64,000 nt of DNA, taken from the NCBI RefSeq assembly GCF_000757845.1, contig NZ_CP007753.1, positions 1,178,001-1,242,000 of the forward strand. The letters are read 5' to 3'. The notes under the pieces are model-generated. The model was not told the DNA's origin. It did no database searches and saw only the letters and a program-made list of their open reading frames with translations. Below, piece by piece: positions 1-64,000 of this stretch. A program made the translations under genes and the position numbers. Source of the stretch: Prochlorococcus sp. MIT 0604 (GTDB lineage: Bacteria; Cyanobacteriota; Cyanobacteriia; PCC-6307; Cyanobiaceae). The number at the start of each line of letters is the position of its first letter. The stretch's first letter is position 1.

Positions 1-2
1 AA

Positions 3-662
3 TTAATTATTTTATTTGGTTTATTGGGAGATTTTGATAGCTTTGAATATGCAATAAATTTGAAAAGTTTTATTGATAATAATCAAGATAAAAATTTAGA
101 TATTTTTGCAATTGCTATTGGGAACCAAAATGGGAAAGAAAAATTTTGTAACTTTACTGGCTTTCGTAAAGAAAATTTAATAGTCGTTTCTGATAACAAA
201 ATTCATAATAATCTTCAAGCCTCGACAGGATTAGATATAGGTTTAGGAGGTTGGATCAATATGCTTTTGATGTTATCTGGAATAAATTCTTTAAAAACAA
301 TCAAAGAAGTTACTAGAGGTTATCTCGGAGATCGGAAAGCAAAGCAAATCTATTCAGAATTTGACAAAATTGAAGTCTTTAAATTTTTAAAATTTTCAGG
401 TAATTCATTTAGACAGGTTTTCGGAGATGGTTATTTGAGACCATTTGAATTGGCAACATTTAGATTAAACAACATGAACGAAATAATTAAAAATTGGAGT
501 GATTATATTCTTAACGAAAAATACCTTCCTCAAAGAGGGGCTTCTTTTTTATTGAATAATAAAAATCAAGTAATTTATAAATTTTTTTCTAATGATGTGC
601 TTGGATATTCATCAAACATGAGGAACCCCTTAGGATTTCTAACTGATTTAATTAAAGAATAA
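3..662 (+). CDS. AhpC/TSA-like (PRX-like2) protein, 5' end outside the window
   Basis: The reading frame is open from base 3 with no stop, so the true start lies upstream; the first in-window start codon is a TTG at 24 inside conserved-looking sequence. The protein resembles cyanobacterial AhpC/TSA-related proteins of the thioredoxin fold (PRX-like2 group): it has the LLGDFDSFEYA segment near the visible start and a C-terminal LPQRGASFLLNN strand region followed by LGYSSNMRNPLGFL, where peroxiredoxin-like proteins carry their last strands. The catalytic region would lie in the missing N-terminus, so redox activity cannot be judged. A SemiSWEET gene follows 14 bases downstream, on the same strand. 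Confidence 0.68.
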   Translation, partial: LIILFGLLGDFDSFEYAINLKSFIDNNQDKNLDIFAIAIGNQNGKEKFCNFTGFRKENLIVVSDNKIHNNLQASTGLDIGLGGWINMLLMLSGINSLKTIKEVTRGYLGDRKAKQIYSEFDKIEVFKFLKFSGNSFRQVFGDGYLRPFELATFRLNNMNEIIKNWSDYILNEKYLPQRGASFLLNNKNQVIYKFFSNDVLGYSSNMRNPLGFLTDLIKE

Positions 663-676
663 TTTTTAAACATTTT

Positions 677-934
677 ATGAATGAAGACATATTTGGATAT
701 CTTGCCGCGATTTTAACAACAGCGGCATTTTTACCTCAATTGTTAAAAACTTTAAAAACAAAAAAGGCAGAAGATGTCTCATTGACAACATTAATAATGT
801 TTATTATCGGAGTTTTGTCTTGGATTATTTATGGTTATAAAATTTCATCTACACCAATATTGATTGCAAATTTAATAACTCTGATCTTAAATTTATTGAT
901 ATTAATCTCAAAAGTATATTTTTCAAAAAACTAA
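677..934 (+). CDS. SemiSWEET-type sugar transporter (PQ-loop family)
   Basis: This 85-residue protein has three predicted membrane helices and a PQ motif (FLPQLLKTLKTK, residues about 19-30) at the end of helix 1, which is the hallmark of SemiSWEETs. Family members work as dimers in the inner membrane and move small sugars. The length is normal for a bacterial SemiSWEET. The ATG lies 14 bases after the preceding stop, so co-transcription is likely. The substrate cannot be read from sequence. Confidence 0.85.
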   Translation: MNEDIFGYLAAILTTAAFLPQLLKTLKTKKAEDVSLTTLIMFIIGVLSWIIYGYKISSTPILIANLITLILNLLILISKVYFSKN

Positions 935-1019
935 ATTGAGTAAAAATTTATTCTAAAAGTTTTAAGTTTTAGATCTATTACTTAAATCTTGATTAAGATA
1001 GACTAAAAATTTACTGATC

Positions 1020-1244
1020 TTGAAAACTTCAAAATGCTGGGTTTGGTTTAAAGGTAGTCTTAACAAGGGTGGATATTGGAAAGAAGGGTTTACTTGTACT
1101 TTTGATGAGAGCCCAGGGGTTTTAATAGAAAGTCCTGCTTACGTAACTTGTAGAGTTCCTTCATGGAGAGTTTTAACAAGAGAGCCAGAGAATTTATATA
1201 AATCTCCTCAAATCCCTGAAAAAGCGATATGGAAAATAATATAA
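1020..1244 (+). CDS. Conserved small hypothetical protein
   Basis: A 74-residue soluble protein rich in tryptophan (four in 74 residues) with a TCRVPSWRV segment near the middle. I do not recognise a named domain. Composition and codon use look genuinely coding, and the length suits the small conserved proteins of marine picocyanobacteria. The start is the TTG at 1020; no ATG is available upstream in frame. The next gene apparently begins only 7 bases after the stop. Confidence 0.6.
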   Translation: MKTSKCWVWFKGSLNKGGYWKEGFTCTFDESPGVLIESPAYVTCRVPSWRVLTREPENLYKSPQIPEKAIWKII

Positions 1245-1251
1245 ATTTTCA

Positions 1252-2234
1252 ATGCGAAATAAAAACTTTTTGACTGAACTACGGCAAGTTAATATTGCTT
1301 TATTAAAAACTTTATTAATACCATCTACTCTCTTTTCATAAATATTATCCCCTTTTTAATCTTTGGTTTTCTTCTGGGAAAACAAAACCCAAAGATTTCA
1401 AAATATATTGCAAGACCTCTAATAAGATTTGGCATTCCATTAAGTGTCATGGGTCTCCTACTAAAGGAAGGTATAGATATAAACCTAATTAAAAGTGCAT
1501 TTTTAGCATTCTCAATAATTGGATTTTCAATAGCTTTAATAAACATAATCCCAATACTTAAAAAGAGGCTTCCAAATTACTCTTTGCAGTTGGCAGGTCT
1601 AATAGGTAATACATCATTTCTTGGGATACCCATTGCAATAGCTCTTCTACCTTCAACAACTATCAACTTTACTATTGGATTTGATTTAGGAACAACACTT
1701 TTCGCTTGGATATTTGGACCTTTTTTTCTTCAAAAAAAATCCAACAACGAGAACATACCAAATATGAAGAGATTTTTAAATGCATTGATAAATAGTCCTG
1801 CATCAAGAGGGATAATTGGCGTACTTTTTGCATATCTTTTCCAAATAGATGAAATATTAGGTAATTACCTTTGGATTCCTGCAAGAATAGTTATTGCTTT
1901 AGCAATAATAATTGTGGGCACAAGACTTGGAATAATCGCGAATCAAAATGGAAGGATATTAGATCTAGATGAAGAAATTAAATACTCAATTTTATTAAAG
2001 TTATTTATTTTCCCTTTTCTTATTTTTTTAGCTTGCAATTTCTTAAATTTTACCTTCAACCAATCAGCAGCAGTAATTCTTCAAGCAGGAACCCCAACAG
2101 CAATATCTACAATATTAATGGCAGAAGCATATAGCGTTAAGCAAAAAATCGCTTCAAAAATTCTTTTTACTACGACTTTGATTTCAATAATTACAATTCC
2201 TCTATTAAAAATCTTAATGGATGCATTTATTTAA
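1252..2234 (+). CDS. AEC-family (auxin efflux carrier-like) transporter with an apparent N-terminal frameshift
   Basis: The long frame from 1449 encodes an 8-9 helix carrier of the AEC family, with a glycine/proline-rich region NTSFLGIPIAIALLP and a C-terminal QAGTPTAISTILMAEAY segment typical of the family. Family-like sequence continues upstream of the first ATG of that frame (IIPFLIFGFLLGKQNPKIS, from about 1341) but has no standard start there. A second frame begins at an ATG at 1252, 7 bases after the preceding gene, encodes 29 residues, and stops at 1339-1341. One extra T in the T run at 1333-1336 would join the two frames into a full-length protein. The gene may therefore be frameshifted, or the sequence may carry an indel error; otherwise a shortened protein starts near 1449. 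Confidence 0.62.
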
Positions 2235-2301
2235 ATGACTCTAGGCAGGTGATATACATGCATGATTAATGAATATTGTAAAGATAATATCCCGATAACT
2301 A

Positions 2302-2307
2302 TATAAT
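2302..2307 (+). promoter_or_regulatory. Possible -10 box upstream of the RHH-like gene
   Basis: A perfect TATAAT lies 17 bases before the ATG at 2325. The best -35 candidate is TTGTAA at about 2276, with a spacing (about 20 bases) longer than ideal. The site sits in the only sizeable gap between the AEC gene and the next gene, so a promoter is plausible, but AT-rich sequence makes chance matches common. Confidence 0.3.
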
Positions 2308-2324
2308 GTCTTAAGATTCAGGTT

Positions 2325-2576
2325 ATGAAGTCAGCGAACCCTGAAAATGAATATGTCCCTTTAAATTTAAGGATTTCTGTGAGAAGGGATACTCTAAGGC
2401 TAATCTCAGAGATGGCCCATGATATGGGAATAAGCATTAATGAAGTTTTTAGTTTTTTAGCCGAAGATTCAGTAATCGATCTTGAACTACTGGAAGATTT
2501 GAATGAAGTTGATATCCCCAGCAAGTGCAGCATTGATGATCTTAAAAAAGCTCTTTTAAGAAAAAGACTTTGTTAA
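2325..2576 (+). CDS. Small ribbon-helix-helix-like hypothetical protein
   Basis: An 83-residue protein whose first half (PLNLRISVRRDTLRLISEMA, then HDMGISINEVFSFLAED) has the strand-helix-helix rhythm of RHH DNA-binding proteins: a short basic strand, a helix, a Gly-Ile-Ser turn and a second helix. This is a fold-level guess only; the C-terminal half is acidic and charged. Its stop overlaps the stop of the convergent PMT-family gene by 4 bases. No antitoxin-toxin partner is visible beside it. Confidence 0.6.
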   Translation: MKSANPENEYVPLNLRISVRRDTLRLISEMAHDMGISINEVFSFLAEDSVIDLELLEDLNEVDIPSKCSIDDLKKALLRKRLC

Positions 2577-4378
2577 AATTTTTCAACTTTTCTATTTTTC
2601 CAGTCAGCTTTGTAACCACTATTCACAAAAAATTCAGAATACTTATTCAAATCACTTTTCTGAATTCTCCATAAATTATAAATACCATATTTACCCAATT
2701 TCTGATGTTCAATTTTTGACCATTGCTGCTTGCTGGAAGAGTATTCATCTATCACAACCAATAAAGATTTGTAGTCATAGTCAGGTTGATCTTCATAATT
2801 TTCTCTCCTATCATTACTTAACCTATCTGACAGATTAATTAATCCTGCTATGGTATTTGGTTCATAAAAAACTATTTGTCTCGAATAAAAATGCAATGAT
2901 GGTTTTCTAATACCAATCATGGCTAAAGTTTCCTTTTCCTCGCGAATATCTAAAATTAATTTTGAGATATTCCTCAAAGGTAGTTGCCTAGAAGTATCAG
3001 CCAATTTTCTTATTGGGAACATCAAAAAAGATTGTCCAATTAAAAGTAAAATTTGAAGAAAAAGAAGGATATTTTTGGATTTTACAGAAAGTAAAATTAT
3101 TGCAAAAAGTGTAAATGAACAGAAAAACAATTTAGCTTTAAAAATTATCCCAGAGCTTAATAATTCGGATGCAAGATTTGGCATTTCAGGATCATTTATT
3201 GAACTTAACCAATTATTTGAGAAAAAGAATGCCATTGAGACGCCAAACAAAATGAAAATATTAAAAATCCATAAATATAGATGACTTTTACTTGAATTTT
3301 TTAAGTTAATAAAGCTATTACTAAGTAAGATTGCGGCTGCTGGAATTGCTGGCAACCAATAGCTTGGTAGTTTCGTGGCAGAAAGACTAAAGAATATTAA
3401 AACTGATGTTAACCAGCATAGAGCATATGTATAAAGGGATTCAGTGACATTTGAACTATCTTTTGAACTCTTCAAGAAATCCTTAACAGCTTTAAATATT
3501 CCGTGAAACAAAAAAGGAGTGAATGGTAATGAAGCCAATATCATTATGTAAAGAAAAAACCAGAATGGTTCTGCATGATTATTTACGACTGAGGTATATC
3601 TTTGAAAATTATGGTAACCAAAAAAATTGTCCCAAAAAGGCTTACCCTCTTTTAATAGTTCTAAAATGTACCATGGAACACTTATTAGAATTGTTAATAA
3701 AAAACCTTTCTTAGGGTTTATCTTGTAGAGAAGCGTTTTCCAGTTCTTCTGACTAAACAAGAAAGACGTAATAGTAAATATTGCCAAAACTAACGCAACA
3801 GGGCCTTTAGTTAAAATTGCAAACCCCAAACATACCCACGCTGAAATGCATTGATCATTATTATCACTTGCCATTCTCCTCCAAAACAAAAGCAGGCTAA
3901 TCCCTAACGTTCCAGTTAAAAGGGCATCACTAACCGCAGTTCTACTCCAGATAATTATCAATGGAGACAAAGCAAATCCAAATGATGCAACTATTGGAGT
4001 AAGGAATTGCCTACCACCCTTCTGTGGCCAACAAAACAACGTATCTCCAATCATCAACATTAAAAACAATGATCCCAAAGCTGAAGGGAGTCTTGCTGAA
4101 AGTGTCCCGAAACTATCCCAAATCTCGTTTTTCGGCAATGAGTAAAAAAAACCCATTAGCCAATATATTAATGGAGGCTTATCAAAACGGAACATTCCAT
4201 TAACTTTTGGCGTTAACCAGTCACCAGATTCACTCATAGCCCGTGCTGCGGCTGCGAATAAGGGGGGGGTCTCATCCACCAGACCTGTACTACCTAAACC
4301 CAAAATAAATATAATGATCCCAGAAATCAAAACTATTGTTGAGTTTAAAAGCCTTTTTTTTGAGTTCAGAAGAATCAT
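2573..4378 (-). CDS. PMT/ArnT-type membrane glycosyltransferase
   Basis: A 601-residue integral membrane protein of the dolichyl-phosphate-mannose mannosyltransferase/ArnT superfamily (GT-C fold). The signature acidic pair lies in the first periplasmic loop (VDETPPLF, residues about 34-41), followed by AARAMSESGDW and the FDKPPLIYW motif at about 65-73, all typical of lipid-linked-sugar-using transferases. About ten to twelve helices follow, then a soluble C-terminal domain from about residue 480. Such enzymes move a sugar from a polyprenyl-phosphate carrier to lipid A, glycan or protein. The acceptor is unknown. A GT4 gene lies upstream on the same strand. Confidence 0.82.
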   Translation of the reverse strand: MILLNSKKRLLNSTIVLISGIIIFILGLGSTGLVDETPPLFAAAARAMSESGDWLTPKVNGMFRFDKPPLIYWLMGFFYSLPKNEIWDSFGTLSARLPSALGSLFLMLMIGDTLFCWPQKGGRQFLTPIVASFGFALSPLIIIWSRTAVSDALLTGTLGISLLLFWRRMASDNNDQCISAWVCLGFAILTKGPVALVLAIFTITSFLFSQKNWKTLLYKINPKKGFLLTILISVPWYILELLKEGKPFWDNFFGYHNFQRYTSVVNNHAEPFWFFLYIMILASLPFTPFLFHGIFKAVKDFLKSSKDSSNVTESLYTYALCWLTSVLIFFSLSATKLPSYWLPAIPAAAILLSNSFINLKNSSKSHLYLWIFNIFILFGVSMAFFFSNNWLSSINDPEMPNLASELLSSGIIFKAKLFFCSFTLFAIILLSVKSKNILLFLQILLLIGQSFLMFPIRKLADTSRQLPLRNISKLILDIREEKETLAMIGIRKPSLHFYSRQIVFYEPNTIAGLINLSDRLSNDRRENYEDQPDYDYKSLLVVIDEYSSSKQQWSKIEHQKLGKYGIYNLWRIQKSDLNKYSEFFVNSGYKADWKNRKVEKF

Positions 4379-4392
4379 TTAATATATTAATT

Positions 4393-5469
4393 TTATTTAT
4401 ATTCAACGATTACCTTATTAAGCCAGTTCACAACCTTGTTAGCAAATTTATCTGCGGAGGCATTCTTTTCTACCCACTCTCTACAATTTTTACGATTTAT
4501 TTTTTCAATAATTTTTCCGTAGTAAAGCAAAGTTTCCTTATCATCAGGATTAACAAGATAGCCTGTTTGACCATGCTGAATAATTTCACTAGGTCCTCCC
4601 CTTTTATAAGCTATAACTGGCACACCACAAGCTAAAGCTTCAACAATAACGTTCCCATATGCCTCATTCCATTTCGGAGTATTTAGCAACCCCCTGCATT
4701 TACCAAGTTCTTTTTGTAATTCATCGGTTGACAAAAACCCCATCCAATCTATAGCTCCTTGAGGAAATGATTTTTCTACCTTTGATGCATATATCTCATC
4801 TTCAATAAATCCCCAAACTTTTAATTTTTCGCCAAGTTCATTTGCTACATAAACTGCATCCTCCAAACCTTTCTCAGGCGCCACTCTCCCAACCCATGCC
4901 AAGGGCCCCTTCACTGATTCTTGGAAAGTATAATTATTTAAATTAAACCCATTCCCAATTATTGTTGGTTTTTTTATGAATGGATAATCATTAGCTTGCA
5001 CTTTTGAATGAAAAGCAAAATTATTTGGGTACTTAGCATATACCTTGGAAATTAAATTACTAATAACTGAACTTTCAGAACCCATACTAATAAGATGTGC
5101 AATGGGTATCTCTATATTTAAAGTCATCCAAATAGGTAACCAATCATATGACATGTTTAACAATACATCTGCATTTTTAGCTATATCTAATCCCTTTTCT
5201 AGCATTCCTGCTAAAAGAGAATTATCTGGAATGATCACGGGAGAATTGTAATCTTGATGCTGCCAACTAATTTGATTTTCACCTTCCACAAAATGTAATT
5301 TTGCTTTTACATTACTTTCATGTAAATTAGAATTTTTTGGAGCAACAATCTCAACAGAATGACCTAAGGAAATTAAACCTGACACTAAAGAATTTAGTGT
5401 TAATTCGACTCCTCCACCTTTTCCGCTCCCCAAGAATCCTATTGGAGTACTAATCAAAACTATTCGCAT
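4393..5469 (-). CDS. GT4-family glycosyltransferase
   Basis: A 358-residue GT-B fold glycosyltransferase. The N-terminal MRIVLISTPIGFLGSGKGGG is the usual start of this family with a glycine-rich donor loop. LAWVGRVAPEKGLEDA begins the C-terminal domain, and EAYGNVIVEALACGVPVIAY at about 269-288 is the conserved E-x7-E nucleotide-sugar site. I chose the ATG at 5467-5469 because the open frame upstream of it overlaps the EamA gene and shows no family similarity. It lies 14 bases upstream of the PMT-type transferase gene, so the two may be co-expressed. Donor and acceptor are unknown. Confidence 0.83.
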   Translation of the reverse strand: MRIVLISTPIGFLGSGKGGGVELTLNSLVSGLISLGHSVEIVAPKNSNLHESNVKAKLHFVEGENQISWQHQDYNSPVIIPDNSLLAGMLEKGLDIAKNADVLLNMSYDWLPIWMTLNIEIPIAHLISMGSESSVISNLISKVYAKYPNNFAFHSKVQANDYPFIKKPTIIGNGFNLNNYTFQESVKGPLAWVGRVAPEKGLEDAVYVANELGEKLKVWGFIEDEIYASKVEKSFPQGAIDWMGFLSTDELQKELGKCRGLLNTPKWNEAYGNVIVEALACGVPVIAYKRGGPSEIIQHGQTGYLVNPDDKETLLYYGKIIEKINRKNCREWVEKNASADKFANKVVNWLNKVIVEYK

Positions 5470-5497
5470 TATTAGACTATTTACAAAAAGACCTTTA

Positions 5498-6439
5498 TCA
5501 AATAGTAGTATCAGAAAATTTATTTTCCCATAAACTTTTTCTCTGGCTAACAAAAAATACCGAGATAAGAACAAACACTACTCCTATCCACTGAACAATA
5601 GTGAGCCTTTCATCCAACCAAACACCTCCACTTAGAAGAGCAAAAACAGGAGTTAAAAATGCAAGAGTACTAAATCCAGTTATTTCTTTATTATTAGCAA
5701 AGTAAAAAAATAATCCATAAGCTATTGCACCTCCAAAAATACTTGCAAATGACATAAGTCCCCAATCAAATATTGACCAATCTGGGATTATTTTGAAACT
5801 TGATTGTAAACAGTGCTTAATAATTAAGGGCAAACTCCCTAAAACCATATGCCAACCAGTAACTGCAACTGGATCACTTTTAGTACATGTGAATCTAATT
5901 AAAATTGTTCCTAATGCCATAGCCAGAGAAGCTGCAAGCATCCAAAGTTCTCCAAAGTTAAAAGCAACATTATTTATAGACATATCAGACATTAACCACC
6001 AATTCCCTAAAAGTTCTTGTGGAACTCCTAAAAATATAATTCCTCCCAAGCCAAATAGTAGTCCTAACCAACCTATTGGATTAATCAAATTTCCAAAAAT
6101 TGCCCTCGCTAAGATAGCTACTAAAAGTGGTTGAGAATCAATTAAAACAGACCCTAAACCTGCTCCAGTTTTTTCAATACCATAAGTTAAAAACAACTGA
6201 AAAAAAGTGGCATCGACAATCGTAAAAACAAAAAACCACTTCAAATCGCACTTATAAATTTTTAAATCTCTTTTAAGCAAATATGTTGTTATTAGGACAA
6301 GAATCCCTGCAGGAAGTAATCTTAAAGAAGCCACAAACTCTGGACCAGCACTTGATACTAAGGGAGTCATGGCCGCCATTGAAGTACCCCAAAGTGCAAA
6401 AGGGAGTATCATTAAAAACCAATTTAGTATTGAATTCAT
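5498..6439 (-). CDS. EamA/DMT-family permease
   Basis: A 313-residue inner-membrane protein with ten predicted helices in two EamA repeats, starting FALWGTSMAAMTPLV (repeat 1) and with the second repeat from about residue 165 (GELWMLAASLAMALGTILIRF). The C-terminal FLTPVFALLSGGVWLDERLT is the classic end of EamA domain 2. Members export or exchange small metabolites such as amino acids or purines; the substrate cannot be inferred. It is divergent from sppA across a 52-base gap that must hold both promoters. Confidence 0.85.
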   Translation of the reverse strand: MNSILNWFLMILPFALWGTSMAAMTPLVSSAGPEFVASLRLLPAGILVLITTYLLKRDLKIYKCDLKWFFVFTIVDATFFQLFLTYGIEKTGAGLGSVLIDSQPLLVAILARAIFGNLINPIGWLGLLFGLGGIIFLGVPQELLGNWWLMSDMSINNVAFNFGELWMLAASLAMALGTILIRFTCTKSDPVAVTGWHMVLGSLPLIIKHCLQSSFKIIPDWSIFDWGLMSFASIFGGAIAYGLFFYFANNKEITGFSTLAFLTPVFALLSGGVWLDERLTIVQWIGVVFVLISVFFVSQRKSLWENKFSDTTI

Positions 6440-6491
6440 TAGGTCTGCTGATAGTCTTTTTAAAGTAGTTTTATGAATTTACCTTAAAAAA

Positions 6492-7301
6492 ATGATTTGG
6501 CCTTTTAGACGAAAGTCAAAAAAAAGAATGGCTCGCATAGTAATTGATGAGCCTATTACAAGTTCAACAAGAATTTCTGTCCTTAAAGCTCTTAAACAAA
6601 TTGAGGATAGAGAATTTCCTGCTTTAATCGTGAGAATTGATTCTCCAGGGGGTACCGTCGGGGATAGCCAAGAAATATACTCTGCTATTAAAAGACTAAA
6701 AGATAAAGGATGTAAAGTCATTGCTAGTTTTGGAAACATCTCAGCATCAGGGGGTGTTTACATTGGTGTTGCATCTGACAAAATAGTTGCCAATCCAGGC
6801 ACAATTACAGGATCTATTGGTGTGATTATAAGAGGAAATAATTTATCTGAATTGTTAGATAAAATCGGGATTAAATTTGAAACTGTTAAAAGCGGTGTAT
6901 TTAAAGATATACTTTCTCCAGATAAACCTTTAAGCGAGGAAGGTAGAAATCTACTTCAAGGACTAATAGATGAAAGTTATAAACAATTTACTGAAGCTGT
7001 GGCTGAAGGAAGGAATTTACCTGTTGAAGAAGTAAGAAAATTTGCTGATGGAAGAATTTTTACTGGAACACAAGCACTTGAACTTAGACTTGTTGATAAA
7101 GTTGGAGATGAATTTGTTGCAAGGGAACTTGCCGCAGAAATGGCTAATATTGATCCCAAAATTCAGCCCTTAACATTTGGAAAGAAAAAGAAGAAAATAC
7201 TTGGAATAATTCCTGGAAGTAGAATAATTGAGAAAATTATCAATAATATCTTTTTTGAGTTTGACTCATCTAATAAAGTACTTTGGTTATATAAGCCTTA
7301 A
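6492..7301 (+). CDS. sppA: Signal peptide peptidase SppA, short form
   Basis: A 269-residue serine protease of the S49 family. The core has DSPGGTVGDSQ at about 50-60, the nucleophile Ser86 in NISASGGVYIG, and a likely general-base Lys138 in SGVFKDILSP, the Ser-Lys pair expected for SppA. The length matches the single-domain form rather than the double-domain E. coli protein. A strongly basic N-terminus (MIWPFRRKSKKR) replaces an obvious membrane anchor. SppA removes left-over signal peptides and may trim membrane proteins. aroH follows 6 bases downstream, suggesting an operon. Confidence 0.9.
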   Translation: MIWPFRRKSKKRMARIVIDEPITSSTRISVLKALKQIEDREFPALIVRIDSPGGTVGDSQEIYSAIKRLKDKGCKVIASFGNISASGGVYIGVASDKIVANPGTITGSIGVIIRGNNLSELLDKIGIKFETVKSGVFKDILSPDKPLSEEGRNLLQGLIDESYKQFTEAVAEGRNLPVEEVRKFADGRIFTGTQALELRLVDKVGDEFVARELAAEMANIDPKIQPLTFGKKKKKILGIIPGSRIIEKIINNIFFEFDSSNKVLWLYKP

Positions 7302-7307
7302 ATCAAT

Positions 7308-7691
7308 ATGTCTGAAATAATGAAAGATGATTATAAAATTTCATTTATTCGTGGAGCTACAACAGCATCTGGGAATTCGGTAAGGGAAATAGAAGATGCT
7401 GTAGTGGAATTAATTGATGAATTAATTTCACGAAACAATCTGATTAAGAAGAACATTTTATCCATTACATTCACCGCAACAAAGGATTTAGATGCATGTT
7501 TCCCGGCTTCAATTGCAAGAAAATTTAATGGACTCGATTCAGTCGCATTTATAGACTGCCAACAAATGTACGTATCCAATGATATTAATTTCTGTATAAG
7601 GATAATGGCTCAAGTTTTACTTCCACTCAATAATCCAATAAAACATCCTTATTTAAGAAACGCAGCAAAATTAAGGACAGATAGATGTTAA
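7308..7691 (+). CDS. aroH: Chorismate mutase, AroH class
   Basis: A 127-residue monofunctional chorismate mutase of the Bacillus AroH fold, which forms trimers and converts chorismate to prephenate for Phe/Tyr synthesis. Conserved active-site features are visible: RGATTA near the N-terminus (Arg15), FTATKDLDACFPA, the CIRIMAQVL helix with its active-site arginine, and the C-terminal HPYLRNAAKLRTD tail. Full length. It lies 6 bases after sppA. Prephenate is also the co-substrate of CmoA-type enzymes, relevant to the gene at 47,033. Confidence 0.93.
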   Translation: MSEIMKDDYKISFIRGATTASGNSVREIEDAVVELIDELISRNNLIKKNILSITFTATKDLDACFPASIARKFNGLDSVAFIDCQQMYVSNDINFCIRIMAQVLLPLNNPIKHPYLRNAAKLRTDRC

Positions 7692-7760
7692 TCTTAGTAA
7701 AAACTATTTTTCCTCAAATTTAATACCACGAACTCAACCTAATTAAATTTTATTTACTCA

Positions 7761-8339
7761 ATGTTAAAAAACACAAGGAAATCTACTTTAAATCTTAAAA
7801 TTTTAAGATTTTTTTTCATTCCTGCAATCTTAGTTTCAACTCCATTATTTGATAAGATCCAAGATGCTAAAGCAGGAATGGAATTCCAGTGGAATCAAGA
7901 CTCTAGTTTTAAACGATTAAAGTGGTTTCAAAAAGAAAGCAAAAAGAAATTCAGAAATACAATTTATTTTTTCTTGAGGCCATCAGATAGAGCAGCTGAT
8001 CTTTTAAAAATTAATCTAGCAGTACCTAAAACCTTTAAAACTACTATAAAAAATGAAAAAATTAGTTTTTGCAAAGTAAGAATAGGCGGTTTTGAGAATA
8101 GAACAAAATGTTTAGAAGATATTCCAGCTGATATCGAAATTAAAACTGATGAATCAGGCTTGCTTTCACTAGATATTTACCCCTATAGCCCAATACCCTC
8201 AAACAAGGACAGTTATGCAATTGTTTTAAAAGTCTTTAATCCCAGAAAATCAGGTTTATATCAATTTCATACATATGGGCAGCCTAAAGGAAAATCACTT
8301 TCATATTATTTAGGAAGCTCAACTATAGTGATCGATTAA
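7761..8339 (+). CDS. DUF2808 family secreted protein
   Basis: A 192-residue protein with a signal peptide: a basic start, a hydrophobic stretch (ILRFFFIPAILVSTPLF) and a probable cleavage after AKA near residue 38. The mature part matches the cyanobacterial DUF2808 pattern, including FFLRPSDRAADLL, IPADIEI and the late YQFHTYGQPKG segment with LGSSTI. The family has no settled function and is probably periplasmic or envelope-associated. rpmH follows 30 bases later on the same strand. Confidence 0.82.
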   Translation: MLKNTRKSTLNLKILRFFFIPAILVSTPLFDKIQDAKAGMEFQWNQDSSFKRLKWFQKESKKKFRNTIYFFLRPSDRAADLLKINLAVPKTFKTTIKNEKISFCKVRIGGFENRTKCLEDIPADIEIKTDESGLLSLDIYPYSPIPSNKDSYAIVLKVFNPRKSGLYQFHTYGQPKGKSLSYYLGSSTIVID

Positions 8340-8369
8340 ATGATAAATTAAATAAGGATAATTAAACAA

Positions 8370-8507
8370 ATGACTAAAAGAACTTTTGGCGGCACTTCAA
8401 GAAAAAGAAAACGTGTATCAGGTTTTAGAGTAAGAATGCGTTCTCATACTGGGAGAAGAGTTATTAAAAGTAGAAGACAAAAAGGTAGAGAAAGAATGGC
8501 TGTATAA
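8370..8507 (+). CDS. rpmH: 50S ribosomal protein L34
   Basis: A 45-residue, arginine/lysine-rich protein starting [20 protein letters not shown] and ending GRERMAV, with the [19 protein letters not shown] core diagnostic of L34. The start ATG at 8370 has AAGGA about 11 bases upstream. It is the first gene of the conserved rpmH-rnpA-(PH-domain gene)-yidC cluster; rnpA begins 12 bases after the stop. Confidence 0.97.
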
Positions 8508-8519
8508 CCTCAAATTTAA

Positions 8520-8906
8520 ATGGCCTTACCTAAGGATATGCGTTTAAAAGGTCATAGGACTTTTAATTATATTCATAAAAATTCCATAACATATCATGGA
8601 AAATTAATGACATTTAAAGTTGCAAGATCAAATCCAGAAATTCTCTTAACTCATAAGCTCACAAATAATTCAAACAAATTTAGAATCGCAATTGCTGTTA
8701 GCAAAAAGGTTTCAAAAAAAGCTGTAGAAAGAAATAAAATAAGAAGAATACTCCAAGAATGGTTATTAACAAACATTCAAAAAATTAATAACCACAAACC
8801 ATATTGGTTACTTGTTAACCTTAGGTTTGGAGATTTCTGCAATGATAAGAGTAGACTTTTGGAGGAATTTCAAAACTTAATGTTCAAATCTCGTCTAATC
8901 AAATGA
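8520..8906 (+). CDS. rnpA: Ribonuclease P protein component
   Basis: A 128-residue basic protein that assists the RNase P RNA in 5' maturation of tRNAs. It begins MALPKDMRLKGHRTFNYIHK and carries the conserved RNR-like region KKVSKKAVERNKIRRILQEW, the RNA-binding signature of RnpA. Length and position next to rpmH are normal. Its stop overlaps the start of the next gene by 4 bases (ATGA), implying translational coupling. Confidence 0.95.
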   Translation: MALPKDMRLKGHRTFNYIHKNSITYHGKLMTFKVARSNPEILLTHKLTNNSNKFRIAIAVSKKVSKKAVERNKIRRILQEWLLTNIQKINNHKPYWLLVNLRFGDFCNDKSRLLEEFQNLMFKSRLIK

Positions 8907-9316
8907 TTAACATGAATGAAGAAATCTTTTATGAAGGTGGGCCTGCAAAAAGTGATTTAATAATAAATCTACTTGCGGGAATAACTATCCTTGGATTACC
9001 TTTTACTTTTGCAGCAGTTGTTAGGGCTCTTTGGTTGAGATATAAAATTACAAATAAACGAATCTCAATAGACGGTGGATGGTTTGGTAAAAATAAAACA
9101 CAAGTTTCATTAAGTAACATCGAAGAAATCAGATCTATTCCAAGGGGATTCGGATCATATGGTGATATGGTTCTTATCCTAAATGACGGATCAAAGCTTG
9201 AAATGAAATCATTACCTTTATTCAGAGAGAAACAAAAGTTTATTGAAGAAAATATAAAAAAAAGATCACAAATCTCAGCCATCAACGAGGTAGAGGGATT
9301 TGCTACTAAATCCTAA
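8903..9316 (+). CDS. PH-domain (YdbT/YvbH-like) membrane protein
   Basis: A 137-residue protein with one hydrophobic segment (LIINLLAGITILGLPFTFAAVVRALWL, about 19-45) followed by a bacterial PH-like beta domain (YKITNKRISIDGGWFGKNKTQVSLSNIEEIRSI...MVLILNDGSKLEMKSL). This architecture is usual for the cyanobacterial gene between rnpA and yidC. The function is unknown, probably at the inner or thylakoid membrane. The start overlaps the rnpA stop; an alternative ATG lies 3 codons in. Confidence 0.8.
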   Translation: MINMNEEIFYEGGPAKSDLIINLLAGITILGLPFTFAAVVRALWLRYKITNKRISIDGGWFGKNKTQVSLSNIEEIRSIPRGFGSYGDMVLILNDGSKLEMKSLPLFREKQKFIEENIKKRSQISAINEVEGFATKS

Positions 9317-9358
9317 ATAAATTAATTACAAAAACCTTTTTTTCCTGTAAAATGAAAT

Positions 9359-9382
9359 GTGTAGTAAAATTACACTCTTTTT
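9359..9382 (+). terminator. Hairpin plus T-rich tail just before yidC
   Basis: A 7-bp stem (GTGTAGT pairing with ATTACAC, one G-T pair) closes an AAA loop at 9359-9375 and is followed by TCTTTTT. This is the shape of a weak intrinsic terminator for the rpmH-rnpA-PH-domain transcript. It ends only 6 bases before the yidC GTG, so it could also act on yidC translation. The stem is short and AT-rich, so confidence is limited. Confidence 0.4.
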
Positions 9383-9388
9383 AATATC

Positions 9389-10531
9389 GTGATAGGGTTC
9401 ATTTCTGAAAAATTACTTATCCCGATTCTAGATTTTTTCTACGGTCTAGTCCCTAGTTATGGTTTAGCGATTGTTGCATTGACAGTCGTAATTAGAATTG
9501 CACTTTTCCCTTTAAGCGCTGGTTCCATTAGAAGCGCTAGAAGAATGAAGATTGCTCAACCAGTAATGCAAAAAAGGCAAGCAGAAATAAAATCTAAGTT
9601 TTCAGGTGATCCAAAGAGACAACAAGAAGAACTAGGAAAATTGATGAACGAGTTCGGAAGTCCCCTCGCCGGATGCCTTCCATTGATTGTACAAATGCCT
9701 GTATTATTTGCATTGTTCGCAACTTTAAGAGGCTCTCCATTTGCTGATGTACCTTACAACATAAACCTTAAGGTCGTTCCACAAGATCAAATAGCAGCTA
9801 TTGATCCAAAACCTTATAAATCTCCAAGACATTCTATTTTTATAACAGAAAAATCACATTTTCCTGTTATAGCTACTATTCCTAATGGAACAAAATTAGG
9901 AACTGAAGAATCTATAAAAATAAATCTGCAAACTACAAATGGCAATAGCTATTCTGAAGTTTTATCTAAATATGATAATGGCTCAAGATTCCTCCCTACA
10001 TGGAAGGTCTCAAAAGGTTCTGAGAATCTAAAAGTTTCCCAAGACGGTACAGTAACTGCAATTAAACCAGGTGATGCAACAATTGAAGCAAAAATACCTG
10101 GTCTTGCGGCAAAAAGTGGTTTTCTTTTTATTAAAGCTCTCGGTCAAGTTGGTTTTTATGTAGATGGGGCTATTAATTGGGATATTGCTGCATTAGTTGG
10201 TGCATTTGGATTAACTCTTCTTCTTTCTCAGGTGTTATCAAGCCAGGGGATGCCTGCTAATCCTCAGCAATCAACAGCCAATAAAATTACACCAGTAATG
10301 ATTACAGGAATGTTTCTGTTTTTCCCACTACCTGCAGGAGTCTTACTATATATGGTTGTCGCCAATATATTCCAAGCATTTCAGACTTTTCTTCTTAATA
10401 AAGAATCTCTTCCTGAGAATCTTCAGAAAATTTTAGATCAACAAATGTTGGCCAAAAATGAAGTAATAAATACTCCTGCATCAACTATTTCAGACAAAAG
10501 ATTACCTTTTGAACCCAATAGTAAAAAATAA
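9389..10531 (+). CDS. yidC: Membrane protein insertase YidC/Alb3
   Basis: A 380-residue insertase that helps fold and insert proteins into the plasma and thylakoid membranes. The conserved core has a first core helix with the hydrophilic-groove arginine ([10 protein letters not shown], Arg36), a charged cytosolic hairpin (about 50-90), then [18 protein letters not shown] and C-terminal helices including [25 protein letters not shown]. Between helices 2 and 3, about residues 160-250, sits an extra Ig-like segment ([20 protein letters not shown]) resembling a Big2 repeat. The start is GTG at 9389. It follows the rpmH cluster, as is usual. Confidence 0.93.
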
Positions 10532-10547
10532 TTTTTTATTTTAAATA

Positions 10548-12014
10548 ATGAATTCTTGGTGTAACAATTTAGAATTACTTATAAAATCAAGAACCTCACT
10601 AATTTGGGTAAGGACTAAAGAAGAAGAAAGATTAGAAAAATTAGTTAATTTCTCTTGTGAAAGATTAAATATTAAAAGATTTATCCGCTGGGATTGCATT
10701 AACGGTATTAAAGGATTAATAAATGAAGAAGGTAAATTTTCTAACAATCCCTTAGGAGTGCTTAATTGGCTTAAGGAACAAGGATCTGAAGTTTCAACAG
10801 TTTTATTAGTAAAAGATTTTCATAAATTTTATGATGATCCATCTATTAATAGAACTCTTAAAGAACTATCTTCAGCGCTTAAAGAAACTAGTAATAATTT
10901 AATCATTAGTTCTCATCTATTTCCATCATCAGAAGAGCTTGATGAATTGATGACAATTGAAAACTTACCTTTACCCGATCAAAAAGAATTGAAAAATCTA
11001 ATAAAAAAAATTGCTAATAGTACTAATTCAAATCTTGAGGAACAAGACTTAAACCAACTTTCTATTGCTTCAAGTGGACTAACTGAAATAAAAGTCAAGC
11101 AAGTCACTGCTAAGGCTCTTGCTCAAAGAGGAAAAATAAGTAAAGAAGATATCAAAGATATACTTGAAGAGAAAAAACAAGTTATCGCCAGAAGTGAAAT
11201 TTTAGAATTTTTCGAAGCTAAATCAGGTCAAGATGATATAGGTGGTTTAGATATTTTAAAAGTTTGGCTTAATCAAAGATATAGAGCCTTTTCTAAAGAA
11301 GCTAGAGATTATGGATTACCTATACCCAAAGGGGTCTTACTTGTTGGAGCGCAAGGAACAGGGAAATCACTTACTGCAAAATCGATTTCAAAGAGTTGGT
11401 CAATGCCTCTACTTAGGTTAGATGTGGGAAGATTATTTTCTAGCCTTGTTGGTTCAAGCGAGGCAAGAACAAGAGAAACAATATCAAGAGCAGAGGCTAT
11501 GTCTCCCTGTATCCTTTGGATCGATGAAATTGATAAAGGCTTTGGTGGAGATGCGAGAAGTGATGGTGGTACAAGTCAAAGAGTTTTGGCAAGTTTGCTA
11601 ACTTGGATGGCTGAAAAAGAATCCGCCGTATTTGTAATTGCTACCGCTAATGCTATAGATAGGCTTCCTGCCGAATTATTAAGGAAAGGTAGGTTTGATG
11701 AAATATTTTTTCTTGATTTACCAACTTCAGAAGAAAGATTAAGCATTCTTGATTTGCACTTAAAAAAAAGAAGACCAAGTTACAGTTTCCCTCTCTCCAC
11801 CATCATAGATAGAACAGATGGATTCTCAGGAGCAGAGCTTGAACAAGCAGTGATAGAGGGTATGCACATTTCATTCTCAGAAAATAGGGAGCTTATGGAG
11901 AAAGATTTGATAAAGGCAGTTTCTGAATTAGTTCCTTTATCAAGAACAGCTAAAGAGCAAATTGATTTACTAAAAGAATGGTCATCTACAGGAAGAGCTC
12001 GTTCTGCATCGTAA
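10548..12014 (+). CDS. ycf46: Ycf46-like AAA+ ATPase
   Basis: A 488-residue AAA+ ATPase. The N-terminal half (1-230) is the family-specific domain with SRTSLIWVRTKEEERLEKL; the ATPase half has Walker A GAQGTGKS at about 267-274, Walker B ILWIDEID near 322, a sensor region FVIATANAIDRLPAELLRKGRFDEIF with an arginine-finger-type RKGRFD, and a lid domain. This matches the conserved cyanobacterial/plastid Ycf46 family, which is linked to inorganic carbon and photosynthesis regulation in some cyanobacteria. The ATG is 17 bases after yidC. Confidence 0.88.
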   Translation: MNSWCNNLELLIKSRTSLIWVRTKEEERLEKLVNFSCERLNIKRFIRWDCINGIKGLINEEGKFSNNPLGVLNWLKEQGSEVSTVLLVKDFHKFYDDPSINRTLKELSSALKETSNNLIISSHLFPSSEELDELMTIENLPLPDQKELKNLIKKIANSTNSNLEEQDLNQLSIASSGLTEIKVKQVTAKALAQRGKISKEDIKDILEEKKQVIARSEILEFFEAKSGQDDIGGLDILKVWLNQRYRAFSKEARDYGLPIPKGVLLVGAQGTGKSLTAKSISKSWSMPLLRLDVGRLFSSLVGSSEARTRETISRAEAMSPCILWIDEIDKGFGGDARSDGGTSQRVLASLLTWMAEKESAVFVIATANAIDRLPAELLRKGRFDEIFFLDLPTSEERLSILDLHLKKRRPSYSFPLSTIIDRTDGFSGAELEQAVIEGMHISFSENRELMEKDLIKAVSELVPLSRTAKEQIDLLKEWSSTGRARSAS

Positions 12015-12130
12015 CTAAAAATGAAAAATTTCCTAAAATTAGAAATCATTAATTTAGTTAATTTTTCATCAAAATTACCTAATAATGAATTTAGATAAAT
12101 TATCTTAATTAATGTATAGAAAAAAAAAGA

Positions 12131-13408
12131 GTGTTAGATCAAAAATTAATAAGAGAAAACCCAACATCTGTTGAAGAGAATTTATCTTTAAGAGGAAAAG
12201 TTTACAATCTATCCTACATAAATGCATTAACTATTAAAAAAAAGGATCTTGATACAGAAGTATCAAGTCTTCAATTTGAGAGTAAAAAATTAAGTAAATT
12301 AATTGGCCAAGAAATTAGCAAATCTCAAAACAATAATTCTCCAGAACTAAATAACTTGAAGAGAAAGGGAAGCGAATACAGAACCAAACTTTCTGAACTT
12401 GAAGAGGAACAAAGAATACTAGCTAAGCAAGTAGATGAGGAGATTTATAATTTGCCAAATTTACCTAGCAAAGATGCTCCTATTGGAAAAGATGAAAGTC
12501 ATAATGTCCAAGTAAAAACTTGGGGAGACCCCCTTATTAAGGAGAATCTAAAATCTCACTGGGAAATAGGCGAAAGTCTTAATCTTTTTGACTTTATAAA
12601 ATCAGCTAAAATATCAAAAAGTCGTTTTATTACACTTATTGGAAATGGAGCCAGATTAGAGAGGGCATTAATAAATTTCATGCTCGATATGCATACTAAT
12701 AATGGTTATTCAGAATTAATGCCTCCAGCTTTAGTCAACACAGAAAGTCTTACCGGATCTGGTCAATTGCCTAAATTTTCAAATGAAAGTTTTAAGTGTT
12801 CTAACGACGACTTATGGCTTTCTCCAACAGCTGAAGTTCCACTAACCGCTTTTCATAGAAACGAGATTATTGATTCCAAGCAGTTACCTATTAAGTATGT
12901 GGCATATAGTCCATGCTTTAGAAGAGAAGCTGGTAGTTATGGAAGGGATACAAAAGGTTTAATAAGACTTCATCAATTTAATAAGGTTGAGCTTTATTGG
13001 TTTTGTGATCCAAGTCAATCTCTAGAAGCGCATAAAAAGATTACTTCTGATGCAGAAAGCATTTTAAGAAAGCTCAACTTACCTTACAGATTAGTTGATA
13101 TTTGTACTGGGGACTTAGGCTTTTCTTCTAGTAGAACTTTTGATCTTGAAGTTTGGCTTCCGAGTAGTAAATGTTATAGAGAGATTTCAAGTTGCAGTAA
13201 TTGCCTTGACTTTCAAGCACGTAGATCCTCAATAAGATCAAAAATTGATAAAAAAAATACATATTTACATACCTTAAATGGTAGTGGACTTGCTATTGGA
13301 AGAACAATGGCCGCGATTCTTGAGAATGGCCAGCAAACAGATGGTAGCGTTAAGATTCCAGATGCTCTGGTTCCATATTTTGGATCAAATTTTTTAAAAA
13401 CTGCTTAA
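12131..13408 (+). CDS. serS: Seryl-tRNA synthetase
   Basis: A 425-residue class II aminoacyl-tRNA synthetase that charges tRNA-Ser. An N-terminal antiparallel coiled coil (about 30-105, rich in Lys/Glu/Leu) binds the tRNA long arm. The catalytic core has motif 2 ([20 protein letters not shown], about 257-276) and motif 3 ([17 protein letters not shown], about 382-398). The start is GTG at 12131. rseP follows 9 bases downstream, so the two are probably co-transcribed. Confidence 0.96.
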
Positions 13409-13417
13409 TATAAAATA

Positions 13418-14497
13418 ATGAATGTTTTAACCTCAATAACAGTACTTGGATTTCTCATATTTTTTCATGAAATGGGGCATTTTCTTGCTGCAACTTTACA
13501 AGGTATTTATGTTGATGGATTTTCGATTGGCTTTGGACCCTCAATTATTAAAAAAAAATTTAGAGATATTACTTATTCATTAAGAGCCTTTCCTCTTGGA
13601 GGCTTTGTATCCTTTCCTGACGAAGAATTAAATAATATTGACCCCAAAGATCCAAATCTTTTAAAAAATAGGCCAATAATTCAAAGAATTATTGTAATCT
13701 CAGCTGGAGTATTCGCAAACTTAATCCTTGCTTACACAATTTTAATTATAAATATAACTACAGTTGGTATTCCATTTGATCCAGAACCAGGCATTTTAGT
13801 TTTGGCCACTCAACCTGAGAAGGCTGCCTCACTTTCTGGTTTAAAACCTGGAGATAAAATATTAAAAATTGAAACTAGTAGTTTAGGAATTGGTGATGAA
13901 GCTGTTTCTACTTTAGTAAAAGAGATTCAAAATTCTTCAGATGAAGCAATTTCAATCCAAATTGAAAGAGATGGGAATTTCAAAGACATAACTTTGATAC
14001 CAGAAAATATTAATGGTAAAGGAACTATAGGTGCTCAATTACAACCCAATATAAAGAAAGAAACTAAAAAGACAAAAAATATTTTCGAACTTTTTAAGTA
14101 TACAAACAACGAGTTTTCATCACTTTTAGTAAAAACGATACAAGGCTATAAAGGACTGATAACAAACTTTTCCTCAACAGCTCAACAATTAAGTGGGCCA
14201 GTCAAAATAGTTGAAATTGGAGCTCAACTATCGCAACAGGGAGGCACGGGTATATTATTATTTGCAGCTTTAATTTCTATTAATTTAGCAGTTCTTAATT
14301 CTCTACCTCTGCCTTTGTTAGATGGAGGCCAACTTGTTTTCACTTTAATTGAGGGATTAAGGGGGAAACCTGTCCCAGTTAAGGTACAAATGGTTGTTAC
14401 ACAATCTAGTTTCTTTCTTCTAGTTGGACTAAGTGTATTGCTCATTATTAGAGATACTAGTCAACTTTTAATAGTACAAAGATTATTAAACCAATAA
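13418..14497 (+). CDS. rseP: Site-2 protease, RseP/M50 family
   Basis: A 359-residue intramembrane zinc metalloprotease. The HExxH zinc motif is FFHEMGHFLAA at about residues 15-25, and the third ligand is in LPLPLLDGGQLV near residue 300. A single PDZ domain lies between (about 120-195, with SGLKPGDKILKIE). The length is normal for cyanobacterial S2P homologues. It cuts anti-sigma factors or other membrane substrates; the target here is unknown. It lies 9 bases after serS. Confidence 0.92.
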   Translation: MNVLTSITVLGFLIFFHEMGHFLAATLQGIYVDGFSIGFGPSIIKKKFRDITYSLRAFPLGGFVSFPDEELNNIDPKDPNLLKNRPIIQRIIVISAGVFANLILAYTILIINITTVGIPFDPEPGILVLATQPEKAASLSGLKPGDKILKIETSSLGIGDEAVSTLVKEIQNSSDEAISIQIERDGNFKDITLIPENINGKGTIGAQLQPNIKKETKKTKNIFELFKYTNNEFSSLLVKTIQGYKGLITNFSSTAQQLSGPVKIVEIGAQLSQQGGTGILLFAALISINLAVLNSLPLPLLDGGQLVFTLIEGLRGKPVPVKVQMVVTQSSFFLLVGLSVLLIIRDTSQLLIVQRLLNQ

Positions 14498-14557
14498 TTA
14501 AATTTCAAGATTGACATTCAAGCTGTTAAAATAAGAAAAAGTTATAAAAAATTTTAA

Positions 14558-14860
14558 ATGGCCAAAAAGTCCATGATTGCAAGAGAGGTAAAGCGCAAAA
14601 AACTTGTAAGAAAATATGCTGCTAAAAGAAAATCATTATTAGATGAATTTAATGCGGCAAAAGATCCAATGGAAAGGTTAGAAATACATAGAAAGATTCA
14701 ACGCCTCCCAAGAAATTCTGCTCCAAATCGAGTTAGAAATAGATGTTGGGCGACAGGTAAACCAAGAGGAGTTTATAGAGATTTTGGTTTATGCAGAAAT
14801 CAATTAAGACAAAGGGCACACAATGGTGAACTTCCTGGAGTTGTTAAATCAAGTTGGTAG
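14558..14860 (+). CDS. rpsN: 30S ribosomal protein S14
   Basis: A 100-residue S14 of the long, zinc-free type: [20 protein letters not shown] at the start, [39 protein letters not shown] near the end split over the conserved rRNA-binding region, and a KSSW terminus. No CxxC zinc pair is present, as expected for cyanobacteria. It lies between rseP and pnp in its own short transcription region, with 60 bases upstream and 184 bases downstream without another credible gene. Confidence 0.97.
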
Positions 14861-15044
14861 AAAAAATATTTCTTCATACAAATCATTAATATTTTTAAAA
14901 ATTCCTAATAAATATAGTTTTTACAAGTCTTTTACTTTATTTTTCATACATTTTCTTATAATATTTAAAGCTTATTTAAATAATTTACTCAAATTGTCCC
15001 TATTAAATGTAAGAATAAAAATGTATAGATTTATAATTTAAAAA

Positions 15045-17210
15045 GTGGAAGGACAAAATAAGTCGATCACGTTTGACGGACGAGAGATACGACTAACTAC
15101 TGGAGTATATGCTCCTCAGGCGAGTGGATCAGTAATGATTGAGTGTGGAGATACATCTCTACTTATAACAGCAACAAAAACTACAAAAAAAGAAGTTTCA
15201 GACTTTCTCCCTCTAATTTGCGATTACGAGGAAAAATTATATGCTGCAGGAAGAATTCCAGGTGGCTTCATGAGGAGAGAAGGGCGCCCTCCAGAAAGAG
15301 CCACTTTAATCTCTAGATTAATCGATAGACCAATGAGACCTCTCTTCCCATATTGGATGAGAGATGAAATACAAATAGTTGCTTCATGCCTTTCTTTAGA
15401 TGAAAGAGTACCTGCTGACGTTCTGGCTGTTACAGGAGCATCAATAGCAACTTTACTTGGAGAAATTCCATTTTATGGCCCTATGGCTGCAGTACGAGTT
15501 GGTCTTATTGGGGATGATTTCATTCTCAATCCTAGCTATAGAGAGATAGAGAAAGGTGACCTAGATATCGTCGTAGCAGGTTCGCCTGATGGCATTGTGA
15601 TGATTGAAGCAGGAGCCAATCAATTATCCGAGCAAGATACAATTGAAGCTATAGATTTTGGATATGAGGCTGTTACCGAACTTATCAAATCTCAGGAAGA
15701 CTTACTAAACGATTTAGGAATAAAACAAGTTAAGCCAAAGGATCCTGAAGAGGATAAAACTCTACCCTCGTATTTAGAGAAAAATTGTACAAAATCGATT
15801 GAATTAATTCTAAAGAAGTTTGATCAGTCAAAAGAGGAAAGGGACCTTGAACTAGAAAAAATAAAAGTGGAGGTACAAGCTAAAATTGAATCTCTAAAAG
15901 ATGACAATCAATTGAAAGCTCTCTTATCAGATAATGATAAATTATTGAGCTCAGACTTTAAAAAACTTACAAAGAAATTAATGAGGTCGCAAATCATTAA
16001 TGATGGCAAAAGAGTGGACGGAAGAGAACTTGACGAAGTCAGGAAAATAACGGCTTCTGCAGGAATTCTTCCAAAAAGAGTTCACGGCTCCGCATTATTT
16101 CAGAGGGGTTTAACTCAAGTTTTATCTACAACCACATTAGGTACTCCTAGTGATGCTCAGGAAATGGATGACCTTAATCCAAGCAATGAGAAAACTTATC
16201 TACATCACTATAATTTCCCACCATATTCTGTAGGAGAAACTCGTCCTATGCGAACTCCTGGGAGAAGAGAGATTGGACATGGAGCATTGGCAGAAAGAGC
16301 CATAATACCTGTATTACCGGGTAAAGAGACGTTTCCTTATGTATTACGAGTAGTAAGTGAAGTTTTAAGTTCCAATGGATCTACCTCAATGGGATCAGTA
16401 TGTGGCAGCACCCTCTCATTATTAGATGCTGGAGTGCCTTTAAAGTCTCCTGTAAGTGGTACTGCCATGGGTCTAATCAAAGAAGGGGAAGATGTTCGTA
16501 TCCTCACAGATATTCAGGGTATTGAAGATTTTCTTGGGGATATGGATTTCAAGGTTGCGGGTACTGATAAAGGAATAACAGCATTACAAATGGATATGAA
16601 AATTACAGGTTTACCAGTTTCAATAATTTCTGACGCTATAAAAAAGGCTCGTCCAGCAAGATTACATATTTTAGAAAAAATGAAAGCGGCAATAGATAAA
16701 CCACAAGATTCCTTATCACCTCATGCTCCGCGACTACTTAGCTTTAGGATCGATCCAGAACTCATAGGAACAGTTATTGGTCCAGGAGGTAGAACTATAA
16801 AAGGAATTACCGAAAGAACCAATACAAAAATAGATATAGAAGATGGGGGTATAGTCACAATTGCTTCACATGATGGAGTTGCCGCAGAAGAAGCCCAAAA
16901 GATAATAGAGGGATTAACTCGCAAGGTTCATGAAGGTGAGATCTTCTCTGGTGTTGTAACAAGAATAATTCCTATAGGTGCTTTCGTAGAAATATTGCCT
17001 GGCAAAGAAGGGATGGTTCACATTTCTCAATTATCTGAAGCAAGAGTTGAAAGAGTTGAAGATGTAGTTAGACAAGGAGACGAAGTAACTGTAAGAGTTA
17101 GAGAGATTGACAGCAGAGGAAGGATTAACCTTACTTTAAGAGGTGTAGGACAAAATAATGGAATGTCTTATCCTGAACCAACACCCACGCCAGTAGCTCC
17201 ATTAAATTAG
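15045..17210 (+). CDS. pnp: Polyribonucleotide nucleotidyltransferase (PNPase)
   Basis: A 721-residue 3'-5' phosphorolytic exoribonuclease of the RNA degradosome. It has two RNase PH-type domains (about 10-145 and 320-550, with [14 protein letters not shown] and [15 protein letters not shown]), a helical linker with many Lys/Glu between them, a KH domain ([15 protein letters not shown] near 575) and a C-terminal S1 domain ([20 protein letters not shown] to [16 protein letters not shown]). It starts with GTG at 15045. The C-terminal tail is short and proline-rich. It converges with cysQ at an 8-base gap. Confidence 0.97.
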
Positions 17211-17217
17211 GAAGTAG

Positions 17218-18117
17218 TTATGGATAAATTGAGGATTTTTGAATAATTTCTTTAATTTGAGAGCAAATTCTTTTCTGATTTTGTTTGCTGTTTGATGCAA
17301 TTATTATGCCAGGGTGTTCTAAAGCAGTTGTCCCATAAACTAAATCTTCATTATCAATATTCGTTATTGCCCCTCCTGCAGCATTTAAGATGGCTTCTGG
17401 TGCAGCGAAATCCCAGTCTTTTGGGGCACTATTACCAGGCAAACTTAATCCGATGTAGATATCACTTTCTCCTCTTATAATTGAAGCGACCTTACATCCA
17501 ATACTTCCCATTGTAATATTTTTCCTGAAGTTAATCTTATTAATCAAATCTTTTAATTTATCATTTTTATGATTTTTACTAGTCACTAAGGTCATCTCTT
17601 GGAGAATATTTGTATTAGACAAATTTTGTTTTTGAATACTGCCATCTCTTTTCTGATTCCATAGTTTATCTGCATAAGAGATCCATAATTCATCTTTTTC
17701 GGGGATTAGAACAACACCAATGTATGGTTTTCTTTTGTAGTTCAGAGCTAAATGCATTGCAAAATTTCCAGTCCCTTGAATGAAATCTTTAGTTCCATCT
17801 AAGGGATCGAGAATCCAAAGCCAATCAGCATTTAGATCGCAATAATTCGTTTTGATTTTGAAGTTTTCTTCGCTCAAAATTTCCCAATTTATATGTGGAT
17901 ATTTCTGGTTTATCCTATTAATAATTAACTCATTAACCTCCAAATCAGCCAAAGTTACAGGATCGTTAATATTTTTATTTTTAAGAATTTCAAATTTTTT
18001 TTCTGAATTTTTAATAATATTTGAATAAGCCAACAAAATATCTGCAGCTTCCCAGCTGAAATTTATCACATCGTCGATGAGATTATTAACATCCACTCCA
18101 AAAGGCAATTCAATCAT
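17218..18117 (-). CDS. cysQ: 3'(2'),5'-bisphosphate nucleotidase, CysQ family
   Basis: A 299-residue Li-sensitive phosphatase of the inositol monophosphatase superfamily, likely removing the 3'-phosphate of PAP from sulfate assimilation. The metal-binding signature LDPLDGTKDFIQGTGNFA lies at about 101-118, with an upstream EENF acidic site, and the second motif APKDWDFAAPEAILNAAGG near 235. Related inositol-phosphatase activities cannot be excluded. The start ATG lies 3 bases from the divergent rsmI ATG, so the two genes' promoters must lie inside each other's coding sequence or be shared. Confidence 0.88.
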   Translation of the reverse strand: MIELPFGVDVNNLIDDVINFSWEAADILLAYSNIIKNSEKKFEILKNKNINDPVTLADLEVNELIINRINQKYPHINWEILSEENFKIKTNYCDLNADWLWILDPLDGTKDFIQGTGNFAMHLALNYKRKPYIGVVLIPEKDELWISYADKLWNQKRDGSIQKQNLSNTNILQEMTLVTSKNHKNDKLKDLINKINFRKNITMGSIGCKVASIIRGESDIYIGLSLPGNSAPKDWDFAAPEAILNAAGGAITNIDNEDLVYGTTALEHPGIIIASNSKQNQKRICSQIKEIIQKSSIYP

Positions 18118-18120
18118 TTA

Positions 18121-18984
18121 ATGACAAATAATTTCTTATTATCTCATAGAAAAGAAGAACCTGAAAAAGGGGTTTTATATGTAGTTGGGACACCAATTGG
18201 TAACTTAGAGGATATTTCCCCTAGAGCAATTAATATTCTTGCAAATGTCTCTTTAGTCGCTTGCGAAGATACCAGACAAACAAAAAAAATAATGAACAAA
18301 TTTAGCATTTCTAATAATTTGATAAGTTTTAATAAAGAAAATTCATCAAACAAAACACCAAAGTTAATTGCCGAACTAAAAGCTGGAAAATCAATCGCAA
18401 TTGTAAGTGATGCCGGTATGCCAGGTATTTGTGATCCTGGTGAAAATATAGTGAATGAAGTTAAATTAGAAGGAATTAGCGTTATTTGTATCCCAGGAGC
18501 ATGCGCAGCAATTACTGCTCTCGTATCTAGTGGGCTGCCTTCTTCTAAATTTATATTTGAGGGATTTCTGCCAAAAAAGAATATTGATAGAGAAAAAATT
18601 CTTTTTGAAATAAGTAAGAATGAAAAGACGACTATAGTTTATGAATCGCCTCATCGTCTAAAGAAGTTATTAAATGAGTTATTTGAGTTTTGCGGAGGAG
18701 AAAGAGAAATTGTAGTAGCTAGAGAATTAACGAAAAAATTTGAAGAACATGTTGGTAAAAATCTTAATGATGTAATACTTTACTTTAAAGATAAAGAAGT
18801 AATGGGTGAAATAACGCTTATCATTAGAGGGAGGAAAAGTAAGCAAAATAACGAACTTGATAAAATTGATTTAAAAAAAGAACTAAATGAATTAATTAAG
18901 GCTGGATTAAGTTTATCAGCAGCATCAAAGTATCTAGCAAAAAAAAATGGCATTAAAAAAAGTATAATTTATAATTTAAGTTAA
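18121..18984 (+). CDS. rsmI: 16S rRNA (cytidine-1402-2'-O) methyltransferase
   Basis: A 287-residue methyltransferase of the tetrapyrrole-methylase fold that 2'-O-methylates C1402 of 16S rRNA using SAM. Signature segments are VVGTPIGNLEDISPRAI at about 21-37, ACEDTRQTKKI, IVSDAGMPGICDPGE and VYESPHRLKK. A C-terminal helical region (from about 240) matches the RsmI HTH tail. Full length. It is divergent from cysQ with only 3 bases between start codons. Confidence 0.95.
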   Translation: MTNNFLLSHRKEEPEKGVLYVVGTPIGNLEDISPRAINILANVSLVACEDTRQTKKIMNKFSISNNLISFNKENSSNKTPKLIAELKAGKSIAIVSDAGMPGICDPGENIVNEVKLEGISVICIPGACAAITALVSSGLPSSKFIFEGFLPKKNIDREKILFEISKNEKTTIVYESPHRLKKLLNELFEFCGGEREIVVARELTKKFEEHVGKNLNDVILYFKDKEVMGEITLIIRGRKSKQNNELDKIDLKKELNELIKAGLSLSAASKYLAKKNGIKKSIIYNLS

Positions 18985-18998
18985 ATTTTCAATACAGA

Positions 18999-19226
18999 AT
19001 GAATATGTCTACTACATTGAAAAAAATAATTTTTGCAATAATTTTCAATTCTTGTTTATTCTTTTTATTGATGATTGGCATACAAAATAGTTCTAAAAAA
19101 AGTAAGGTTAAATTTTTAAAAAATGAAACTATTATGTTACCAGTAAGTTTTATTGTTGGTTCAAATTTTATTTTCGGATCTTTATTAGGTACTATTTTTC
19201 CAATTAATTTAACTAAGAAAAATTAA
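18999..19226 (+). CDS. LapA-like two-helix membrane protein
   Basis: A 75-residue protein with two hydrophobic helices (about 8-25 and 46-68) and a polar link containing IQNSSKKSKVKFL, which is the layout of LapA/DUF1049 small membrane proteins (helix, 'QN', short strand, glycine-rich second helix FIFGSLLGTIF). The function is unknown; LapA-type proteins in other bacteria link to LPS assembly. It lies 14 bases after rsmI on the same strand. Confidence 0.6.
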   Translation: MNMSTTLKKIIFAIIFNSCLFFLLMIGIQNSSKKSKVKFLKNETIMLPVSFIVGSNFIFGSLLGTIFPINLTKKN

Positions 19227-19229
19227 TAT

Positions 19230-19856
19230 TTAAAGAGCTATAAGTTTCTCTGCACTTACAATCCTAGATATGCCTCTTGAAATGAGAATAGGTGAAACAA
19301 TTCTAAATACATTTGGATTAGGTACTTTAATAACTTTTTGTTCTTTACCGCAAGCTCTTTTAGCTAATTTCAAATCAAAAAATATTTCTATTGTTTTTCT
19401 TTTCAAGTCATCGTTTGGAAGGAATTCCCAGTCTGGGAAATCTTTTAGTAATTTTATTTCTAATTCAATATTTTTATTCACAATCATATAAACAACTTTT
19501 GGAAATTCGATATCTTTTATCGGTATAGAGGAAAGTTCCTTTCTGGGAAGGTAATCTATTTCATAATCTAAAGGAGCTATTTCAACAAAATTGAATTCTT
19601 GCTCATCAGAATTTTTAGAAGAACTTTTATTGTGCTCGACTTTTAAATCATTCTTGAAGTTTATTGAATTTTTTTTAGGATTTGCAAAGGCAATAATTTC
19701 TTTATACTTCTCGCTCCCTAATTCTTTTTTTAAATTCCTAATAATAGTGGCACTCGTACATTTAAATTCTTTAGACAATTCATCAACACTATAGTTGCTA
19801 TCTGTAAATAAATTTAAGATTTCTTTTTTTGTCTGAACTGAAAGACGTTTTGCCAA
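19230..19856 (-). CDS. Helix-turn-helix protein of the picocyanobacterial core
   Basis: A 208-residue protein with an N-terminal HTH of the Hin/transposase-like type at about 9-45 (VQTKKEILNLFTDSNYSVDE, then LSKEFKCTSATIIRNLKKEL). The rest is an acidic, unrecognised domain with ELSSIPIKDIEFPKVVYMIV and a C-terminal CGKEQKVIKVPNPNVFRIV. It looks like a complete, conserved cyanobacterial gene rather than a transposase fragment, because no DDE or serine recombinase residues are present. It is the last gene before the tRNA-Arg; it may be a regulator, but no target site is visible. Confidence 0.7.
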   Translation of the reverse strand: MAKRLSVQTKKEILNLFTDSNYSVDELSKEFKCTSATIIRNLKKELGSEKYKEIIAFANPKKNSINFKNDLKVEHNKSSSKNSDEQEFNFVEIAPLDYEIDYLPRKELSSIPIKDIEFPKVVYMIVNKNIELEIKLLKDFPDWEFLPNDDLKRKTIEIFFDLKLAKRACGKEQKVIKVPNPNVFRIVSPILISRGISRIVSAEKLIAL

Positions 19857-20169
19857 TTATCTAATTTTAATGTCTTTAATATTCTAGGGAAAAAGTTTAT
19901 AAATCTCAATTAAAAATGAGAGTATTAGATTCATTAATAAGAATTAGGTGCAAAAAGTTCTTTCGAAAAGATTAATATCGGCAAAAATTAAAATAATAAA
20001 TCAAAAAAATTAAACCATAGGTAGATAGTTCAATATAGTATTTTTTTTTTGGTAATTTACTTGTTGAGTTTGCCTAGCTGTTTTAATATAAGAAGGTTAT
20101 TTGGGTAATATTTTCAGAGAACTGTCAAAATGTAATAGTATTTATCTCTGCAAAAACCCGAAAACCCTA
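19857..20169. other. 313-base intergenic region before tRNA-Arg
   Basis: There is no credible reading frame. It holds an 11-base T run near 20040, AT-rich filler and, just upstream of the tRNA, the short G/C-containing stretch AAACCCGAAAACCC. This region must carry the promoters of the minus-strand HTH gene and of the tRNA. TAATAG near 20133 is a possible -10 element for the tRNA, but no convincing -35 is seen. It marks the transition from core genes to the polysaccharide region. Confidence 0.4.
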
Positions 20170-20242
<73 letters not shown>

Positions 20243-20250
20243 GTAAAGAA

Positions 20251-21603
20251 ATGTATATGAAATTTGAATTTACGTCAATTGTAAACCAATTCAAAAAAGG
20301 TAGTTTTCTTTTCGACATTGGTATTTTTTTTCTTCCATCTTCTTTATTTATTGGAGGATTTTTTTTAATTCCTGCCTCAATCTTTGGATTTATTTATAAA
20401 AAACCTATATTACTTAAAGATAAATGGAATTCATCTTTTTTTGCATGTGGAATATTTATCCTAATAAGTACTTTTATGCACTATTTTATTTTCCAAAATG
20501 ACTATAGAGATCTTATTTTAAATAATCTCAGAATACCAATAAAGATTCAAAATTATAGCTGGGACCCTACTTTATCAATTTATGGTTTAGGGAATTGGAT
20601 TCCACAAATTTGGTTATTTTTAAGCTGTCAAAATTTTTTAAATACCCCTCAAAAGAGAAGAAAATTCTCAGTAATACTAATTATTTCTACTTTCCCCGTC
20701 CTTTTTTCGGGTTTTAGTCAATATTACTTTAGTTGGTATGGTCCCTTTGAAACTCTTAATGGTCTAATAGTTTGGTTCCAAAAGCCAATATTAAGAGATT
20801 ATGGTCTTACTGGATTATTTAACAACCAAAATTATGCTGGATCTTGGCTTAACTTAGTATGGCCATTTTGTATAGCTTTAGTTTTAGAAAGGAGTCAGAA
20901 ATTTATAAAAAAATCTTTTTCTATATCCATTTTGTTAGCTACAGGTTTAGCTCTTTACCTTACAAATTCAAGGAACGCATGGGCTGGTTTAATAGCCGCA
21001 ATACCAATTGTATGTGGGATAGAAAATCTTTTAGTAATCAGTATATTGTTATTCATTTTAATTGGCATACTTCTTTATTCTTTCTTGCCAATTTTTAATA
21101 GTGAACTACAAAATATTATTAGAGGCCTACTTCCAAGTAATATTATTTACAAATTGTCTATTGATAATTATTCTATATATCAAATTTCAAGAATTGGAAT
21201 ATATTTAAAAGCAATAAATTTGGTAACACTTGATCCAATATTTGGAATAGGAGCTGCCGCTTTTTCATCAATTTATGCTTACTCAAGCATTGACTGGATA
21301 ACACATCCTCACAATTTGCCAATAGAACTTGCTTTAAGTTATGGGATTCCTGTATCAATTTTACTTTTCGGAACTATATATTTACTTCTAATATTAACTG
21401 GCAAATTTTTATTTATTTCAAACATTAAACGATTTAAAAATAATGATTATTTTGATAGAGCTTTCTGGGCAGGGACATTCTTCTTCATGTTTTCTCAGCT
21501 TACTGATATTCAATATTTTGATGGTAAAATTAGCTTAATTTTTTGGTTGTTACTTGCTGGCTTAAAAAATATTTTTTTTGAGCACCAAAATAATAAAATT
21601 TAA
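20251..21603 (+). CDS. O-antigen ligase/polymerase-like (Wzy_C) membrane protein
   Basis: A 450-residue protein with about ten membrane helices and a long periplasmic loop. TGLFNNQNYAGSWLNLVWPF near 189-208 and LYLTNSRNAWAGLIAAIP match the conserved Wzy_C/O-antigen ligase region (the 'N-N-YAG' and 'SR-AW' motifs). The late TDPHNLP-like segment here is ITHPHNLPIELALSYG. It joins or polymerises lipid-linked glycan at the outer face of the inner membrane. I chose the ATG at 20251 because earlier in-frame codons lie in the tRNA; a second ATG is 2 codons on. Its stop overlaps the ugd stop by 3 bases. Confidence 0.8.
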   Translation: MYMKFEFTSIVNQFKKGSFLFDIGIFFLPSSLFIGGFFLIPASIFGFIYKKPILLKDKWNSSFFACGIFILISTFMHYFIFQNDYRDLILNNLRIPIKIQNYSWDPTLSIYGLGNWIPQIWLFLSCQNFLNTPQKRRKFSVILIISTFPVLFSGFSQYYFSWYGPFETLNGLIVWFQKPILRDYGLTGLFNNQNYAGSWLNLVWPFCIALVLERSQKFIKKSFSISILLATGLALYLTNSRNAWAGLIAAIPIVCGIENLLVISILLFILIGILLYSFLPIFNSELQNIIRGLLPSNIIYKLSIDNYSIYQISRIGIYLKAINLVTLDPIFGIGAAAFSSIYAYSSIDWITHPHNLPIELALSYGIPVSILLFGTIYLLLILTGKFLFISNIKRFKNNDYFDRAFWAGTFFFMFSQLTDIQYFDGKISLIFWLLLAGLKNIFFEHQNNKI

Positions 21604-23006
21604 TCACCTACTCCTACACTCCATACTTTAAACCCCAAGGAGGTCAGAAGATTTCTATCCAGAATAGATCTTGTATCAAAAACCCAGGCTGGCTTTGACA
21701 TTAGATTAAAAATATTATCCCAATCTAGATTTAAATATTGATCCCATTCAGTCAAAACAACTACAGCATTTGAAGATTCTAATGCATCATTCAAATCATT
21801 ACTAAAGTGCCATTTTCCTTCAAACTCATTGTCAGATTTAAATTCAGTCATAGCTCTTTCAATATCAATAAGAGAAACTTTAGGATCATGAATAAAAAGA
21901 TTTGCTCCATTTTCTAATAAGTAATTTGCAATATAGATTGAGGATGATTCTCTTACATCATTAGTATTTGGTTTAAATGAAAAGCCTAGTAAAGTTATTT
22001 TTTTAGAAGATACTGTACCAAAAAGCTTATCTATAATAATTTTAGAAATTCTTTTTCTTTGCCAATTATTTAGTTTTAAAACTTGTTCCCAGTAATTAGC
22101 TACTTCTTTTAAACCATAATATTCACTTAAGTAAACGAGATTTAAAATATCTTTCTGGAAGCAACTCCCTCCAAAACCGGGACTGGCCGATAAAAATTTG
22201 TCCCCTATCCTCTTATCAGAACCAATAACATTTACGACTTCCGTAATCTTTGCTCCAGTAGCCTCGCATAATGAGGAGATAGAATTTATCGAGCTAATTC
22301 TCTGAGCAAGAAAAGCATTAGAAGTCAATTTTGATAATTCACTACTCCATAAGTTAGTAAATAATATCTTGTTCTCGGGAATCCACCTTTTATAAATATT
22401 TTTAAGTAGGTTAAGTGAATTTTCTTCATCTCCGCCAATTAAAACTCTATCTGGATTCTCTAAATCTGATATTGCAGTACCTTCTGCCAAAAATTCTGGA
22501 CTAGATATAATTGAAAAAGTTTTATTTGAATTTTCTTTTTTTGTCTGAGAGCTTAACAAAATATCTTTTATTAACTCTGCCGTCCTAACAGGTACAGTAC
22601 TTTTCTCAATGACTATAGTATGGCCTGAAGAGTACTTTGCAACTTGCCTAGCACTTGACTCAACATATTTAAGATCACTAGCGTACCCAGCCCCGAATCC
22701 ACTTGTCTTAGTTGGCGTATTTACTGAAATAAAAACCATGTCAGCATTCTTTATATTTTTTTCAATTTCAATTGAAAAAAATAAATTTTTTCCCCTGTTT
22801 TGAAGTATTAATTCTGGAAGCCCTTTCTCAAAAACTGGAAAATCATTTGAATCCTTACTATTCCAAGCAGCTATTTTTTCTTTGTTTATATCAAGAACAG
22901 TAATTTTTATTTCAGGGCAATATTTTGCAAAAACTGCCATAGTAGGACTACCTACAAAACCGGCCCCAATACAGCAAATATTTTTAATATTCTTAATTTG
23001 TTGCAT
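21600..23006 (-). CDS. ugd: UDP-glucose 6-dehydrogenase
   Basis: A 468-residue NAD-dependent enzyme oxidising UDP-glucose twice to UDP-glucuronate. The Rossmann motif CIGAGFVGSPTMAVFAKYCP and the spacing of later motifs resemble the longer, eukaryote-like UGDH form rather than the short E. coli type. The catalytic cysteine is in PGFGGSCFQKDILNLVYL (about residue 281); STVPVRTAE and GFSFKPNTNDVRESSS are also canonical. The product feeds the UDP-glucuronate 4-epimerase two genes upstream. Some 200 AT-rich bases separate it from galE. Confidence 0.92.
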   Translation of the reverse strand: MQQIKNIKNICCIGAGFVGSPTMAVFAKYCPEIKITVLDINKEKIAAWNSKDSNDFPVFEKGLPELILQNRGKNLFFSIEIEKNIKNADMVFISVNTPTKTSGFGAGYASDLKYVESSARQVAKYSSGHTIVIEKSTVPVRTAELIKDILLSSQTKKENSNKTFSIISSPEFLAEGTAISDLENPDRVLIGGDEENSLNLLKNIYKRWIPENKILFTNLWSSELSKLTSNAFLAQRISSINSISSLCEATGAKITEVVNVIGSDKRIGDKFLSASPGFGGSCFQKDILNLVYLSEYYGLKEVANYWEQVLKLNNWQRKRISKIIIDKLFGTVSSKKITLLGFSFKPNTNDVRESSSIYIANYLLENGANLFIHDPKVSLIDIERAMTEFKSDNEFEGKWHFSNDLNDALESSNAVVVLTEWDQYLNLDWDNIFNLMSKPAWVFDTRSILDRNLLTSLGFKVWSVGVGD

Positions 23007-23207
23007 AAACGAAAATAGTTAAAAATAATCTTTAAATTAAAATTTGAGAATTTAACTTCACAATTAAGTAACAAGAATCAAGCTCTTAAATTTAGTAAAT
23101 CAGTTTTGCAGTTTTTTAATTATATTATTAGAACACAAAATTCATAAAATTAATCATAAAATTTAATCTAAGCTTATTAATATTAGGACGAAAATTATAT
23201 TAATAAA

Positions 23208-24254
23208 TTAATAACCATTTGGATTTTTTATTTTCCAGTTCCATCCATCCACACACATTTGGTTCAAATCCCTATGAGCCGCCCACCCTAAAACTTTTTT
23301 TGCAAGTGTTGCATCTGCATAAATTTCAGCTGCGTCACCAGCCCTTCTACCCTTAAAAATATATTTAATTTTTAATGAATTTGCTTTTTCGAATGCATTT
23401 ATTAACTCTATGACCGAAGTGCCTTTCCCTGTTCCAAGATTTAAAGTTAAATTTACATTTTGAGAAATATCTAAATGTTCGAGTGTTTTTCTATGCGCTA
23501 TTGCAAGATCCATTACATGTATATAATCTCTTATACAAGTTCCATCCCTAGTATCCCAATCATTACCATAAACATGAAACTCATTTAATTCTCCATTAGC
23601 AACCTTACATAGAATAGGGAAAATATTATTTATAGTCCCTTTTGGAAACTCCCCTATCAAAGAAGATTCATGTGCACCTATTGGATTGAAATACCTCAAG
23701 CTGGCAATATTTATATTCTTATCTGATGCATAAGAAAGCTGATTAAGGATCTTTTCTATTGCTAATTTTGTTTCTCCATAGGGATTAACAGGATTCAATT
23801 CAGCATTTTCAGAAAAAGGGGGATCAAATCTTGAATCATAAACAGTTGCACTACTACTAAAAACAAATGAACGAACCTTGTAACTTTGAACTATTTTTAA
23901 AAGGTTAATAGTGCTAATTACATTATTTTCCCAGTAACTAATTGGATCTAATACTGATTCTGCAACAGCTTTTAAACCAGCAAAATGTATTACACCATCA
24001 AATTCTATTTTATTAAAATAAATACTTTGAAAGAAGTCATTCAATAAAGAATAATCACAAAGATTTAATTTAAAAAATTTAATTTTCTTAAACCCTTTTT
24101 GATAATTTCCTAATGTATTTATTCTCTCTATTGATTCTGAGTAACCATTTACTAATGAATCAATAGCGTAAACTTCGTATCCATTTTTTGCTAACTCATA
24201 ACATGTATGAGATCCAATAAATCCAGCTCCTCCAGTGACTAAAACTTTAAGCAT
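23208..24254 (-). CDS. galE: UDP-glucose 4-epimerase
   Basis: A 348-residue extended SDR enzyme interconverting UDP-glucose and UDP-galactose. The NAD-binding loop is VTGGAGFIGSHTCYELAKNG at the start, the catalytic pair is in NPYGETKLAIE (Tyr-x3-Lys), and SLRYFNPIGAHESSLIGE and GTCIRDYIHVMDLA are signature GalE segments. The start ATG at 24252-24254 overlaps the end of the upstream epimerase gene by 8 bases; the frame beyond it is not GalE-like. Part of the operon GT4 - epimerase - galE - ugd. Confidence 0.93.
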   Translation of the reverse strand: MLKVLVTGGAGFIGSHTCYELAKNGYEVYAIDSLVNGYSESIERINTLGNYQKGFKKIKFFKLNLCDYSLLNDFFQSIYFNKIEFDGVIHFAGLKAVAESVLDPISYWENNVISTINLLKIVQSYKVRSFVFSSSATVYDSRFDPPFSENAELNPVNPYGETKLAIEKILNQLSYASDKNINIASLRYFNPIGAHESSLIGEFPKGTINNIFPILCKVANGELNEFHVYGNDWDTRDGTCIRDYIHVMDLAIAHRKTLEHLDISQNVNLTLNLGTGKGTSVIELINAFEKANSLKIKYIFKGRRAGDAAEIYADATLAKKVLGWAAHRDLNQMCVDGWNWKIKNPNGY

Positions 24255-25287
24255 TTGATTTGTGATATAAAGAAATCCATTCACAGAATTCTTTTAAACC
24301 TTTTTCTATAGAAGTTGAACTTTCAAAATTTATCCATTCTTTTATATTTGTCATATCTGCATAAGTAGAAATAACATCGCCCTTTTGGATAGGTTTGTAT
24401 TGAATACAAGCTTTTTTACCCAAATATTTTTCTAATAATCTTACGAAATCCATTAATTCAACTGGCCTACTATTACCAACATTAAATATCCTAAATGGAG
24501 CAAAGGATGATGATGGATTTGGACTTTTTTGGTCAAAATTCTTATCTACAAACGCTTTCTTAAAACAGCAATCTTTAATTGCATTGACTACATCATCAAT
24601 ATAAGTAAAATCTCTACTCATTTTCCCAAAATTATAAACATCGATTGGTTTACTTGAAAGTATTGCTTTAGCAAAAATCATAGGAGCCATATCTGGCCTA
24701 CCATAAGGACCATAAACAGTAAAAAACCTTAAGCCAGTAGTTGGTATTTTGTAAAGATGACTATATGCATGTGCAAGTAGTTCATTAGATTTCTTGGTTG
24801 CAGCATATAAGCTAATTGGATGATTGACTGAATGATTCTCTGAGTAAGGCAAAAGTCTATTCCCACCATAAACTGAACTACTTGAAGCATAAATTAAATG
24901 CTCGCTATTTACTTTTCTAGAACACTCCAAAATGTTTGAGAAACCTACCAAATTACTTTGAATATATGATGATGGGTTTTCTATAGAGTAACGTACTCCT
25001 GCTTGTGCAGCTAAATGTACAACAATACTTGGATCGTACTTTTTAAAGATAAAATCTAGCTCTTTGTCTTTTTCAATAGAAATCTTATGAAAAGAAAAAT
25101 TATTTTTATCTTTGGCTGCTTCTTTTACAAATTCTAATCTTTTTTCCTTCAGGGATATATCATAATAATCATTAAGATTATCAATTCCTACGACAAAATA
25201 ATTCTCTTCAATAAGCTTTTTAGCAAGAAATGAACCTATAAAACCTGCTACTCCTGTTATCAGTATGGGTTTATTTCTTGAAATCAT
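24247..25287 (-). CDS. UDP-glucuronate 4-epimerase (CapI/LspL-like)
   Basis: A 346-residue extended SDR protein. Its GVAGFIGSFLAKKLIEEN start and the following GIDNLNDYYDISLKEKRL are characteristic of UDP-glucuronate 4-epimerases, as are SSSSVYGGNRLLPYSE, LYAATKKSNELLAHAYSHLY (Tyr-x3-Lys) and FFTVYGPYGRPDMA. It would turn UDP-GlcA made by the nearby ugd into UDP-GalA, so the pair forms a coherent acidic-sugar route. It overlaps the galE start by 8 bases and follows a GT4 gene at 17 bases. Confidence 0.88.
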   Translation of the reverse strand: MISRNKPILITGVAGFIGSFLAKKLIEENYFVVGIDNLNDYYDISLKEKRLEFVKEAAKDKNNFSFHKISIEKDKELDFIFKKYDPSIVVHLAAQAGVRYSIENPSSYIQSNLVGFSNILECSRKVNSEHLIYASSSSVYGGNRLLPYSENHSVNHPISLYAATKKSNELLAHAYSHLYKIPTTGLRFFTVYGPYGRPDMAPMIFAKAILSSKPIDVYNFGKMSRDFTYIDDVVNAIKDCCFKKAFVDKNFDQKSPNPSSSFAPFRIFNVGNSRPVELMDFVRLLEKYLGKKACIQYKPIQKGDVISTYADMTNIKEWINFESSTSIEKGLKEFCEWISLYHKSNA

Positions 25288-25304
25288 TTAAATGAAATTA
25301 ATCA

Positions 25305-26342
25305 TCAATTAAAACTAGCATAAAGTTCATAATATTCTTTAAACATTCTTTTTGGAGAAAAATAATTCCTAGCTTTTTTATATTCGTTTATATTGGGAGG
25401 ATTGTTTTTAACGTAATCAAATATATTTGCTATTGAGTTTTGATTATAACTTTCAAGAATAATTACATTTTTACATAAACTTTGTAAGTGAATGTGAGAG
25501 GGTATTTTAGACAATATTGCGTACTTACCATTAACGATTAACTCAATTACACTATTTGGGAGTCCCTCTGAAGAAGAAAAAGAGATTATAGCATCATAAT
25601 TATATAAATTTATCTCATTTACGTCTTTATGCCCTTTATAGTTAATTTTTCTTTTATCTTTACACAATTCTAAAATATCTTTAGATAATATCCCGTCACC
25701 ATAAATATCTAATTCAAAATTATAATCTAAGGAATCTAAAACATTTATTAACAATAGGATGTTCTTTCTAGGAATAAGTTGTGACAAAGAAATTAATTTA
25801 AGAGTCTCTTTTGGAAATTTATTATTTTCTTTATTAATAGGATATATTTTATTAACGCAAGCGTTGTCAACAAAAAATAGTTTTTTGGATCTAAACCATA
25901 ATTTCTTGTAAACTTCATAAACACTTCTAGAACAACAAATTATATTAAATTGATTAATAAATAATATATGTAAGAAAGAAAATAAATAACCCTTTAACCC
26001 AAAAATAAGGGGATAATCTTGCCAAGGGATATTCCTCAAAGTTGTTACGGGAACTACTTTTATAAAAAATATTTTGTGTAAAACTGACAATAATATATCT
26101 GGTAAGAAACCCGAGGAATGAATAATTAATTTTGATGGAAAATTTATTAATATTTTGAATAATTGATAGTAAGAAGTAATTATTTTAATATTAGATTTAC
26201 TAATTATTTTATTTTGATTATTTTTCTTTCTTAAAAAGAAAATATAAATTTTGCTACTTTCTGGATGTGAAGATAATATTGACAAAAGTTGTGATGTTGG
26301 TCCACAACTTTTCAATGAAGTATGTAAGTATAAAAAATGCAT
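25305..26342 (-). CDS. GT4-like glycosyltransferase
   Basis: A 345-residue GT-B glycosyltransferase. The N-terminal acceptor domain opens MHFLYLHTSLKSCGPTSQLL; the donor domain has KLISLSQLIPRKNILLLINV and the C-terminal sugar-nucleotide site SSSEGLPNSVIELIVNGKYA, which has one glutamate on each side of the expected spacing. It is the first gene of the minus-strand operon with the UDP-GalA/Gal enzymes, so one of those sugars is a plausible donor, but this is inference. The 176 bases upstream are very AT-rich and hold the likely promoter. Confidence 0.82.
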   Translation of the reverse strand: MHFLYLHTSLKSCGPTSQLLSILSSHPESSKIYIFFLRKKNNQNKIISKSNIKIITSYYQLFKILINFPSKLIIHSSGFLPDILLSVLHKIFFIKVVPVTTLRNIPWQDYPLIFGLKGYLFSFLHILFINQFNIICCSRSVYEVYKKLWFRSKKLFFVDNACVNKIYPINKENNKFPKETLKLISLSQLIPRKNILLLINVLDSLDYNFELDIYGDGILSKDILELCKDKRKINYKGHKDVNEINLYNYDAIISFSSSEGLPNSVIELIVNGKYAILSKIPSHIHLQSLCKNVIILESYNQNSIANIFDYVKNNPPNINEYKKARNYFSPKRMFKEYYELYASFN

Positions 26343-26557
26343 ATCTTAATTATTAGCTATCAAATATTATTAATTATATTAATTTAAAATCATAGAATAA
26401 AAAGTTTATTTTTAAAAATATAGGTTATAAATAAAATTTACTAATGGTACAGCTTTTTTAAAAAACTTTTAAATTATCACTTTTAAAACTAACTTATAAA
26501 TTTAAATAAATTAAAAGATTGAATTATGTTATCCTAACTCTTGATGGTTTTAACAAA

Positions 26558-27250
26558 TTGAAAAAATACATTTATTTTATTCCTGCTAGAGGAGGATCTA
26601 AAAGAATAAAAGACAAAAATATTAAACTATTAGATGATAAACCTCTTATATCTTATTCAATAGAGTTTGCTCTTAAAGTTGCTCACAAATCAGAAATATT
26701 TGTTTCATCAGATTCTCCAAAAATAAATTCTATTGCAAGTGATTATGGCATTAATATTCACGATAGATCTGAAGAATTTGCAAAAGACTCAACTTCAATG
26801 TTAGATACAGTTATAGATTTTATTGAAAGTCAAAAAATAGATAAAGAAGCTAATTTAGTAATTCTACAACCAACTACACCTTTTAGAGAAAAATCATTTT
26901 TTTTAGAGCTTAAAGATTTATTTGAAAAGAACATTTCATCAAGCTCTGCATTATCAGTTGTTAAATGTAATTTCTTCCATCCCTCGAAAATAGGAAAGAT
27001 TAATAATCTAAGATATTTAGATTTATTGGATATTGAAAAGCAAGATAATGTTGATAATGAGAAAAAAGAAGCATATTATGTTATTTCAGGAAGTTTTTAT
27101 ATAATTTCAATAAAGGATCTATTAAATAATCTTTCATTCATAGGAAATAACCCATTAGCTTTAGCTGAGAATGCTTCAATTCACTGTAATATTAATGAGG
27201 AAGTTGATTTTGAAATAGCAAAATTTATATTAAAAAATAAAGCTTTTTAG
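26558..27250 (+). CDS. neuA: CMP-nonulosonate (acylneuraminate-type) cytidylyltransferase
   Basis: A 231-residue nucleotidyltransferase that activates sialic, legionaminic or pseudaminic-type acids with CTP. IPARGGSKRIKDKNIK near the N-terminus is the CTP-binding signature; SSDSPKINSIASDYG, LQPTTPFREKSFF and a late SGSFYIISI region are canonical. I prefer the TTG at 26558 (giving MKKYIYFIPARGGSKR) over an in-frame TTG at 26519, since the extra residues are not family-like. The matching neuB and neuC genes lie 17-18 kb away, so the pathway is split in this island. Confidence 0.83.
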   Translation: MKKYIYFIPARGGSKRIKDKNIKLLDDKPLISYSIEFALKVAHKSEIFVSSDSPKINSIASDYGINIHDRSEEFAKDSTSMLDTVIDFIESQKIDKEANLVILQPTTPFREKSFFLELKDLFEKNISSSSALSVVKCNFFHPSKIGKINNLRYLDLLDIEKQDNVDNEKKEAYYVISGSFYIISIKDLLNNLSFIGNNPLALAENASIHCNINEEVDFEIAKFILKNKAF

Positions 27251-27310
27251 AAAATTTGCATTTATAAAAAAATTGATAATAAAATTTAAATAGTTAAGTA
27301 TCAATAAAAG

Positions 27311-28477
27311 TTGAAAATAAAATTTAAATATTTAATAAAAGAGTTTAAATACTTTGCCATATTTTTTTTGTTCGCAAATTTAATACTTTTTGTCTTAATC
27401 TCTAAAATTATTCCTTCTTCATTTATTACGCATTCAATTTGGAGGAACAATAAATTAAAAACAAAAGATCTTATTGACCAGCCAACTAAAGATTTATTTA
27501 AAAAAAATAAGTTTGATAATTTAGCATCTATTAAAAAAAAATCAGACCTTAATCGAAAAAGAAAAGAACTTATTAATTTTTTATTAAAAGGCAAAAAAGA
27601 AATAACTTTAATAAGAAATAAAAATGACTCAAGATACAAAGATCTTAAAAATCTTAATCGAATAGATCAATTTATATTTACTAATGACAATAATATTAAT
27701 TCTTTAGGTTATCATTTTTTACCATATAAAAATAGAATCAACAAGTTAATAATTTATCATCAGGGTCATGCTGGGGATTTTATTAAAAGTAAAAATCAAA
27801 TACAATTTTTTTTAAATAAAGGTTATGAAGTGTTAGGAATGAGCATGCCTTTATTGGGGATGAATTCTAAGCCAAGAGTTTATGTTGAAAACATTGGTTA
27901 TATTACTCTCGATTCACATTGGAAAATTGAATATTTGCCTGAAAAAGGTTCAAAAAGTAATCTTAGGTATTTTGTTGAGCCAGTTAATGCATTTTTAAAT
28001 CATCTCACATCAACAAATGAATATAAAAGTATATCTATGACTGGGATTTCAGGAGGTGGTTGGACTACAATTTTGTCAGCAGCTATTGATGAAAGAATTG
28101 ATTATAGTTTTCCAGTTGCAGCTTCCTTACCTATTTTTTTAAGAACATATGATTTCTTAGATTATGAAAATCATAATCCTAAATTTTACAAAAAATTTAA
28201 TTATTTTGACTTATATATTCTTGGTTCTATTGGAAATTTAAAAAAAAGGTCTAATACTCAAATTTTTAATAAGTATGATAGCTGTTGTTTTGGAGGTGAA
28301 AGATATCTTCTTTACCAAAATGATTTGATGAAGAGAATAGAAGAGATTAGCGATAAAGGTGAATTCTTTATTTATCTAGATAGTTCGCATAAAGGGCATA
28401 AATTATCTAATCAATCATTAGAGTATATTAATGAAAAAATAAATAAACTTGATAATAAACAATATTTATACAAATAA
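27311..28477 (+). CDS. Membrane-anchored alpha/beta-hydrolase-like protein, copy 1
   Basis: A 388-residue protein with one N-terminal membrane anchor (FAIFFLFANLILFVLISKII, about 16-35) and a large domain facing out. Hydrolase-like features: IIYHQGHAGD (possible oxyanion strand-loop), the nucleophile elbow MTGISGGGWTT, and conserved Asp (FNKYDSCCFGGERY) and His (DSSHKGHKLS) that could complete a triad. I do not recognise a named family. The start is TTG at 27311. The gene downstream is a paralogue with the same layout, so this is a tandem duplication. Possible roles: de-acylation or acyl transfer on glycan. Confidence 0.65.
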   Translation: MKIKFKYLIKEFKYFAIFFLFANLILFVLISKIIPSSFITHSIWRNNKLKTKDLIDQPTKDLFKKNKFDNLASIKKKSDLNRKRKELINFLLKGKKEITLIRNKNDSRYKDLKNLNRIDQFIFTNDNNINSLGYHFLPYKNRINKLIIYHQGHAGDFIKSKNQIQFFLNKGYEVLGMSMPLLGMNSKPRVYVENIGYITLDSHWKIEYLPEKGSKSNLRYFVEPVNAFLNHLTSTNEYKSISMTGISGGGWTTILSAAIDERIDYSFPVAASLPIFLRTYDFLDYENHNPKFYKKFNYFDLYILGSIGNLKKRSNTQIFNKYDSCCFGGERYLLYQNDLMKRIEEISDKGEFFIYLDSSHKGHKLSNQSLEYINEKINKLDNKQYLYK

Positions 28478-28481
28478 ATTG

Positions 28482-29660
28482 ATGAAAATTAAATTTAAAA
28501 AAGCTATTATTAGATTCTTTATATATTTATTTTTAAGTTATTTATGGTTTTATTTTTCTTATTTATTTATTAGATATCGACCATCACCTTATTATGATAA
28601 TTTAAAAGAACTTTATTACAAAATCAAAAAAAAGCCAACTTTTGATTTAACCATAAATGAAAAAAGATCTTTTAATGCAACAAAAATAATTACAATTAAA
28701 AACGTTTATGATCTTGAAGTTAAAAGAGAAAAACTCAAAAATTTTATTTATGGAGAAAAGAAACTTATAGATCTTAAGAATTTAAAAATTGAAAAAAATA
28801 TAAAAGATAAAGTCTTTAATGGTTTAAATAATTTAGATAGGATCGATAAATTAATTTATGAAATGGAATCAGGCATAAACTCAATTTCATATCACTTTAA
28901 ACCACTAAATAAGAAAAATAAATTAATAATAATTCATGAAGGTAATAGAGGTAACTATTATTCTAAAAAAGAACTTGGGAATTTCAGTAATAGTAAAAAG
29001 GAAATAAATTATTTTCTTAAAAAAGGGTTTGATGTTTTTGCACTTTCTTTACCATTGCAAGGAATAAATAATAGACCCGAAGTATATGTAAAAAATATTG
29101 GAATTATAAAGTTAGACAAAACTTTTAAATTAAAATTTCTAGATCAAACTTATAAAAGCCATTTTATTAGATACTTTTTAGAGCCTATTGAAGCGCTTAC
29201 TGATTATGCAAAAAATTATTTTGATTTTGAAAATATTTCAATGGTAGGAATTTCTTCGGGAGGATGGGTGACTATGTTATCTTCAGCTACAAACGAAAAT
29301 ATTCAATTTAGTTTTTCTGTAGCAGGATCCTTACCATTAAGTTTGCAGAATAGTGATATTGGAAATTCAAAGGTTTTTTTTGAACAGATTGATCCATCAT
29401 TTTATAAAGAATTTAATTATTTAGATTTATATTTATTAAGTTCTACCACCACTAAAAATAAATACTTTACTCAAATATTTAACAAGCATGATAGTGTTAG
29501 ATTTAATGGAGAAAGATACAAACTTTATGAGAAAGATGTAAAAAAAATAGTTAAATATTTTGGATATGGTAACTTTGAAATATATATCGATGAAAATAAT
29601 TATGAACATAAAATATCAAGAAGAACATTAGATTACATTTTTAAAAAAATAAATTTATAA
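28482..29660 (+). CDS. Membrane-anchored alpha/beta-hydrolase-like protein, copy 2
   Basis: A 392-residue paralogue of the preceding gene, 4 bases downstream. It has an N-terminal anchor (IIRFFIYLFLSYLWFYFSYL) and the same ordered motifs: IIIHEGNRGN, ALSLPLQGINNRPEVYVKNI, the nucleophile elbow MVGISSGGWVTM, FNKHDSVRFNGERY and NNYEHKISRRTLDYI. The conserved Ser, Asp and His in both copies suggest retained catalysis, while the rest has diverged greatly, implying an old duplication or separate acquisition. I chose the ATG at 28482 because the earlier TTG overlaps copy 1 and adds nothing conserved. Confidence 0.65.
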   Translation: MKIKFKKAIIRFFIYLFLSYLWFYFSYLFIRYRPSPYYDNLKELYYKIKKKPTFDLTINEKRSFNATKIITIKNVYDLEVKREKLKNFIYGEKKLIDLKNLKIEKNIKDKVFNGLNNLDRIDKLIYEMESGINSISYHFKPLNKKNKLIIIHEGNRGNYYSKKELGNFSNSKKEINYFLKKGFDVFALSLPLQGINNRPEVYVKNIGIIKLDKTFKLKFLDQTYKSHFIRYFLEPIEALTDYAKNYFDFENISMVGISSGGWVTMLSSATNENIQFSFSVAGSLPLSLQNSDIGNSKVFFEQIDPSFYKEFNYLDLYLLSSTTTKNKYFTQIFNKHDSVRFNGERYKLYEKDVKKIVKYFGYGNFEIYIDENNYEHKISRRTLDYIFKKINL

Positions 29661-29733
29661 GGCAAGAATTAATTAATATTAGGACTTTTTGTATACCAAA
29701 TATTGATAAAATAGATTATATAACTTTTAAAAA

Positions 29734-30711
29734 ATGAAACATATAATTACTGGAGGTTTAGGTTTCATAGGGATAAATCTGGCAAAAGCACTAATAAAAA
29801 TGAACGAAGAAGTAGTAATTTTGGATAATTTTTCGAATAGCATAAATACTAAAGTTAAAAGTACATATTTATCAAATAAAATACAAATTATAGAAAGTAA
29901 TTTAGATATAAAAACAGAAGCTCTAAATGCCTTTGAGAAAGCTATTGGTTCAAATAAAGTTATAAATAATGTATGGCATCTAGCTGCAAACTCAAATATA
30001 CCTTCTGGAGTAAAGAATATCGAAGTAGATTTTAAAGACACTTTTTTAACTACTTTCAATAGTTTAGAAGCTTGCAAAATATTTAAAATAAAAAACTTTT
30101 ATTTTGCCTCTAGTTCAGCCATTTTCGGTGATCACAAATCAAAAATTATTAGTGAGAATGAAGGTCCTTTAATGCCATTATCAAATTATGGTGCCATGAA
30201 ATTAGCATCAGAGGCGTTATGCTTTGCAGCTTATGAAAATTTTTTAAACAACTTAAGAGTTTTTAGATTCCCAAATGTTGTTGGCTGCCCTGCAACACAT
30301 GGAGTAATTAAGGATTTCTTGAAAAAACTTGATAAGGACGAAAATTGTCTTAATGTGTTAGGGAATGGATACCAAGAAAAATCATACTTACATGTATCAG
30401 ATCTTATTAAAGCAATGATCTATTTATCAGATACAAATCTTAGAATTAATGACAACCCTATTTTTAATTTGGGGCCAAATAATGACTCAGTTAAAGTAAG
30501 TTGGATAGCAGAAAAAGTTGTGAAATACTACAAGCCAAACGCTAAAATAAAATATGGTTCTGAGAACAAAGGATGGCTTGGAGATGTCCCCAAATTTTTC
30601 TACGATACTACTAAAGCTAATGATTACGGGTGGAAAGCAAGTCTCTCTTCAGAAAAAGCAGTTTTGAAAGCTATTAAAGAAATAATTTCAGATCATAAAA
30701 AATTTATATAA
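29734..30711 (+). CDS. NAD-dependent epimerase/dehydratase
   Basis: A 325-residue extended SDR protein: ITGGLGFIGINLAKALIKMN at the NAD loop, HLAANSNIPSG, catalytic region FASSSAIFGD with SNYGAMKLASE (Tyr-x3-Lys) and RFPNVVGCPATHG. The last replaces the usual R-x-F-N-x-YGP, so substrate class is uncertain. It likely makes or modifies a nucleotide sugar for the adjacent GT2 transferase, which begins 10 bases downstream. Confidence 0.8.
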   Translation: MKHIITGGLGFIGINLAKALIKMNEEVVILDNFSNSINTKVKSTYLSNKIQIIESNLDIKTEALNAFEKAIGSNKVINNVWHLAANSNIPSGVKNIEVDFKDTFLTTFNSLEACKIFKIKNFYFASSSAIFGDHKSKIISENEGPLMPLSNYGAMKLASEALCFAAYENFLNNLRVFRFPNVVGCPATHGVIKDFLKKLDKDENCLNVLGNGYQEKSYLHVSDLIKAMIYLSDTNLRINDNPIFNLGPNNDSVKVSWIAEKVVKYYKPNAKIKYGSENKGWLGDVPKFFYDTTKANDYGWKASLSSEKAVLKAIKEIISDHKKFI

Positions 30712-30721
30712 GTTCAAAGAT

Positions 30722-31522
30722 ATGGAAAAAATCGATGCAATTATTTTAAGCTCAACCTTTAAAGAAGAATTAATTTACCTTGAAGAATTTTTAGATCACT
30801 GTTGCGAAATGTCTACAATTATAAATAAAAAATATGTAGTGAAACCATTAATAGTTTTTGAAAAATCAGAATCTGAAAAAGCAAAATACCTAATAGAAAT
30901 TTTCAATACAAAGTGTGGATTAAAACCTTTAATCTTAATTAATGATGAAGGGAGAGGTTTTTCTTCATGCCTCAACTATGGGATAAAAAATTCAGTTTCT
31001 AAGTATATCATTAGGCTAGATACTGATGATCGTTTATTAGCTAGACGTTTAGTAGATCAACTTAACTTAATGGAATCAAAAAATCTAGACATAAGTTCAG
31101 GATATATGATGAATCAAAATAATAAAGTCTTAAAGTATCCCAAAAATAATATTTCTCTAATTATCAGTACAATGCTTGGAACAAATCCAATAGCGCATCC
31201 ATCTATTTGCATAAATAGGAAAGTTCTATATTTGGAATATTCTGAGAATTTGACAAGAGCCGAGGATTTTGAATTATGGCTAAGACTTTTTTTATCAAGA
31301 GATTTAAATTGGGAATGCATTGGCGAGCCAATAACAAAATACAATGACTCTAATTCATTTAAAAAAGATAAAGAGAATGCACTTTTTCAAATAAAAATAA
31401 GAATTAAATATAGCTTAAAATATTTTTTTATTATAGTAATTTTAATTATTGGAATTTTTCCTAATATCCTCAGGATTATTTTTAAAAAAAATATATTATT
31501 AGCAATTAGAAGATTAATCTAA
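30722..31522 (+). CDS. GT2-family glycosyltransferase
   Basis: A 266-residue GT-A enzyme. The metal-binding DxD region is YIIRLDTDDRLL, the acceptor/base motif is RAEDFELWLR, and LINDEGRGFSSCLNYGIKNS is the usual donor-loop helix. One C-terminal hydrophobic helix (FFIIVILIIGIFPNILRIIF) probably tethers it to the inner membrane. It follows the epimerase at 10 bases and its stop overlaps that of the convergent fused heptose gene by 9 bases. The transferred sugar is unknown. Confidence 0.82.
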   Translation: MEKIDAIILSSTFKEELIYLEEFLDHCCEMSTIINKKYVVKPLIVFEKSESEKAKYLIEIFNTKCGLKPLILINDEGRGFSSCLNYGIKNSVSKYIIRLDTDDRLLARRLVDQLNLMESKNLDISSGYMMNQNNKVLKYPKNNISLIISTMLGTNPIAHPSICINRKVLYLEYSENLTRAEDFELWLRLFLSRDLNWECIGEPITKYNDSNSFKKDKENALFQIKIRIKYSLKYFFIIVILIIGIFPNILRIIFKKNILLAIRRLI

Positions 31523-32776
31523 AGATGTAATATTCAAAAATTTCATATTAAGGGATTTTGAGGCTTCTTCATCCCTCCAAGAATCACCAATCATAATAGA
31601 ATTTTTAAAATCTATATTTCTCTTAAAAGCTGCTTCAAGAAACATACCTGGCATTGGCTTCCTACAAAAGCAAAGCATTTTAAATGCCTTTATTTCATCA
31701 GTAAATCCAGCATGTGGATGATGCGGACAAAAATAAAATCCAGAGATTTTTAGTGACTCTTTCAAACAAAGATTTATTATTTGACCATTTAAATTTATTA
31801 CATCCTGACAACTAATATCTCCTCTAGATACTTGGGGTTGATTAGAAATAATTAAAACAAAATTATAATCTCTTGCTATTAAAGCTATTTTCTTAATTCT
31901 TCGACTAAGTAATTTAATATCTTTAGAAGTGTTTATATATTTATTATTAAGACATCTCAAAATAGTATTATCTCTATCAATAAAAAGCACTTTTTGTTTT
32001 TTCTTGTATGAGAATTTTTCAACAACATTATTAGAAATATCTTTTTGAACTTCCGAAAATCTTTTTGGTGTTCCCATATCCTTTAAATATTCTGAAGTAT
32101 TATATGAAAAAACTCGAGATCCCTTTAGGTGATTTTTTATTGCAATATCTTTGAAAAAACTAATTAATTTATTTTTATCATCGAATAAACTATTTTTAAT
32201 ATTATTCTTATTTACAATTGCAATCCCTGCATTTCCTAAATAGAAACTATCATCATTTGATTTTTCTGTTTTAAATTTAAAATCAAAAATAGATCCATTT
32301 GGGGATTCAATTATACAATCTGAATCATATGAATGATTTGTAAGATGGGTCACAATAGTAATTTCTGAATCATTATTTCTATGAAATTCACATAGCCTAC
32401 CTATATCTATATCAAAAATTATGTCGCCATTTAAGAAGATAAATTGTTCATGCAACTTATCAAGAATATCAATTAAACTTCCTGCCTCTCCTCGAGGATT
32501 TTCTTCTTTGAATATAAGTATAGATGAACTATATTTTTCTTCTAAAAAAATTTTAAAATTCTCAAATAATTCTGATTTATAACAAGTCAAAAAGATAAAG
32601 TTATCTATTCCATCTCTAGATAAAACAGAAATACTTCTTTCAAGAGTACTTTTGCCTTCAATTGGAATTAGTGGTTTTGGAATGCCATTACTAATAGTTG
32701 ATAATCTTGAGCCCCTTCCTCCTAATGTTATTACCGCTTGATTAATGAAATTTTTTTTATCCTTTAAATATCCCAT
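31514..32776 (-). CDS. Fused heptose-1-P nucleotidyltransferase and heptose-bisphosphate phosphatase (HddC-GmhB)
   Basis: A 420-residue bifunctional protein. Residues about 12-240 form a nucleotidyltransferase (VITLGGRGSRLSTISNGIPK, FLNGDIIFDIDI), like HddC, which makes GDP-D-glycero-alpha-D-manno-heptose. From about 262 a HAD phosphatase like GmhB follows: LFIDRDNTIL (nucleophile Asp), ISNQPQVSRGD, the zinc-site CPHHPHAGF ... CFCRKPMPGM and MIGDSWRDEEAS. Both sets of catalytic residues look intact. It ends the operon rfbA-rfbB-gmhA-hddA-this gene and overlaps hddA by 13 bases, giving a complete GDP-heptose route together with gmhA and hddA. Confidence 0.87.
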   Translation of the reverse strand: MGYLKDKKNFINQAVITLGGRGSRLSTISNGIPKPLIPIEGKSTLERSISVLSRDGIDNFIFLTCYKSELFENFKIFLEEKYSSSILIFKEENPRGEAGSLIDILDKLHEQFIFLNGDIIFDIDIGRLCEFHRNNDSEITIVTHLTNHSYDSDCIIESPNGSIFDFKFKTEKSNDDSFYLGNAGIAIVNKNNIKNSLFDDKNKLISFFKDIAIKNHLKGSRVFSYNTSEYLKDMGTPKRFSEVQKDISNNVVEKFSYKKKQKVLFIDRDNTILRCLNNKYINTSKDIKLLSRRIKKIALIARDYNFVLIISNQPQVSRGDISCQDVINLNGQIINLCLKESLKISGFYFCPHHPHAGFTDEIKAFKMLCFCRKPMPGMFLEAAFKRNIDFKNSIMIGDSWRDEEASKSLNMKFLNITSLD

Positions 32777-33753
32777 ATATCACATCCTTTTTTACTTAAA
32801 TTTACTTTTGATAATGAAAGATTCTTACTTCGCAGTTGACTCTCTTTTTGTGCAAGGTTGACGCCATCATATTTAACGAGGAAATATCCTCCTCCTCCCG
32901 CTCCAAGCAATTTTAAAGTTTTGAAGCCTAAATTATTAATTTCTTGCTCTATAGAAATTAATTCAGGATTTAGAACTCTATCCAATCTTTTTTTTCTATT
33001 CCAAGATTCTATGATTAATTCTTCTAACAAATCTACTAATTGTGTTTCTTCAAGAGTTTCAGAAATTTCAAAAAACTTTTTACAAATTTTTTGGATTTCA
33101 AGTATCTCAGAAAAAGAATCCTTAGATTCTTTAATTTTTTGAAGAGTAACAGAAGCTGATCTAGAGATGAATGTATTAATTAAATATAAATTTTCGGTAA
33201 AAGTTTTTACTACAGATTCAACTTTTTTTGAGGTTATAATGTTTACTTCTCCTTTAGGTTTAAAACTCAACATATTTATTCCTCCAAGAGCACACAAGTA
33301 TTGATCTTGTCTTCCAATAGGTAATCCCAAATCTTCAATTTCTATTTCGCAAGCAATTTTTGCTATTTGAGTATTATTTAATTCTTTGCCATTTAATTTT
33401 GAACCAGCCTTTAATAAGGCAACCGTAAAAGAAGAAGAGCTTGCTAAGCCAGTACCGATAATAATTTCTCCAAAGGATGCAAGCTCAACGGGTTTAGTAA
33501 AATTAAGTTTTTTAAAAACAGATCTTATAATTGGATGTGAAATTGATTCTAAATCTGAGTATTCTTCTCTAGAACTATAGTTTAGTAATCCTTTTTTTAT
33601 TTTTGGGTTTCTGAAACTTAAGATAACCCTTGAGTAACTTTCAATTGCAAAACCTAAACTTAGTCCAAGCCCATTATCTTTAACGAACCAATCCAAGTCA
33701 GAACCTCCACCTAATAAAGAAATTCTATAAGGGCACTTTGCAATATAAATCAT
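32764..33753 (-). CDS. hddA: D-glycero-alpha-D-manno-heptose 7-phosphate kinase-like (GHMP)
   Basis: A 329-residue GHMP-family kinase. It starts with the substrate loop KCPYRISLLGGGSDLDWFV, has the ATP-binding GEIIIGTGLASSSSFTVALLKAG and the C-terminal motif TLKLLGAGGGGYFLVKYD. This matches HddA-type kinases that phosphorylate C1 of heptose 7-phosphate; fucokinase-like relatives are possible, but the neighbours gmhA and the HddC-GmhB fusion decide the call. It overlaps gmhA by 4 bases and the next gene by 13, implying translational coupling. Confidence 0.88.
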   Translation of the reverse strand: MIYIAKCPYRISLLGGGSDLDWFVKDNGLGLSLGFAIESYSRVILSFRNPKIKKGLLNYSSREEYSDLESISHPIIRSVFKKLNFTKPVELASFGEIIIGTGLASSSSFTVALLKAGSKLNGKELNNTQIAKIACEIEIEDLGLPIGRQDQYLCALGGINMLSFKPKGEVNIITSKKVESVVKTFTENLYLINTFISRSASVTLQKIKESKDSFSEILEIQKICKKFFEISETLEETQLVDLLEELIIESWNRKKRLDRVLNPELISIEQEINNLGFKTLKLLGAGGGGYFLVKYDGVNLAQKESQLRSKNLSLSKVNLSKKGCDIWDI

Positions 33754-34370
33754 GCTATTAAATCATCGCAATTTCTTTTTTGTTCTTTAGGCATGCTAAT
33801 TTCTTCATTACTTAATTTATTAATTAATATTTGTTTTATATAGTGAAATAAAATCAATTGAGAATCCTCAGCCATTTCCATATCTTCAACATTAATATGA
33901 ATGGATAAGTCAACTATATTTTTCAAAGCACCTCCAGAATATCCAGTAATTGAGACGGTGTTGATTCCATAATTCATGGCTTTCCTCGCAGCTTTAACTA
34001 AATTCATTGAGTTTCCGCTACCTGATAGAAAAATTATTAAATCATTCTTTTGAATTCTAGTATTTATAAGCAGCTCATAAACTGATGAATAGTCTATATC
34101 GTTTGAGACAGCAGTTATGTAACAACCATTATCTGATAAGCAATTCATCCGTAAATTCTTATTTAAAATAGCAAATGTCTTAGAAAAGTCACCTACAATA
34201 TGATGAGCATTTGCAGCACTTCCTCCATTACCAAGAAGATGGACTTCCCCATCACCATTAATTTTCATTAGGAATTTCTCAATTAATATGTCAATATTTT
34301 TCTGATCAATTGAATAAATTGCCCTTAAAAGATTGTCACCATAGTTTCTCAAAGGGCTATTATTATTCAT
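33750..34370 (-). CDS. gmhA: Phosphoheptose isomerase
   Basis: A 206-residue SIS-domain isomerase converting sedoheptulose 7-phosphate to D-glycero-D-manno-heptose 7-phosphate. HLLGNGGSAANAHHIVGDFSK, LIFLSGSGNSMNLVKAARKA and a late EDSQLILFHYIKQIL containing the catalytic Glu-His region match GmhA. It is the first heptose gene of the operon, 38 bases after rfbB, and overlaps hddA by 4 bases. Confidence 0.91.
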   Translation of the reverse strand: MNNNSPLRNYGDNLLRAIYSIDQKNIDILIEKFLMKINGDGEVHLLGNGGSAANAHHIVGDFSKTFAILNKNLRMNCLSDNGCYITAVSNDIDYSSVYELLINTRIQKNDLIIFLSGSGNSMNLVKAARKAMNYGINTVSITGYSGGALKNIVDLSIHINVEDMEMAEDSQLILFHYIKQILINKLSNEEISMPKEQKRNCDDLIA

Positions 34371-34408
34371 AATTTAGCTTTTCTTGAATATTTATAATAT
34401 AGAGTTTT

Positions 34409-35503
34409 CTAAAGTCCTTGTCTAACCCCTTTGTAATGAGATCTCTCCATTGTATTTTTAACCCAATCTTGGTTACTCAAATACCATTTAACAGTATTCA
34501 ATAAACCTTGATCCAGATTAAATCTTGGTTCCCAATTAAGTTCTTTTTTAGCAAGAGATGTATCTAGAGCATATCGCTTATCATGTCCTGGTCTATCTTC
34601 AACAAAGATAATTAGTTCTCTGTATGAAATGTAAGAAGGTTTGATTTCATCTAACATATCGCACAATTTATAAACCAATTGTAAATTATCTAATTCTGAA
34701 TTACCACCAATACAATAAGAAAATCCTAATTTTCCTTTAAAAATTATCATCAAGATTGAATCCACATGATCTTCGACAAATAACCAGTCTCTTATATTCT
34801 TTCCCTCCCCATATATTGGAATACTCTCTTTATTTAAAGCTTTTATTATTGTAGAGGGAATTAATTTCTCTGGGAATTGGTATGGACCATAGTTATTACT
34901 ACAATTTGAAATAGTTACTGGGAGGCCAAATGTCTTAAACCAAGACATAACTATATGATCTGAAGATGCTTTACTTGCAGAATAAGGACTATTAGGAGCA
35001 TATTTTGATTTCTCAGAAAATTTACCTGTACTATTTAAACTTCCGTAAACCTCATCAGTGCTTACATGATGGAAATGAAATCGCCCTTTTCTTTTTTCAG
35101 GTAAGTTTTCCCAATATTTAAAACTAGATTCTAATAAATTAAAAGTCCCTATTATATTCTTCTCTATAAATAATCTGGGATTATCAATTGACCTGTCCAC
35201 ATGACTCTCAGCCGCTAAATGAATTATTATTTCCGGTTTAGAAATCTCAATTGCTTCCTCTACCAATTTATTATTGTATAAATCAACATTCAAATGAAAG
35301 TAATTAGGATATTTCTTATCAAGCAACTTTATTGACTCATAATTACTGCCAAAACCAACATAATCCAGATTATAAATAGTGTAATTTGTATTTTTTAATA
35401 GCTTAATGATTAAATTAGTACCTATAAAGCCAGCTCCGCCAGTGATCAATATGTTCTTATTAATTGATTCTGAATCAATTAATTCATCAAATAAAGAATC
35501 CAT
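34409..35503 (-). CDS. rfbB: dTDP-glucose 4,6-dehydratase
   Basis: A 364-residue extended SDR enzyme making dTDP-4-keto-6-deoxyglucose. ITGGAGFIGTNLIIKLLKNT is the NAD loop; HLAAESHVDRSIDNP, HHVSTDEVYGSL (Asp-Glu catalytic pair) and YSASKASSDHIV (Tyr-x3-Lys) are diagnostic. It carries about 17 extra N-terminal residues before the core. The partner rfbA is 61 bases upstream. No rfbC or rfbD is visible, so the product is probably diverted elsewhere than to rhamnose, or those genes lie outside the window. Confidence 0.94.
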   Translation of the reverse strand: MDSLFDELIDSESINKNILITGGAGFIGTNLIIKLLKNTNYTIYNLDYVGFGSNYESIKLLDKKYPNYFHLNVDLYNNKLVEEAIEISKPEIIIHLAAESHVDRSIDNPRLFIEKNIIGTFNLLESSFKYWENLPEKRKGRFHFHHVSTDEVYGSLNSTGKFSEKSKYAPNSPYSASKASSDHIVMSWFKTFGLPVTISNCSNNYGPYQFPEKLIPSTIIKALNKESIPIYGEGKNIRDWLFVEDHVDSILMIIFKGKLGFSYCIGGNSELDNLQLVYKLCDMLDEIKPSYISYRELIIFVEDRPGHDKRYALDTSLAKKELNWEPRFNLDQGLLNTVKWYLSNQDWVKNTMERSHYKGVRQGL

Positions 35504-35564
35504 TGAAAAGAATAATTTGACTAAAGTTTTTATTTAAATTTAATATTATAAAAAATTTAAATTT

Positions 35565-36458
35565 TTATTCTTTTAGTAACTCTATCAGATATTCGCCATA
35601 ACTACTTTTTTTTAATTTATTTCCTAGATGTAATAATTGTTTATCATCTATCCATCCAAATCTCCATGAAATTTCTTCAGGAGATCCTACTTTTAATCCC
35701 TGTCTATTTTCTATTGTTTTAATGAAAATATTAGCCTCTTGTAATGAATCAAAGGTTCCTGTATCAAACCAAGCAATTCCTCTTCCAAGTATTTGAACGT
35801 TTAAATTATTTTCTTTTAAATACAAATTATTTATATCTGTAATTTCGAACTCGCCTCTTGAAGAAAGTTTTAAAGTTTTAGCGTAATCAACGACTTTATT
35901 GGTATAAAAATATAATCCCGTAACTGCATAATGACTTTCGGGGTTAGAAGGTTTTTCTTGAATACTTAAGACATGTTTATTTTCATTGAAGTTTATAACT
36001 CCGTACCTTTCAGGATCTTTTACTTGATAACCAAAAATAGTAGCATTTGATAAATTTTTATTAACCATAATAAGTTGATTTATTAAATCACTTCCATACA
36101 AAAGATTATCTCCAAGTATCAAGGCACAGGGATTTCCATTTAAAAATTCTTCAGCAATCAAAAATGCTTGAGCAATTCCTTCTGGTTTTTTTTGAACTGC
36201 ATATTCAAATTTTATTCCCCATTGCTTACCATCATTTAATAATTTTTTAAAAGATTCTAAATCGTACTCAGAACATATAATTAAAATTTCTCTAATCCCA
36301 GCCATCATCAAAGTACTTATCGGGTAGTAAATCATTGGCTTATCATAAATAGGAATTAGTTGTTTACTTACCGATATAGTCAAAGGAGCTAATCTCGAAC
36401 CAGTACCTCCTGCGAGAATTATCCCTTTTCTATTTATATGATCTTTTTTATCTTTCAT
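35565..36458 (-). CDS. rfbA: Glucose-1-phosphate thymidylyltransferase
   Basis: A 297-residue nucleotidyltransferase making dTDP-glucose. KGIILAGGTGSRLAPLTISV with KQLIPIYDKPMIYYPIS forms the canonical N-terminus; LILGDNLLYG, SIQEKPSNPESHYAVTGLYF and IAWFDTGTFDSLQEA are RfbA signatures. First gene of the minus-strand operon; the 118 bases upstream face a divergent glycosyltransferase-like gene, so promoters of both lie there. Confidence 0.94.
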   Translation of the reverse strand: MKDKKDHINRKGIILAGGTGSRLAPLTISVSKQLIPIYDKPMIYYPISTLMMAGIREILIICSEYDLESFKKLLNDGKQWGIKFEYAVQKKPEGIAQAFLIAEEFLNGNPCALILGDNLLYGSDLINQLIMVNKNLSNATIFGYQVKDPERYGVINFNENKHVLSIQEKPSNPESHYAVTGLYFYTNKVVDYAKTLKLSSRGEFEITDINNLYLKENNLNVQILGRGIAWFDTGTFDSLQEANIFIKTIENRQGLKVGSPEEISWRFGWIDDKQLLHLGNKLKKSSYGEYLIELLKE

Positions 36459-36582
36459 AAAATTAATATTTCCTGTAAATTATACTTTTTAAAAGTTAAT
36501 CTTCTGAAGTAAAGTATTAAGATAAAAAACATTTAAAAATTCAAAACAAGTCATCATATTATCTTTTTATGGCAAATTGATT

Positions 36583-37476
36583 ATGCGTTTATTTAGATTA
36601 TTTTTTAATAGTAAAAATAATTTATTATGTTATTTATATAATAAAATTCCTCTATATATTTCTTCCAGACTTTATAAAATTTTCGGTAAAATTGATCGCT
36701 TTTTTGTTAATAGAAATAAAATTAATTATCCAATAAAAAACAAAAAAAATCTAAATATAGCTGTAATTGGGGTATTTCTTCAATATAAAAAAAATTATTT
36801 CAAACATTTATATAAAAGACTTTCAGAAACCAAATACCATAATGTTGACAGCTATTGGGTTCAATTGGGGAAATGCAAAACTCGAAATAAAGCTTTTTGT
36901 TGCTACATTAGCCCCACACCAAAGTTTAAAATTATAAGCGAAATGATTGAATATATAAAACAAGACAAAAAATATGATTATTTTGTAATTACTGACGATG
37001 ATTTCATCGTAAATAAAAATATTTTGGACGTAATGATCGACATAATGGTAACTAATAATATTTGCCTAGCGCAGCCATCAAGAAGTTTACTAGGCGAAGC
37101 AGGTCATCCTATTACAAGACAAATTCCAAATTTAAAATTTAGATTCACCAATTTTGTTGAAATTGGGCCATTATTTATTATTAGGAACGATTTATTAACA
37201 AAAATTCCATTATACCTAGAAGATTCACCACAAGGATTTGGATATGATTTGATATGGTTTGAAATGATAAAAAAATATAAAACTAAATTTGCAATAATTG
37301 ATTGCTGCATAGCTTCTCATGGCATGAGAAAGGTTGGAGAGACTTATAATCATGCGTCTTATCAAAATATGAAGAAAAAGCTTTTAAAAAATTATCCAAG
37401 TATAAAATTTATGGAAAATTATGATTCGGAAGGTAGAACCATTAAGTCTTGGCCAGTTGATAAAAAATATCTCTAA
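36583..37476 (+). CDS. Glycosyltransferase-like protein (resembles DUF707-type)
   Basis: A 297-residue protein I cannot assign firmly. It has a GT-A-like acidic site YFVITDDDFIVNKNIL, followed by LAQPSRSLLGEAGHPITRQI and FVEIGPLFIIRNDLLTKIPL, then SPQGFGYDLIWFEMI and CIASHGMRKVG. This order (acidic triplet, 'EI-P-F', 'G-D--W', 'H') resembles DUF707-like proteins, presumed glycosyltransferases. The ATG at 36583 is preferred to an in-frame TTG at 36577. A DegT aminotransferase gene follows 63 bases later. Confidence 0.6.
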   Translation: MRLFRLFFNSKNNLLCYLYNKIPLYISSRLYKIFGKIDRFFVNRNKINYPIKNKKNLNIAVIGVFLQYKKNYFKHLYKRLSETKYHNVDSYWVQLGKCKTRNKAFCCYISPTPKFKIISEMIEYIKQDKKYDYFVITDDDFIVNKNILDVMIDIMVTNNICLAQPSRSLLGEAGHPITRQIPNLKFRFTNFVEIGPLFIIRNDLLTKIPLYLEDSPQGFGYDLIWFEMIKKYKTKFAIIDCCIASHGMRKVGETYNHASYQNMKKKLLKNYPSIKFMENYDSEGRTIKSWPVDKKYL

Positions 37477-37539
37477 ACTATATAAATTATTAACGACTTA
37501 TAAATATTAATCATAAAATATATCAAAAAGTTTATTTAA

Positions 37540-38691
37540 ATGGAAATTAAATCAAGTTCTATGAATGAATATCCTTTAATGGAACTCGAACAGGGAATAC
37601 CTCTTTTTTATCCATTTATTTCCCCTGATGCAAAAAACTCTATTAATTCTTCTTTAGAGACTAGGTGGATTGGGCAAGGACCTAAAGTTGATTATTTTGA
37701 GAAAGCATTTAAAGATAAACTAACTAATAATAAAGAATTAATAGCTACTGGCAGTGGAACTGATGCGCTACATTTGGCATATATTCTTTCTGATGTTGGT
37801 CCTGGAGATGAAGTAATAACTCCAGTTTTCACTTGCACAGCTACTAATTTGCCAATACTTTATCAAGGAGCTAAACCTGTTTTTGCAGATATCGATCCAC
37901 TAACTCTTAATATTGATCCTAATGATGTTGAACATAGAATAACAAGTAAAACCAAAGCTATTGTCGCTGTTGATTATGGTGGCATTCCTGCAGATTACGA
38001 AAAACTATCCCTCATAGCAAAAAAATATAATTTGAAGCTTATATCTGATGCCGCCCAATCCATAGGACTTAAATATCAAAATAAATTTACTAGTGATATT
38101 GCTGATTTTGTTATTTTTTCCTTTCAGGCTATTAAAACCATTACTACGGCTGATGGAGGAATGTTAGTAATGAAAGACAATAAATTTCTTGAAAAAGCTA
38201 AGAGAATAAGATGGTTTGGCATTGATAGGGCTGAGAAGCAAAAAGGGACATGGGAGAATGATATATATGAATTAGGTTATAAATATCAAATGACTGATAT
38301 AGGAGCTTCTTTAGGCTTGACAGGTTTGAAACATCTTTCAAGTTTGAAAGCTCAAAGAAAAAAACTTCTAAATATATATTCCAATGGAATTAAAAACAAA
38401 AAAATTAAAGTAATTGATTATCCAGCTAAAGATGGGACTGATGTTTGCCCATGGATATGCACGTTAATTGTTAATGATGACAGGATAACACTAATGAAAA
38501 TGCTAAGAAATAATGGCGTAGAGAGCGCCCAAGTTCATTATAGAAATGATAGATATAGTGTATTTGGAAGTAAACAAAATGACTTACCGAAAATGGACTA
38601 CATAGAAGACAAATATTTAGTAATACCATTGCACCATAAAGTAACCGAAAATGATGCTCTTAAGATATGCAAGTTAATTAATAGCTATTAA
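37540..38691 (+). CDS. DegT/DnrJ/EryC1/StrS-family sugar aminotransferase
   Basis: A 383-residue PLP-dependent aminotransferase acting on keto-sugar nucleotides. The PLP features are SGTDALHLAY, ISDAAQSIG (Asp stacking site) and the Schiff-base lysine in FSFQAIKTITTADGGMLV, near residue 195. Given rfbA/rfbB nearby, a dTDP-4-keto-6-deoxysugar is the likeliest substrate, giving an amino-dideoxy sugar; UDP- or GDP-keto sugars are alternatives. It converges with a methyltransferase gene at a 3-base gap. Confidence 0.87.
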   Translation: MEIKSSSMNEYPLMELEQGIPLFYPFISPDAKNSINSSLETRWIGQGPKVDYFEKAFKDKLTNNKELIATGSGTDALHLAYILSDVGPGDEVITPVFTCTATNLPILYQGAKPVFADIDPLTLNIDPNDVEHRITSKTKAIVAVDYGGIPADYEKLSLIAKKYNLKLISDAAQSIGLKYQNKFTSDIADFVIFSFQAIKTITTADGGMLVMKDNKFLEKAKRIRWFGIDRAEKQKGTWENDIYELGYKYQMTDIGASLGLTGLKHLSSLKAQRKKLLNIYSNGIKNKKIKVIDYPAKDGTDVCPWICTLIVNDDRITLMKMLRNNGVESAQVHYRNDRYSVFGSKQNDLPKMDYIEDKYLVIPLHHKVTENDALKICKLINSY

Positions 38692-38694
38692 ATG

Positions 38695-39582
38695 TTAATT
38701 AATTTTCCTATAAATTAACGTTTGATGATCAAAACATTTTTTTTCTAAAAAATCATGTTTATTTTTAGAAAATATTTTCCAATTTGCGACTAATTCATAC
38801 CCCAAATTATTCATAAAATCATTAAAAATAGTCTTCGAATGCCACTTATTTGGGAAAGTTGTATTTTTCATATTATTTTGAAGAACGTAAAAATTATTAC
38901 TAAAATTTGTGAATACACTATCAGAGAATACAAAATATTTACATCCTGATTTTGAGAAAGTGGACAAGTGTTCATTTAGATTATTTATATATTGAATGCA
39001 TGAACCAAAAAAAACGATATCTATTGGAACATTTTTTATATTTTTCGAAAAGTTTTTATCACTAAAAAAATATATATTTTCAGGAATTAGCATTTTTTCA
39101 TTACTTAAAATTCCTTTTATTTTTTTTATAAGGTTTTCTCTATCTATAATGAAAAAATTATTTTTTAACCTTTTTTCTTCAGTTAAGTGAATATATTGAG
39201 GATTAGTTGCTCCTCCATAATCAATAATATTTAACGCTTTTTCTGAATTTTTACAGAAAGACATACAAAGCAATAATAAAAATCCTCTCCTTTCATGACA
39301 ACCTAGACTCTCATTACATATATAATCATCTAGAAATTCATAATTTGATAATTTTTTACAGGTAGTTTCTGCGATTTTAGAATCGTATTTATTATTTAGG
39401 TAGTAAGAATTTTGATTAGTTTTTCTAAAAGCATCATTAAGGGATTGGAACTTACCTGAATAAGTGAATTTTGGGGTAAGATAATCTCTATTTTTTATGA
39501 ATAATATTAATTTAGTAATTATAGGAGGCATTAAATTCTTTATAGTTATTTTTAAGTAACGTAAAAGAGATTTTTCTTCCAT
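38695..39582 (-). CDS. TIGR04325-type putative methyltransferase
   Basis: A 295-residue protein with a SAM-methyltransferase-like core: NIIDYGGATNPQYIHL (motif I position), FFIIDRENL, and DIVFFGSCIQYINNL. The overall pattern (C-x-S-G-G-like motif replaced by DYGGATNP, and late HQTLIYRK) fits the TIGR04325 family found in polysaccharide clusters. The motif I glycines are fewer than in classical enzymes. It likely modifies a sugar of the surface glycan. Confidence 0.68.
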   Translation of the reverse strand: MEEKSLLRYLKITIKNLMPPIITKLILFIKNRDYLTPKFTYSGKFQSLNDAFRKTNQNSYYLNNKYDSKIAETTCKKLSNYEFLDDYICNESLGCHERRGFLLLLCMSFCKNSEKALNIIDYGGATNPQYIHLTEEKRLKNNFFIIDRENLIKKIKGILSNEKMLIPENIYFFSDKNFSKNIKNVPIDIVFFGSCIQYINNLNEHLSTFSKSGCKYFVFSDSVFTNFSNNFYVLQNNMKNTTFPNKWHSKTIFNDFMNNLGYELVANWKIFSKNKHDFLEKKCFDHQTLIYRKIN

Positions 39583-39699
39583 TATTATGTCTGGTGAAAT
39601 ATAGGTACATCTATCCTAATTATGAATAAATTACCTTTTTTGAAATTAATAAGTATAATACAATATCTTCCAATTAAAATTTCAAGATAAACTTGAGTA

Positions 39700-40371
39700 A
39701 TGTCTAAAGCAAGTAAATTAAGATTAGAATTACATGGTAAAAAGTTTAAGTATTCAACAAAAAAATATCCATTTAAAAAAATATTAGAGGAACTTTTTGG
39801 TGTACCACTCTACTCAATACATGAATGGTTAGGAGAATACAAGACATTTAATAAATATAATGATCAATCAACACTTGCTCACAAAGTTTTTTATGCAAAC
39901 TTTAATAAACATTTTAAATTTATTTTTGATGATTTTATAGCTAATGAAGTTTCAGATCTTATTACCCTACCATTTCATTATCAACTAATTCCTACCTTTA
40001 GGTTAGGACTACCAGGTAATAAATTCGTTGGAGAATTCCATAAAGATTCAAATTATAATCACCAAGATTATGAAATAAATTTTAATTTGGGATTAGAGAA
40101 CTACATAGGAGAGGCTTCTCTAAAAACACAACTAAATCCAAAAAGTGATAATTATATTTTTTTGGAATGTCCATATGGATATTTATTTTCTTTTAATCAT
40201 ATTGACTGCTTACATGGATCAGAAGTAAATAGTACAAATAAGACTATGGTATCATTCGATTTTAGGTTAGCATTAAAAGAAGAATATTCTGATTCAAAGG
40301 CAAAATCAATAACGAATAATACTAAATTCAATATTGGTTCTTATTTTTCTAAAAAATGCATTAACGACTAG
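39700..40371 (+). CDS. StrG-like / 2-oxoglutarate-Fe(II) dioxygenase-like protein
   Basis: A 223-residue protein with possible Fe ligands in EFHKDSNYNH (His-x-Asp) and CLHGSEVNSTNKTMVSFDFR (distal His, then Arg for 2-oxoglutarate), spacing typical of a cupin-fold dioxygenase. It resembles StrG of streptomycin gene clusters, whose role is not settled. Here it sits among dTDP-sugar genes, so a sugar hydroxylation is a reasonable guess. Start ATG at 39700. Confidence 0.62.
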   Translation: MSKASKLRLELHGKKFKYSTKKYPFKKILEELFGVPLYSIHEWLGEYKTFNKYNDQSTLAHKVFYANFNKHFKFIFDDFIANEVSDLITLPFHYQLIPTFRLGLPGNKFVGEFHKDSNYNHQDYEINFNLGLENYIGEASLKTQLNPKSDNYIFLECPYGYLFSFNHIDCLHGSEVNSTNKTMVSFDFRLALKEEYSDSKAKSITNNTKFNIGSYFSKKCIND

Positions 40372-40510
40372 TTCTCATTATCTTAGAAAATATATTTTTT
40401 ATCTTTTTATAAACAAGTTATTTTTGCATGATCGCAAAATTTTTCATAATAAAGTTAAAAAATTTGTCTTTGATGGATTATTGTATAGAAAGTTTATATA
40501 TTTTTTTTAA

Positions 40511-42295
40511 TTGCAACTTCTTCCAGACTTAAAAAGATTATTGCCATTAAGAATTTGGTTCAAATTAAGTAATAAATTAAAAAAACAATTCCTTTTATTA
40601 GTATTACTCAATATAATCACAGCACTTACAGAGTTTTTATCATTAGCCTCATTAATACCTTTTCTATCAATAATAACCAATAATAAAAATGAAAAGTTTT
40701 TAATTTTTTCAGATTATTTTGACTTCAATTTGTTCCCAAATAGTACAAATAAATTTATTCTTACAGTTACTTGTTTTTTTATTTTCATAATTATAATTTC
40801 TCTTATTGTAAGAATATTAAATTTATATTTTAATAATAAAGTATCTTCGAGAATTGGTTCGGAGTTAGGAATTAAATGCTATGAAAATTATTTAAATAAA
40901 TCTTTTTCCGAACATCAGGACTATAATAGCAGCGAAATAGTAACAGTTATTGGATCATACATTGATTACGCAATAATAGTTTCCAACAATATTTTAAATT
41001 TTATTACTTCAATTTTTTTAATTTCAAGCATACTTATACTTCTTTTCTTGGTAAATAAATATATTACTTTTTTAATTTTATTTATAGTTGCTTCAACCTA
41101 TATTGCAGTTGTTTTTGCTTCTAGAAAAAGAGTAAGAATAAATAGTAAATCTATAGCTGAACTTGCCAATAAACAGATAAAAACAGTTCAAGAAACTACA
41201 TTCTCAATAAGAGAAATTATTTTAAGTAATTATCAATTAAATTATTTAAATATTGTAAAAAAACTAATTAGAGATCAAAAAGATATACTGGCGGAGAATA
41301 GATCTTTAAATAATTTTTCAAAATTTATAGTTGAAGCTACTGCATTAATTAGTCTATCAACGATAAGTTGTTATCTAGTAATTAATAGTTCATCCAATGA
41401 TTCTGGAAATGCAATTGTTTTAATTGGAGTAATAGTTCTTGGACTTCAAAGATTACTACCTTCTACGCAATTATTTATGAACAGTTATATTTCAATCTTA
41501 GGTAATTACGAAACTTTAAACAAACTACTAAACCTTCTAGAAAAATCTACTCAAAAATTTAAATATGAAATTAAAAATAATTCATTAAAATCTTTTCAAC
41601 AAATAAAATTCAATTCAGTTTTTTTTAAATATAGTAATTCGAGAAATAATGTTTTAAAAAATATAAATCTCACTATAAATTCAGGTGAAAGGATTGGAAT
41701 AGTTGGGAAAACAGGCTCAGGTAAAAGTACATTTATAAATCTTCTCACTGGTTTAATTGTTCCAACAGAAGGTCGAATTATTTTAGATGGTAAAGATTTG
41801 AATAATTCAAAGAATACTTCTGAATTATATTCTTGGAGGAATAGCATATCATTAGTTCCACAAGAAATATTTCTAGCTGACTTTTCAATTGCTGAAAATA
41901 TTGCTTTTGGATTAAATTTCTCATCAATCAACCAAAAATTATTAAAAGATTGTATTAAGTCATCTATGTTAGATGATGTCATTAGCTCGTCAGTAGATGG
42001 GGTAAAAAGATTAGTAGGGGAAAAAGGTATTAGATTAAGTGGCGGACAAAAGCAAAGAATTGGAATAGCAAGAGCTCTTTATAAAAAACCGCTAGTGCTA
42101 ATTTTAGATGAAGCAACCAATGCATTAGATCCCTTTACTGAAGAAAAAATAATATCAGAAATTGAAAAACTTGATAAAAAAATAACTATGATAATCATTT
42201 CACATAAATATTCAACTCTGAAATATTGTGATCGTATAATAGAAATAACTAATAGCTCTATAAAGGAAATTGATAAAAAAATTTTAAATTTATAA
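40511..42295 (+). CDS. ABC transporter, PglK/MsbA-type lipid-linked glycan flippase
   Basis: A 594-residue half-transporter: six N-terminal membrane helices (about 20-340) fused to an ATPase domain. The ATPase has Walker A IGIVGKTGSGKST, Q-loop ISLVPQEIFL, the signature LSGGQKQRIGIARALY, Walker B LVLILDEATNALD and H-loop IIISHKYSTL. Such proteins flip lipid-linked oligosaccharides (PglK) or lipid A (MsbA). No Wzx flippase is present in the window, so this is the candidate exporter. Start is TTG at 40511, with no better codon upstream. Confidence 0.88.
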   Translation: MQLLPDLKRLLPLRIWFKLSNKLKKQFLLLVLLNIITALTEFLSLASLIPFLSIITNNKNEKFLIFSDYFDFNLFPNSTNKFILTVTCFFIFIIIISLIVRILNLYFNNKVSSRIGSELGIKCYENYLNKSFSEHQDYNSSEIVTVIGSYIDYAIIVSNNILNFITSIFLISSILILLFLVNKYITFLILFIVASTYIAVVFASRKRVRINSKSIAELANKQIKTVQETTFSIREIILSNYQLNYLNIVKKLIRDQKDILAENRSLNNFSKFIVEATALISLSTISCYLVINSSSNDSGNAIVLIGVIVLGLQRLLPSTQLFMNSYISILGNYETLNKLLNLLEKSTQKFKYEIKNNSLKSFQQIKFNSVFFKYSNSRNNVLKNINLTINSGERIGIVGKTGSGKSTFINLLTGLIVPTEGRIILDGKDLNNSKNTSELYSWRNSISLVPQEIFLADFSIAENIAFGLNFSSINQKLLKDCIKSSMLDDVISSSVDGVKRLVGEKGIRLSGGQKQRIGIARALYKKPLVLILDEATNALDPFTEEKIISEIEKLDKKITMIIISHKYSTLKYCDRIIEITNSSIKEIDKKILNL

Positions 42296-42391
42296 TCTAA
42301 AATTTAAAAAATAATTAACAAAATAATTATAAATAACATTAATAAAAATTCTTATGCTAGTGCTAATATAAAAGGTGCAAAAATCGCATTG

Positions 42392-43732
42392 ATGAATTCG
42401 AAATTAATACCAAATTTATTTGATTGCAAGATCGCTATCATAGGTCAAGGTTATGTTGGTTGCCCTTTAACTGTAAATCTTGCAAAAGAACTAGATAATG
42501 TTAATAACTCTAGAAGCATTATTATTGGCTTTGATAAATCAAAGAAAAGACTAGAAGAATTGAGTAAAGGTATAGATACAACAAATGAGATTAATAATAT
42601 AGACTTTAATAAATTAAAGAATTTAGAATTTTCTAATTCTCTTGATAAATTATTAGATTGTGACATTTATATTGTTGCAGTGCCTACACCAGTTGATAAA
42701 TGCAATAAACCAGATTTAAATCTATTAGAAAATGCTACTAGATTGGTTGCTGAGCAAATATTAAAAAGTAAAGAGAGCAATTTTAAAAAAATTGTTATTT
42801 ATGAAAGTACTGTTTATCCAGGAGCAACAGAAGAGGTTTGTTTACCAATTTTATTGGAAATTACAAATTTAAAATTTCATGAGGAAATTTCAATTGCTTA
42901 TAGTCCTGAGAGAGTAAATCCTGGAGATAAAGAACATACATTAAAAGATATCAGCAAAATTGTCAGCGCTAGTGATCCAGAAAGTTTAGATTTGATTTAT
43001 AATTTATATTCATTAATTATTGAGGCTGAGGTATATAAAGCAAATTCAATTAAAGTTGCAGAGGCTTCAAAAGTTGTTGAAAATGTTCAAAGAGATTTAA
43101 ATATTGCACTCGTAAATGAGTTATCTATGATTTTTGAAAAACTTGACATAGATACATCTGAAGTTCTTGATGCAGCAAATTCAAAATGGAATTTTACAAA
43201 ATATCAACCGGGGCTGGTGGGTGGTCATTGCATTGGCGTAGATCCCTATTACTTAACATATAAGGCAGAACTTTCTGGTTATCATCCTGAAGTAATTTTA
43301 GCTGGCAGAAGAATTAATGACTCAATGGGTGATTGGATTGCAAACACTACAATCAAAAAATATATAAAATCCAAACCCAAACTATTATCTGAAATCAATG
43401 TTTTAATAATGGGTTTCACTTATAAAGCAAATTGTCCTGATATAAGAAATTCTAAAGTATATGACATATATAAAACTTTGGAAGAATATGGATGTAATAT
43501 TGATTTATATGAGCCAATAGCAAATCATTTGCTTATTAAGGAGTATTATAATATTAAGGTTACCAAAGAATATGATTTTAATTCGAAGTATGACATCATA
43601 ATAGTTGCTGTTGCACATAATGAATTTAAATCAAAAGATATTTCGTACTGGATATCTAAAACAAGAAAACATTCAATAATTGTAGACGTTAAAAACATTC
43701 TTCCAATTAATGAAAAAATTTGGAAAATATAA
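42392..43732 (+). CDS. UDP-N-acetylhexosamine dehydrogenase (WecC/TviB/WbpO-like)
   Basis: A 446-residue nucleotide-sugar dehydrogenase. KIAIIGQGYVGCPLTVNLAKEL is the Rossmann loop; AVPTPVDKCNKPDL, YESTVYPGATEEVCLP and the catalytic GLVGGHCIGVDPYYLTYKAE (Cys) are hallmarks of the TviB/WbpO group that makes UDP-GalNAcA or UDP-ManNAcA. This is a different family from the ugd at 21,600. It heads a co-directional run to 50,535. The ATG at 42392 is preferred over the TTG one codon before. Confidence 0.9.
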   Translation: MNSKLIPNLFDCKIAIIGQGYVGCPLTVNLAKELDNVNNSRSIIIGFDKSKKRLEELSKGIDTTNEINNIDFNKLKNLEFSNSLDKLLDCDIYIVAVPTPVDKCNKPDLNLLENATRLVAEQILKSKESNFKKIVIYESTVYPGATEEVCLPILLEITNLKFHEEISIAYSPERVNPGDKEHTLKDISKIVSASDPESLDLIYNLYSLIIEAEVYKANSIKVAEASKVVENVQRDLNIALVNELSMIFEKLDIDTSEVLDAANSKWNFTKYQPGLVGGHCIGVDPYYLTYKAELSGYHPEVILAGRRINDSMGDWIANTTIKKYIKSKPKLLSEINVLIMGFTYKANCPDIRNSKVYDIYKTLEEYGCNIDLYEPIANHLLIKEYYNIKVTKEYDFNSKYDIIIVAVAHNEFKSKDISYWISKTRKHSIIVDVKNILPINEKIWKI

Positions 43733-43843
43733 AATTTTTATTTTTTACATATATTAAATTTATCTAATTTAATCTCACAAAAATAAATTTGAGATTCGCC
43801 TAATTTAAACATGTTAGGATTAAGAATAACTAACAAATAATTA

Positions 43844-44857
43844 ATGAAAAATACATCATTATTTGTTGCAGAAATTGCTTTAAGTCATGAAGGTTCAGTA
43901 GGCAATGCTTGTGCTCTAATGGATTTAGCCAAAAATAATAATATTGATATTGTAAAATTTCAAGATCATTGGGCTAGATATGAATCTTCTAAAGATGAAG
44001 TATTTAGAGTTCCTATAGGTTTTGATAAAACAAGATATAATTATTGGGAAAGAACAGAATTTGATCAAACTGAGTGGTCACATATCTATGATTATGCAAA
44101 AAAAATTAACATTAAGATTGGATTTTCAGTTTTTTCACCACAAAGTTTTTTTAGACAAAAAAAGCTTGGTAATCATATTTGGAAGTTAGGTTCTGGAGAG
44201 TTGCTTAATAACGAATTAATTAATATTTTAATTAAAGAATTAAATAAGAAGGATGTCGTAATAATATCAACAGGTTTATGTGAATATTCTCATGCATTAA
44301 AGATAGCAGGAGAATTCTTAAGCGTAGTAAAAGAAGTCTTTATACTTGATTGTATTAGTGAATACCCATGCAATTATGCAGATTACTCTTTTAAAACATG
44401 GTTAGATCAAAGTTCTAAATTAAAAAAGATTAATTACGGTTTGTCAGATCATAGTGGAGAAATCTGGCCAACTGTTTTTTCATGGTCTTACGGATGCAAA
44501 ATGAATGAGTTTCATATAACTTTTGATAAAAAAATGTTTGGACCTGACCAAAAATCATCTTTGGATCCATCAGATTTAAAAAATCTTAATTATGCAAGAG
44601 AAGCTTTTAATATTATTTCAAAAAACAAAAAAAAGAAAATTTCTTCAAAAAGAAAAAATATGATAAATTTTTTTGGCAGAAGTATTGGTTTAAAGAATTC
44701 TTTATCTAAGGGACATATTTTAAGAAGAGAAGATTTATTAATGAGAAAACCGAATGGCGGCTTTTCATTTGCAAATTTGGAAAATATAATTGGTAAAAAA
44801 CTAAAAGTCGATGTAAATTTCAAAGAAATTTTAAAATCTGAACATTTTGAAAAATAA
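43844..44857 (+). CDS. neuB: N-acetylneuraminate synthase-family protein (NeuB-like, divergent)
   Basis: A 337-residue TIM-barrel enzyme plus C-terminal SAF domain, condensing a 6-carbon N-acyl sugar with PEP to a nonulosonic acid. Recognisable sites: FVAEIALSHEGSVGNA (diverged from the usual AEIG-NHNG), DIVKFQDHW, HIWKLGSGELLNNELI, IISTGLCEY, YGLSDHSG (metal His) and FHITFDKKMFGPDQKSSLDP (second metal His retained, the usual EKHFT altered). The SAF tail has SKGHILRREDLLMRKPNGGF. Length is normal. neuC follows 24 bases downstream. Which acid it makes is unknown. Confidence 0.85.
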   Translation: MKNTSLFVAEIALSHEGSVGNACALMDLAKNNNIDIVKFQDHWARYESSKDEVFRVPIGFDKTRYNYWERTEFDQTEWSHIYDYAKKINIKIGFSVFSPQSFFRQKKLGNHIWKLGSGELLNNELINILIKELNKKDVVIISTGLCEYSHALKIAGEFLSVVKEVFILDCISEYPCNYADYSFKTWLDQSSKLKKINYGLSDHSGEIWPTVFSWSYGCKMNEFHITFDKKMFGPDQKSSLDPSDLKNLNYAREAFNIISKNKKKKISSKRKNMINFFGRSIGLKNSLSKGHILRREDLLMRKPNGGFSFANLENIIGKKLKVDVNFKEILKSEHFEK

Positions 44858-44881
44858 TAATAATTTCGCACTATAAATTTT

Positions 44882-46051
44882 ATGAAAATAAAAATAATGT
44901 TTTCTGTACTAAGCAGAGCTAACTACTCAAGAGTAAAAAGCTTGATAATAGAATCATTTAAAGATGATTATATTGATCCAATTGTAATAATCGGATGTGG
45001 AGCTATTTGCGAAGAGTATGGAAGTATTATAAATGAATGCAAAAAAGATGGTATTGAAATTCATGAGTCAATTAGCATCCTTATGCATGAAAAATCAAAA
45101 GAAAATATGATAAGAACAACCGCATTAGGAATGATAGATTTTAGCAGAATTTTGAATAAATATCATCCAGATATAGCAATAACTATTGCAGATAGATATG
45201 AAACAATTAGTTTTGCAATTTCATGTTCCTTTATGAATATTCCTTTAATTCATCTTCAAGGAGGCGAGCCAACAGGAAGCATTGACGATAAAGTAAGAAA
45301 TTCAATAACTCAGCTTGCTGATTATCACTTGGCCTGCACTAAAGACGCTAGAGATAGATTAATTAAATGGGGAGAGTCTAAAGAAAGAGTTTTTAATATT
45401 GGATGTCCATCTCTAGATCATATAGAGAAAACTAAAAATATTAAAGACTTAAAATCAAAAATCAACCAAATTAATTTAAAAAATAATGTAGAAATTAACA
45501 TAGAAAAAAATTATTTAGTTTTGCTTTTTCATCCAGACACAAATAAATCTCATCAAGAATTTGAAATAGTTATAAAGGCAGTAAAAGACTTTTGCGAAGA
45601 AAAAATAATTGATTTAGTTATCCTTAATCCTAATCCAGATTTTGGATCAAAAGAAATTAAAAAAATAATAGAATCTATAAATCCTGAAAAATCTAATACT
45701 AATAATTTAAAAAATAAAATAATTATCTTAAAAAATTTAAATAGTTACGAGTATATTAATTTGATACAGGGAGCAGAGATCCTTGTTGGGAATTCATCTT
45801 CAGGGATAAGAGAAAGTTCATTTCTTGGGATCAAATCATTAAATATTGGCAGCCGACAAAAGTTTAGATATAAATGTGAAAATGTATTAGATGTTGATAT
45901 TTGTTATGAGTCAATATACGAAGGCTTAGAGAATAGACTTTTAATAGAAAATCCAAAGGAAAATTATGCTTATGGTGACGGAAACAGTTCAAAAAAAATA
46001 CTTGATCTTTTAAAAAAAATAAAGTTCACAATTAAAAATACAAAAGTATAG
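44882..46051 (+). CDS. neuC: UDP-N-acetylglucosamine 2-epimerase, hydrolysing (NeuC-like)
   Basis: A 389-residue GT-B-like hydrolysing epimerase that releases a free 2-epimer (ManNAc or a dideoxy analogue) from UDP, supplying NeuB. IADRYETISFAISCSFMNIP and LIHLQGGEPTGSIDDKVRNS are its UDP/active-site signatures, and VGNSSSGIRESSFLGIKSLN is the uracil-ribose-binding region. Full length. It lies between neuB (24 bases) and a 2-hydroxyacid dehydrogenase (2 bases). Confidence 0.88.
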   Translation: MKIKIMFSVLSRANYSRVKSLIIESFKDDYIDPIVIIGCGAICEEYGSIINECKKDGIEIHESISILMHEKSKENMIRTTALGMIDFSRILNKYHPDIAITIADRYETISFAISCSFMNIPLIHLQGGEPTGSIDDKVRNSITQLADYHLACTKDARDRLIKWGESKERVFNIGCPSLDHIEKTKNIKDLKSKINQINLKNNVEINIEKNYLVLLFHPDTNKSHQEFEIVIKAVKDFCEEKIIDLVILNPNPDFGSKEIKKIIESINPEKSNTNNLKNKIIILKNLNSYEYINLIQGAEILVGNSSSGIRESSFLGIKSLNIGSRQKFRYKCENVLDVDICYESIYEGLENRLLIENPKENYAYGDGNSSKKILDLLKKIKFTIKNTKV

Positions 46052-46053
46052 AT

Positions 46054-46995
46054 ATGCAATATAACTACTACATTAGTGAAATTGAAAATTTTCCAACTCA
46101 ATTTATTAACTTTATTGCAAAAAAAGAAAAAAAAATATTGAATGAAACCAAAATCAAAAATAAAGCTGAAATTCTTTTTATAAGACTTAAATATAAAATA
46201 GACAAAAAGTTTTTATCCGATTTTGATAATCTCAAGGTAATTTGTACAGCCACTACTGGTATAACTCATATTTGTAAAGAGTTATTGGAAGAGAAAAATA
46301 TAAAATTAATATCATTGGCTGGAGAAGAAAATTTCCTAAAAGATATAAAACCCACCGCTAATTTAGCATTATCGATGATATTAAAAGCACAATCAAATAT
46401 TTTAGATTCAGCAATTTCAGTTTATGAAGGAATATTTGATAGAAGTAATTATTTTAGAAAAACATTTGAAGATTCTATTGTTGGGATACTAGGTATGGGA
46501 AGGTTAGGAATTTTAGTTAGTGAATATTTAATTAAATTAGGATTTAAGGTTTATTATTTTGATAAAAAGAATATCCCATGTTTTAATTCTAAATTAATCA
46601 AGTGTGAATCCATAAATGATTTATTCCTAAAGTGTCAGATAATATCCATACATATTAATTATGAAAAACACAACGATAATCTGATTAATAGAAACCTTTT
46701 ATCAATTAAGCCTCCATATAAACTAATTAATACAAGTCGTGGTGAAATATTCCGAGCAGATGAGATTGAATTTTGTTTAAAAAAAAATCTTTTAACTAGT
46801 TATTTTACAGACGTATTAGAGGATGAACCATTTAAGAGTAAAGATGGAATTAAAAAATCAAAAATATGGAACTTACAAAAAAGATATGGGTTAAATTCAA
46901 TTTTCATAACTCCTCACATTGGAGGGGCTTGTTGGACTAGTCTTTATAAATGCGAAACATTCATTATTCAAAAACTTGTAAAGCAACTCCAATAA
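46054..46995 (+). CDS. D-isomer-specific 2-hydroxyacid dehydrogenase family protein
   Basis: A 313-residue NAD-dependent oxidoreductase. The NAD loop is VGILGMGRLGILVSEYL; catalytic residues appear as Arg in INTSRGEIFRADE, Glu in VLEDEPF and His in FITPHIGGACW. The family reduces 2-keto acids or oxidises 2-hydroxyacids. A member inside a nonulosonate/uronate sugar operon, only 2 bases after neuC, is unusual; it may act on a keto-acid side group of the glycan or on its precursor. It could equally have an unlinked role. Confidence 0.82.
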   Translation: MQYNYYISEIENFPTQFINFIAKKEKKILNETKIKNKAEILFIRLKYKIDKKFLSDFDNLKVICTATTGITHICKELLEEKNIKLISLAGEENFLKDIKPTANLALSMILKAQSNILDSAISVYEGIFDRSNYFRKTFEDSIVGILGMGRLGILVSEYLIKLGFKVYYFDKKNIPCFNSKLIKCESINDLFLKCQIISIHINYEKHNDNLINRNLLSIKPPYKLINTSRGEIFRADEIEFCLKKNLLTSYFTDVLEDEPFKSKDGIKKSKIWNLQKRYGLNSIFITPHIGGACWTSLYKCETFIIQKLVKQLQ

Positions 46996-47032
46996 AAATA
47001 ATTTATTTACTTTATAAAGTCATTGACTTATT

Positions 47033-47770
47033 ATGGTAATCTATAAAAAAAAGATAATGGGTAATACAGGAGATAACATTTTAAGTGAATCAGGACTTTG
47101 GTCATTCGGAGGGGATACACCCTCTAAATTTAATAAACACGTATCCAAATCTGTACCTCTTTATAAAGAAGGGCATGATTTAATTTGTGGCATGGCAGAA
47201 TTTTTTGTACCTCAAAATGGGAAGGTCCTTCATATTGGATCAAGTACAGGCATTTTGACAAACAAAGTTGCCAAAACCTTAAAAAAAAGAGACGCACAAA
47301 TCATAGGTTTGGAGATTGAGCCAAATATGATTAAAGAAGCAAAACTAATGGATTACGAAACAAATATTGAATACATAAATGATGATATTACTACCTTTGA
47401 TATTGGCGAAAATTGTAATAATTTAATAATCTCATACTATACAATTCAATTTATACATCCTTCAATGAGACAATTAGTTGTCGAGAAAATCTATAAGTCA
47501 TTGATGTGGGGTGGAGCATTCATTATGTTTGAGAAAGTTAGAGGTTCTGATGCAAGATTTCAAGACATTTTTAACTCTTTTTATCAAGACTTTAAATCGA
47601 AACAAGGCTACTCTGCAGATGAAATACTTGAAAAGCAGAGATCCTTAAAATCTATTCTGGAACCTTTTTCAAGGCAAGGCAATATAGATATGCTAAAAAG
47701 AGCTAACTTTGTAGATATTGAATCAATATTAAAATATGCATGCTTTGAAGGTTTTTTATCAATAAAATAA
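47033..47770 (+). CDS. CmoA-like (carboxy-SAM synthase-type) enzyme
   Basis: A 245-residue class I SAM-fold protein that resembles CmoA along its whole length: a lead WSFGGDTPSKFNKHVSKSVP, motif I VLHIGSSTGILTNKVA, SYYTIQFIHPSMRQ, GGAFIMFEKVRG, FYQDFKSKQGYSADEILEKQ and the tail CFEGFLSIK. CmoA makes carboxy-S-adenosyl-methionine from SAM and prephenate. The arginine of QRSLKS (Arg203) aligns with the CmoA arginine thought to bind the extra carboxylate. No CmoB is seen here; the neighbour is another methyltransferase. A second ATG at 47057 is possible. Confidence 0.72.
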   Translation: MVIYKKKIMGNTGDNILSESGLWSFGGDTPSKFNKHVSKSVPLYKEGHDLICGMAEFFVPQNGKVLHIGSSTGILTNKVAKTLKKRDAQIIGLEIEPNMIKEAKLMDYETNIEYINDDITTFDIGENCNNLIISYYTIQFIHPSMRQLVVEKIYKSLMWGGAFIMFEKVRGSDARFQDIFNSFYQDFKSKQGYSADEILEKQRSLKSILEPFSRQGNIDMLKRANFVDIESILKYACFEGFLSIK

Positions 47771-47842
47771 GAATTTTTATGTATCTCAAAATCTCGATTA
47801 TAAAGGTTATAAAATTCAATTAATTAATAAATTTTTATTATC

Positions 47843-48760
47843 TTGAAAGAAAATAAAGTAGAAATAAATATCGGCAAAGAAATATATGAAAAACGATGGT
47901 CTAATTCTCTTAAGAATGGGGATTATGATATTTTATCAAGAGATGAAAACCTAGATAACCAAGTTCAGTATTTTTACAATAGGTATTGTGAATTCATATT
48001 AAATAAAATAAAAGCCCATTTCAAAAATTACCCATATAAAAATTTAAGAATTCTTGAAATAGGTTGTGGAAGAGGAACAGCTTCAATTTATTTAAGTAAA
48101 AAATTAAATTGTAAAGTTACAGGGATTGATTTCAGTAAAAATTCTATTGAAATAGCTAAAAAAAACGCTAAATTTCATTTTTCAGAGGCAGAATTTTTTA
48201 TAGCAGATTTATTTGAACCAAAAACAATTTTAGAAAAAACAAAAAATACTAATAAGGAGTTTGATATTATTATTAGTTTAGGTGTACTAGAGCATATTGA
48301 ACAATTAAATAAATGTTTTCAAATTCATAATGAGTTATTAGATCATAATGGCTTGTTTTGCGCAATGATCGTTCCAGAAAAAAAATCAATACAAAATTAT
48401 TTTTCTTTCATTAACAGACTTTTATCATCTATCGCATTATTAATTTCTCCAAAATTCAGAGATAAATTTTCGCATCTAGATAAGAAAACATTATCAAAAA
48501 CGAAAGATGTTTATAGATCCTATAAATCTGCAAAATATTTTAAGGATAGCCTTATCAAGGCAAACTTTATAAATGTAGTAACTATAGAATCAAATCCTTA
48601 CCCTACTCTAAGACCCCTTAATAGATTTTTTGAAAAATTTGTAGTAAAAACTTATATGATTATTGAATATTTGTTTTATGGATTATTCAAAAAATCTATT
48701 TTTTTCAACTGCAGTACAAATTTCTCAAGGTGTCATTTTTTAATAGGAACTAAAAATTAA
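47843..48760 (+). CDS. Class I SAM-dependent methyltransferase
   Basis: A 305-residue methyltransferase with motif I ILEIGCGRGTASIYLSKKL, VTGIDFSKNSIEIAKKNA (ribose-binding Asp) and DIIISLGVLEHIEQL. N-terminal MKENKVEIN starts at a TTG at 47843 (no in-frame ATG nearby upstream). It sits 72 bases after the CmoA-like gene and 5 bases before asnB. It probably methylates (or, if it uses carboxy-SAM, carboxymethylates) a sugar or glycan intermediate. Confidence 0.82.
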   Translation: MKENKVEINIGKEIYEKRWSNSLKNGDYDILSRDENLDNQVQYFYNRYCEFILNKIKAHFKNYPYKNLRILEIGCGRGTASIYLSKKLNCKVTGIDFSKNSIEIAKKNAKFHFSEAEFFIADLFEPKTILEKTKNTNKEFDIIISLGVLEHIEQLNKCFQIHNELLDHNGLFCAMIVPEKKSIQNYFSFINRLLSSIALLISPKFRDKFSHLDKKTLSKTKDVYRSYKSAKYFKDSLIKANFINVVTIESNPYPTLRPLNRFFEKFVVKTYMIIEYLFYGLFKKSIFFNCSTNFSRCHFLIGTKN

Positions 48761-48765
48761 AATAA

Positions 48766-50535
48766 ATGTGTGGTTTTTTTATATCTCCTTCATCATTTGA
48801 TCAAATAAAAGCAAATTTTTTATTCGAGAAATATATTGCTTATCGGGGAGTTCTCCCTAAAAAAGAGTTGGTATTTAATCACTATAATTTTAAATTTTCC
48901 AGATTACCAATAGTTGACGTTGGTTCATATCAAAATCAACCCTACCAATATAAAAACCATGTTTTAGTTTTCAACGGTGAATTATATAATTATCAAAATA
49001 TAAGACAATTATTAGAAAAAAAATATAAGGTTCAATTCACAAGTAAAACCGATGTTGAAGTTTTCCTTAAAGGATTCTTAACATTAGGTCCAAAAAAATT
49101 TTTTAAAATCGCTTGCGGTATGTGGGCTTATGTAATAAGTGACAAATTAGGGAACTTTTTTTGGGGAAGAGATGAGTACGGCATTAAGCCATTATTTTTT
49201 ATGAAAAAAAATTATGAATTATTTTTCTCATCCAGTCAACCAGCTCTTCTAGAGACGTTTGATAACCATAAATTAAATAAAAACATTTTAAGAAGATTTA
49301 TAGTAACTGGTTTTCAAGACCCCAATAGTTTTTCTTTTTATGATAACTGTGAGTTAGTAAAACCTGGAAATTGCTATTACTTTAATTATGACAAAAAAGA
49401 AATTCAGAAAGAGATTTGTCTATTTTCTGATGAGAAAATTTTAGATAAATCATTAAGAGAAGTTGTCGATGAAGCAATAATTTCTCAATATCCTAAGGAA
49501 GTAAATTCTTCAATAGCCTTAAGCGGAGGTCTTGACAGTTCAATAATACTTCATGTTTTATCTAGAAATAATTTAAAATTTACTTCTTTTTCTTTAGATC
49601 TTTTGAATTCAAAAAAAGAAAAATCTCTCATTTTTCAAACAATAAAACAATATAAAAAACAACATCAATTTATTAAAACTGAATCATCGGAATTATTGAA
49701 TTCATGCAAGGAAATAATTTTTAATTTTGGCCAGCCATTAAGATCATGTCAACCATTAAATCAGTATTCTCTAAGAAAAGTAGCTTTACAATACAATAGT
49801 AAAGTTTTTTTTACAGGTGATGGCTCGGACGAAATTTTTGGAGGTTATACACAAGGCTTCTTCTTTTTCTTAAAACAACTCATTGATAAAGGTACTAAAG
49901 AAAATCTAATAAGAAATAAATTATTTGATTTTAAAGATCTTATAAATTTGAAGGATGAATTTCTTAAGGAGGATATAAAAAAATTAATTGAAAGAAAAAC
50001 AAATATTTTTAATCAAGATCTGACTTGGCAAAATATTTTTAAAAAAGAAGAATTCACTCTTCCAAAAACTCCTGAAGATTTAAAATCTTACTGTGATTTT
50101 AGACTTTTCATACACCCAATGCCCTATTGGCTAATGACAGAAGATATTTTAAGCTTAGTAAATGGTATTGAAACTAGAATTCCCTTTCTAGATCAAAGAA
50201 TAGTCTATAAAAGTAAATTTTTAGAAAGAGAAAATTTTTATTTTAATGGTAAAAACAAATATCACTTAAGAAACAGCTTTTCTGATCTTCCTGATCATAT
50301 TAAAAATTGCAAAAATAAATTTCCTCGACCCTCTGACACTACTGAATTTATTTTCGAAAATGAGATTTCAGATTCTATTGAAAAATTCTTAAAATCTGAT
50401 GACTTCAAAGAACTTTTTCAAATAAATCATGACTTCTTCTTAGAAGTTTTTAAATCTGATAAAGATAGAAAATGTTCTTTAAGATCTGATAATTGGTTTA
50501 GGATCTTATCAAGCTACCTTTTCTTAAATAAATAA
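48766..50535 (+). CDS. AsnB-type glutamine amidotransferase (possible uronic-acid amidation)
   Basis: A 589-residue enzyme with the N-terminal nucleophile Cys2 (MCGFF), glutaminase core FNGELYNYQN and FFWGRDEYGIKPLFF, and the synthetase half with PP-loop ALSGGLDSS and FTGDGSDEIFGGY. The usual RGPD loop is YRGVLPKK here. Members in O-antigen loci (WbpS-type) amidate hexuronic acids rather than aspartate. Next to a UDP-HexNAc dehydrogenase this is a reasonable role; a true asparagine synthetase cannot be excluded. The start ATG is forced by the required Cys2. Confidence 0.85.
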   Translation: MCGFFISPSSFDQIKANFLFEKYIAYRGVLPKKELVFNHYNFKFSRLPIVDVGSYQNQPYQYKNHVLVFNGELYNYQNIRQLLEKKYKVQFTSKTDVEVFLKGFLTLGPKKFFKIACGMWAYVISDKLGNFFWGRDEYGIKPLFFMKKNYELFFSSSQPALLETFDNHKLNKNILRRFIVTGFQDPNSFSFYDNCELVKPGNCYYFNYDKKEIQKEICLFSDEKILDKSLREVVDEAIISQYPKEVNSSIALSGGLDSSIILHVLSRNNLKFTSFSLDLLNSKKEKSLIFQTIKQYKKQHQFIKTESSELLNSCKEIIFNFGQPLRSCQPLNQYSLRKVALQYNSKVFFTGDGSDEIFGGYTQGFFFFLKQLIDKGTKENLIRNKLFDFKDLINLKDEFLKEDIKKLIERKTNIFNQDLTWQNIFKKEEFTLPKTPEDLKSYCDFRLFIHPMPYWLMTEDILSLVNGIETRIPFLDQRIVYKSKFLERENFYFNGKNKYHLRNSFSDLPDHIKNCKNKFPRPSDTTEFIFENEISDSIEKFLKSDDFKELFQINHDFFLEVFKSDKDRKCSLRSDNWFRILSSYLFLNK

Positions 50536-50541
50536 AATATT

Positions 50542-50640
50542 TTGAATACATCTATTGAAATTTCGAAAATCTATTATATTTTATTATTAATATTGAGTAT
50601 TTTAGGATTTAATTTTTATTTCCTTTATTTTAGTAATTAG
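50542..50640 (+). CDS. Possible 32-residue single-helix membrane peptide
   Basis: A short frame (TTG at 50542) encoding MNTSIEISKIYYILLLILSI then LGFNFYFLYFSN, i.e. a polar start and one membrane helix. It lies tightly between asnB (stop 50535) and a glycosyltransferase start (50644). No homologue is recognised and AT-rich DNA easily yields hydrophobic frames, so this is only a candidate. Confidence 0.2.
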   Translation: MNTSIEISKIYYILLLILSILGFNFYFLYFSN

Positions 50641-50643
50641 AAA

Positions 50644-51744
50644 ATGAAAATTGCCATACCAAAATACGATATAAATATAGGTAGTCAAAGAATTCCTTTT
50701 TTTGTTTATAAAAATTTACTTGAAAAATATTACTCTGTAGAGTTTGTAGGATACGATGAAATTAAAGAATCAAATATAGTATTTGTATATTCAGGATTTA
50801 AAAATATAAATACACTTATTGCGAAAAATAAAAAGGCTAAATTTATAATGTTTAAACCTCATCTAGAAATTCCGATAGCTTGTTCAGATACTTCATTAAT
50901 AAAAAGATTATTAACTTTTATTTTTTATTTTTTTAAGATTAGATTTAATAACGAAAAAAAAAATCAAATCGAAAATAATAGTCTTGCTGACCTTTTGATT
51001 TGTGATACCCCTAGAATTTCAAGGTTTTTTAGTTCTAGAGGATATAAAACTGTATATTGTGCTTTGATAGATAATTTTGATAATAAAATAATAAGCTCAA
51101 GAAATAATTTAGACTGTAATAAAGATGTTTTTAATATCCTTTTTATAGGAAACCTTTCACATTTCAATAGCAATATAGCAAATCTAATAAGAGCAATAAG
51201 TGTAAGCAATTTAAAAAACAAATATAATGTTGTTATTAATTGTCTTTCAGGAAAATCCAAAAATAATAAAATATTTTATAAAAAAAATAAAATTTCTATT
51301 AATTACATCGAATATAATGATTTTAATTTAAGTGAGCTTTTAATAAATTGCGATTTAGGATGGGTACCCAACTCATACCCATTATCAAGTTTGATTAATA
51401 ATAATTTCATTAAAGCAATATTTTGCGGTGGGACTCAATATTATGACATTTTTAATCTTCAAAAATTCTCATCAAATGCTGGAAGATGTTTAATATTTGC
51501 TCAATATGGAATACCTTTCTTAACTCATCCAAATGAGGAAACATCATTTACTTTTAATTTTCTTAATAACTACTCATTTTACGAATCAGAAAAAGAGTTA
51601 GCTTATCATCTAGAAAACTTCTCTTCCAAGTCTTATAGAAATAAAGTAAAAGAAATTTTATTTTCTAATTTCAATTATGAAAAATTTGCTATTAGAGAAG
51701 TAGGTAAACTTTATAATGCAATAAATATAACTACAAAAAAATAG
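50644..51744 (+). CDS. Putative GT-B glycosyltransferase
   Basis: A 366-residue protein with a GT-B rhythm: N-terminal Rossmann-like half with MKIAIPKYDINIGSQRIPFF, then NILFIGNLSHFNSNIANLIR as the inter-domain strand, LLINCDLGWVPNSYPL and RCLIFAQYGIPFLTHPNEE at the donor site. No exact family motif can be named. It follows asnB on the same strand, within the island. The donor and acceptor sugars are unknown. Confidence 0.65.
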   Translation: MKIAIPKYDINIGSQRIPFFVYKNLLEKYYSVEFVGYDEIKESNIVFVYSGFKNINTLIAKNKKAKFIMFKPHLEIPIACSDTSLIKRLLTFIFYFFKIRFNNEKKNQIENNSLADLLICDTPRISRFFSSRGYKTVYCALIDNFDNKIISSRNNLDCNKDVFNILFIGNLSHFNSNIANLIRAISVSNLKNKYNVVINCLSGKSKNNKIFYKKNKISINYIEYNDFNLSELLINCDLGWVPNSYPLSSLINNNFIKAIFCGGTQYYDIFNLQKFSSNAGRCLIFAQYGIPFLTHPNEETSFTFNFLNNYSFYESEKELAYHLENFSSKSYRNKVKEILFSNFNYEKFAIREVGKLYNAINITTKK

Positions 51745-51850
51745 TCTTTAAATTATTATTCAAAAAGATTTTCAAATAAAAAATATTGAGTTAAAAATTT
51801 GTAAAAAATTTACATATTATTATTGTAGAATATTCTAAATTAATGATTTA

Positions 51851-53368
51851 ATGAAAACGATATTTATTGTTGCTAAGGAAGATACTATTGGTCTAGCTGC
51901 ATCAAGTTTTGATTTAATAAAAGAATCAACTCCAAATTATGATCCAATAATTATTTTAATCACTCCCCTTGAAGAAATAATATTCAAAAAAAAAATTAAA
52001 ATATATTTAAAATCTCGAAAGTATATTTCCTGTTGGCAAGGTGTTAAGAAGTATTTAAATAAAAATGACTTAGGAAGAAGATTAAAAGAATTAGATGAGA
52101 AACTATTTAATAAAATTCAATTTGAAAGTTTAACTGATCCTTCTCAAATATTTGATATAAATAAAAGACTTCAATTTAAGAAAAAAAATCTTAATTACTT
52201 CAAAAATTATTTATATGCTTGTTCTTTACATTTACATGATATTTTATCAAATAATAAAAATTCTATTATTATTGATTTTAGTATTTATGACATAAGTCGA
52301 TCTATATTATTAAGTGTAAGTAATTTTTATGATATAAGTTATAGGTCCATAATTAGAAGTCGTTATAAGAATTATATTTTTAGAACAGAGAGACTAGGTG
52401 AGGATGTTGCAAATATTTTAGCTGTAACAAAACATAATTTAGAAGAAATAAAAAAAGCAAAAAAAGAAATTGAAATTTATAAAAAATCAAATGATATTAC
52501 GCAAAATGTAGAAAAAAAATTTATTATTAAAAAATTCTCAATAAAAGAAACCCAAAAAACTATCTTATTTAATATACGTAGAACATTATCATATATAGTG
52601 AGATTTATAAACCAAATAATATTTAGTATTAATTCTCCAAAATTAATAAAATATCAACGTTACTTAATTGGAGATAACTTCGCTATTTGCATAAATGGAA
52701 TTTTAAAAACATTTAGAATTTTATACAGATTATGGAAACCAACAAAACAATATAATTTTATTTTTAAAAATTTCATTTACTTTCCAATGCCTAATAGTGT
52801 TGAAAATAGTGATTCAAGATTTAATAACGGATTTTTATCTGAGAGTTATTTAATAAATTTACTTAGACCATATCTTGGTTTTTTTAAATTGGTATGTAAA
52901 GATCATAGATCAATGTTAGGAGATAGAACATTTCAAGATGAGAGAATTATCTCATCAATTAATAACTTAGTTTACATATCAGAATGGAATAATAATTGGC
53001 AAACATCAGATCCACTAAATTTGATAAGAAATTCTGATTTAACTATTTGCATTTCTGGGACTTCTGGATTAGAGGCTGCTCTTTTAGGAAAACCTATAGT
53101 AATCCTTGGAAAACCTATATATGGTGAATACTTTAAATTAAAGGGCAAAAATTCACAGAGTGTCTATGAAATAGTAAATGATCTGAAAAGAGGAAGTTTT
53201 TCTTTAGAAAATTATCTTATCCCCATCGATCTTCTAGCTAAATATATATCTTGTAGTATTAAAAAAGGGTTGCCAATAGATGTTTATTATTTAATAATTG
53301 ATCCATTTTCAAAAAGAAATTCTCCCAACTTATCAAAATTGATTAATTTTCTTTTAAAAGATAACTAA
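51851..53368 (+). CDS. Capsule polysaccharide synthesis-like (KpsC/KpsS-type) protein
   Basis: A 505-residue protein. The C-terminal half has the family-like NLVYISEWNNNWQTSDPLNL and TICISGTSGLEAALLGKPIV with ILGKPIYGEYF, the typical GxSGLEA-LGKP site of Kps-type Kdo transferases and related capsule proteins. The N-terminal half is basic and poorly conserved. In capsule systems KpsC/S build the Kdo linker on lipid; here the acceptor is unknown. A 106-base AT-rich gap precedes it. Confidence 0.68.
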   Translation: MKTIFIVAKEDTIGLAASSFDLIKESTPNYDPIIILITPLEEIIFKKKIKIYLKSRKYISCWQGVKKYLNKNDLGRRLKELDEKLFNKIQFESLTDPSQIFDINKRLQFKKKNLNYFKNYLYACSLHLHDILSNNKNSIIIDFSIYDISRSILLSVSNFYDISYRSIIRSRYKNYIFRTERLGEDVANILAVTKHNLEEIKKAKKEIEIYKKSNDITQNVEKKFIIKKFSIKETQKTILFNIRRTLSYIVRFINQIIFSINSPKLIKYQRYLIGDNFAICINGILKTFRILYRLWKPTKQYNFIFKNFIYFPMPNSVENSDSRFNNGFLSESYLINLLRPYLGFFKLVCKDHRSMLGDRTFQDERIISSINNLVYISEWNNNWQTSDPLNLIRNSDLTICISGTSGLEAALLGKPIVILGKPIYGEYFKLKGKNSQSVYEIVNDLKRGSFSLENYLIPIDLLAKYISCSIKKGLPIDVYYLIIDPFSKRNSPNLSKLINFLLKDN

Positions 53369-53399
53369 GAAAATTAAGTAATTTAATTTAAATTGGTTT

Positions 53400-54155
53400 T
53401 TAATTATATTTGCGAAAAATCATTAATTTACTCCTAAATATTCCAAAAAAGTAACAAAATAATTTTGATCTAGATAAAAATCTTGTTAATTTTGGTCCCA
53501 TATATTTTATGGTTAAACTATTTTCTTCATAAATAAATTTCAAATTATATTTACTGAAAAGATAAATTAATTTTCTCTTACTAATATAATTAGTTGACTT
53601 TTTCATGTATTGATAAATTTCTTCTGCATTATTAAAACTAGCATTACATAATCTCAAATTGAACATCACATTATAATAAAATTTATTGATTATTAAACCC
53701 CCAAAAGGTACTCCAGTATGAGCCTCAAAAATTGCAGTTCTGGCAGGGAAATAATGTAAACAATAACCTCCTTGTTGCAAAATTCTTGCATTTTCTTTAA
53801 TAAATTCTTCTAGATTAATAATATGTTCAATAACCGATGAAGAGAAAGCAAAATCAATGCTATTTGACTTGCAAGGCCATGAATAGCATTGATTCTCTTC
53901 TAAAATTTCAGATCTTGACTTTCCATTGGAATTTATAAGTTTAATTTGATTATTATTAATTAAAATTTTTTTGTAATTTCCTTCCTTAAATTCAACATCT
54001 ATCCCAAAACCGGATTTACCTTTACTTATCAAGTAGTGAGTAAGATTTCCATTTCCACAGCCAATTTCTAACCATTTTATATGACTTTTTAAAAAGTAAT
54101 ATTCAGAAAATTTAATAAGTAATTTACCAAACTGTTCTAATTTTAAATTACTCAT
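53400..54155 (-). CDS. Class I SAM-dependent methyltransferase
   Basis: A 251-residue methyltransferase: motif I WLEIGCGNGNLTHYLISKGK, acidic FGIDVEF, and FAFSSSVIEHIINLEEFI followed by ARILQQGGYCLHYFPA. It is a complete protein that faces the KpsC/S-like gene tail to tail at 31 bases. It likely modifies a sugar, but no substrate can be named from sequence. It is followed upstream (on its strand) by a 434-base region without an intact gene. Confidence 0.8.
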   Translation of the reverse strand: MSNLKLEQFGKLLIKFSEYYFLKSHIKWLEIGCGNGNLTHYLISKGKSGFGIDVEFKEGNYKKILINNNQIKLINSNGKSRSEILEENQCYSWPCKSNSIDFAFSSSVIEHIINLEEFIKENARILQQGGYCLHYFPARTAIFEAHTGVPFGGLIINKFYYNVMFNLRLCNASFNNAEEIYQYMKKSTNYISKRKLIYLFSKYNLKFIYEENSLTIKYMGPKLTRFLSRSKLFCYFFGIFRSKLMIFRKYN

Positions 54156-54295
54156 TTTTATTTAAATATTTTTTTAATAAATTTTTTATACGTTATTTTC
54201 CATATATAGAAGGTTATGCTTTTAATTTTAAAAAAATTAATTTAAGTTTAATATCTTTATATATAAGATTTAAAAATCTAGACAAATAAACTAAG

Positions 54296-54589
54296 ATGAA
54301 ATTAATCAATTTAAAACTCCTGAAAAGCAAATTTTATCAATTTCCTAAGATAAAAATTGCGAACAATGGCTTTTTAGATTCTATTTCAAAAGCTAACTTA
54401 TCTTTTAGAAATTGAAAATCTATTCTTCAAATTAACTATAAATAATTTTGATTTTGCACAATTACTTATTAGGGATTAAGGCTCTGCAGGAGATTATAAT
54501 TTAAAAGATGTTCAGAATTTAGTAGAAATTTAAACTTTATGGAAAAAAAAGATTAAGTTTAATAGCTCTATTTTATATTTAACAATTGA
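54296..54589 (+). pseudogene. Possible decayed gene remnant beside manC
   Basis: The 434-base gap 54156-54589 holds broken coding-like text. Frame A (ATG 54296 to TGA 54413) reads MKLINLKLLKSKFYQFPKIK onward. A second frame, open from 54378, reads NNFDFAQLLIRD, a stop at 54477, then GSAGDYNLKDVQNLVEI, a stop, and TLWKKKIK. These segments are less AT-biased and more protein-like than the surrounding spacer. I infer a frameshifted, stop-interrupted relic; the family is not identified. Confidence 0.3.
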
Positions 54590-56029
54590 CTAATTTCTAC
54601 CATAATCGTCTGCAAATCTGATTATGTCATCTTCACCTAAATATGTACCACTTTGAACCTCAATTATTAGTAATATCTGATCGGTTGGATTTGACAATTT
54701 ATGTTTAGAACCTAGTGGAATAAAAGTACTTTGATTCTCTTTTAGAATTATCTCTCTATCATCAATCCTTACAAGTGCTGTCCCTTCAACTACTACCCAA
54801 TGTTCTGCCCTATATTTATGTTTTTGTAAAGATAATGAGGCGCGAGGATTAACCTTGATTAACTTAACTTGCCAACGATTATCGCTTGCTAAAGAAATAT
54901 AATTTCCCCAGGGACGAAATCCCTTTTTATGTTGTTTAGCCTCAACTATCCCCTTTTCATTTAGCTCATTAACTATATCCTTAACTTGTTGTGCATGATT
55001 TTTATCAGATACTAAAATCGCATCATCAGTATCAACAACTATTAGTTCTTTAACTCCCATTCCAACTATTAATTTATTATTTGAGGTTTTAAAAAAACTA
55101 TCAGAGACATTTTTCAAAAAGACTTTACCTTGAATGTAATTACCTTCTCCATTTTTTGTTTCATATTCCCATAAAGACTTCCAATTACCTATATCAGTCC
55201 AATTTACATTTAAAGGGACAACAGTTCCAATTTTAGTTTTCTCCATAACAGCTATATCAATAGATATAGATGGGCATTTTTCAAAAATATTTTCATCTAT
55301 TCTCTTAAAATCTAAATCATCTTTTGATAATTCGATAGCTTTTTTGCACAATTTTATAATCTCAGGATGGAATTTTTCAATTTCAGAGACAATCTTGGCG
55401 GCCTTAAAAACAAACATACCACTATTCCAAGAATATCTTTTATCTAACAAAAACTTTTTTGCTAAGGATAAATTTGGTTTTTCAATAAAATTTTTTATTT
55501 CAGAACCTTCTAAAGTTTCTAAATTCAATTCTTCTTTTGATTCAATATATCCATAACCAGTATTGGGAGATGTAGGTAAGACTCCAAAGGTGACTATTCT
55601 ACCTTTTTTAGCCAACTGAAATGATTTCGATAATGCTTTATAAAAATTATCATTATATTCAATTAAATGATCTGAAGCCAATACTAAAAGGATGGGATCA
55701 TTATTTAATTCTAAAGCTTTTAAGGCAGCCAGAGCAATGGATGGAGCTGTATTTTTACCAAAAGGTTCCAATAATATTGAGGTTGGTTTAATGTTTATCT
55801 CTCTCATTTGTTCAGCAGCTATAAATCTATGTTCCTTATTACAAATAAGAATTGGAGGGGAAATATCTTTAAAAGATTTAAGTCTCTCTTGTGTTTGCTG
55901 AAGTAATGATTTGCTACTTTTAGAATTTAAATTCAGAAATTGCTTTGGGAAGCTCTCTCGAGAAAGCGGCCATAATCTTGTTCCTGAACCACCACATAAA
56001 ATTACTGGGAAAATATCTTTATCAAACAT
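54590..56029 (-). CDS. manC: Mannose-1-phosphate guanylyltransferase / mannose-6-phosphate isomerase
   Basis: A 479-residue type II bifunctional enzyme. The N-terminal part (FPVILCGGSGTRLWPLSRES, PKQFLNLNSKSSKSLLQQTQ) makes GDP-mannose from mannose-1-phosphate and GTP; FIEKPNLSLAKKFL and WNSGMFVFKA are conserved. The C-terminal cupin (RPWGNYISLAS, SLQKHKYRAEHWVVVEG) holds the isomerase. It supplies GDP-mannose to gmd and fcl, which lie just across a 391-base divergent gap. It is flanked on both sides by sequence that looks like decayed genes. Confidence 0.94.
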   Translation of the reverse strand: MFDKDIFPVILCGGSGTRLWPLSRESFPKQFLNLNSKSSKSLLQQTQERLKSFKDISPPILICNKEHRFIAAEQMREINIKPTSILLEPFGKNTAPSIALAALKALELNNDPILLVLASDHLIEYNDNFYKALSKSFQLAKKGRIVTFGVLPTSPNTGYGYIESKEELNLETLEGSEIKNFIEKPNLSLAKKFLLDKRYSWNSGMFVFKAAKIVSEIEKFHPEIIKLCKKAIELSKDDLDFKRIDENIFEKCPSISIDIAVMEKTKIGTVVPLNVNWTDIGNWKSLWEYETKNGEGNYIQGKVFLKNVSDSFFKTSNNKLIVGMGVKELIVVDTDDAILVSDKNHAQQVKDIVNELNEKGIVEAKQHKKGFRPWGNYISLASDNRWQVKLIKVNPRASLSLQKHKYRAEHWVVVEGTALVRIDDREIILKENQSTFIPLGSKHKLSNPTDQILLIIEVQSGTYLGEDDIIRFADDYGRN

Positions 56030-56161
56030 AAAATATTTATAATTTTTAAAGAAACAATATCTTAATGAATCAAAAAATTAAACTTTTAAATTCAGTAAAA
56101 TTATTTATAGTATAAATTATGGTGTTAATAAAGGATCTAAATATCAAGTACATTTTTATTC

Positions 56162-56311
56162 TTAATATTTTTTTATTAAATTTCTTTGACATTGCCAATC
56201 ATCTTTAAAAATATTCTCTTAATCTTTCAATTGGTTGCAATTAAATTTTTCTAATAATTGTTCCGTAATAGCGAATGAAATATGATTATCTAAATTCCTA
56301 TGTTTGTGAAT
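56162..56311 (-). pseudogene. Possible decayed coding remnant in the manC-gmd gap
   Basis: In the 391-base divergent gap (56030-56420), a minus-strand frame reads IHKHRNLDNHISFAITEQLL and continues to KDN-like sequence, then a stop at 56219-56221, then ENIFKDDWQCQRNLIKKY before another stop at 56162. The Trp/Cys/Gln content is unexpected for random AT-rich spacer. It could be the C-terminal relic of an island gene. The rest of the gap is AT-rich with TATA-like runs that probably include the manC and gmd promoters. Confidence 0.28.
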
Positions 56312-56420
56312 TTATAATATAAATTGATGTAAAGACTCTTACTATTAGTAAACATATAGTACTTTAAATATATATTAAAAATTGTAGGCAAAAGTAAAGA
56401 TATATTCTTAAAATCTTTAT

Positions 56421-57545
56421 ATGAATAAAGGAATTAATAAAGTCGCCTTGATTATAGGTGTAACTGGACAGGACGGAAGTTATCTTGCTGAACTACTTTT
56501 AGAAAAAGGTTATGAAGTTCATGGTATTAAGAGAAGATCAAGTAGTTTTAATAGTCAAAGAATTGATCATTTGTATAAAGATCCACATGAAAAAAATAAT
56601 AACTTTATGCTTCACTATGGTGATTTAAGCGATAGCACAAGTTTAATAAGAATCATTCAAAACGTTCAACCCGATGAGATTTATAATTTAGGAGCTCAAA
56701 GCCATGTAGCTGTTAGTTTTGATAGCCCTGAATATACTGCCAATATTAATGCTTTGGGAACATTAAGGATTCTTGAAGCGGTAAAAATTCTTGGGCTCAT
56801 AGAAAAAACAAAAATCTATCAGGCTAGTACAAGTGAGCTTTTCGGGAAAATAATGGAAAGTCCACAAAGTGAAACAACTCCTTTTTATCCTAGAAGTCCC
56901 TATGGAGTAGCAAAACTTTATGCCTATTGGATAACTGTTAACTATAGAGAAGCATATGGAATTTTTGCATGCAATGGCATTTTGTTTAACCATGAAAGTC
57001 CAAGAAGAGGAGAAACATTTGTTACGAGGAAAATCACAAGAGGACTAGCTAGGATTGATACTGGATTGGACGACTGTCTATTTATGGGAAACCTTAATTC
57101 TCAAAGAGATTGGGGCCATGCAAAAGATTATGTTTATATGCAATGGCTAATGCTTCAACAAGACAATCCTGATGACTTTTTAGTAGCGACTGGCAGAAAG
57201 GAAACCGTTAGAAGATTTATTGAACTAAGTGCTAAAGAACTAGGTTGGGGAAATAATACTGGTACAAATCCATCTATAGTATGGGAGAATGAGGGTGTTA
57301 AAGAAATTGGAAGAAGAGGAGATACAGGTGAGATAGTTATTAGAGTTGATCCAAGATATTTTCGTCCAACTGAAGTTGATGAATTAAAAGGTGATCCCAC
57401 CAAAGCCCTTAAAAAATTAAAGTGGAAGAATAAAACTTCATTAGAGCAATTAGTTAAAGAGATGATAACTTTCGATAAACAAGAAGCATTGAAAGAATAT
57501 ATTTTAAAAAAAGAGGGATTTACAAACGACGCTCCTCATAAATAA
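56421..57545 (+). CDS. gmd: GDP-mannose 4,6-dehydratase
   Basis: A 374-residue extended SDR enzyme converting GDP-mannose to GDP-4-keto-6-deoxymannose, the first committed step to GDP-fucose. [73 protein letters not shown] (Tyr-x3-Lys) and [16 protein letters not shown] are diagnostic. Full length. fcl follows after 19 bases, so they form an operon. Confidence 0.96.
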
Positions 57546-57564
57546 ATTTCTAAATTTTTAATTT

Positions 57565-58560
57565 ATGAAAAGCAAAATTTCAATTAATGAGACCTTCTTC
57601 GTAGCAGGTGCTTCAGGAATGGCAGGAAGTGCAATTTGTAGATCACTTCGAAACAAAGGTTACGGTTGTAAAGATAAAGGAGGAAAGCTATTAACTCCCA
57701 CGAGAAAAGATTTAGATTTACTATCTTATGAATCAGTAATTAATTGGTTTGATGCGAACAAACCTACAGTTGTAATAATTGCAGCAGCAAAAGTCGGAGG
57801 AATATATGCAAATTCAACTTTTCCTGCAGATTTTCTTCTTGAAAACATCAAGATTCAGACAAATATAATTGAAGCTGCATGGAAAACAAATGTTAAAAGG
57901 CTTCTATTCCTTGGAAGTAGTTGTATTTATCCCAAAAATATTTTAGAACCTATTAATGAAGAATTTCTATTATCAGGGCCATTAGAAAAAACTAATGAGC
58001 AATATGCAATCGCAAAAATAGCAGGGATAAAACTCTGCGAATCCTTGTCAAAACAATATAATCTAGATGCTATATCTCTAATGCCAACCAATTTATATGG
58101 TCCAGGGGATAATTATGATTCAAATAATAGTCATGTGATGGCTGCAATGATAAAAAGGTTTTCAGAAGCAAAAAAATTGTCACTTAAATCTGTAACTTGT
58201 TGGGGGTCTGGAAACCCTTTGAGAGAATTTTTATATGTAGATGATCTTGGAGACGCAGTTGTATTTGCACTTGAAAAGTGGGATCCAAAATCAAAAAGTG
58301 CTCCTCTAGACAATCATGGAAATCCTCTTTTTTATCTTAATGTGGGTACTGGTAAAGATATAAAGATTGAAGAACTTGCAAAGAAAATTGCGAGATACTA
58401 TGAATATTATGGACAAATAAACTGGGATATAAAAAAGCCTGATGGAACTAAACGAAAAGTTCTTGATGTTAAAAGACTTAATAGCCTAGGTTGGCAGAGT
58501 AAAACATCACTTGATGAAGGTTTAAAAAAGACGATTATTTCTTACAAAAATTTAAAATAA
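57565..58560 (+). CDS. fcl: GDP-L-fucose synthase
   Basis: A 331-residue SDR epimerase-reductase making GDP-L-fucose from the Gmd product. VAGASGMAGSAICRSLRNKG, AAAKVGGIYANSTFPADFL, LFLGSSCIYPKN (Ser, Cys region), EQYAIAKIAGIKLCE (Tyr-x3-Lys) and MPTNLYGPGDNYDSNNSHVM are signature Fcl motifs. It is 19 bases after gmd. Together with manC the window encodes GDP-mannose to GDP-fucose. Confidence 0.95.
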   Translation: MKSKISINETFFVAGASGMAGSAICRSLRNKGYGCKDKGGKLLTPTRKDLDLLSYESVINWFDANKPTVVIIAAAKVGGIYANSTFPADFLLENIKIQTNIIEAAWKTNVKRLLFLGSSCIYPKNILEPINEEFLLSGPLEKTNEQYAIAKIAGIKLCESLSKQYNLDAISLMPTNLYGPGDNYDSNNSHVMAAMIKRFSEAKKLSLKSVTCWGSGNPLREFLYVDDLGDAVVFALEKWDPKSKSAPLDNHGNPLFYLNVGTGKDIKIEELAKKIARYYEYYGQINWDIKKPDGTKRKVLDVKRLNSLGWQSKTSLDEGLKKTIISYKNLK

Positions 58561-58637
58561 ACAAATATCATTTAATTAAAAAATTATTATACTTTTGTAA
58601 GTTAAGAGGTAAATCTTTCAAATAAAATAAAAAATAT

Positions 58638-59450
58638 TTAATTATCAATATCTTTGGAGTAATATTCAATAATTTGCTTACTATATCTTTTTGGATATTT
58701 AAATTTTATGATTTTTTTAATTAGCCTTATAAAAATTTTTAAAAAGAAAATATATAAAAATCTTACTTTATAAAGATTAAAAGAAAACTTTAGAGTTTCT
58801 AAGAATCCATTAAAATATGAAATTAAGTTTTGAGTGCTTTTTCCTCCTAAGGGCATTAATGTGATTATCTGATCTAAATAAATAGGCTTAAATAAATTTT
58901 TTTTTCTTAAAAGTATTTGTTGTTTATAATCAGAAGCAATTTTAAGATTATTGTCAAAAAGAGGTTTAATTTTGCAAGCAACATCTCTTTTCAAAATAAA
59001 TGAAGGATGTGGAAATTGGATTAATGGTATTTTTTTATAAAACCAGCCAAATCCCAATAAAGAAAAATTATTTATATTTGTTTCATTTACTTGAGCAGTA
59101 TATCCAATTAAACAAGTTGAAAGTGAATTTCTACAGAAAGAATAATTGATATTTTCTAATGCTTGATTGGAAAGTAATATATCTCCTGCATTTAAAAATA
59201 TCACTAATTCACCAATTGCATATTTAAATCCTTGATTCATGGCATCATAAACCCCAGAATCCTGTGCAAAGTAAATCTCTGTATTAGGAAAATCACCGAA
59301 ATTAATTACCTTAGTCCCATCATTAGAAAAGCCATCTTTAATAATATGTTGAAAATTTCTATAAGTTTGTCTTTGAACAGAACTAATTGTTTTAATTAAA
59401 TCTTCTTTAGAATTAAGTGTAACTGTTATTATTGAAATTTTATAATTCAT
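58638..59450 (-). CDS. GT2-family glycosyltransferase
   Basis: A 270-residue GT-A transferase: ISIITVTLNSKEDLIKTISS, SVQRQTYRNFQHIIKDGFSN, DSGVYDAMNQGFKYAIGELV and FLNAGDIL (the DxD-equivalent, here N-A-G-D), typical of the WcaA/WbbD-like short GT2 enzymes such as the colanic-acid type. The C-terminus is basic with a weak helix. It converges with fcl and may transfer fucose or another deoxysugar, which is inference. Confidence 0.84.
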   Translation of the reverse strand: MNYKISIITVTLNSKEDLIKTISSVQRQTYRNFQHIIKDGFSNDGTKVINFGDFPNTEIYFAQDSGVYDAMNQGFKYAIGELVIFLNAGDILLSNQALENINYSFCRNSLSTCLIGYTAQVNETNINNFSLLGFGWFYKKIPLIQFPHPSFILKRDVACKIKPLFDNNLKIASDYKQQILLRKKNLFKPIYLDQIITLMPLGGKSTQNLISYFNGFLETLKFSFNLYKVRFLYIFFLKIFIRLIKKIIKFKYPKRYSKQIIEYYSKDIDN

Positions 59451-59613
59451 AATTTATTAAAGGTTAAATTCATTCAAAATAATAGTCATAATAATATTAC
59501 AAAGTTAATTCTAAAAATTTGAAAGATTATTACATCAGTTATATCAAAAATATATTTTTTTTTTATTTTTGACAATATTAAAGTAAAGCATTAAAAGAAT
59601 TAAAAAATAAAAA

Positions 59614-60441
59614 TTATTTATTTCTATATTGGCTAGTTGAAACTGATTTATTTGTGAGTTTGTAAATAAGTTTTTTTGCGAATGTGCGAGTTAATGCATT
59701 TAATTTAAGATAAGTTCCCTTAACAAATTCTTTTTTAAAACCACGAAATGATGTTGAGTGGTAATAATTTGTGCCTGATGGTGATTCTTTAGAAAAATAA
59801 TAGTTACTTATACACTTTCTACGTTTAGTTTCTGATTTAATTTTTTTTACTCCATGTAACGATCTATTATCTGTTCTCATAATGACAAGTCTATTAAAAG
59901 CACAGCTAATTTCATCTGCTTTATTTTTAATACCATTTGGATAAAGTACTAATTCACCCCCATCCTTAATGGGATTAAAATCTTTATTTACGTAATAAAG
60001 AAGATTTAACCTTCGAAAGTTTTGCATATTTCTATCGTGTGAATTATCAATATGTGGATTCAGAAAACATCCTTTACTCATACTCGATATTCCACCTGCG
60101 TATAATTCTGGATCGCCAATTAAGTTTTTTATTGAAGTAATTTCTCCTATTATTTTTATTACATTTTCTTCTTGAAAGGAATAAATACATTCCTCTATTA
60201 AATTCTGTTTATCAATAAAATGAAAGCCTATATATTTATTTTCTTGAGGACCATTTAAATGAGTTAGCTCATTTTCAAATGGGAAATAGTCACTTAATTT
60301 CGTCGCAATTTTAATTGGTAATAAATCTTCTATAACAAGAAAGTTAATTGCACTTGATTCTTCATATTTGTTTTTCAAATAATTTATTCCAAGTTCTTTA
60401 AGTCTTTTAATTATGAGTGTAGAGATCTCATATCTATTCAT
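59614..60441 (-). CDS. 2-oxoglutarate-Fe(II) oxygenase family protein
   Basis: A 275-residue protein with a jelly-roll-type Fe site: NPHIDNSHDRNMQNFRRLNL (His-x-Asp), GGELVLYPNG, NRLVIMRTDNRSLHGVKKI (distal His) and an Arg further on (RRKCISNYYFSKES) for 2-oxoglutarate. This arrangement fits prolyl-4-hydroxylase-like 2OG oxygenases. In a glycan island it may hydroxylate a sugar. 163 AT-rich bases separate it from the GT2 gene downstream. Confidence 0.8.
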   Translation of the reverse strand: MNRYEISTLIIKRLKELGINYLKNKYEESSAINFLVIEDLLPIKIATKLSDYFPFENELTHLNGPQENKYIGFHFIDKQNLIEECIYSFQEENVIKIIGEITSIKNLIGDPELYAGGISSMSKGCFLNPHIDNSHDRNMQNFRRLNLLYYVNKDFNPIKDGGELVLYPNGIKNKADEISCAFNRLVIMRTDNRSLHGVKKIKSETKRRKCISNYYFSKESPSGTNYYHSTSFRGFKKEFVKGTYLKLNALTRTFAKKLIYKLTNKSVSTSQYRNK

Positions 60442-60562
60442 AAATTCTTTTCAAAGTAGTTGTTATTTATTATTATATAAAATTGAGTTTAACATTTAAA
60501 AATTAGCACTAAATGTTAGTTTAATAGAAAATCCAAACAATTAAATAATATAGATTAAAGAA

Positions 60563-61555
60563 ATGAGTAAAGAATCCTTCTTAATTACAGGAAGCAGTGG
60601 CTTTATAGGAAAGGCATTATGTAAGTTTTTAACTTCAAAGGGTTACAAAGTTTTTGGTATTGATAAAGTAAGGTCTGATTTCTCGGATTTTAATTTTAAA
60701 TATTTTGAATTAGATTTGCTTGATATTCATCCAAATGAATTATCTAATATCATTCCCAAAGTAGACTATATTGTTCACCTCGCAGCTAGAACTGACCTAT
60801 CTGGCAAAAGATTATCAGAATACGATGTGAATATTGAGGGAGTAAAAAGAATGTGCGCATACTCAGGGATTATTAAACCAAGAAAAGTATTATTTGCTTC
60901 AACGCAATTAGTTAATTGTATTGGAGATATTCCTAATGGCGTTAATGATTATAATCCTGATACATTTTATGGATTATCAAAGGTCATTGGAGAAGAGATA
61001 GTGAGGTCATTTTTTAAAAATTTAGAAATAAATTGGTTAATTTTTAGACCTACCACGGTTTGGGGACCAGGAATGTCTATACATTATCAAAATTTCCTTA
61101 ATTTAATTTTGGAGAAGAAATATTTTCATATTGGATTTAAAAAAAAGAAAAAGTCATTTTCATATATAGGGAATTCTGTTAATCAAATATTTGAATTATG
61201 CATAAATGAAAAAGAACTTCTTTCAGATTTAACTATCTATCTATGCGATCCATTCAATATTGAAATCAAACAATGGGCAAATGATTTAGCACTAGGTCTT
61301 GGTGCTCCCAAACCTTTTACTTTGCCCCATAAATTATGTTATTTACTAGCTTTTTTAAATGATAACTTTTCAAAATTACTGAAAATAAAACCTCCAATAC
61401 CCCTAACTCTTAGAAGATTAAAGAACATTACAACACCTTATATATTTCAATCAAATTTACTTTGGCAAAATTCCTCAATTCTTTATGACTATAAATCAGC
61501 TATAAAAAATACATGCTCTTGGTTTCTAAGTAAAAAAATCGAAAATTTTAAATGA
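60563..61555 (+). CDS. NAD-dependent epimerase/dehydratase
   Basis: A 330-residue extended SDR protein: ITGSSGFIGKALCKFLTSKG (NAD loop), IVHLAARTDLSGK, FASTQLVNCIGD (catalytic serine/threonine region) and FYGLSKVIGEEIVRSF (Tyr-x3-Lys). The YGP-like segment is FRPTTVWGPGMS. Specificity is unknown; relatives include UDP-sugar epimerases and dTDP-sugar reductases. It stands alone between two minus-strand genes. Confidence 0.8.
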   Translation: MSKESFLITGSSGFIGKALCKFLTSKGYKVFGIDKVRSDFSDFNFKYFELDLLDIHPNELSNIIPKVDYIVHLAARTDLSGKRLSEYDVNIEGVKRMCAYSGIIKPRKVLFASTQLVNCIGDIPNGVNDYNPDTFYGLSKVIGEEIVRSFFKNLEINWLIFRPTTVWGPGMSIHYQNFLNLILEKKYFHIGFKKKKKSFSYIGNSVNQIFELCINEKELLSDLTIYLCDPFNIEIKQWANDLALGLGAPKPFTLPHKLCYLLAFLNDNFSKLLKIKPPIPLTLRRLKNITTPYIFQSNLLWQNSSILYDYKSAIKNTCSWFLSKKIENFK

Positions 61556-61577
61556 TTTTCGGAAATAGAGTTTTTAA

Positions 61578-62849
61578 TTAAGAGGTATTTTTTTCAAAAT
61601 AATTGACTTCGTTATTTTCTTTGATGTTAATTTTTTGTTTAAAAAATTTGCTTGAACTTAAAATTATTAAAGTAATAATTCCTGTATATGGGTTGCACAT
61701 ATAAAATATATAAGAAATAAATAATGTTTTATTTTTTCTTATTTCTTTAAATACAATTGGTATAACTAATAAAAATTTTGCAATTGAACTCATTAAGATT
61801 CCAATAAAAATCCCATAATCAGCTAGATAATTAGAAAAACTTTCATAAAAAGATGGATGCCAATTTTCTTTTAATAATTCAGGTACAAGTTTGGCATGCG
61901 TAAGAGAATGACCATAAATTATTGGTTTATTTTCAAATAAAAATCTAGGGATAAAACTTAGATAGCTTGTCTTTGCTATCTGGCCTTCAGTGATTCCTGG
62001 ACCATTATTCTGTAGGAAATAATTAAAGCCTCCTATGTAATCAAAAGTAGAAGCAAGTTGCGGAATTATTGAAGTATAATCTTGACCTTTTAGAAAGTTA
62101 TATAGTTGAGCTGAAAATGTTATTAATAATAAAATCAGTGAAGAAAATATAATTAAATTTTTTAACTTAGGAAGCTTCATTAAATGAATTGATCTATAAG
62201 TAAAAAATAATAGTAAAGGTAAAAATAAAAAAGATTTAGAACCTAAAAAGAACAATAATAAAAAATAAAATATTAGATAAATATATGTTTTATTTATTAG
62301 GGAGAAAGCTGAAAACACGGCAAATAATAAACTAGGCAAAGTTGTAAATACTAAAAGATTTTGTTGCAATAAAAATTTACGAGTAAGTCTTGGATTTAAA
62401 AAAAATTCTCTTACCACAGGATTGATTATAAAAAACGCAATCGAAATTAAACTAATAGACATTAAAAATAGATTAAAAATTTTTAAAGATTTATTATTTC
62501 TTAAAAATAATTGAAATGATTTTAAATCAGTTACAAATATTTTTTTATTAGTTAAGGAAATAAAAAGAGCAACCATTAAAACTGGAAGCCAAGTCATGAG
62601 ATAAATTATTAAGCTTGTTTGTATAGGAATTTTATATTGATTTTGCAAGCAGAAAAATAATCCGCCTATATGTAAATTAAGAATTGGATAAATAATTATT
62701 GGAATTGAAATTATTAATGCATTTTTAAAAAAATAATAAAAAATTAGAATTGTTAAGCTGCTAAAAAATAAAAGTATGTAAAAACTATTAAATGTTTCAA
62801 TTAGAGATGCTGAAAATATTATCTCATCTGTATAAACTGAACTAGACAT
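61578..62849 (-). CDS. Oligosaccharide repeat-unit polymerase-like (Wzy) membrane protein
   Basis: A 423-residue integral membrane protein with roughly ten to twelve helices and the segment FLGSKSFLFLPLLLFF, plus a large loop (FNYFLQNNGPGITEGQIAKT) and FYESFSNYLADYGIFIGILM, features of the O-antigen polymerase (Wzy) type: low sequence conservation, an 'SK/SR' helix and an FxxxLxxxG end. It would polymerise repeat units at the periplasmic face. It overlaps the upstream glycosyltransferase gene by 8 bases. Confidence 0.66.
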   Translation of the reverse strand: MSSSVYTDEIIFSASLIETFNSFYILLFFSSLTILIFYYFFKNALIISIPIIIYPILNLHIGGLFFCLQNQYKIPIQTSLIIYLMTWLPVLMVALFISLTNKKIFVTDLKSFQLFLRNNKSLKIFNLFLMSISLISIAFFIINPVVREFFLNPRLTRKFLLQQNLLVFTTLPSLLFAVFSAFSLINKTYIYLIFYFLLLFFLGSKSFLFLPLLLFFTYRSIHLMKLPKLKNLIIFSSLILLLITFSAQLYNFLKGQDYTSIIPQLASTFDYIGGFNYFLQNNGPGITEGQIAKTSYLSFIPRFLFENKPIIYGHSLTHAKLVPELLKENWHPSFYESFSNYLADYGIFIGILMSSIAKFLLVIPIVFKEIRKNKTLFISYIFYMCNPYTGIITLIILSSSKFFKQKINIKENNEVNYFEKNTS

Positions 62850-63930
62850 TTTTTTGTATTAGCTCTATTAGTTCTTTCTCTTTAAATTGTTCCTTATTTA
62901 TAAAATTTTGCAATTCATTATAGTTTGTTTTTTTAAAGTTATTAATTGAGGAATTTATTTCATTGATAAGTGGATTAATATTATTAGTATCAATTCTAAT
63001 TAAATTTTTAAATTCATTTGAATTATAAATCCCATGATTTAATGCTGCTGTTTTTTTATTTAGAGAAATCGATCTACAAACTGGCAGGCAAAGTCCCTCA
63101 CAAGAAGAAGTAGAAATTAACATTGAACAATTAATAATTAATGAAGCAACTTCTGGATCAGGAATATTTACAAGAATATTTACATTTGAATAGCTTTTAA
63201 AAATATTTTTCAAATTTGTATCACCTACAATTATAAAATTTGCTGGAAATGATTTTTCTATAATTTCTTTTAAGAGGGAAATACCTTTTCTTTTTCTTGA
63301 GTTTGAAATAAACAATATATAAGGGGATTGATATTTTATTATATATTTATTATTTTTAATATCCCATTCTCTCCCAAAAAAATAAGGAATTGGAATTTCA
63401 ATCAATTTTTTTTTATTTATCCCAAATTTTTTATTTATTTCTTTCAAAGTGTAATTTCTTGGAGAAAATATTTTTGTTTTTTTATATTTAGAGAGTTCTT
63501 TAATTCTTCTATTTAAAATATATCTTTTAAGAAAACCAAATTTTTTTTGTTTAGTTGCTTCAATATAACAAAGGTCATGCACTATAAACTTGAAGGATAT
63601 ATTATTATTTTTTAACTGTTTAGAAAGTAAAAGAGGAAATTGAAAAGGACAAAATATTTCATTTATCGATCTATCCTTTAGTTTGTAAAATTTGAAAATA
63701 GAGTTTAGTTTAAAGGGTAAATAATTCTTTTCTATTAAAGTTACTATTGTTGATGAATTACCTGCTTGTTCCCAAAGATCAAAAATAATCTTATTTTCTT
63801 TTTGGGTAGTAGCTGGTAATTTTACCTTTACGCCTATCTTGAAATAGGTATAAAGCAAAACTCTGCTTACATATCCAATACCTGTATATGAATCGACTCC
63901 AATAGCATTATCAAAATATAAATGCCGCAT
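62842..63930 (-). CDS. GT4-like glycosyltransferase
   Basis: A 362-residue GT-B transferase. MRHLYFDNAIGVDSYTGIGYVSRV is a typical start of mannosyltransferase-like GT4 enzymes, split here around the YTGIGYVSR acceptor loop; the C-terminal domain has ILFISNSRKRKGISLLKEII and CSMLISTSSCEGLCLPVCRS with a donor-site EGL-LPV. It is the start of the last operon seen in the window. The remaining 70 bases (63931-64000) are AT-rich with no gene. Confidence 0.8.
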   Translation of the reverse strand: MRHLYFDNAIGVDSYTGIGYVSRVLLYTYFKIGVKVKLPATTQKENKIIFDLWEQAGNSSTIVTLIEKNYLPFKLNSIFKFYKLKDRSINEIFCPFQFPLLLSKQLKNNNISFKFIVHDLCYIEATKQKKFGFLKRYILNRRIKELSKYKKTKIFSPRNYTLKEINKKFGINKKKLIEIPIPYFFGREWDIKNNKYIIKYQSPYILFISNSRKRKGISLLKEIIEKSFPANFIIVGDTNLKNIFKSYSNVNILVNIPDPEVASLIINCSMLISTSSCEGLCLPVCRSISLNKKTAALNHGIYNSNEFKNLIRIDTNNINPLINEINSSINNFKKTNYNELQNFINKEQFKEKELIELIQKNV

Positions 63931-64000
63931 CTACTTTGCCAAATAAATTTAATCATAAAATAACAATTTTGATAAATCTAAGCAATAAAATATAAAAAAA

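Follow-up and report, generated by a model that had tools for sequence, protein, structure and literature searches.

In the papers considered here, carboxy-SAM (Cx-SAM) is tied to tRNA, to two peptide-type natural products and to phage DNA, and the targets described in PMC10491745 and PMC12783734 include the nucleic acids tRNA and DNA as well as a peptide-bound thiol and a peptidyl nucleotide. For the CmoA/CmoB system, which leads to cmo5U in tRNA, Arg199 of E. coli CmoA is reported to be the sole residue contacting the carboxylate of Cx-SAM, and Cx-SAM to remain on the recombinant enzyme when this is purified (PMC4482062). The natural uses outside of tRNA that have been published are 3-thiaglutamate in Pseudomonas, in the biosynthesis of which TglE is reported to make Cx-SAM (PMC10491745), a microcin C-like peptide (MccS/MccB) in Bacillus, and 5-carboxymethylcytosine in the DNA of Synechococcus phage S-B43 (CmoA-CmoX-CmoY), with SpCmoA as a verified phage Cx-SAM synthase (PMC12783734).

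The window analysed here, a stretch of 64,000 nucleotides from Prochlorococcus sp. MIT 0604, carries a gene (47,033–47,770, + strand) for a TglE-type protein of the CmoA superfamily with 245 amino acids, a predicted carboxy-SAM synthase according to TIGR00740, its place in the TglE clade and an AF2 model. Judging from its sequence relationships, this 47,033 product very probably makes Cx-SAM. The enzyme would use prephenate as a source of CO2 to carboxylate SAM on its methyl group, yielding Cx-SAM and phenylpyruvate, and the carboxymethyl group could be passed on to a surface-glycan sugar, namely a nonulosonate or uronate building block, by a transferase of the same cluster, most simply the protein encoded at 47,843. 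From our point of view, a TglE-type synthase that feeds the carboxymethylation of a surface sugar, by whichever transferase, deserves somewhat more belief than disbelief; if the synthase is granted, the glycan is the probable target, which we infer with moderate strength from the gene context.

The original prediction had proposed such a glycan carboxymethylation as a system not described before. Since the uses in 3-thiaglutamate, a microcin C-like peptide and phage DNA are already published, the novelty is confined to the glycan use. No report of a use of Cx-SAM or CmoA on a polysaccharide or O-antigen was found in the open-licence literature, nor, judged from titles and abstract openings in the same literature, one of carboxymethyl sugar substituents on bacterial surfaces. 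Glycans would, if the reading is right, represent a further target class.

The surface-glycan cluster around the gene

As had been proposed, the 47,033 gene is placed between a gene for a D-2-hydroxyacid dehydrogenase (46,054–46,995, +; 2-Hacid_dh_C, 4.4e-26), an operon neighbour that ends 37 bp before it, and one for a class I methyltransferase (47,843–48,760, +; 305 aa), which follows after a spacing of 72 bp. Open frames and profile matches bear out this arrangement as well as the sugar genes upstream. The latter encode a NeuC-type, hydrolysing UDP-GlcNAc 2-epimerase (44,882–46,051, +; TIGR03568, 316 bits, above the cut-off of 235.9), a NeuB-family nonulosonate synthase (43,844–44,857, +; PF03102, 8.2e-35; its 186 bits fall short of the 399.65 required by the NeuB_NnaB model) and a nucleotide-sugar dehydrogenase (42,389–43,732, +; TIGR03026, 355 bits, above cut-off), for which the nearest model, TviB, scores 421 bits and thereby under its cut-off of 592. 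As genes for NeuB, NeuC and nucleotide-sugar enzymes lie close together, the region is a surface-glycan/nonulosonate cluster. The idea that the 2-hydroxyacid dehydrogenase reduces phenylpyruvate in connection with the synthase was considered and dropped, since a homologue occurs in only one of 72 relatives' loci at 1e-10.

Cx-SAM made by the 47,033 product could also serve another end, be it tRNA via an unrecognised transferase, a small molecule or a peptide. The diversity of the Cx-SAM targets described so far would fit such an end, and the candidate transferases beside the relatives' genes belong to several subfamilies. However, the genome search that had been suggested gave no match to CmoB (PF08003; two candidates scored; the control detects the family in six of 14 genomes, among them that of E. 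coli), and the genome has none to DNA C5-methyltransferases (PF00145), by which a CmoB-dependent tRNA role and a carboxymethylation of DNA were rejected. Unlike a tRNA-modification gene, the CmoA-like gene is moreover patchy, being present in 8 of 300 genomes of the host's family with this genome counted, and it resides inside a nonulosonate/uronate cluster in which none of the ten Pfam-scanned genes from 42,389 to 54,155 matches a RiPP biosynthesis family. Such another destination of Cx-SAM thus appears unlikely. The glycan context also distinguishes the locus from that of TglE/TglF, and none of the tgl partners (LanB-type PEARL, the DUF692 protein TglH, TglI, RRE) was found among the ten neighbouring genes scanned.

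Family, predicted fold and proposed carboxylate site of the 47,033 product

The 47,033 product is a real open frame that is CmoA-like from end to end and no CmoA orthologue. The HMM comparison that had been suggested places the CmoA profile TIGR00740 on residues 19–243 (1.3e-34), with 120 bits versus a curated cut-off of 193.3, so that the status of a CmoA equivalog is not reached. E. coli CmoA (4gek) matches at 4.7e-24, far beyond chance, with 26% identity, and both segments quoted in the original prediction, WSFGGDTPSKF..SVP and FYQDFKSKQGYSADEI, are present. Structure prediction, likewise suggested, resulted in an AF2 model with a pLDDT of 93, whose best PDB match is 4gek (TM 0.84/0.89; Z 30.0, rmsd 1.9, 223 aligned), and the protein is hence predicted to have the CmoA fold from end to end. 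The resemblance to CmoA that had been claimed holds for profile, sequence and fold, but the score remains under the curated cut-off. From the CmoA/CmoB system the locus further differs by the loss of Arg199 and by the missing CmoB match.

In a tree of 85 rows, the 47,033 product and the Pseudomonas TglE proteins fall into one clade of 73 rows (support 100/98), and another tree, built from 43 selected rows, contains a TglE-type clade of 31 rows (100/99), which by sequence assigns the protein to the TglE clade. TglE is about 50% identical to it. A TglE-type gene is also present in a Ruegeria isolate (L038). The Pseudomonas loci of the clade are taken as tgl because the TglI of one of them, L010, matches the solved 8HCI chain (4.8e-105) and because of the model NF058584; in a further tgl cluster, TglI is near-identical to 8HCI (3.4e-173) and TglE is 49% identical to the 47,033 product. 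A viral member of the clade overlaps a gene for a CmoX-type DNA C5-methyltransferase, in which both SPPC and the arginine of CmoX are present.

Codons 202–206 (47,636–47,650, +) cover the proposed carboxylate site, where the alignments place Gln202, Arg203 and Lys206 in the E. coli columns 199, 200 and 203, respectively. Arg203 had been put forward as the conserved arginine by which CmoA holds the carboxylate. It is ruled out as the Arg199 equivalent, as Gln202 occupies the Arg199 column in a gap-free stretch and Arg203 stands one column later. Its column is also not strictly conserved: in an alignment of 73 rows (window protein counted), 52 have R, 10 have K and 11 another residue. The missing Arg199 nevertheless does not refute the carboxy-SAM idea, because the verified SpCmoA, whose gene is identical in S-B05, and TglE are also without it. 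In SpCmoA, columns 199, 200 and 203 are occupied by Glu, Lys and Arg, respectively, and the lack of Arg199 combined with a basic residue in each of the latter two columns is common to SpCmoA, TglE and the 47,033 product.

Across the 85 rows, Arg199 is paired with Glu203 in five, and Lys or Arg stands at column 203 in 78 of the 80 rows without Arg199. This pattern, a basic residue at 203 in place of Arg199/Glu203, was derived in the present analysis, and the 47,033 product conforms to it with Lys206. Within the clade, the proteins of loci L075 and L076 are exceptions with Ala at column 203; Arg199 and Lys203 occur together in the L111 protein, and the CmoA-like protein of L088 retains Arg199. 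We imagine that the new carboxylate is held by a basic residue located roughly a helix turn from the Arg199 site, i.e. that Lys206, possibly together with Arg203, probably replaces Arg199. The working rule by which carboxy-SAM enzymes are recognised from Arg199 needs correcting, since the verified SpCmoA and the TglE clade lack this residue, and the basic residue at column 203, nearly always found when Arg199 is missing, provides a testable diagnostic for annotating CmoA-like genes.

It could alternatively be argued that the 47,033 gene encodes a conventional, SAM-dependent methyltransferase of sugars which has kept the CmoA fold and lost the carboxy-SAM chemistry. The Gln in the Arg199 column, the Tyr that 69 of the 73 rows of the above alignment have in the E. 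coli Asn132 column and the TIGR00740 score under the cut-off are in line with this, and so is the structure ranking, in which the SAM-/SAH-bound methyltransferases CysG and BelI come next after the CmoA entries (Z of about 27 versus 30.0). Since other class I methyltransferases come after CmoA among the best 50 matches listed, their Z values ranging between 27 and 20.6, the fold alone cannot separate the functions. However, TglE, with the same pattern and from the same clade, is reported as a Cx-SAM synthase, SpCmoA is verified without Arg199, and one clade member sits with a CmoX-type transferase. A self-sufficient enzyme would moreover need no methyltransferase-fold gene on its 3' side, yet such a gene is often present. 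As such, we regard an ordinary methyltransferase as quite unlikely.

Candidate transferases

If the synthase and its glycan target are granted, the 47,843 product (Methyltransf_31, 7.3e-19), a candidate sugar carboxymethyltransferase by adjacency, has a little less than an even chance of being the transferase. The conserved co-occurrence that had been expected for it is contradicted by the phylogenetic check: at E 1e-10, homologues were found in none of the 72 relatives' loci and full-length homologues in none of the 299 other genomes of the host's family, so that the protein, full length in 1 of 300 genomes, was rejected as a conserved partner. Eight further matches in the 300 genomes are partial and lie inside frames of 780–892 aa, and at E 1e-4 the 72 loci give generic methyltransferase matches alone (best L034, 6.7e-10). 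The protein is also not TglF-like, as no phmmer match to the TglF of L010 was obtained at 1e-4, the zinc-ribbon CxxC pair is absent from it in the alignment and its layout is different from CxxC..CxxC plus Methyltransf_23. The cooperation of the synthase with a class I methyltransferase relative would, if our reading is right, still be a likeness to TglE/TglF.

The Cx-SAM pocket of CmoB (Lys91, Tyr200, Arg315) was sought in 47,843, TglF and the cluster-22 proteins, one of which (L005) matches 47,843 weakly (1.8e-5), and no Cx-SAM-specific feature was found in 47,843 in this six-sequence alignment of uncertain quality. A single-sequence structure model of 47,843 had a pLDDT of 33.4, too low to be of use, and no viral relatives for building an alignment were found. 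MccS/MccB, as described in PMC10491745, similarly combine a Cx-SAM synthase with a methyltransferase-fold domain that is not CmoB-like, albeit for a peptidyl-nucleotide target.

Methyltransferases are common in glycan loci. Directly downstream of the relatives' genes, the generic class I model is matched by 20 of 57 genes and the sugar O-methyltransferase model TIGR04371 by 13 of 57, counts that are not independent because closely related loci contribute to them, seven from Pseudomonas and about ten from Campylobacterales. Among 80 control genes one or two positions further downstream, neither family is in the 25 most-matched, with at most three matches each. In about half of the loci no methyltransferase is recognised directly downstream, and the genes in this position include glycosyltransferases (4/57), carbamoyltransferases (2/57), RecO and RadA. 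A NanM-type partner elsewhere in the Prochlorococcus genome was rejected, as TIGR04371 has no match there, with a weak control (three of 14 genomes give a hit, always under the cut-off). Of the glycan carboxymethylation by the gene pair, the conserved pairing with 47,843 is lost, whereas Cx-SAM synthases outside tRNA modification (TglE clade; the viral member beside a CmoX-type gene), the surface-glycan context and the methyltransferase-fold genes directly downstream in many relatives speak for it.

A variant nested within the preferred reading, in which synthase and sugar target hold, another enzyme of the cluster transfers the group and 47,843 methylates sugars independently of the synthase, could draw on a TIGR04325-type protein (38,695–39,582, −; 2.5e-17, 62.9 bits, below the cut-off of 80) or the methyltransferase at 53,400, on the TIGR04325 enzyme directly 3' of the Arg199-keeping gene in L088 and on the poor conservation of 47,843 beside the CmoA-like family, but it appears rather unlikely given that 47,843 is adjacent and co-directional, in the position of the methyltransferase-fold genes of many relatives, and that the 38,695 gene lies on the opposite strand, >7 kb away.

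Possible amidation and the wider TglE clade

Within the preferred reading, carboxymethylation of a surface sugar, the added carboxylate may, as a speculation, be converted into an amide by the glutamine-hydrolysing AsnB-like amidotransferase encoded at 48,766–50,535 (+; 589 aa; Asn_synthase 2.7e-34, GATase_7 9.6e-23). AsnB-like, uronamide-forming enzymes of the WbpS type exist in O-antigen loci. They share with the window the clustering of an AsnB-like enzyme with a nucleotide-sugar dehydrogenase; this analogy, however, would account for the 48,766 gene with no need of a carboxymethyl group. The phage CmoA-CmoX-CmoY system offers the closer parallel of a synthase, also without Arg199, a methyltransferase-type enzyme and an asparagine-synthetase-like ligase. 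It differs by its DNA C5-methyltransferase, for which the window's genome has no match, and SpCmoY differs from the 48,766 enzyme, which has a glutaminase domain like the second-largest ligase cluster described in PMC12783734.

More tentatively, and with doubts prevailing, the TglE clade could consist of widespread Cx-SAM synthases, many of them in glycan loci, with interchangeable partner transferases, be they TglF-like, sugar O-methyltransferases of the NanM type or plain class I enzymes, and an AsnB-like amidation in some. The window's locus and others would then amidate the carboxylate as a glycan counterpart of the phage system, some annotated putative sugar O-methyltransferases in such loci would be misnamed carboxymethyltransferases, and O- or N-carboxymethyl, possibly carboxamidomethyl, sugars would be predicted on bacterial surfaces. 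Homologues of the AsnB-like enzyme occur in 8 of the 72 relatives' loci at 1e-10, and in two SAR11 loci (L060, L062) TglF homologues lie directly 3' of TglE-type genes, with NeuB-type genes in the same loci.

Probable carboxy-SAM synthase: fold and genomic setting

The 245-aa CmoA-like protein encoded by the open reading frame at 47,033-47,770 on the plus strand is likely a TglE-type carboxy-SAM synthase within a surface-glycan cluster, and the carboxymethylation of a surface sugar is a plausible prediction, no report of such a modification by the carboxy-SAM route having been found in the literature searched. The gene lies in a genome of one single contig (1.78 Mb, which agrees in size with the picocyanobacterium assumed beforehand), 37 bp behind a D-2-hydroxyacid dehydrogenase gene; a class I methyltransferase gene begins 72 bp past its end and is followed after five bases by the gene of an AsnB-like amidotransferase. 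Upstream on the same strand, genes for NeuC, NeuB and a nucleotide-sugar dehydrogenase are located, and farther upstream a PseC/LegC-like aminotransferase is encoded, which scores under the cut-offs of those models. The window also contains a weak match to TIGR04324 ('sporadic carbohydrate cluster' 2OG-Fe(II) oxygenase) at 39700-40371 (1.4e-4, 21.5 bits at a cut-off of 150), and a second 2OG oxygenase at 59,614-60,441.

The end-to-end resemblance to CmoA that had been postulated from the sequence is borne out, as TIGR00740 is matched over its full span (1.3e-34; 120 bits, under the cut-off of 193.3) and the top PDB sequence match is E. coli CmoA (4gek, 4.7e-24). With an AlphaFold2 model built on 33 sequences (pLDDT 93.0), 4gek was also the best Foldseek match (TM 0.84 and 0.89, 28% identity), and VIA-align gave a Z of 30.0 and an rmsd of 1.9 over 223 aligned residues for CmoA, the methyltransferases CysG and BelI being next behind the CmoA entries (Z of about 27). 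The predicted fold is CmoA-like; the chemistry is not decided by the fold alone.

Carboxylate-site residues and phylogeny

Arg199 of E. coli CmoA forms a salt bridge with the carboxylate (PMC3663124) and is the sole residue touching it (PMC4482062). The original prediction regarded Arg203 of the window protein as the counterpart of this arginine, which does not hold, since in an alignment that is gap-free from the GY motif on Gln202 occupies the Arg199 column and Arg203 stands opposite Ser200. In the 73 rows aligned with E. coli CmoA (the window protein, 65 genome_contigs relatives and seven proteins from the family's other genomes), the Arg199 column contains S 30 times, T 29, A 8, Q 2 and K, M, L and R once each, the Ser200 column R 52 times, K 10 and others 11, and the Glu203 column K 67 times, R 3, A 2 and E once. 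Across a larger set (85 rows), Glu is found at 203 in all five rows with Arg199, and K or R in 78 of the 80 without it, the exceptions L075 and L076 having A. Judged from these columns, this looks like a charge swap spanning about one helical turn, which is not absolute, as a viral protein added later (L111) has Arg199 and Lys203 together.

The idea of carboxy-SAM synthesis survives the absence of Arg199, because two proteins described as makers of this compound lack it as well: at columns 199, 200 and 203, the S-B05 product identical to the CmoA of Synechococcus phage S-B43 reads E-K-R (the cmoA genes of both phages are 100% identical in DNA) and TglE reads T-R-K, compared to Q-R-K in the window protein. 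Carboxy-SAM production has been shown for the S-B43 enzyme (PMC12783734) and is reported for TglE in a review (PMC10491745), according to which TglF transfers the carboxymethyl group.

In a tree of the 85 rows, the window protein, Pseudomonas TglE and other relatives form a clade of 73 rows (support 100/98); its members are the window protein, 65 relatives from genome_contigs, six from genomes of the family and one from a Burkholderia plasmid, but not L077. Arg199-type CmoA proteins lie outside this clade, as do the CmoA-like proteins of phages and of the other plasmids; the position of the phage S-B43 CmoA, a very long branch, is unsure. The clade was kept in a second tree of 43 picked rows (100/99), in which the viral L111 protein falls within it. 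On this viral contig (L111:2036-3825), the synthase gene overlaps by 31 bp a CmoX-type DNA C5-methyltransferase gene, whose product has an SPPC motif and, where SpCmoX has Arg350, likewise an arginine; in SpCmoX, this residue touches the carboxymethyl group (PMC12783734). Viruses may hence also use the TglE clade, which would appear to supply two unrelated carboxymethylation systems, so that carboxy-SAM synthesis is also the likeliest function of the window protein.

Among seven DNA methyltransferases near CmoA-like genes that were compared with SpCmoX, the arginine is present in those of L111 and L104 and absent from those of StaphF1, L098 (two), L101 and L105. In L104 (2974-4663), a plasmid of Scytonema sp. 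NIES-4073, the DNA C5-methyltransferase gene with SPPC and this arginine adjoins a CmoA-like gene of the Arg199 type, possibly a carboxymethylcytosine system in a cyanobacterial plasmid. A Burkholderia stagnalis megaplasmid (L081:7078-12938) carries a TglE-clade gene overlapping the end of a DUF692 gene, followed by genes for an 867-aa methyltransferase-domain protein and a radical SAM protein, which could represent a peptide cluster using carboxy-SAM.

Neighbourhoods of the relatives

The strongest evidence for a glycan role is provided by loci outside the window. In the SAR11 loci L060 and L062, the TglE-type gene is followed, 10 and 7 bases past its last sense codon, by the start of a TglF homologue (phmmer 4e-47 and 1e-61, with TglF of the Pseudomonas locus L010 as query), and in L061 one (2e-53) lies about 3.3 kb downstream; all three loci contain NeuB-cluster genes. 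In L005, L008, L011, L022, L024 and L041, the following gene encodes a methyltransferase whose family is weakly related to TglF, and these six loci carry NeuB, a cytidylyltransferase and a nucleotide-sugar dehydrogenase, of which the one copy scanned (L005) has a CBS domain.

Seven relatives are located within the 3-thiaglutamate cluster of Pseudomonas, with TglI and LanB clusters in 7/7 loci; L010 encodes TglI (8HCI match 4.8e-105, also NF058584), a LanB-like protein and an M50 protease. In G492, TglI matches 8HCI across its entire length (3.4e-173) and TglE shares 49% identity with the window protein and 82% with the TglE of L010.

The gene is present in eight of 300 genomes of the family, the present one included. 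Altogether, 72 loci were compared, namely those of 65 genome_contigs relatives (close ones only, retrieved via six peptide patterns) and of seven other family genomes with larger flanks; one of them, L088, holds the L077 protein from outside the clade. Among 62 co-directional neighbours, 30 overlap the last sense codon of the gene or start at most 20 bp from it. The 57 directly following genes considered consist of 55 on the same strand that code for at least 100 aa and start no more than 300 bp past the last sense codon, the L023 TglF gene and L087 (323 bp); 15 loci were left out (three without a downstream frame, seven with the next gene on the opposite strand, five too distant). Of these 57, 20 match NF043040, a generic model of class I methyltransferases, and 13 TIGR04371 (putative sugar O-methyltransferase), and the Pfam matches are 19 to Methyltransf_12 and 18 to Methyltransf_23; these counts may overlap, and many loci are close kin and not independent events. 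Among 80 further co-directional downstream genes used as control, NF043040 and TIGR04371 are not in the 25 most-matched families (the last with three members), and TIGR03584 (pseudaminate cytidylyltransferase) matches seven.

Checked singly, the following genes match TIGR04371 in L084 and L007, TIGR04325 in L088, a methyltransferase in L034 and, over a short stretch, UbiG in L064; those of L009 and L035 are RecO and RadA, and the family search gave none for L013, L068, L082 and L083. The upstream genes (n=41) include nine with a D-glucuronyl C5-epimerase domain, seven group 1 glycosyltransferases, four of Methyltransf_9 (CmoB family) and three NeuB. A recurrent three-part unit is seen in L016 (4702-10036) and similar Campylobacterales loci: a D-glucuronyl C5-epimerase-like protein, the TglE-type gene and, starting at its end, a NanM-type putative sugar O-methyltransferase.

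Candidate transferases in the window

The partner originally proposed is the product of 47,843, a class I methyltransferase (Methyltransf_31, 7.3e-19) without the layout of TglF. This pairing stands only in its general form: a TglE-type gene followed by a methyltransferase-fold gene recurs, whereas the particular pair does not, since at 1e-10 homologues of the 47,843 product are absent from the 72 loci, as are full-length ones from the 299 other genomes of the family. At 1e-4, the loci gave generic matches only (best L034, 6.7e-10).

The AsnB-like gene is reminiscent of phage CmoY, and a glutaminase domain is present in some CmoY relatives (PMC12783734). At 1e-10, it has homologues in eight of the 72 loci, directly after the TglE-type gene in L065, second or third in L064 and L062, and on the opposite strand in L083 and L084. 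This gene can be read equally well as one for the formation of a uronamide.

The TIGR04325-type protein at 38,695 is an alternative candidate transferase. In L088 (7348-9060, genome G142), a distant CmoA-like protein with Arg199 kept (32% identity) is encoded about 50 bp ahead of a TIGR04325-family methyltransferase (75.7 bits at a cut-off of 80).
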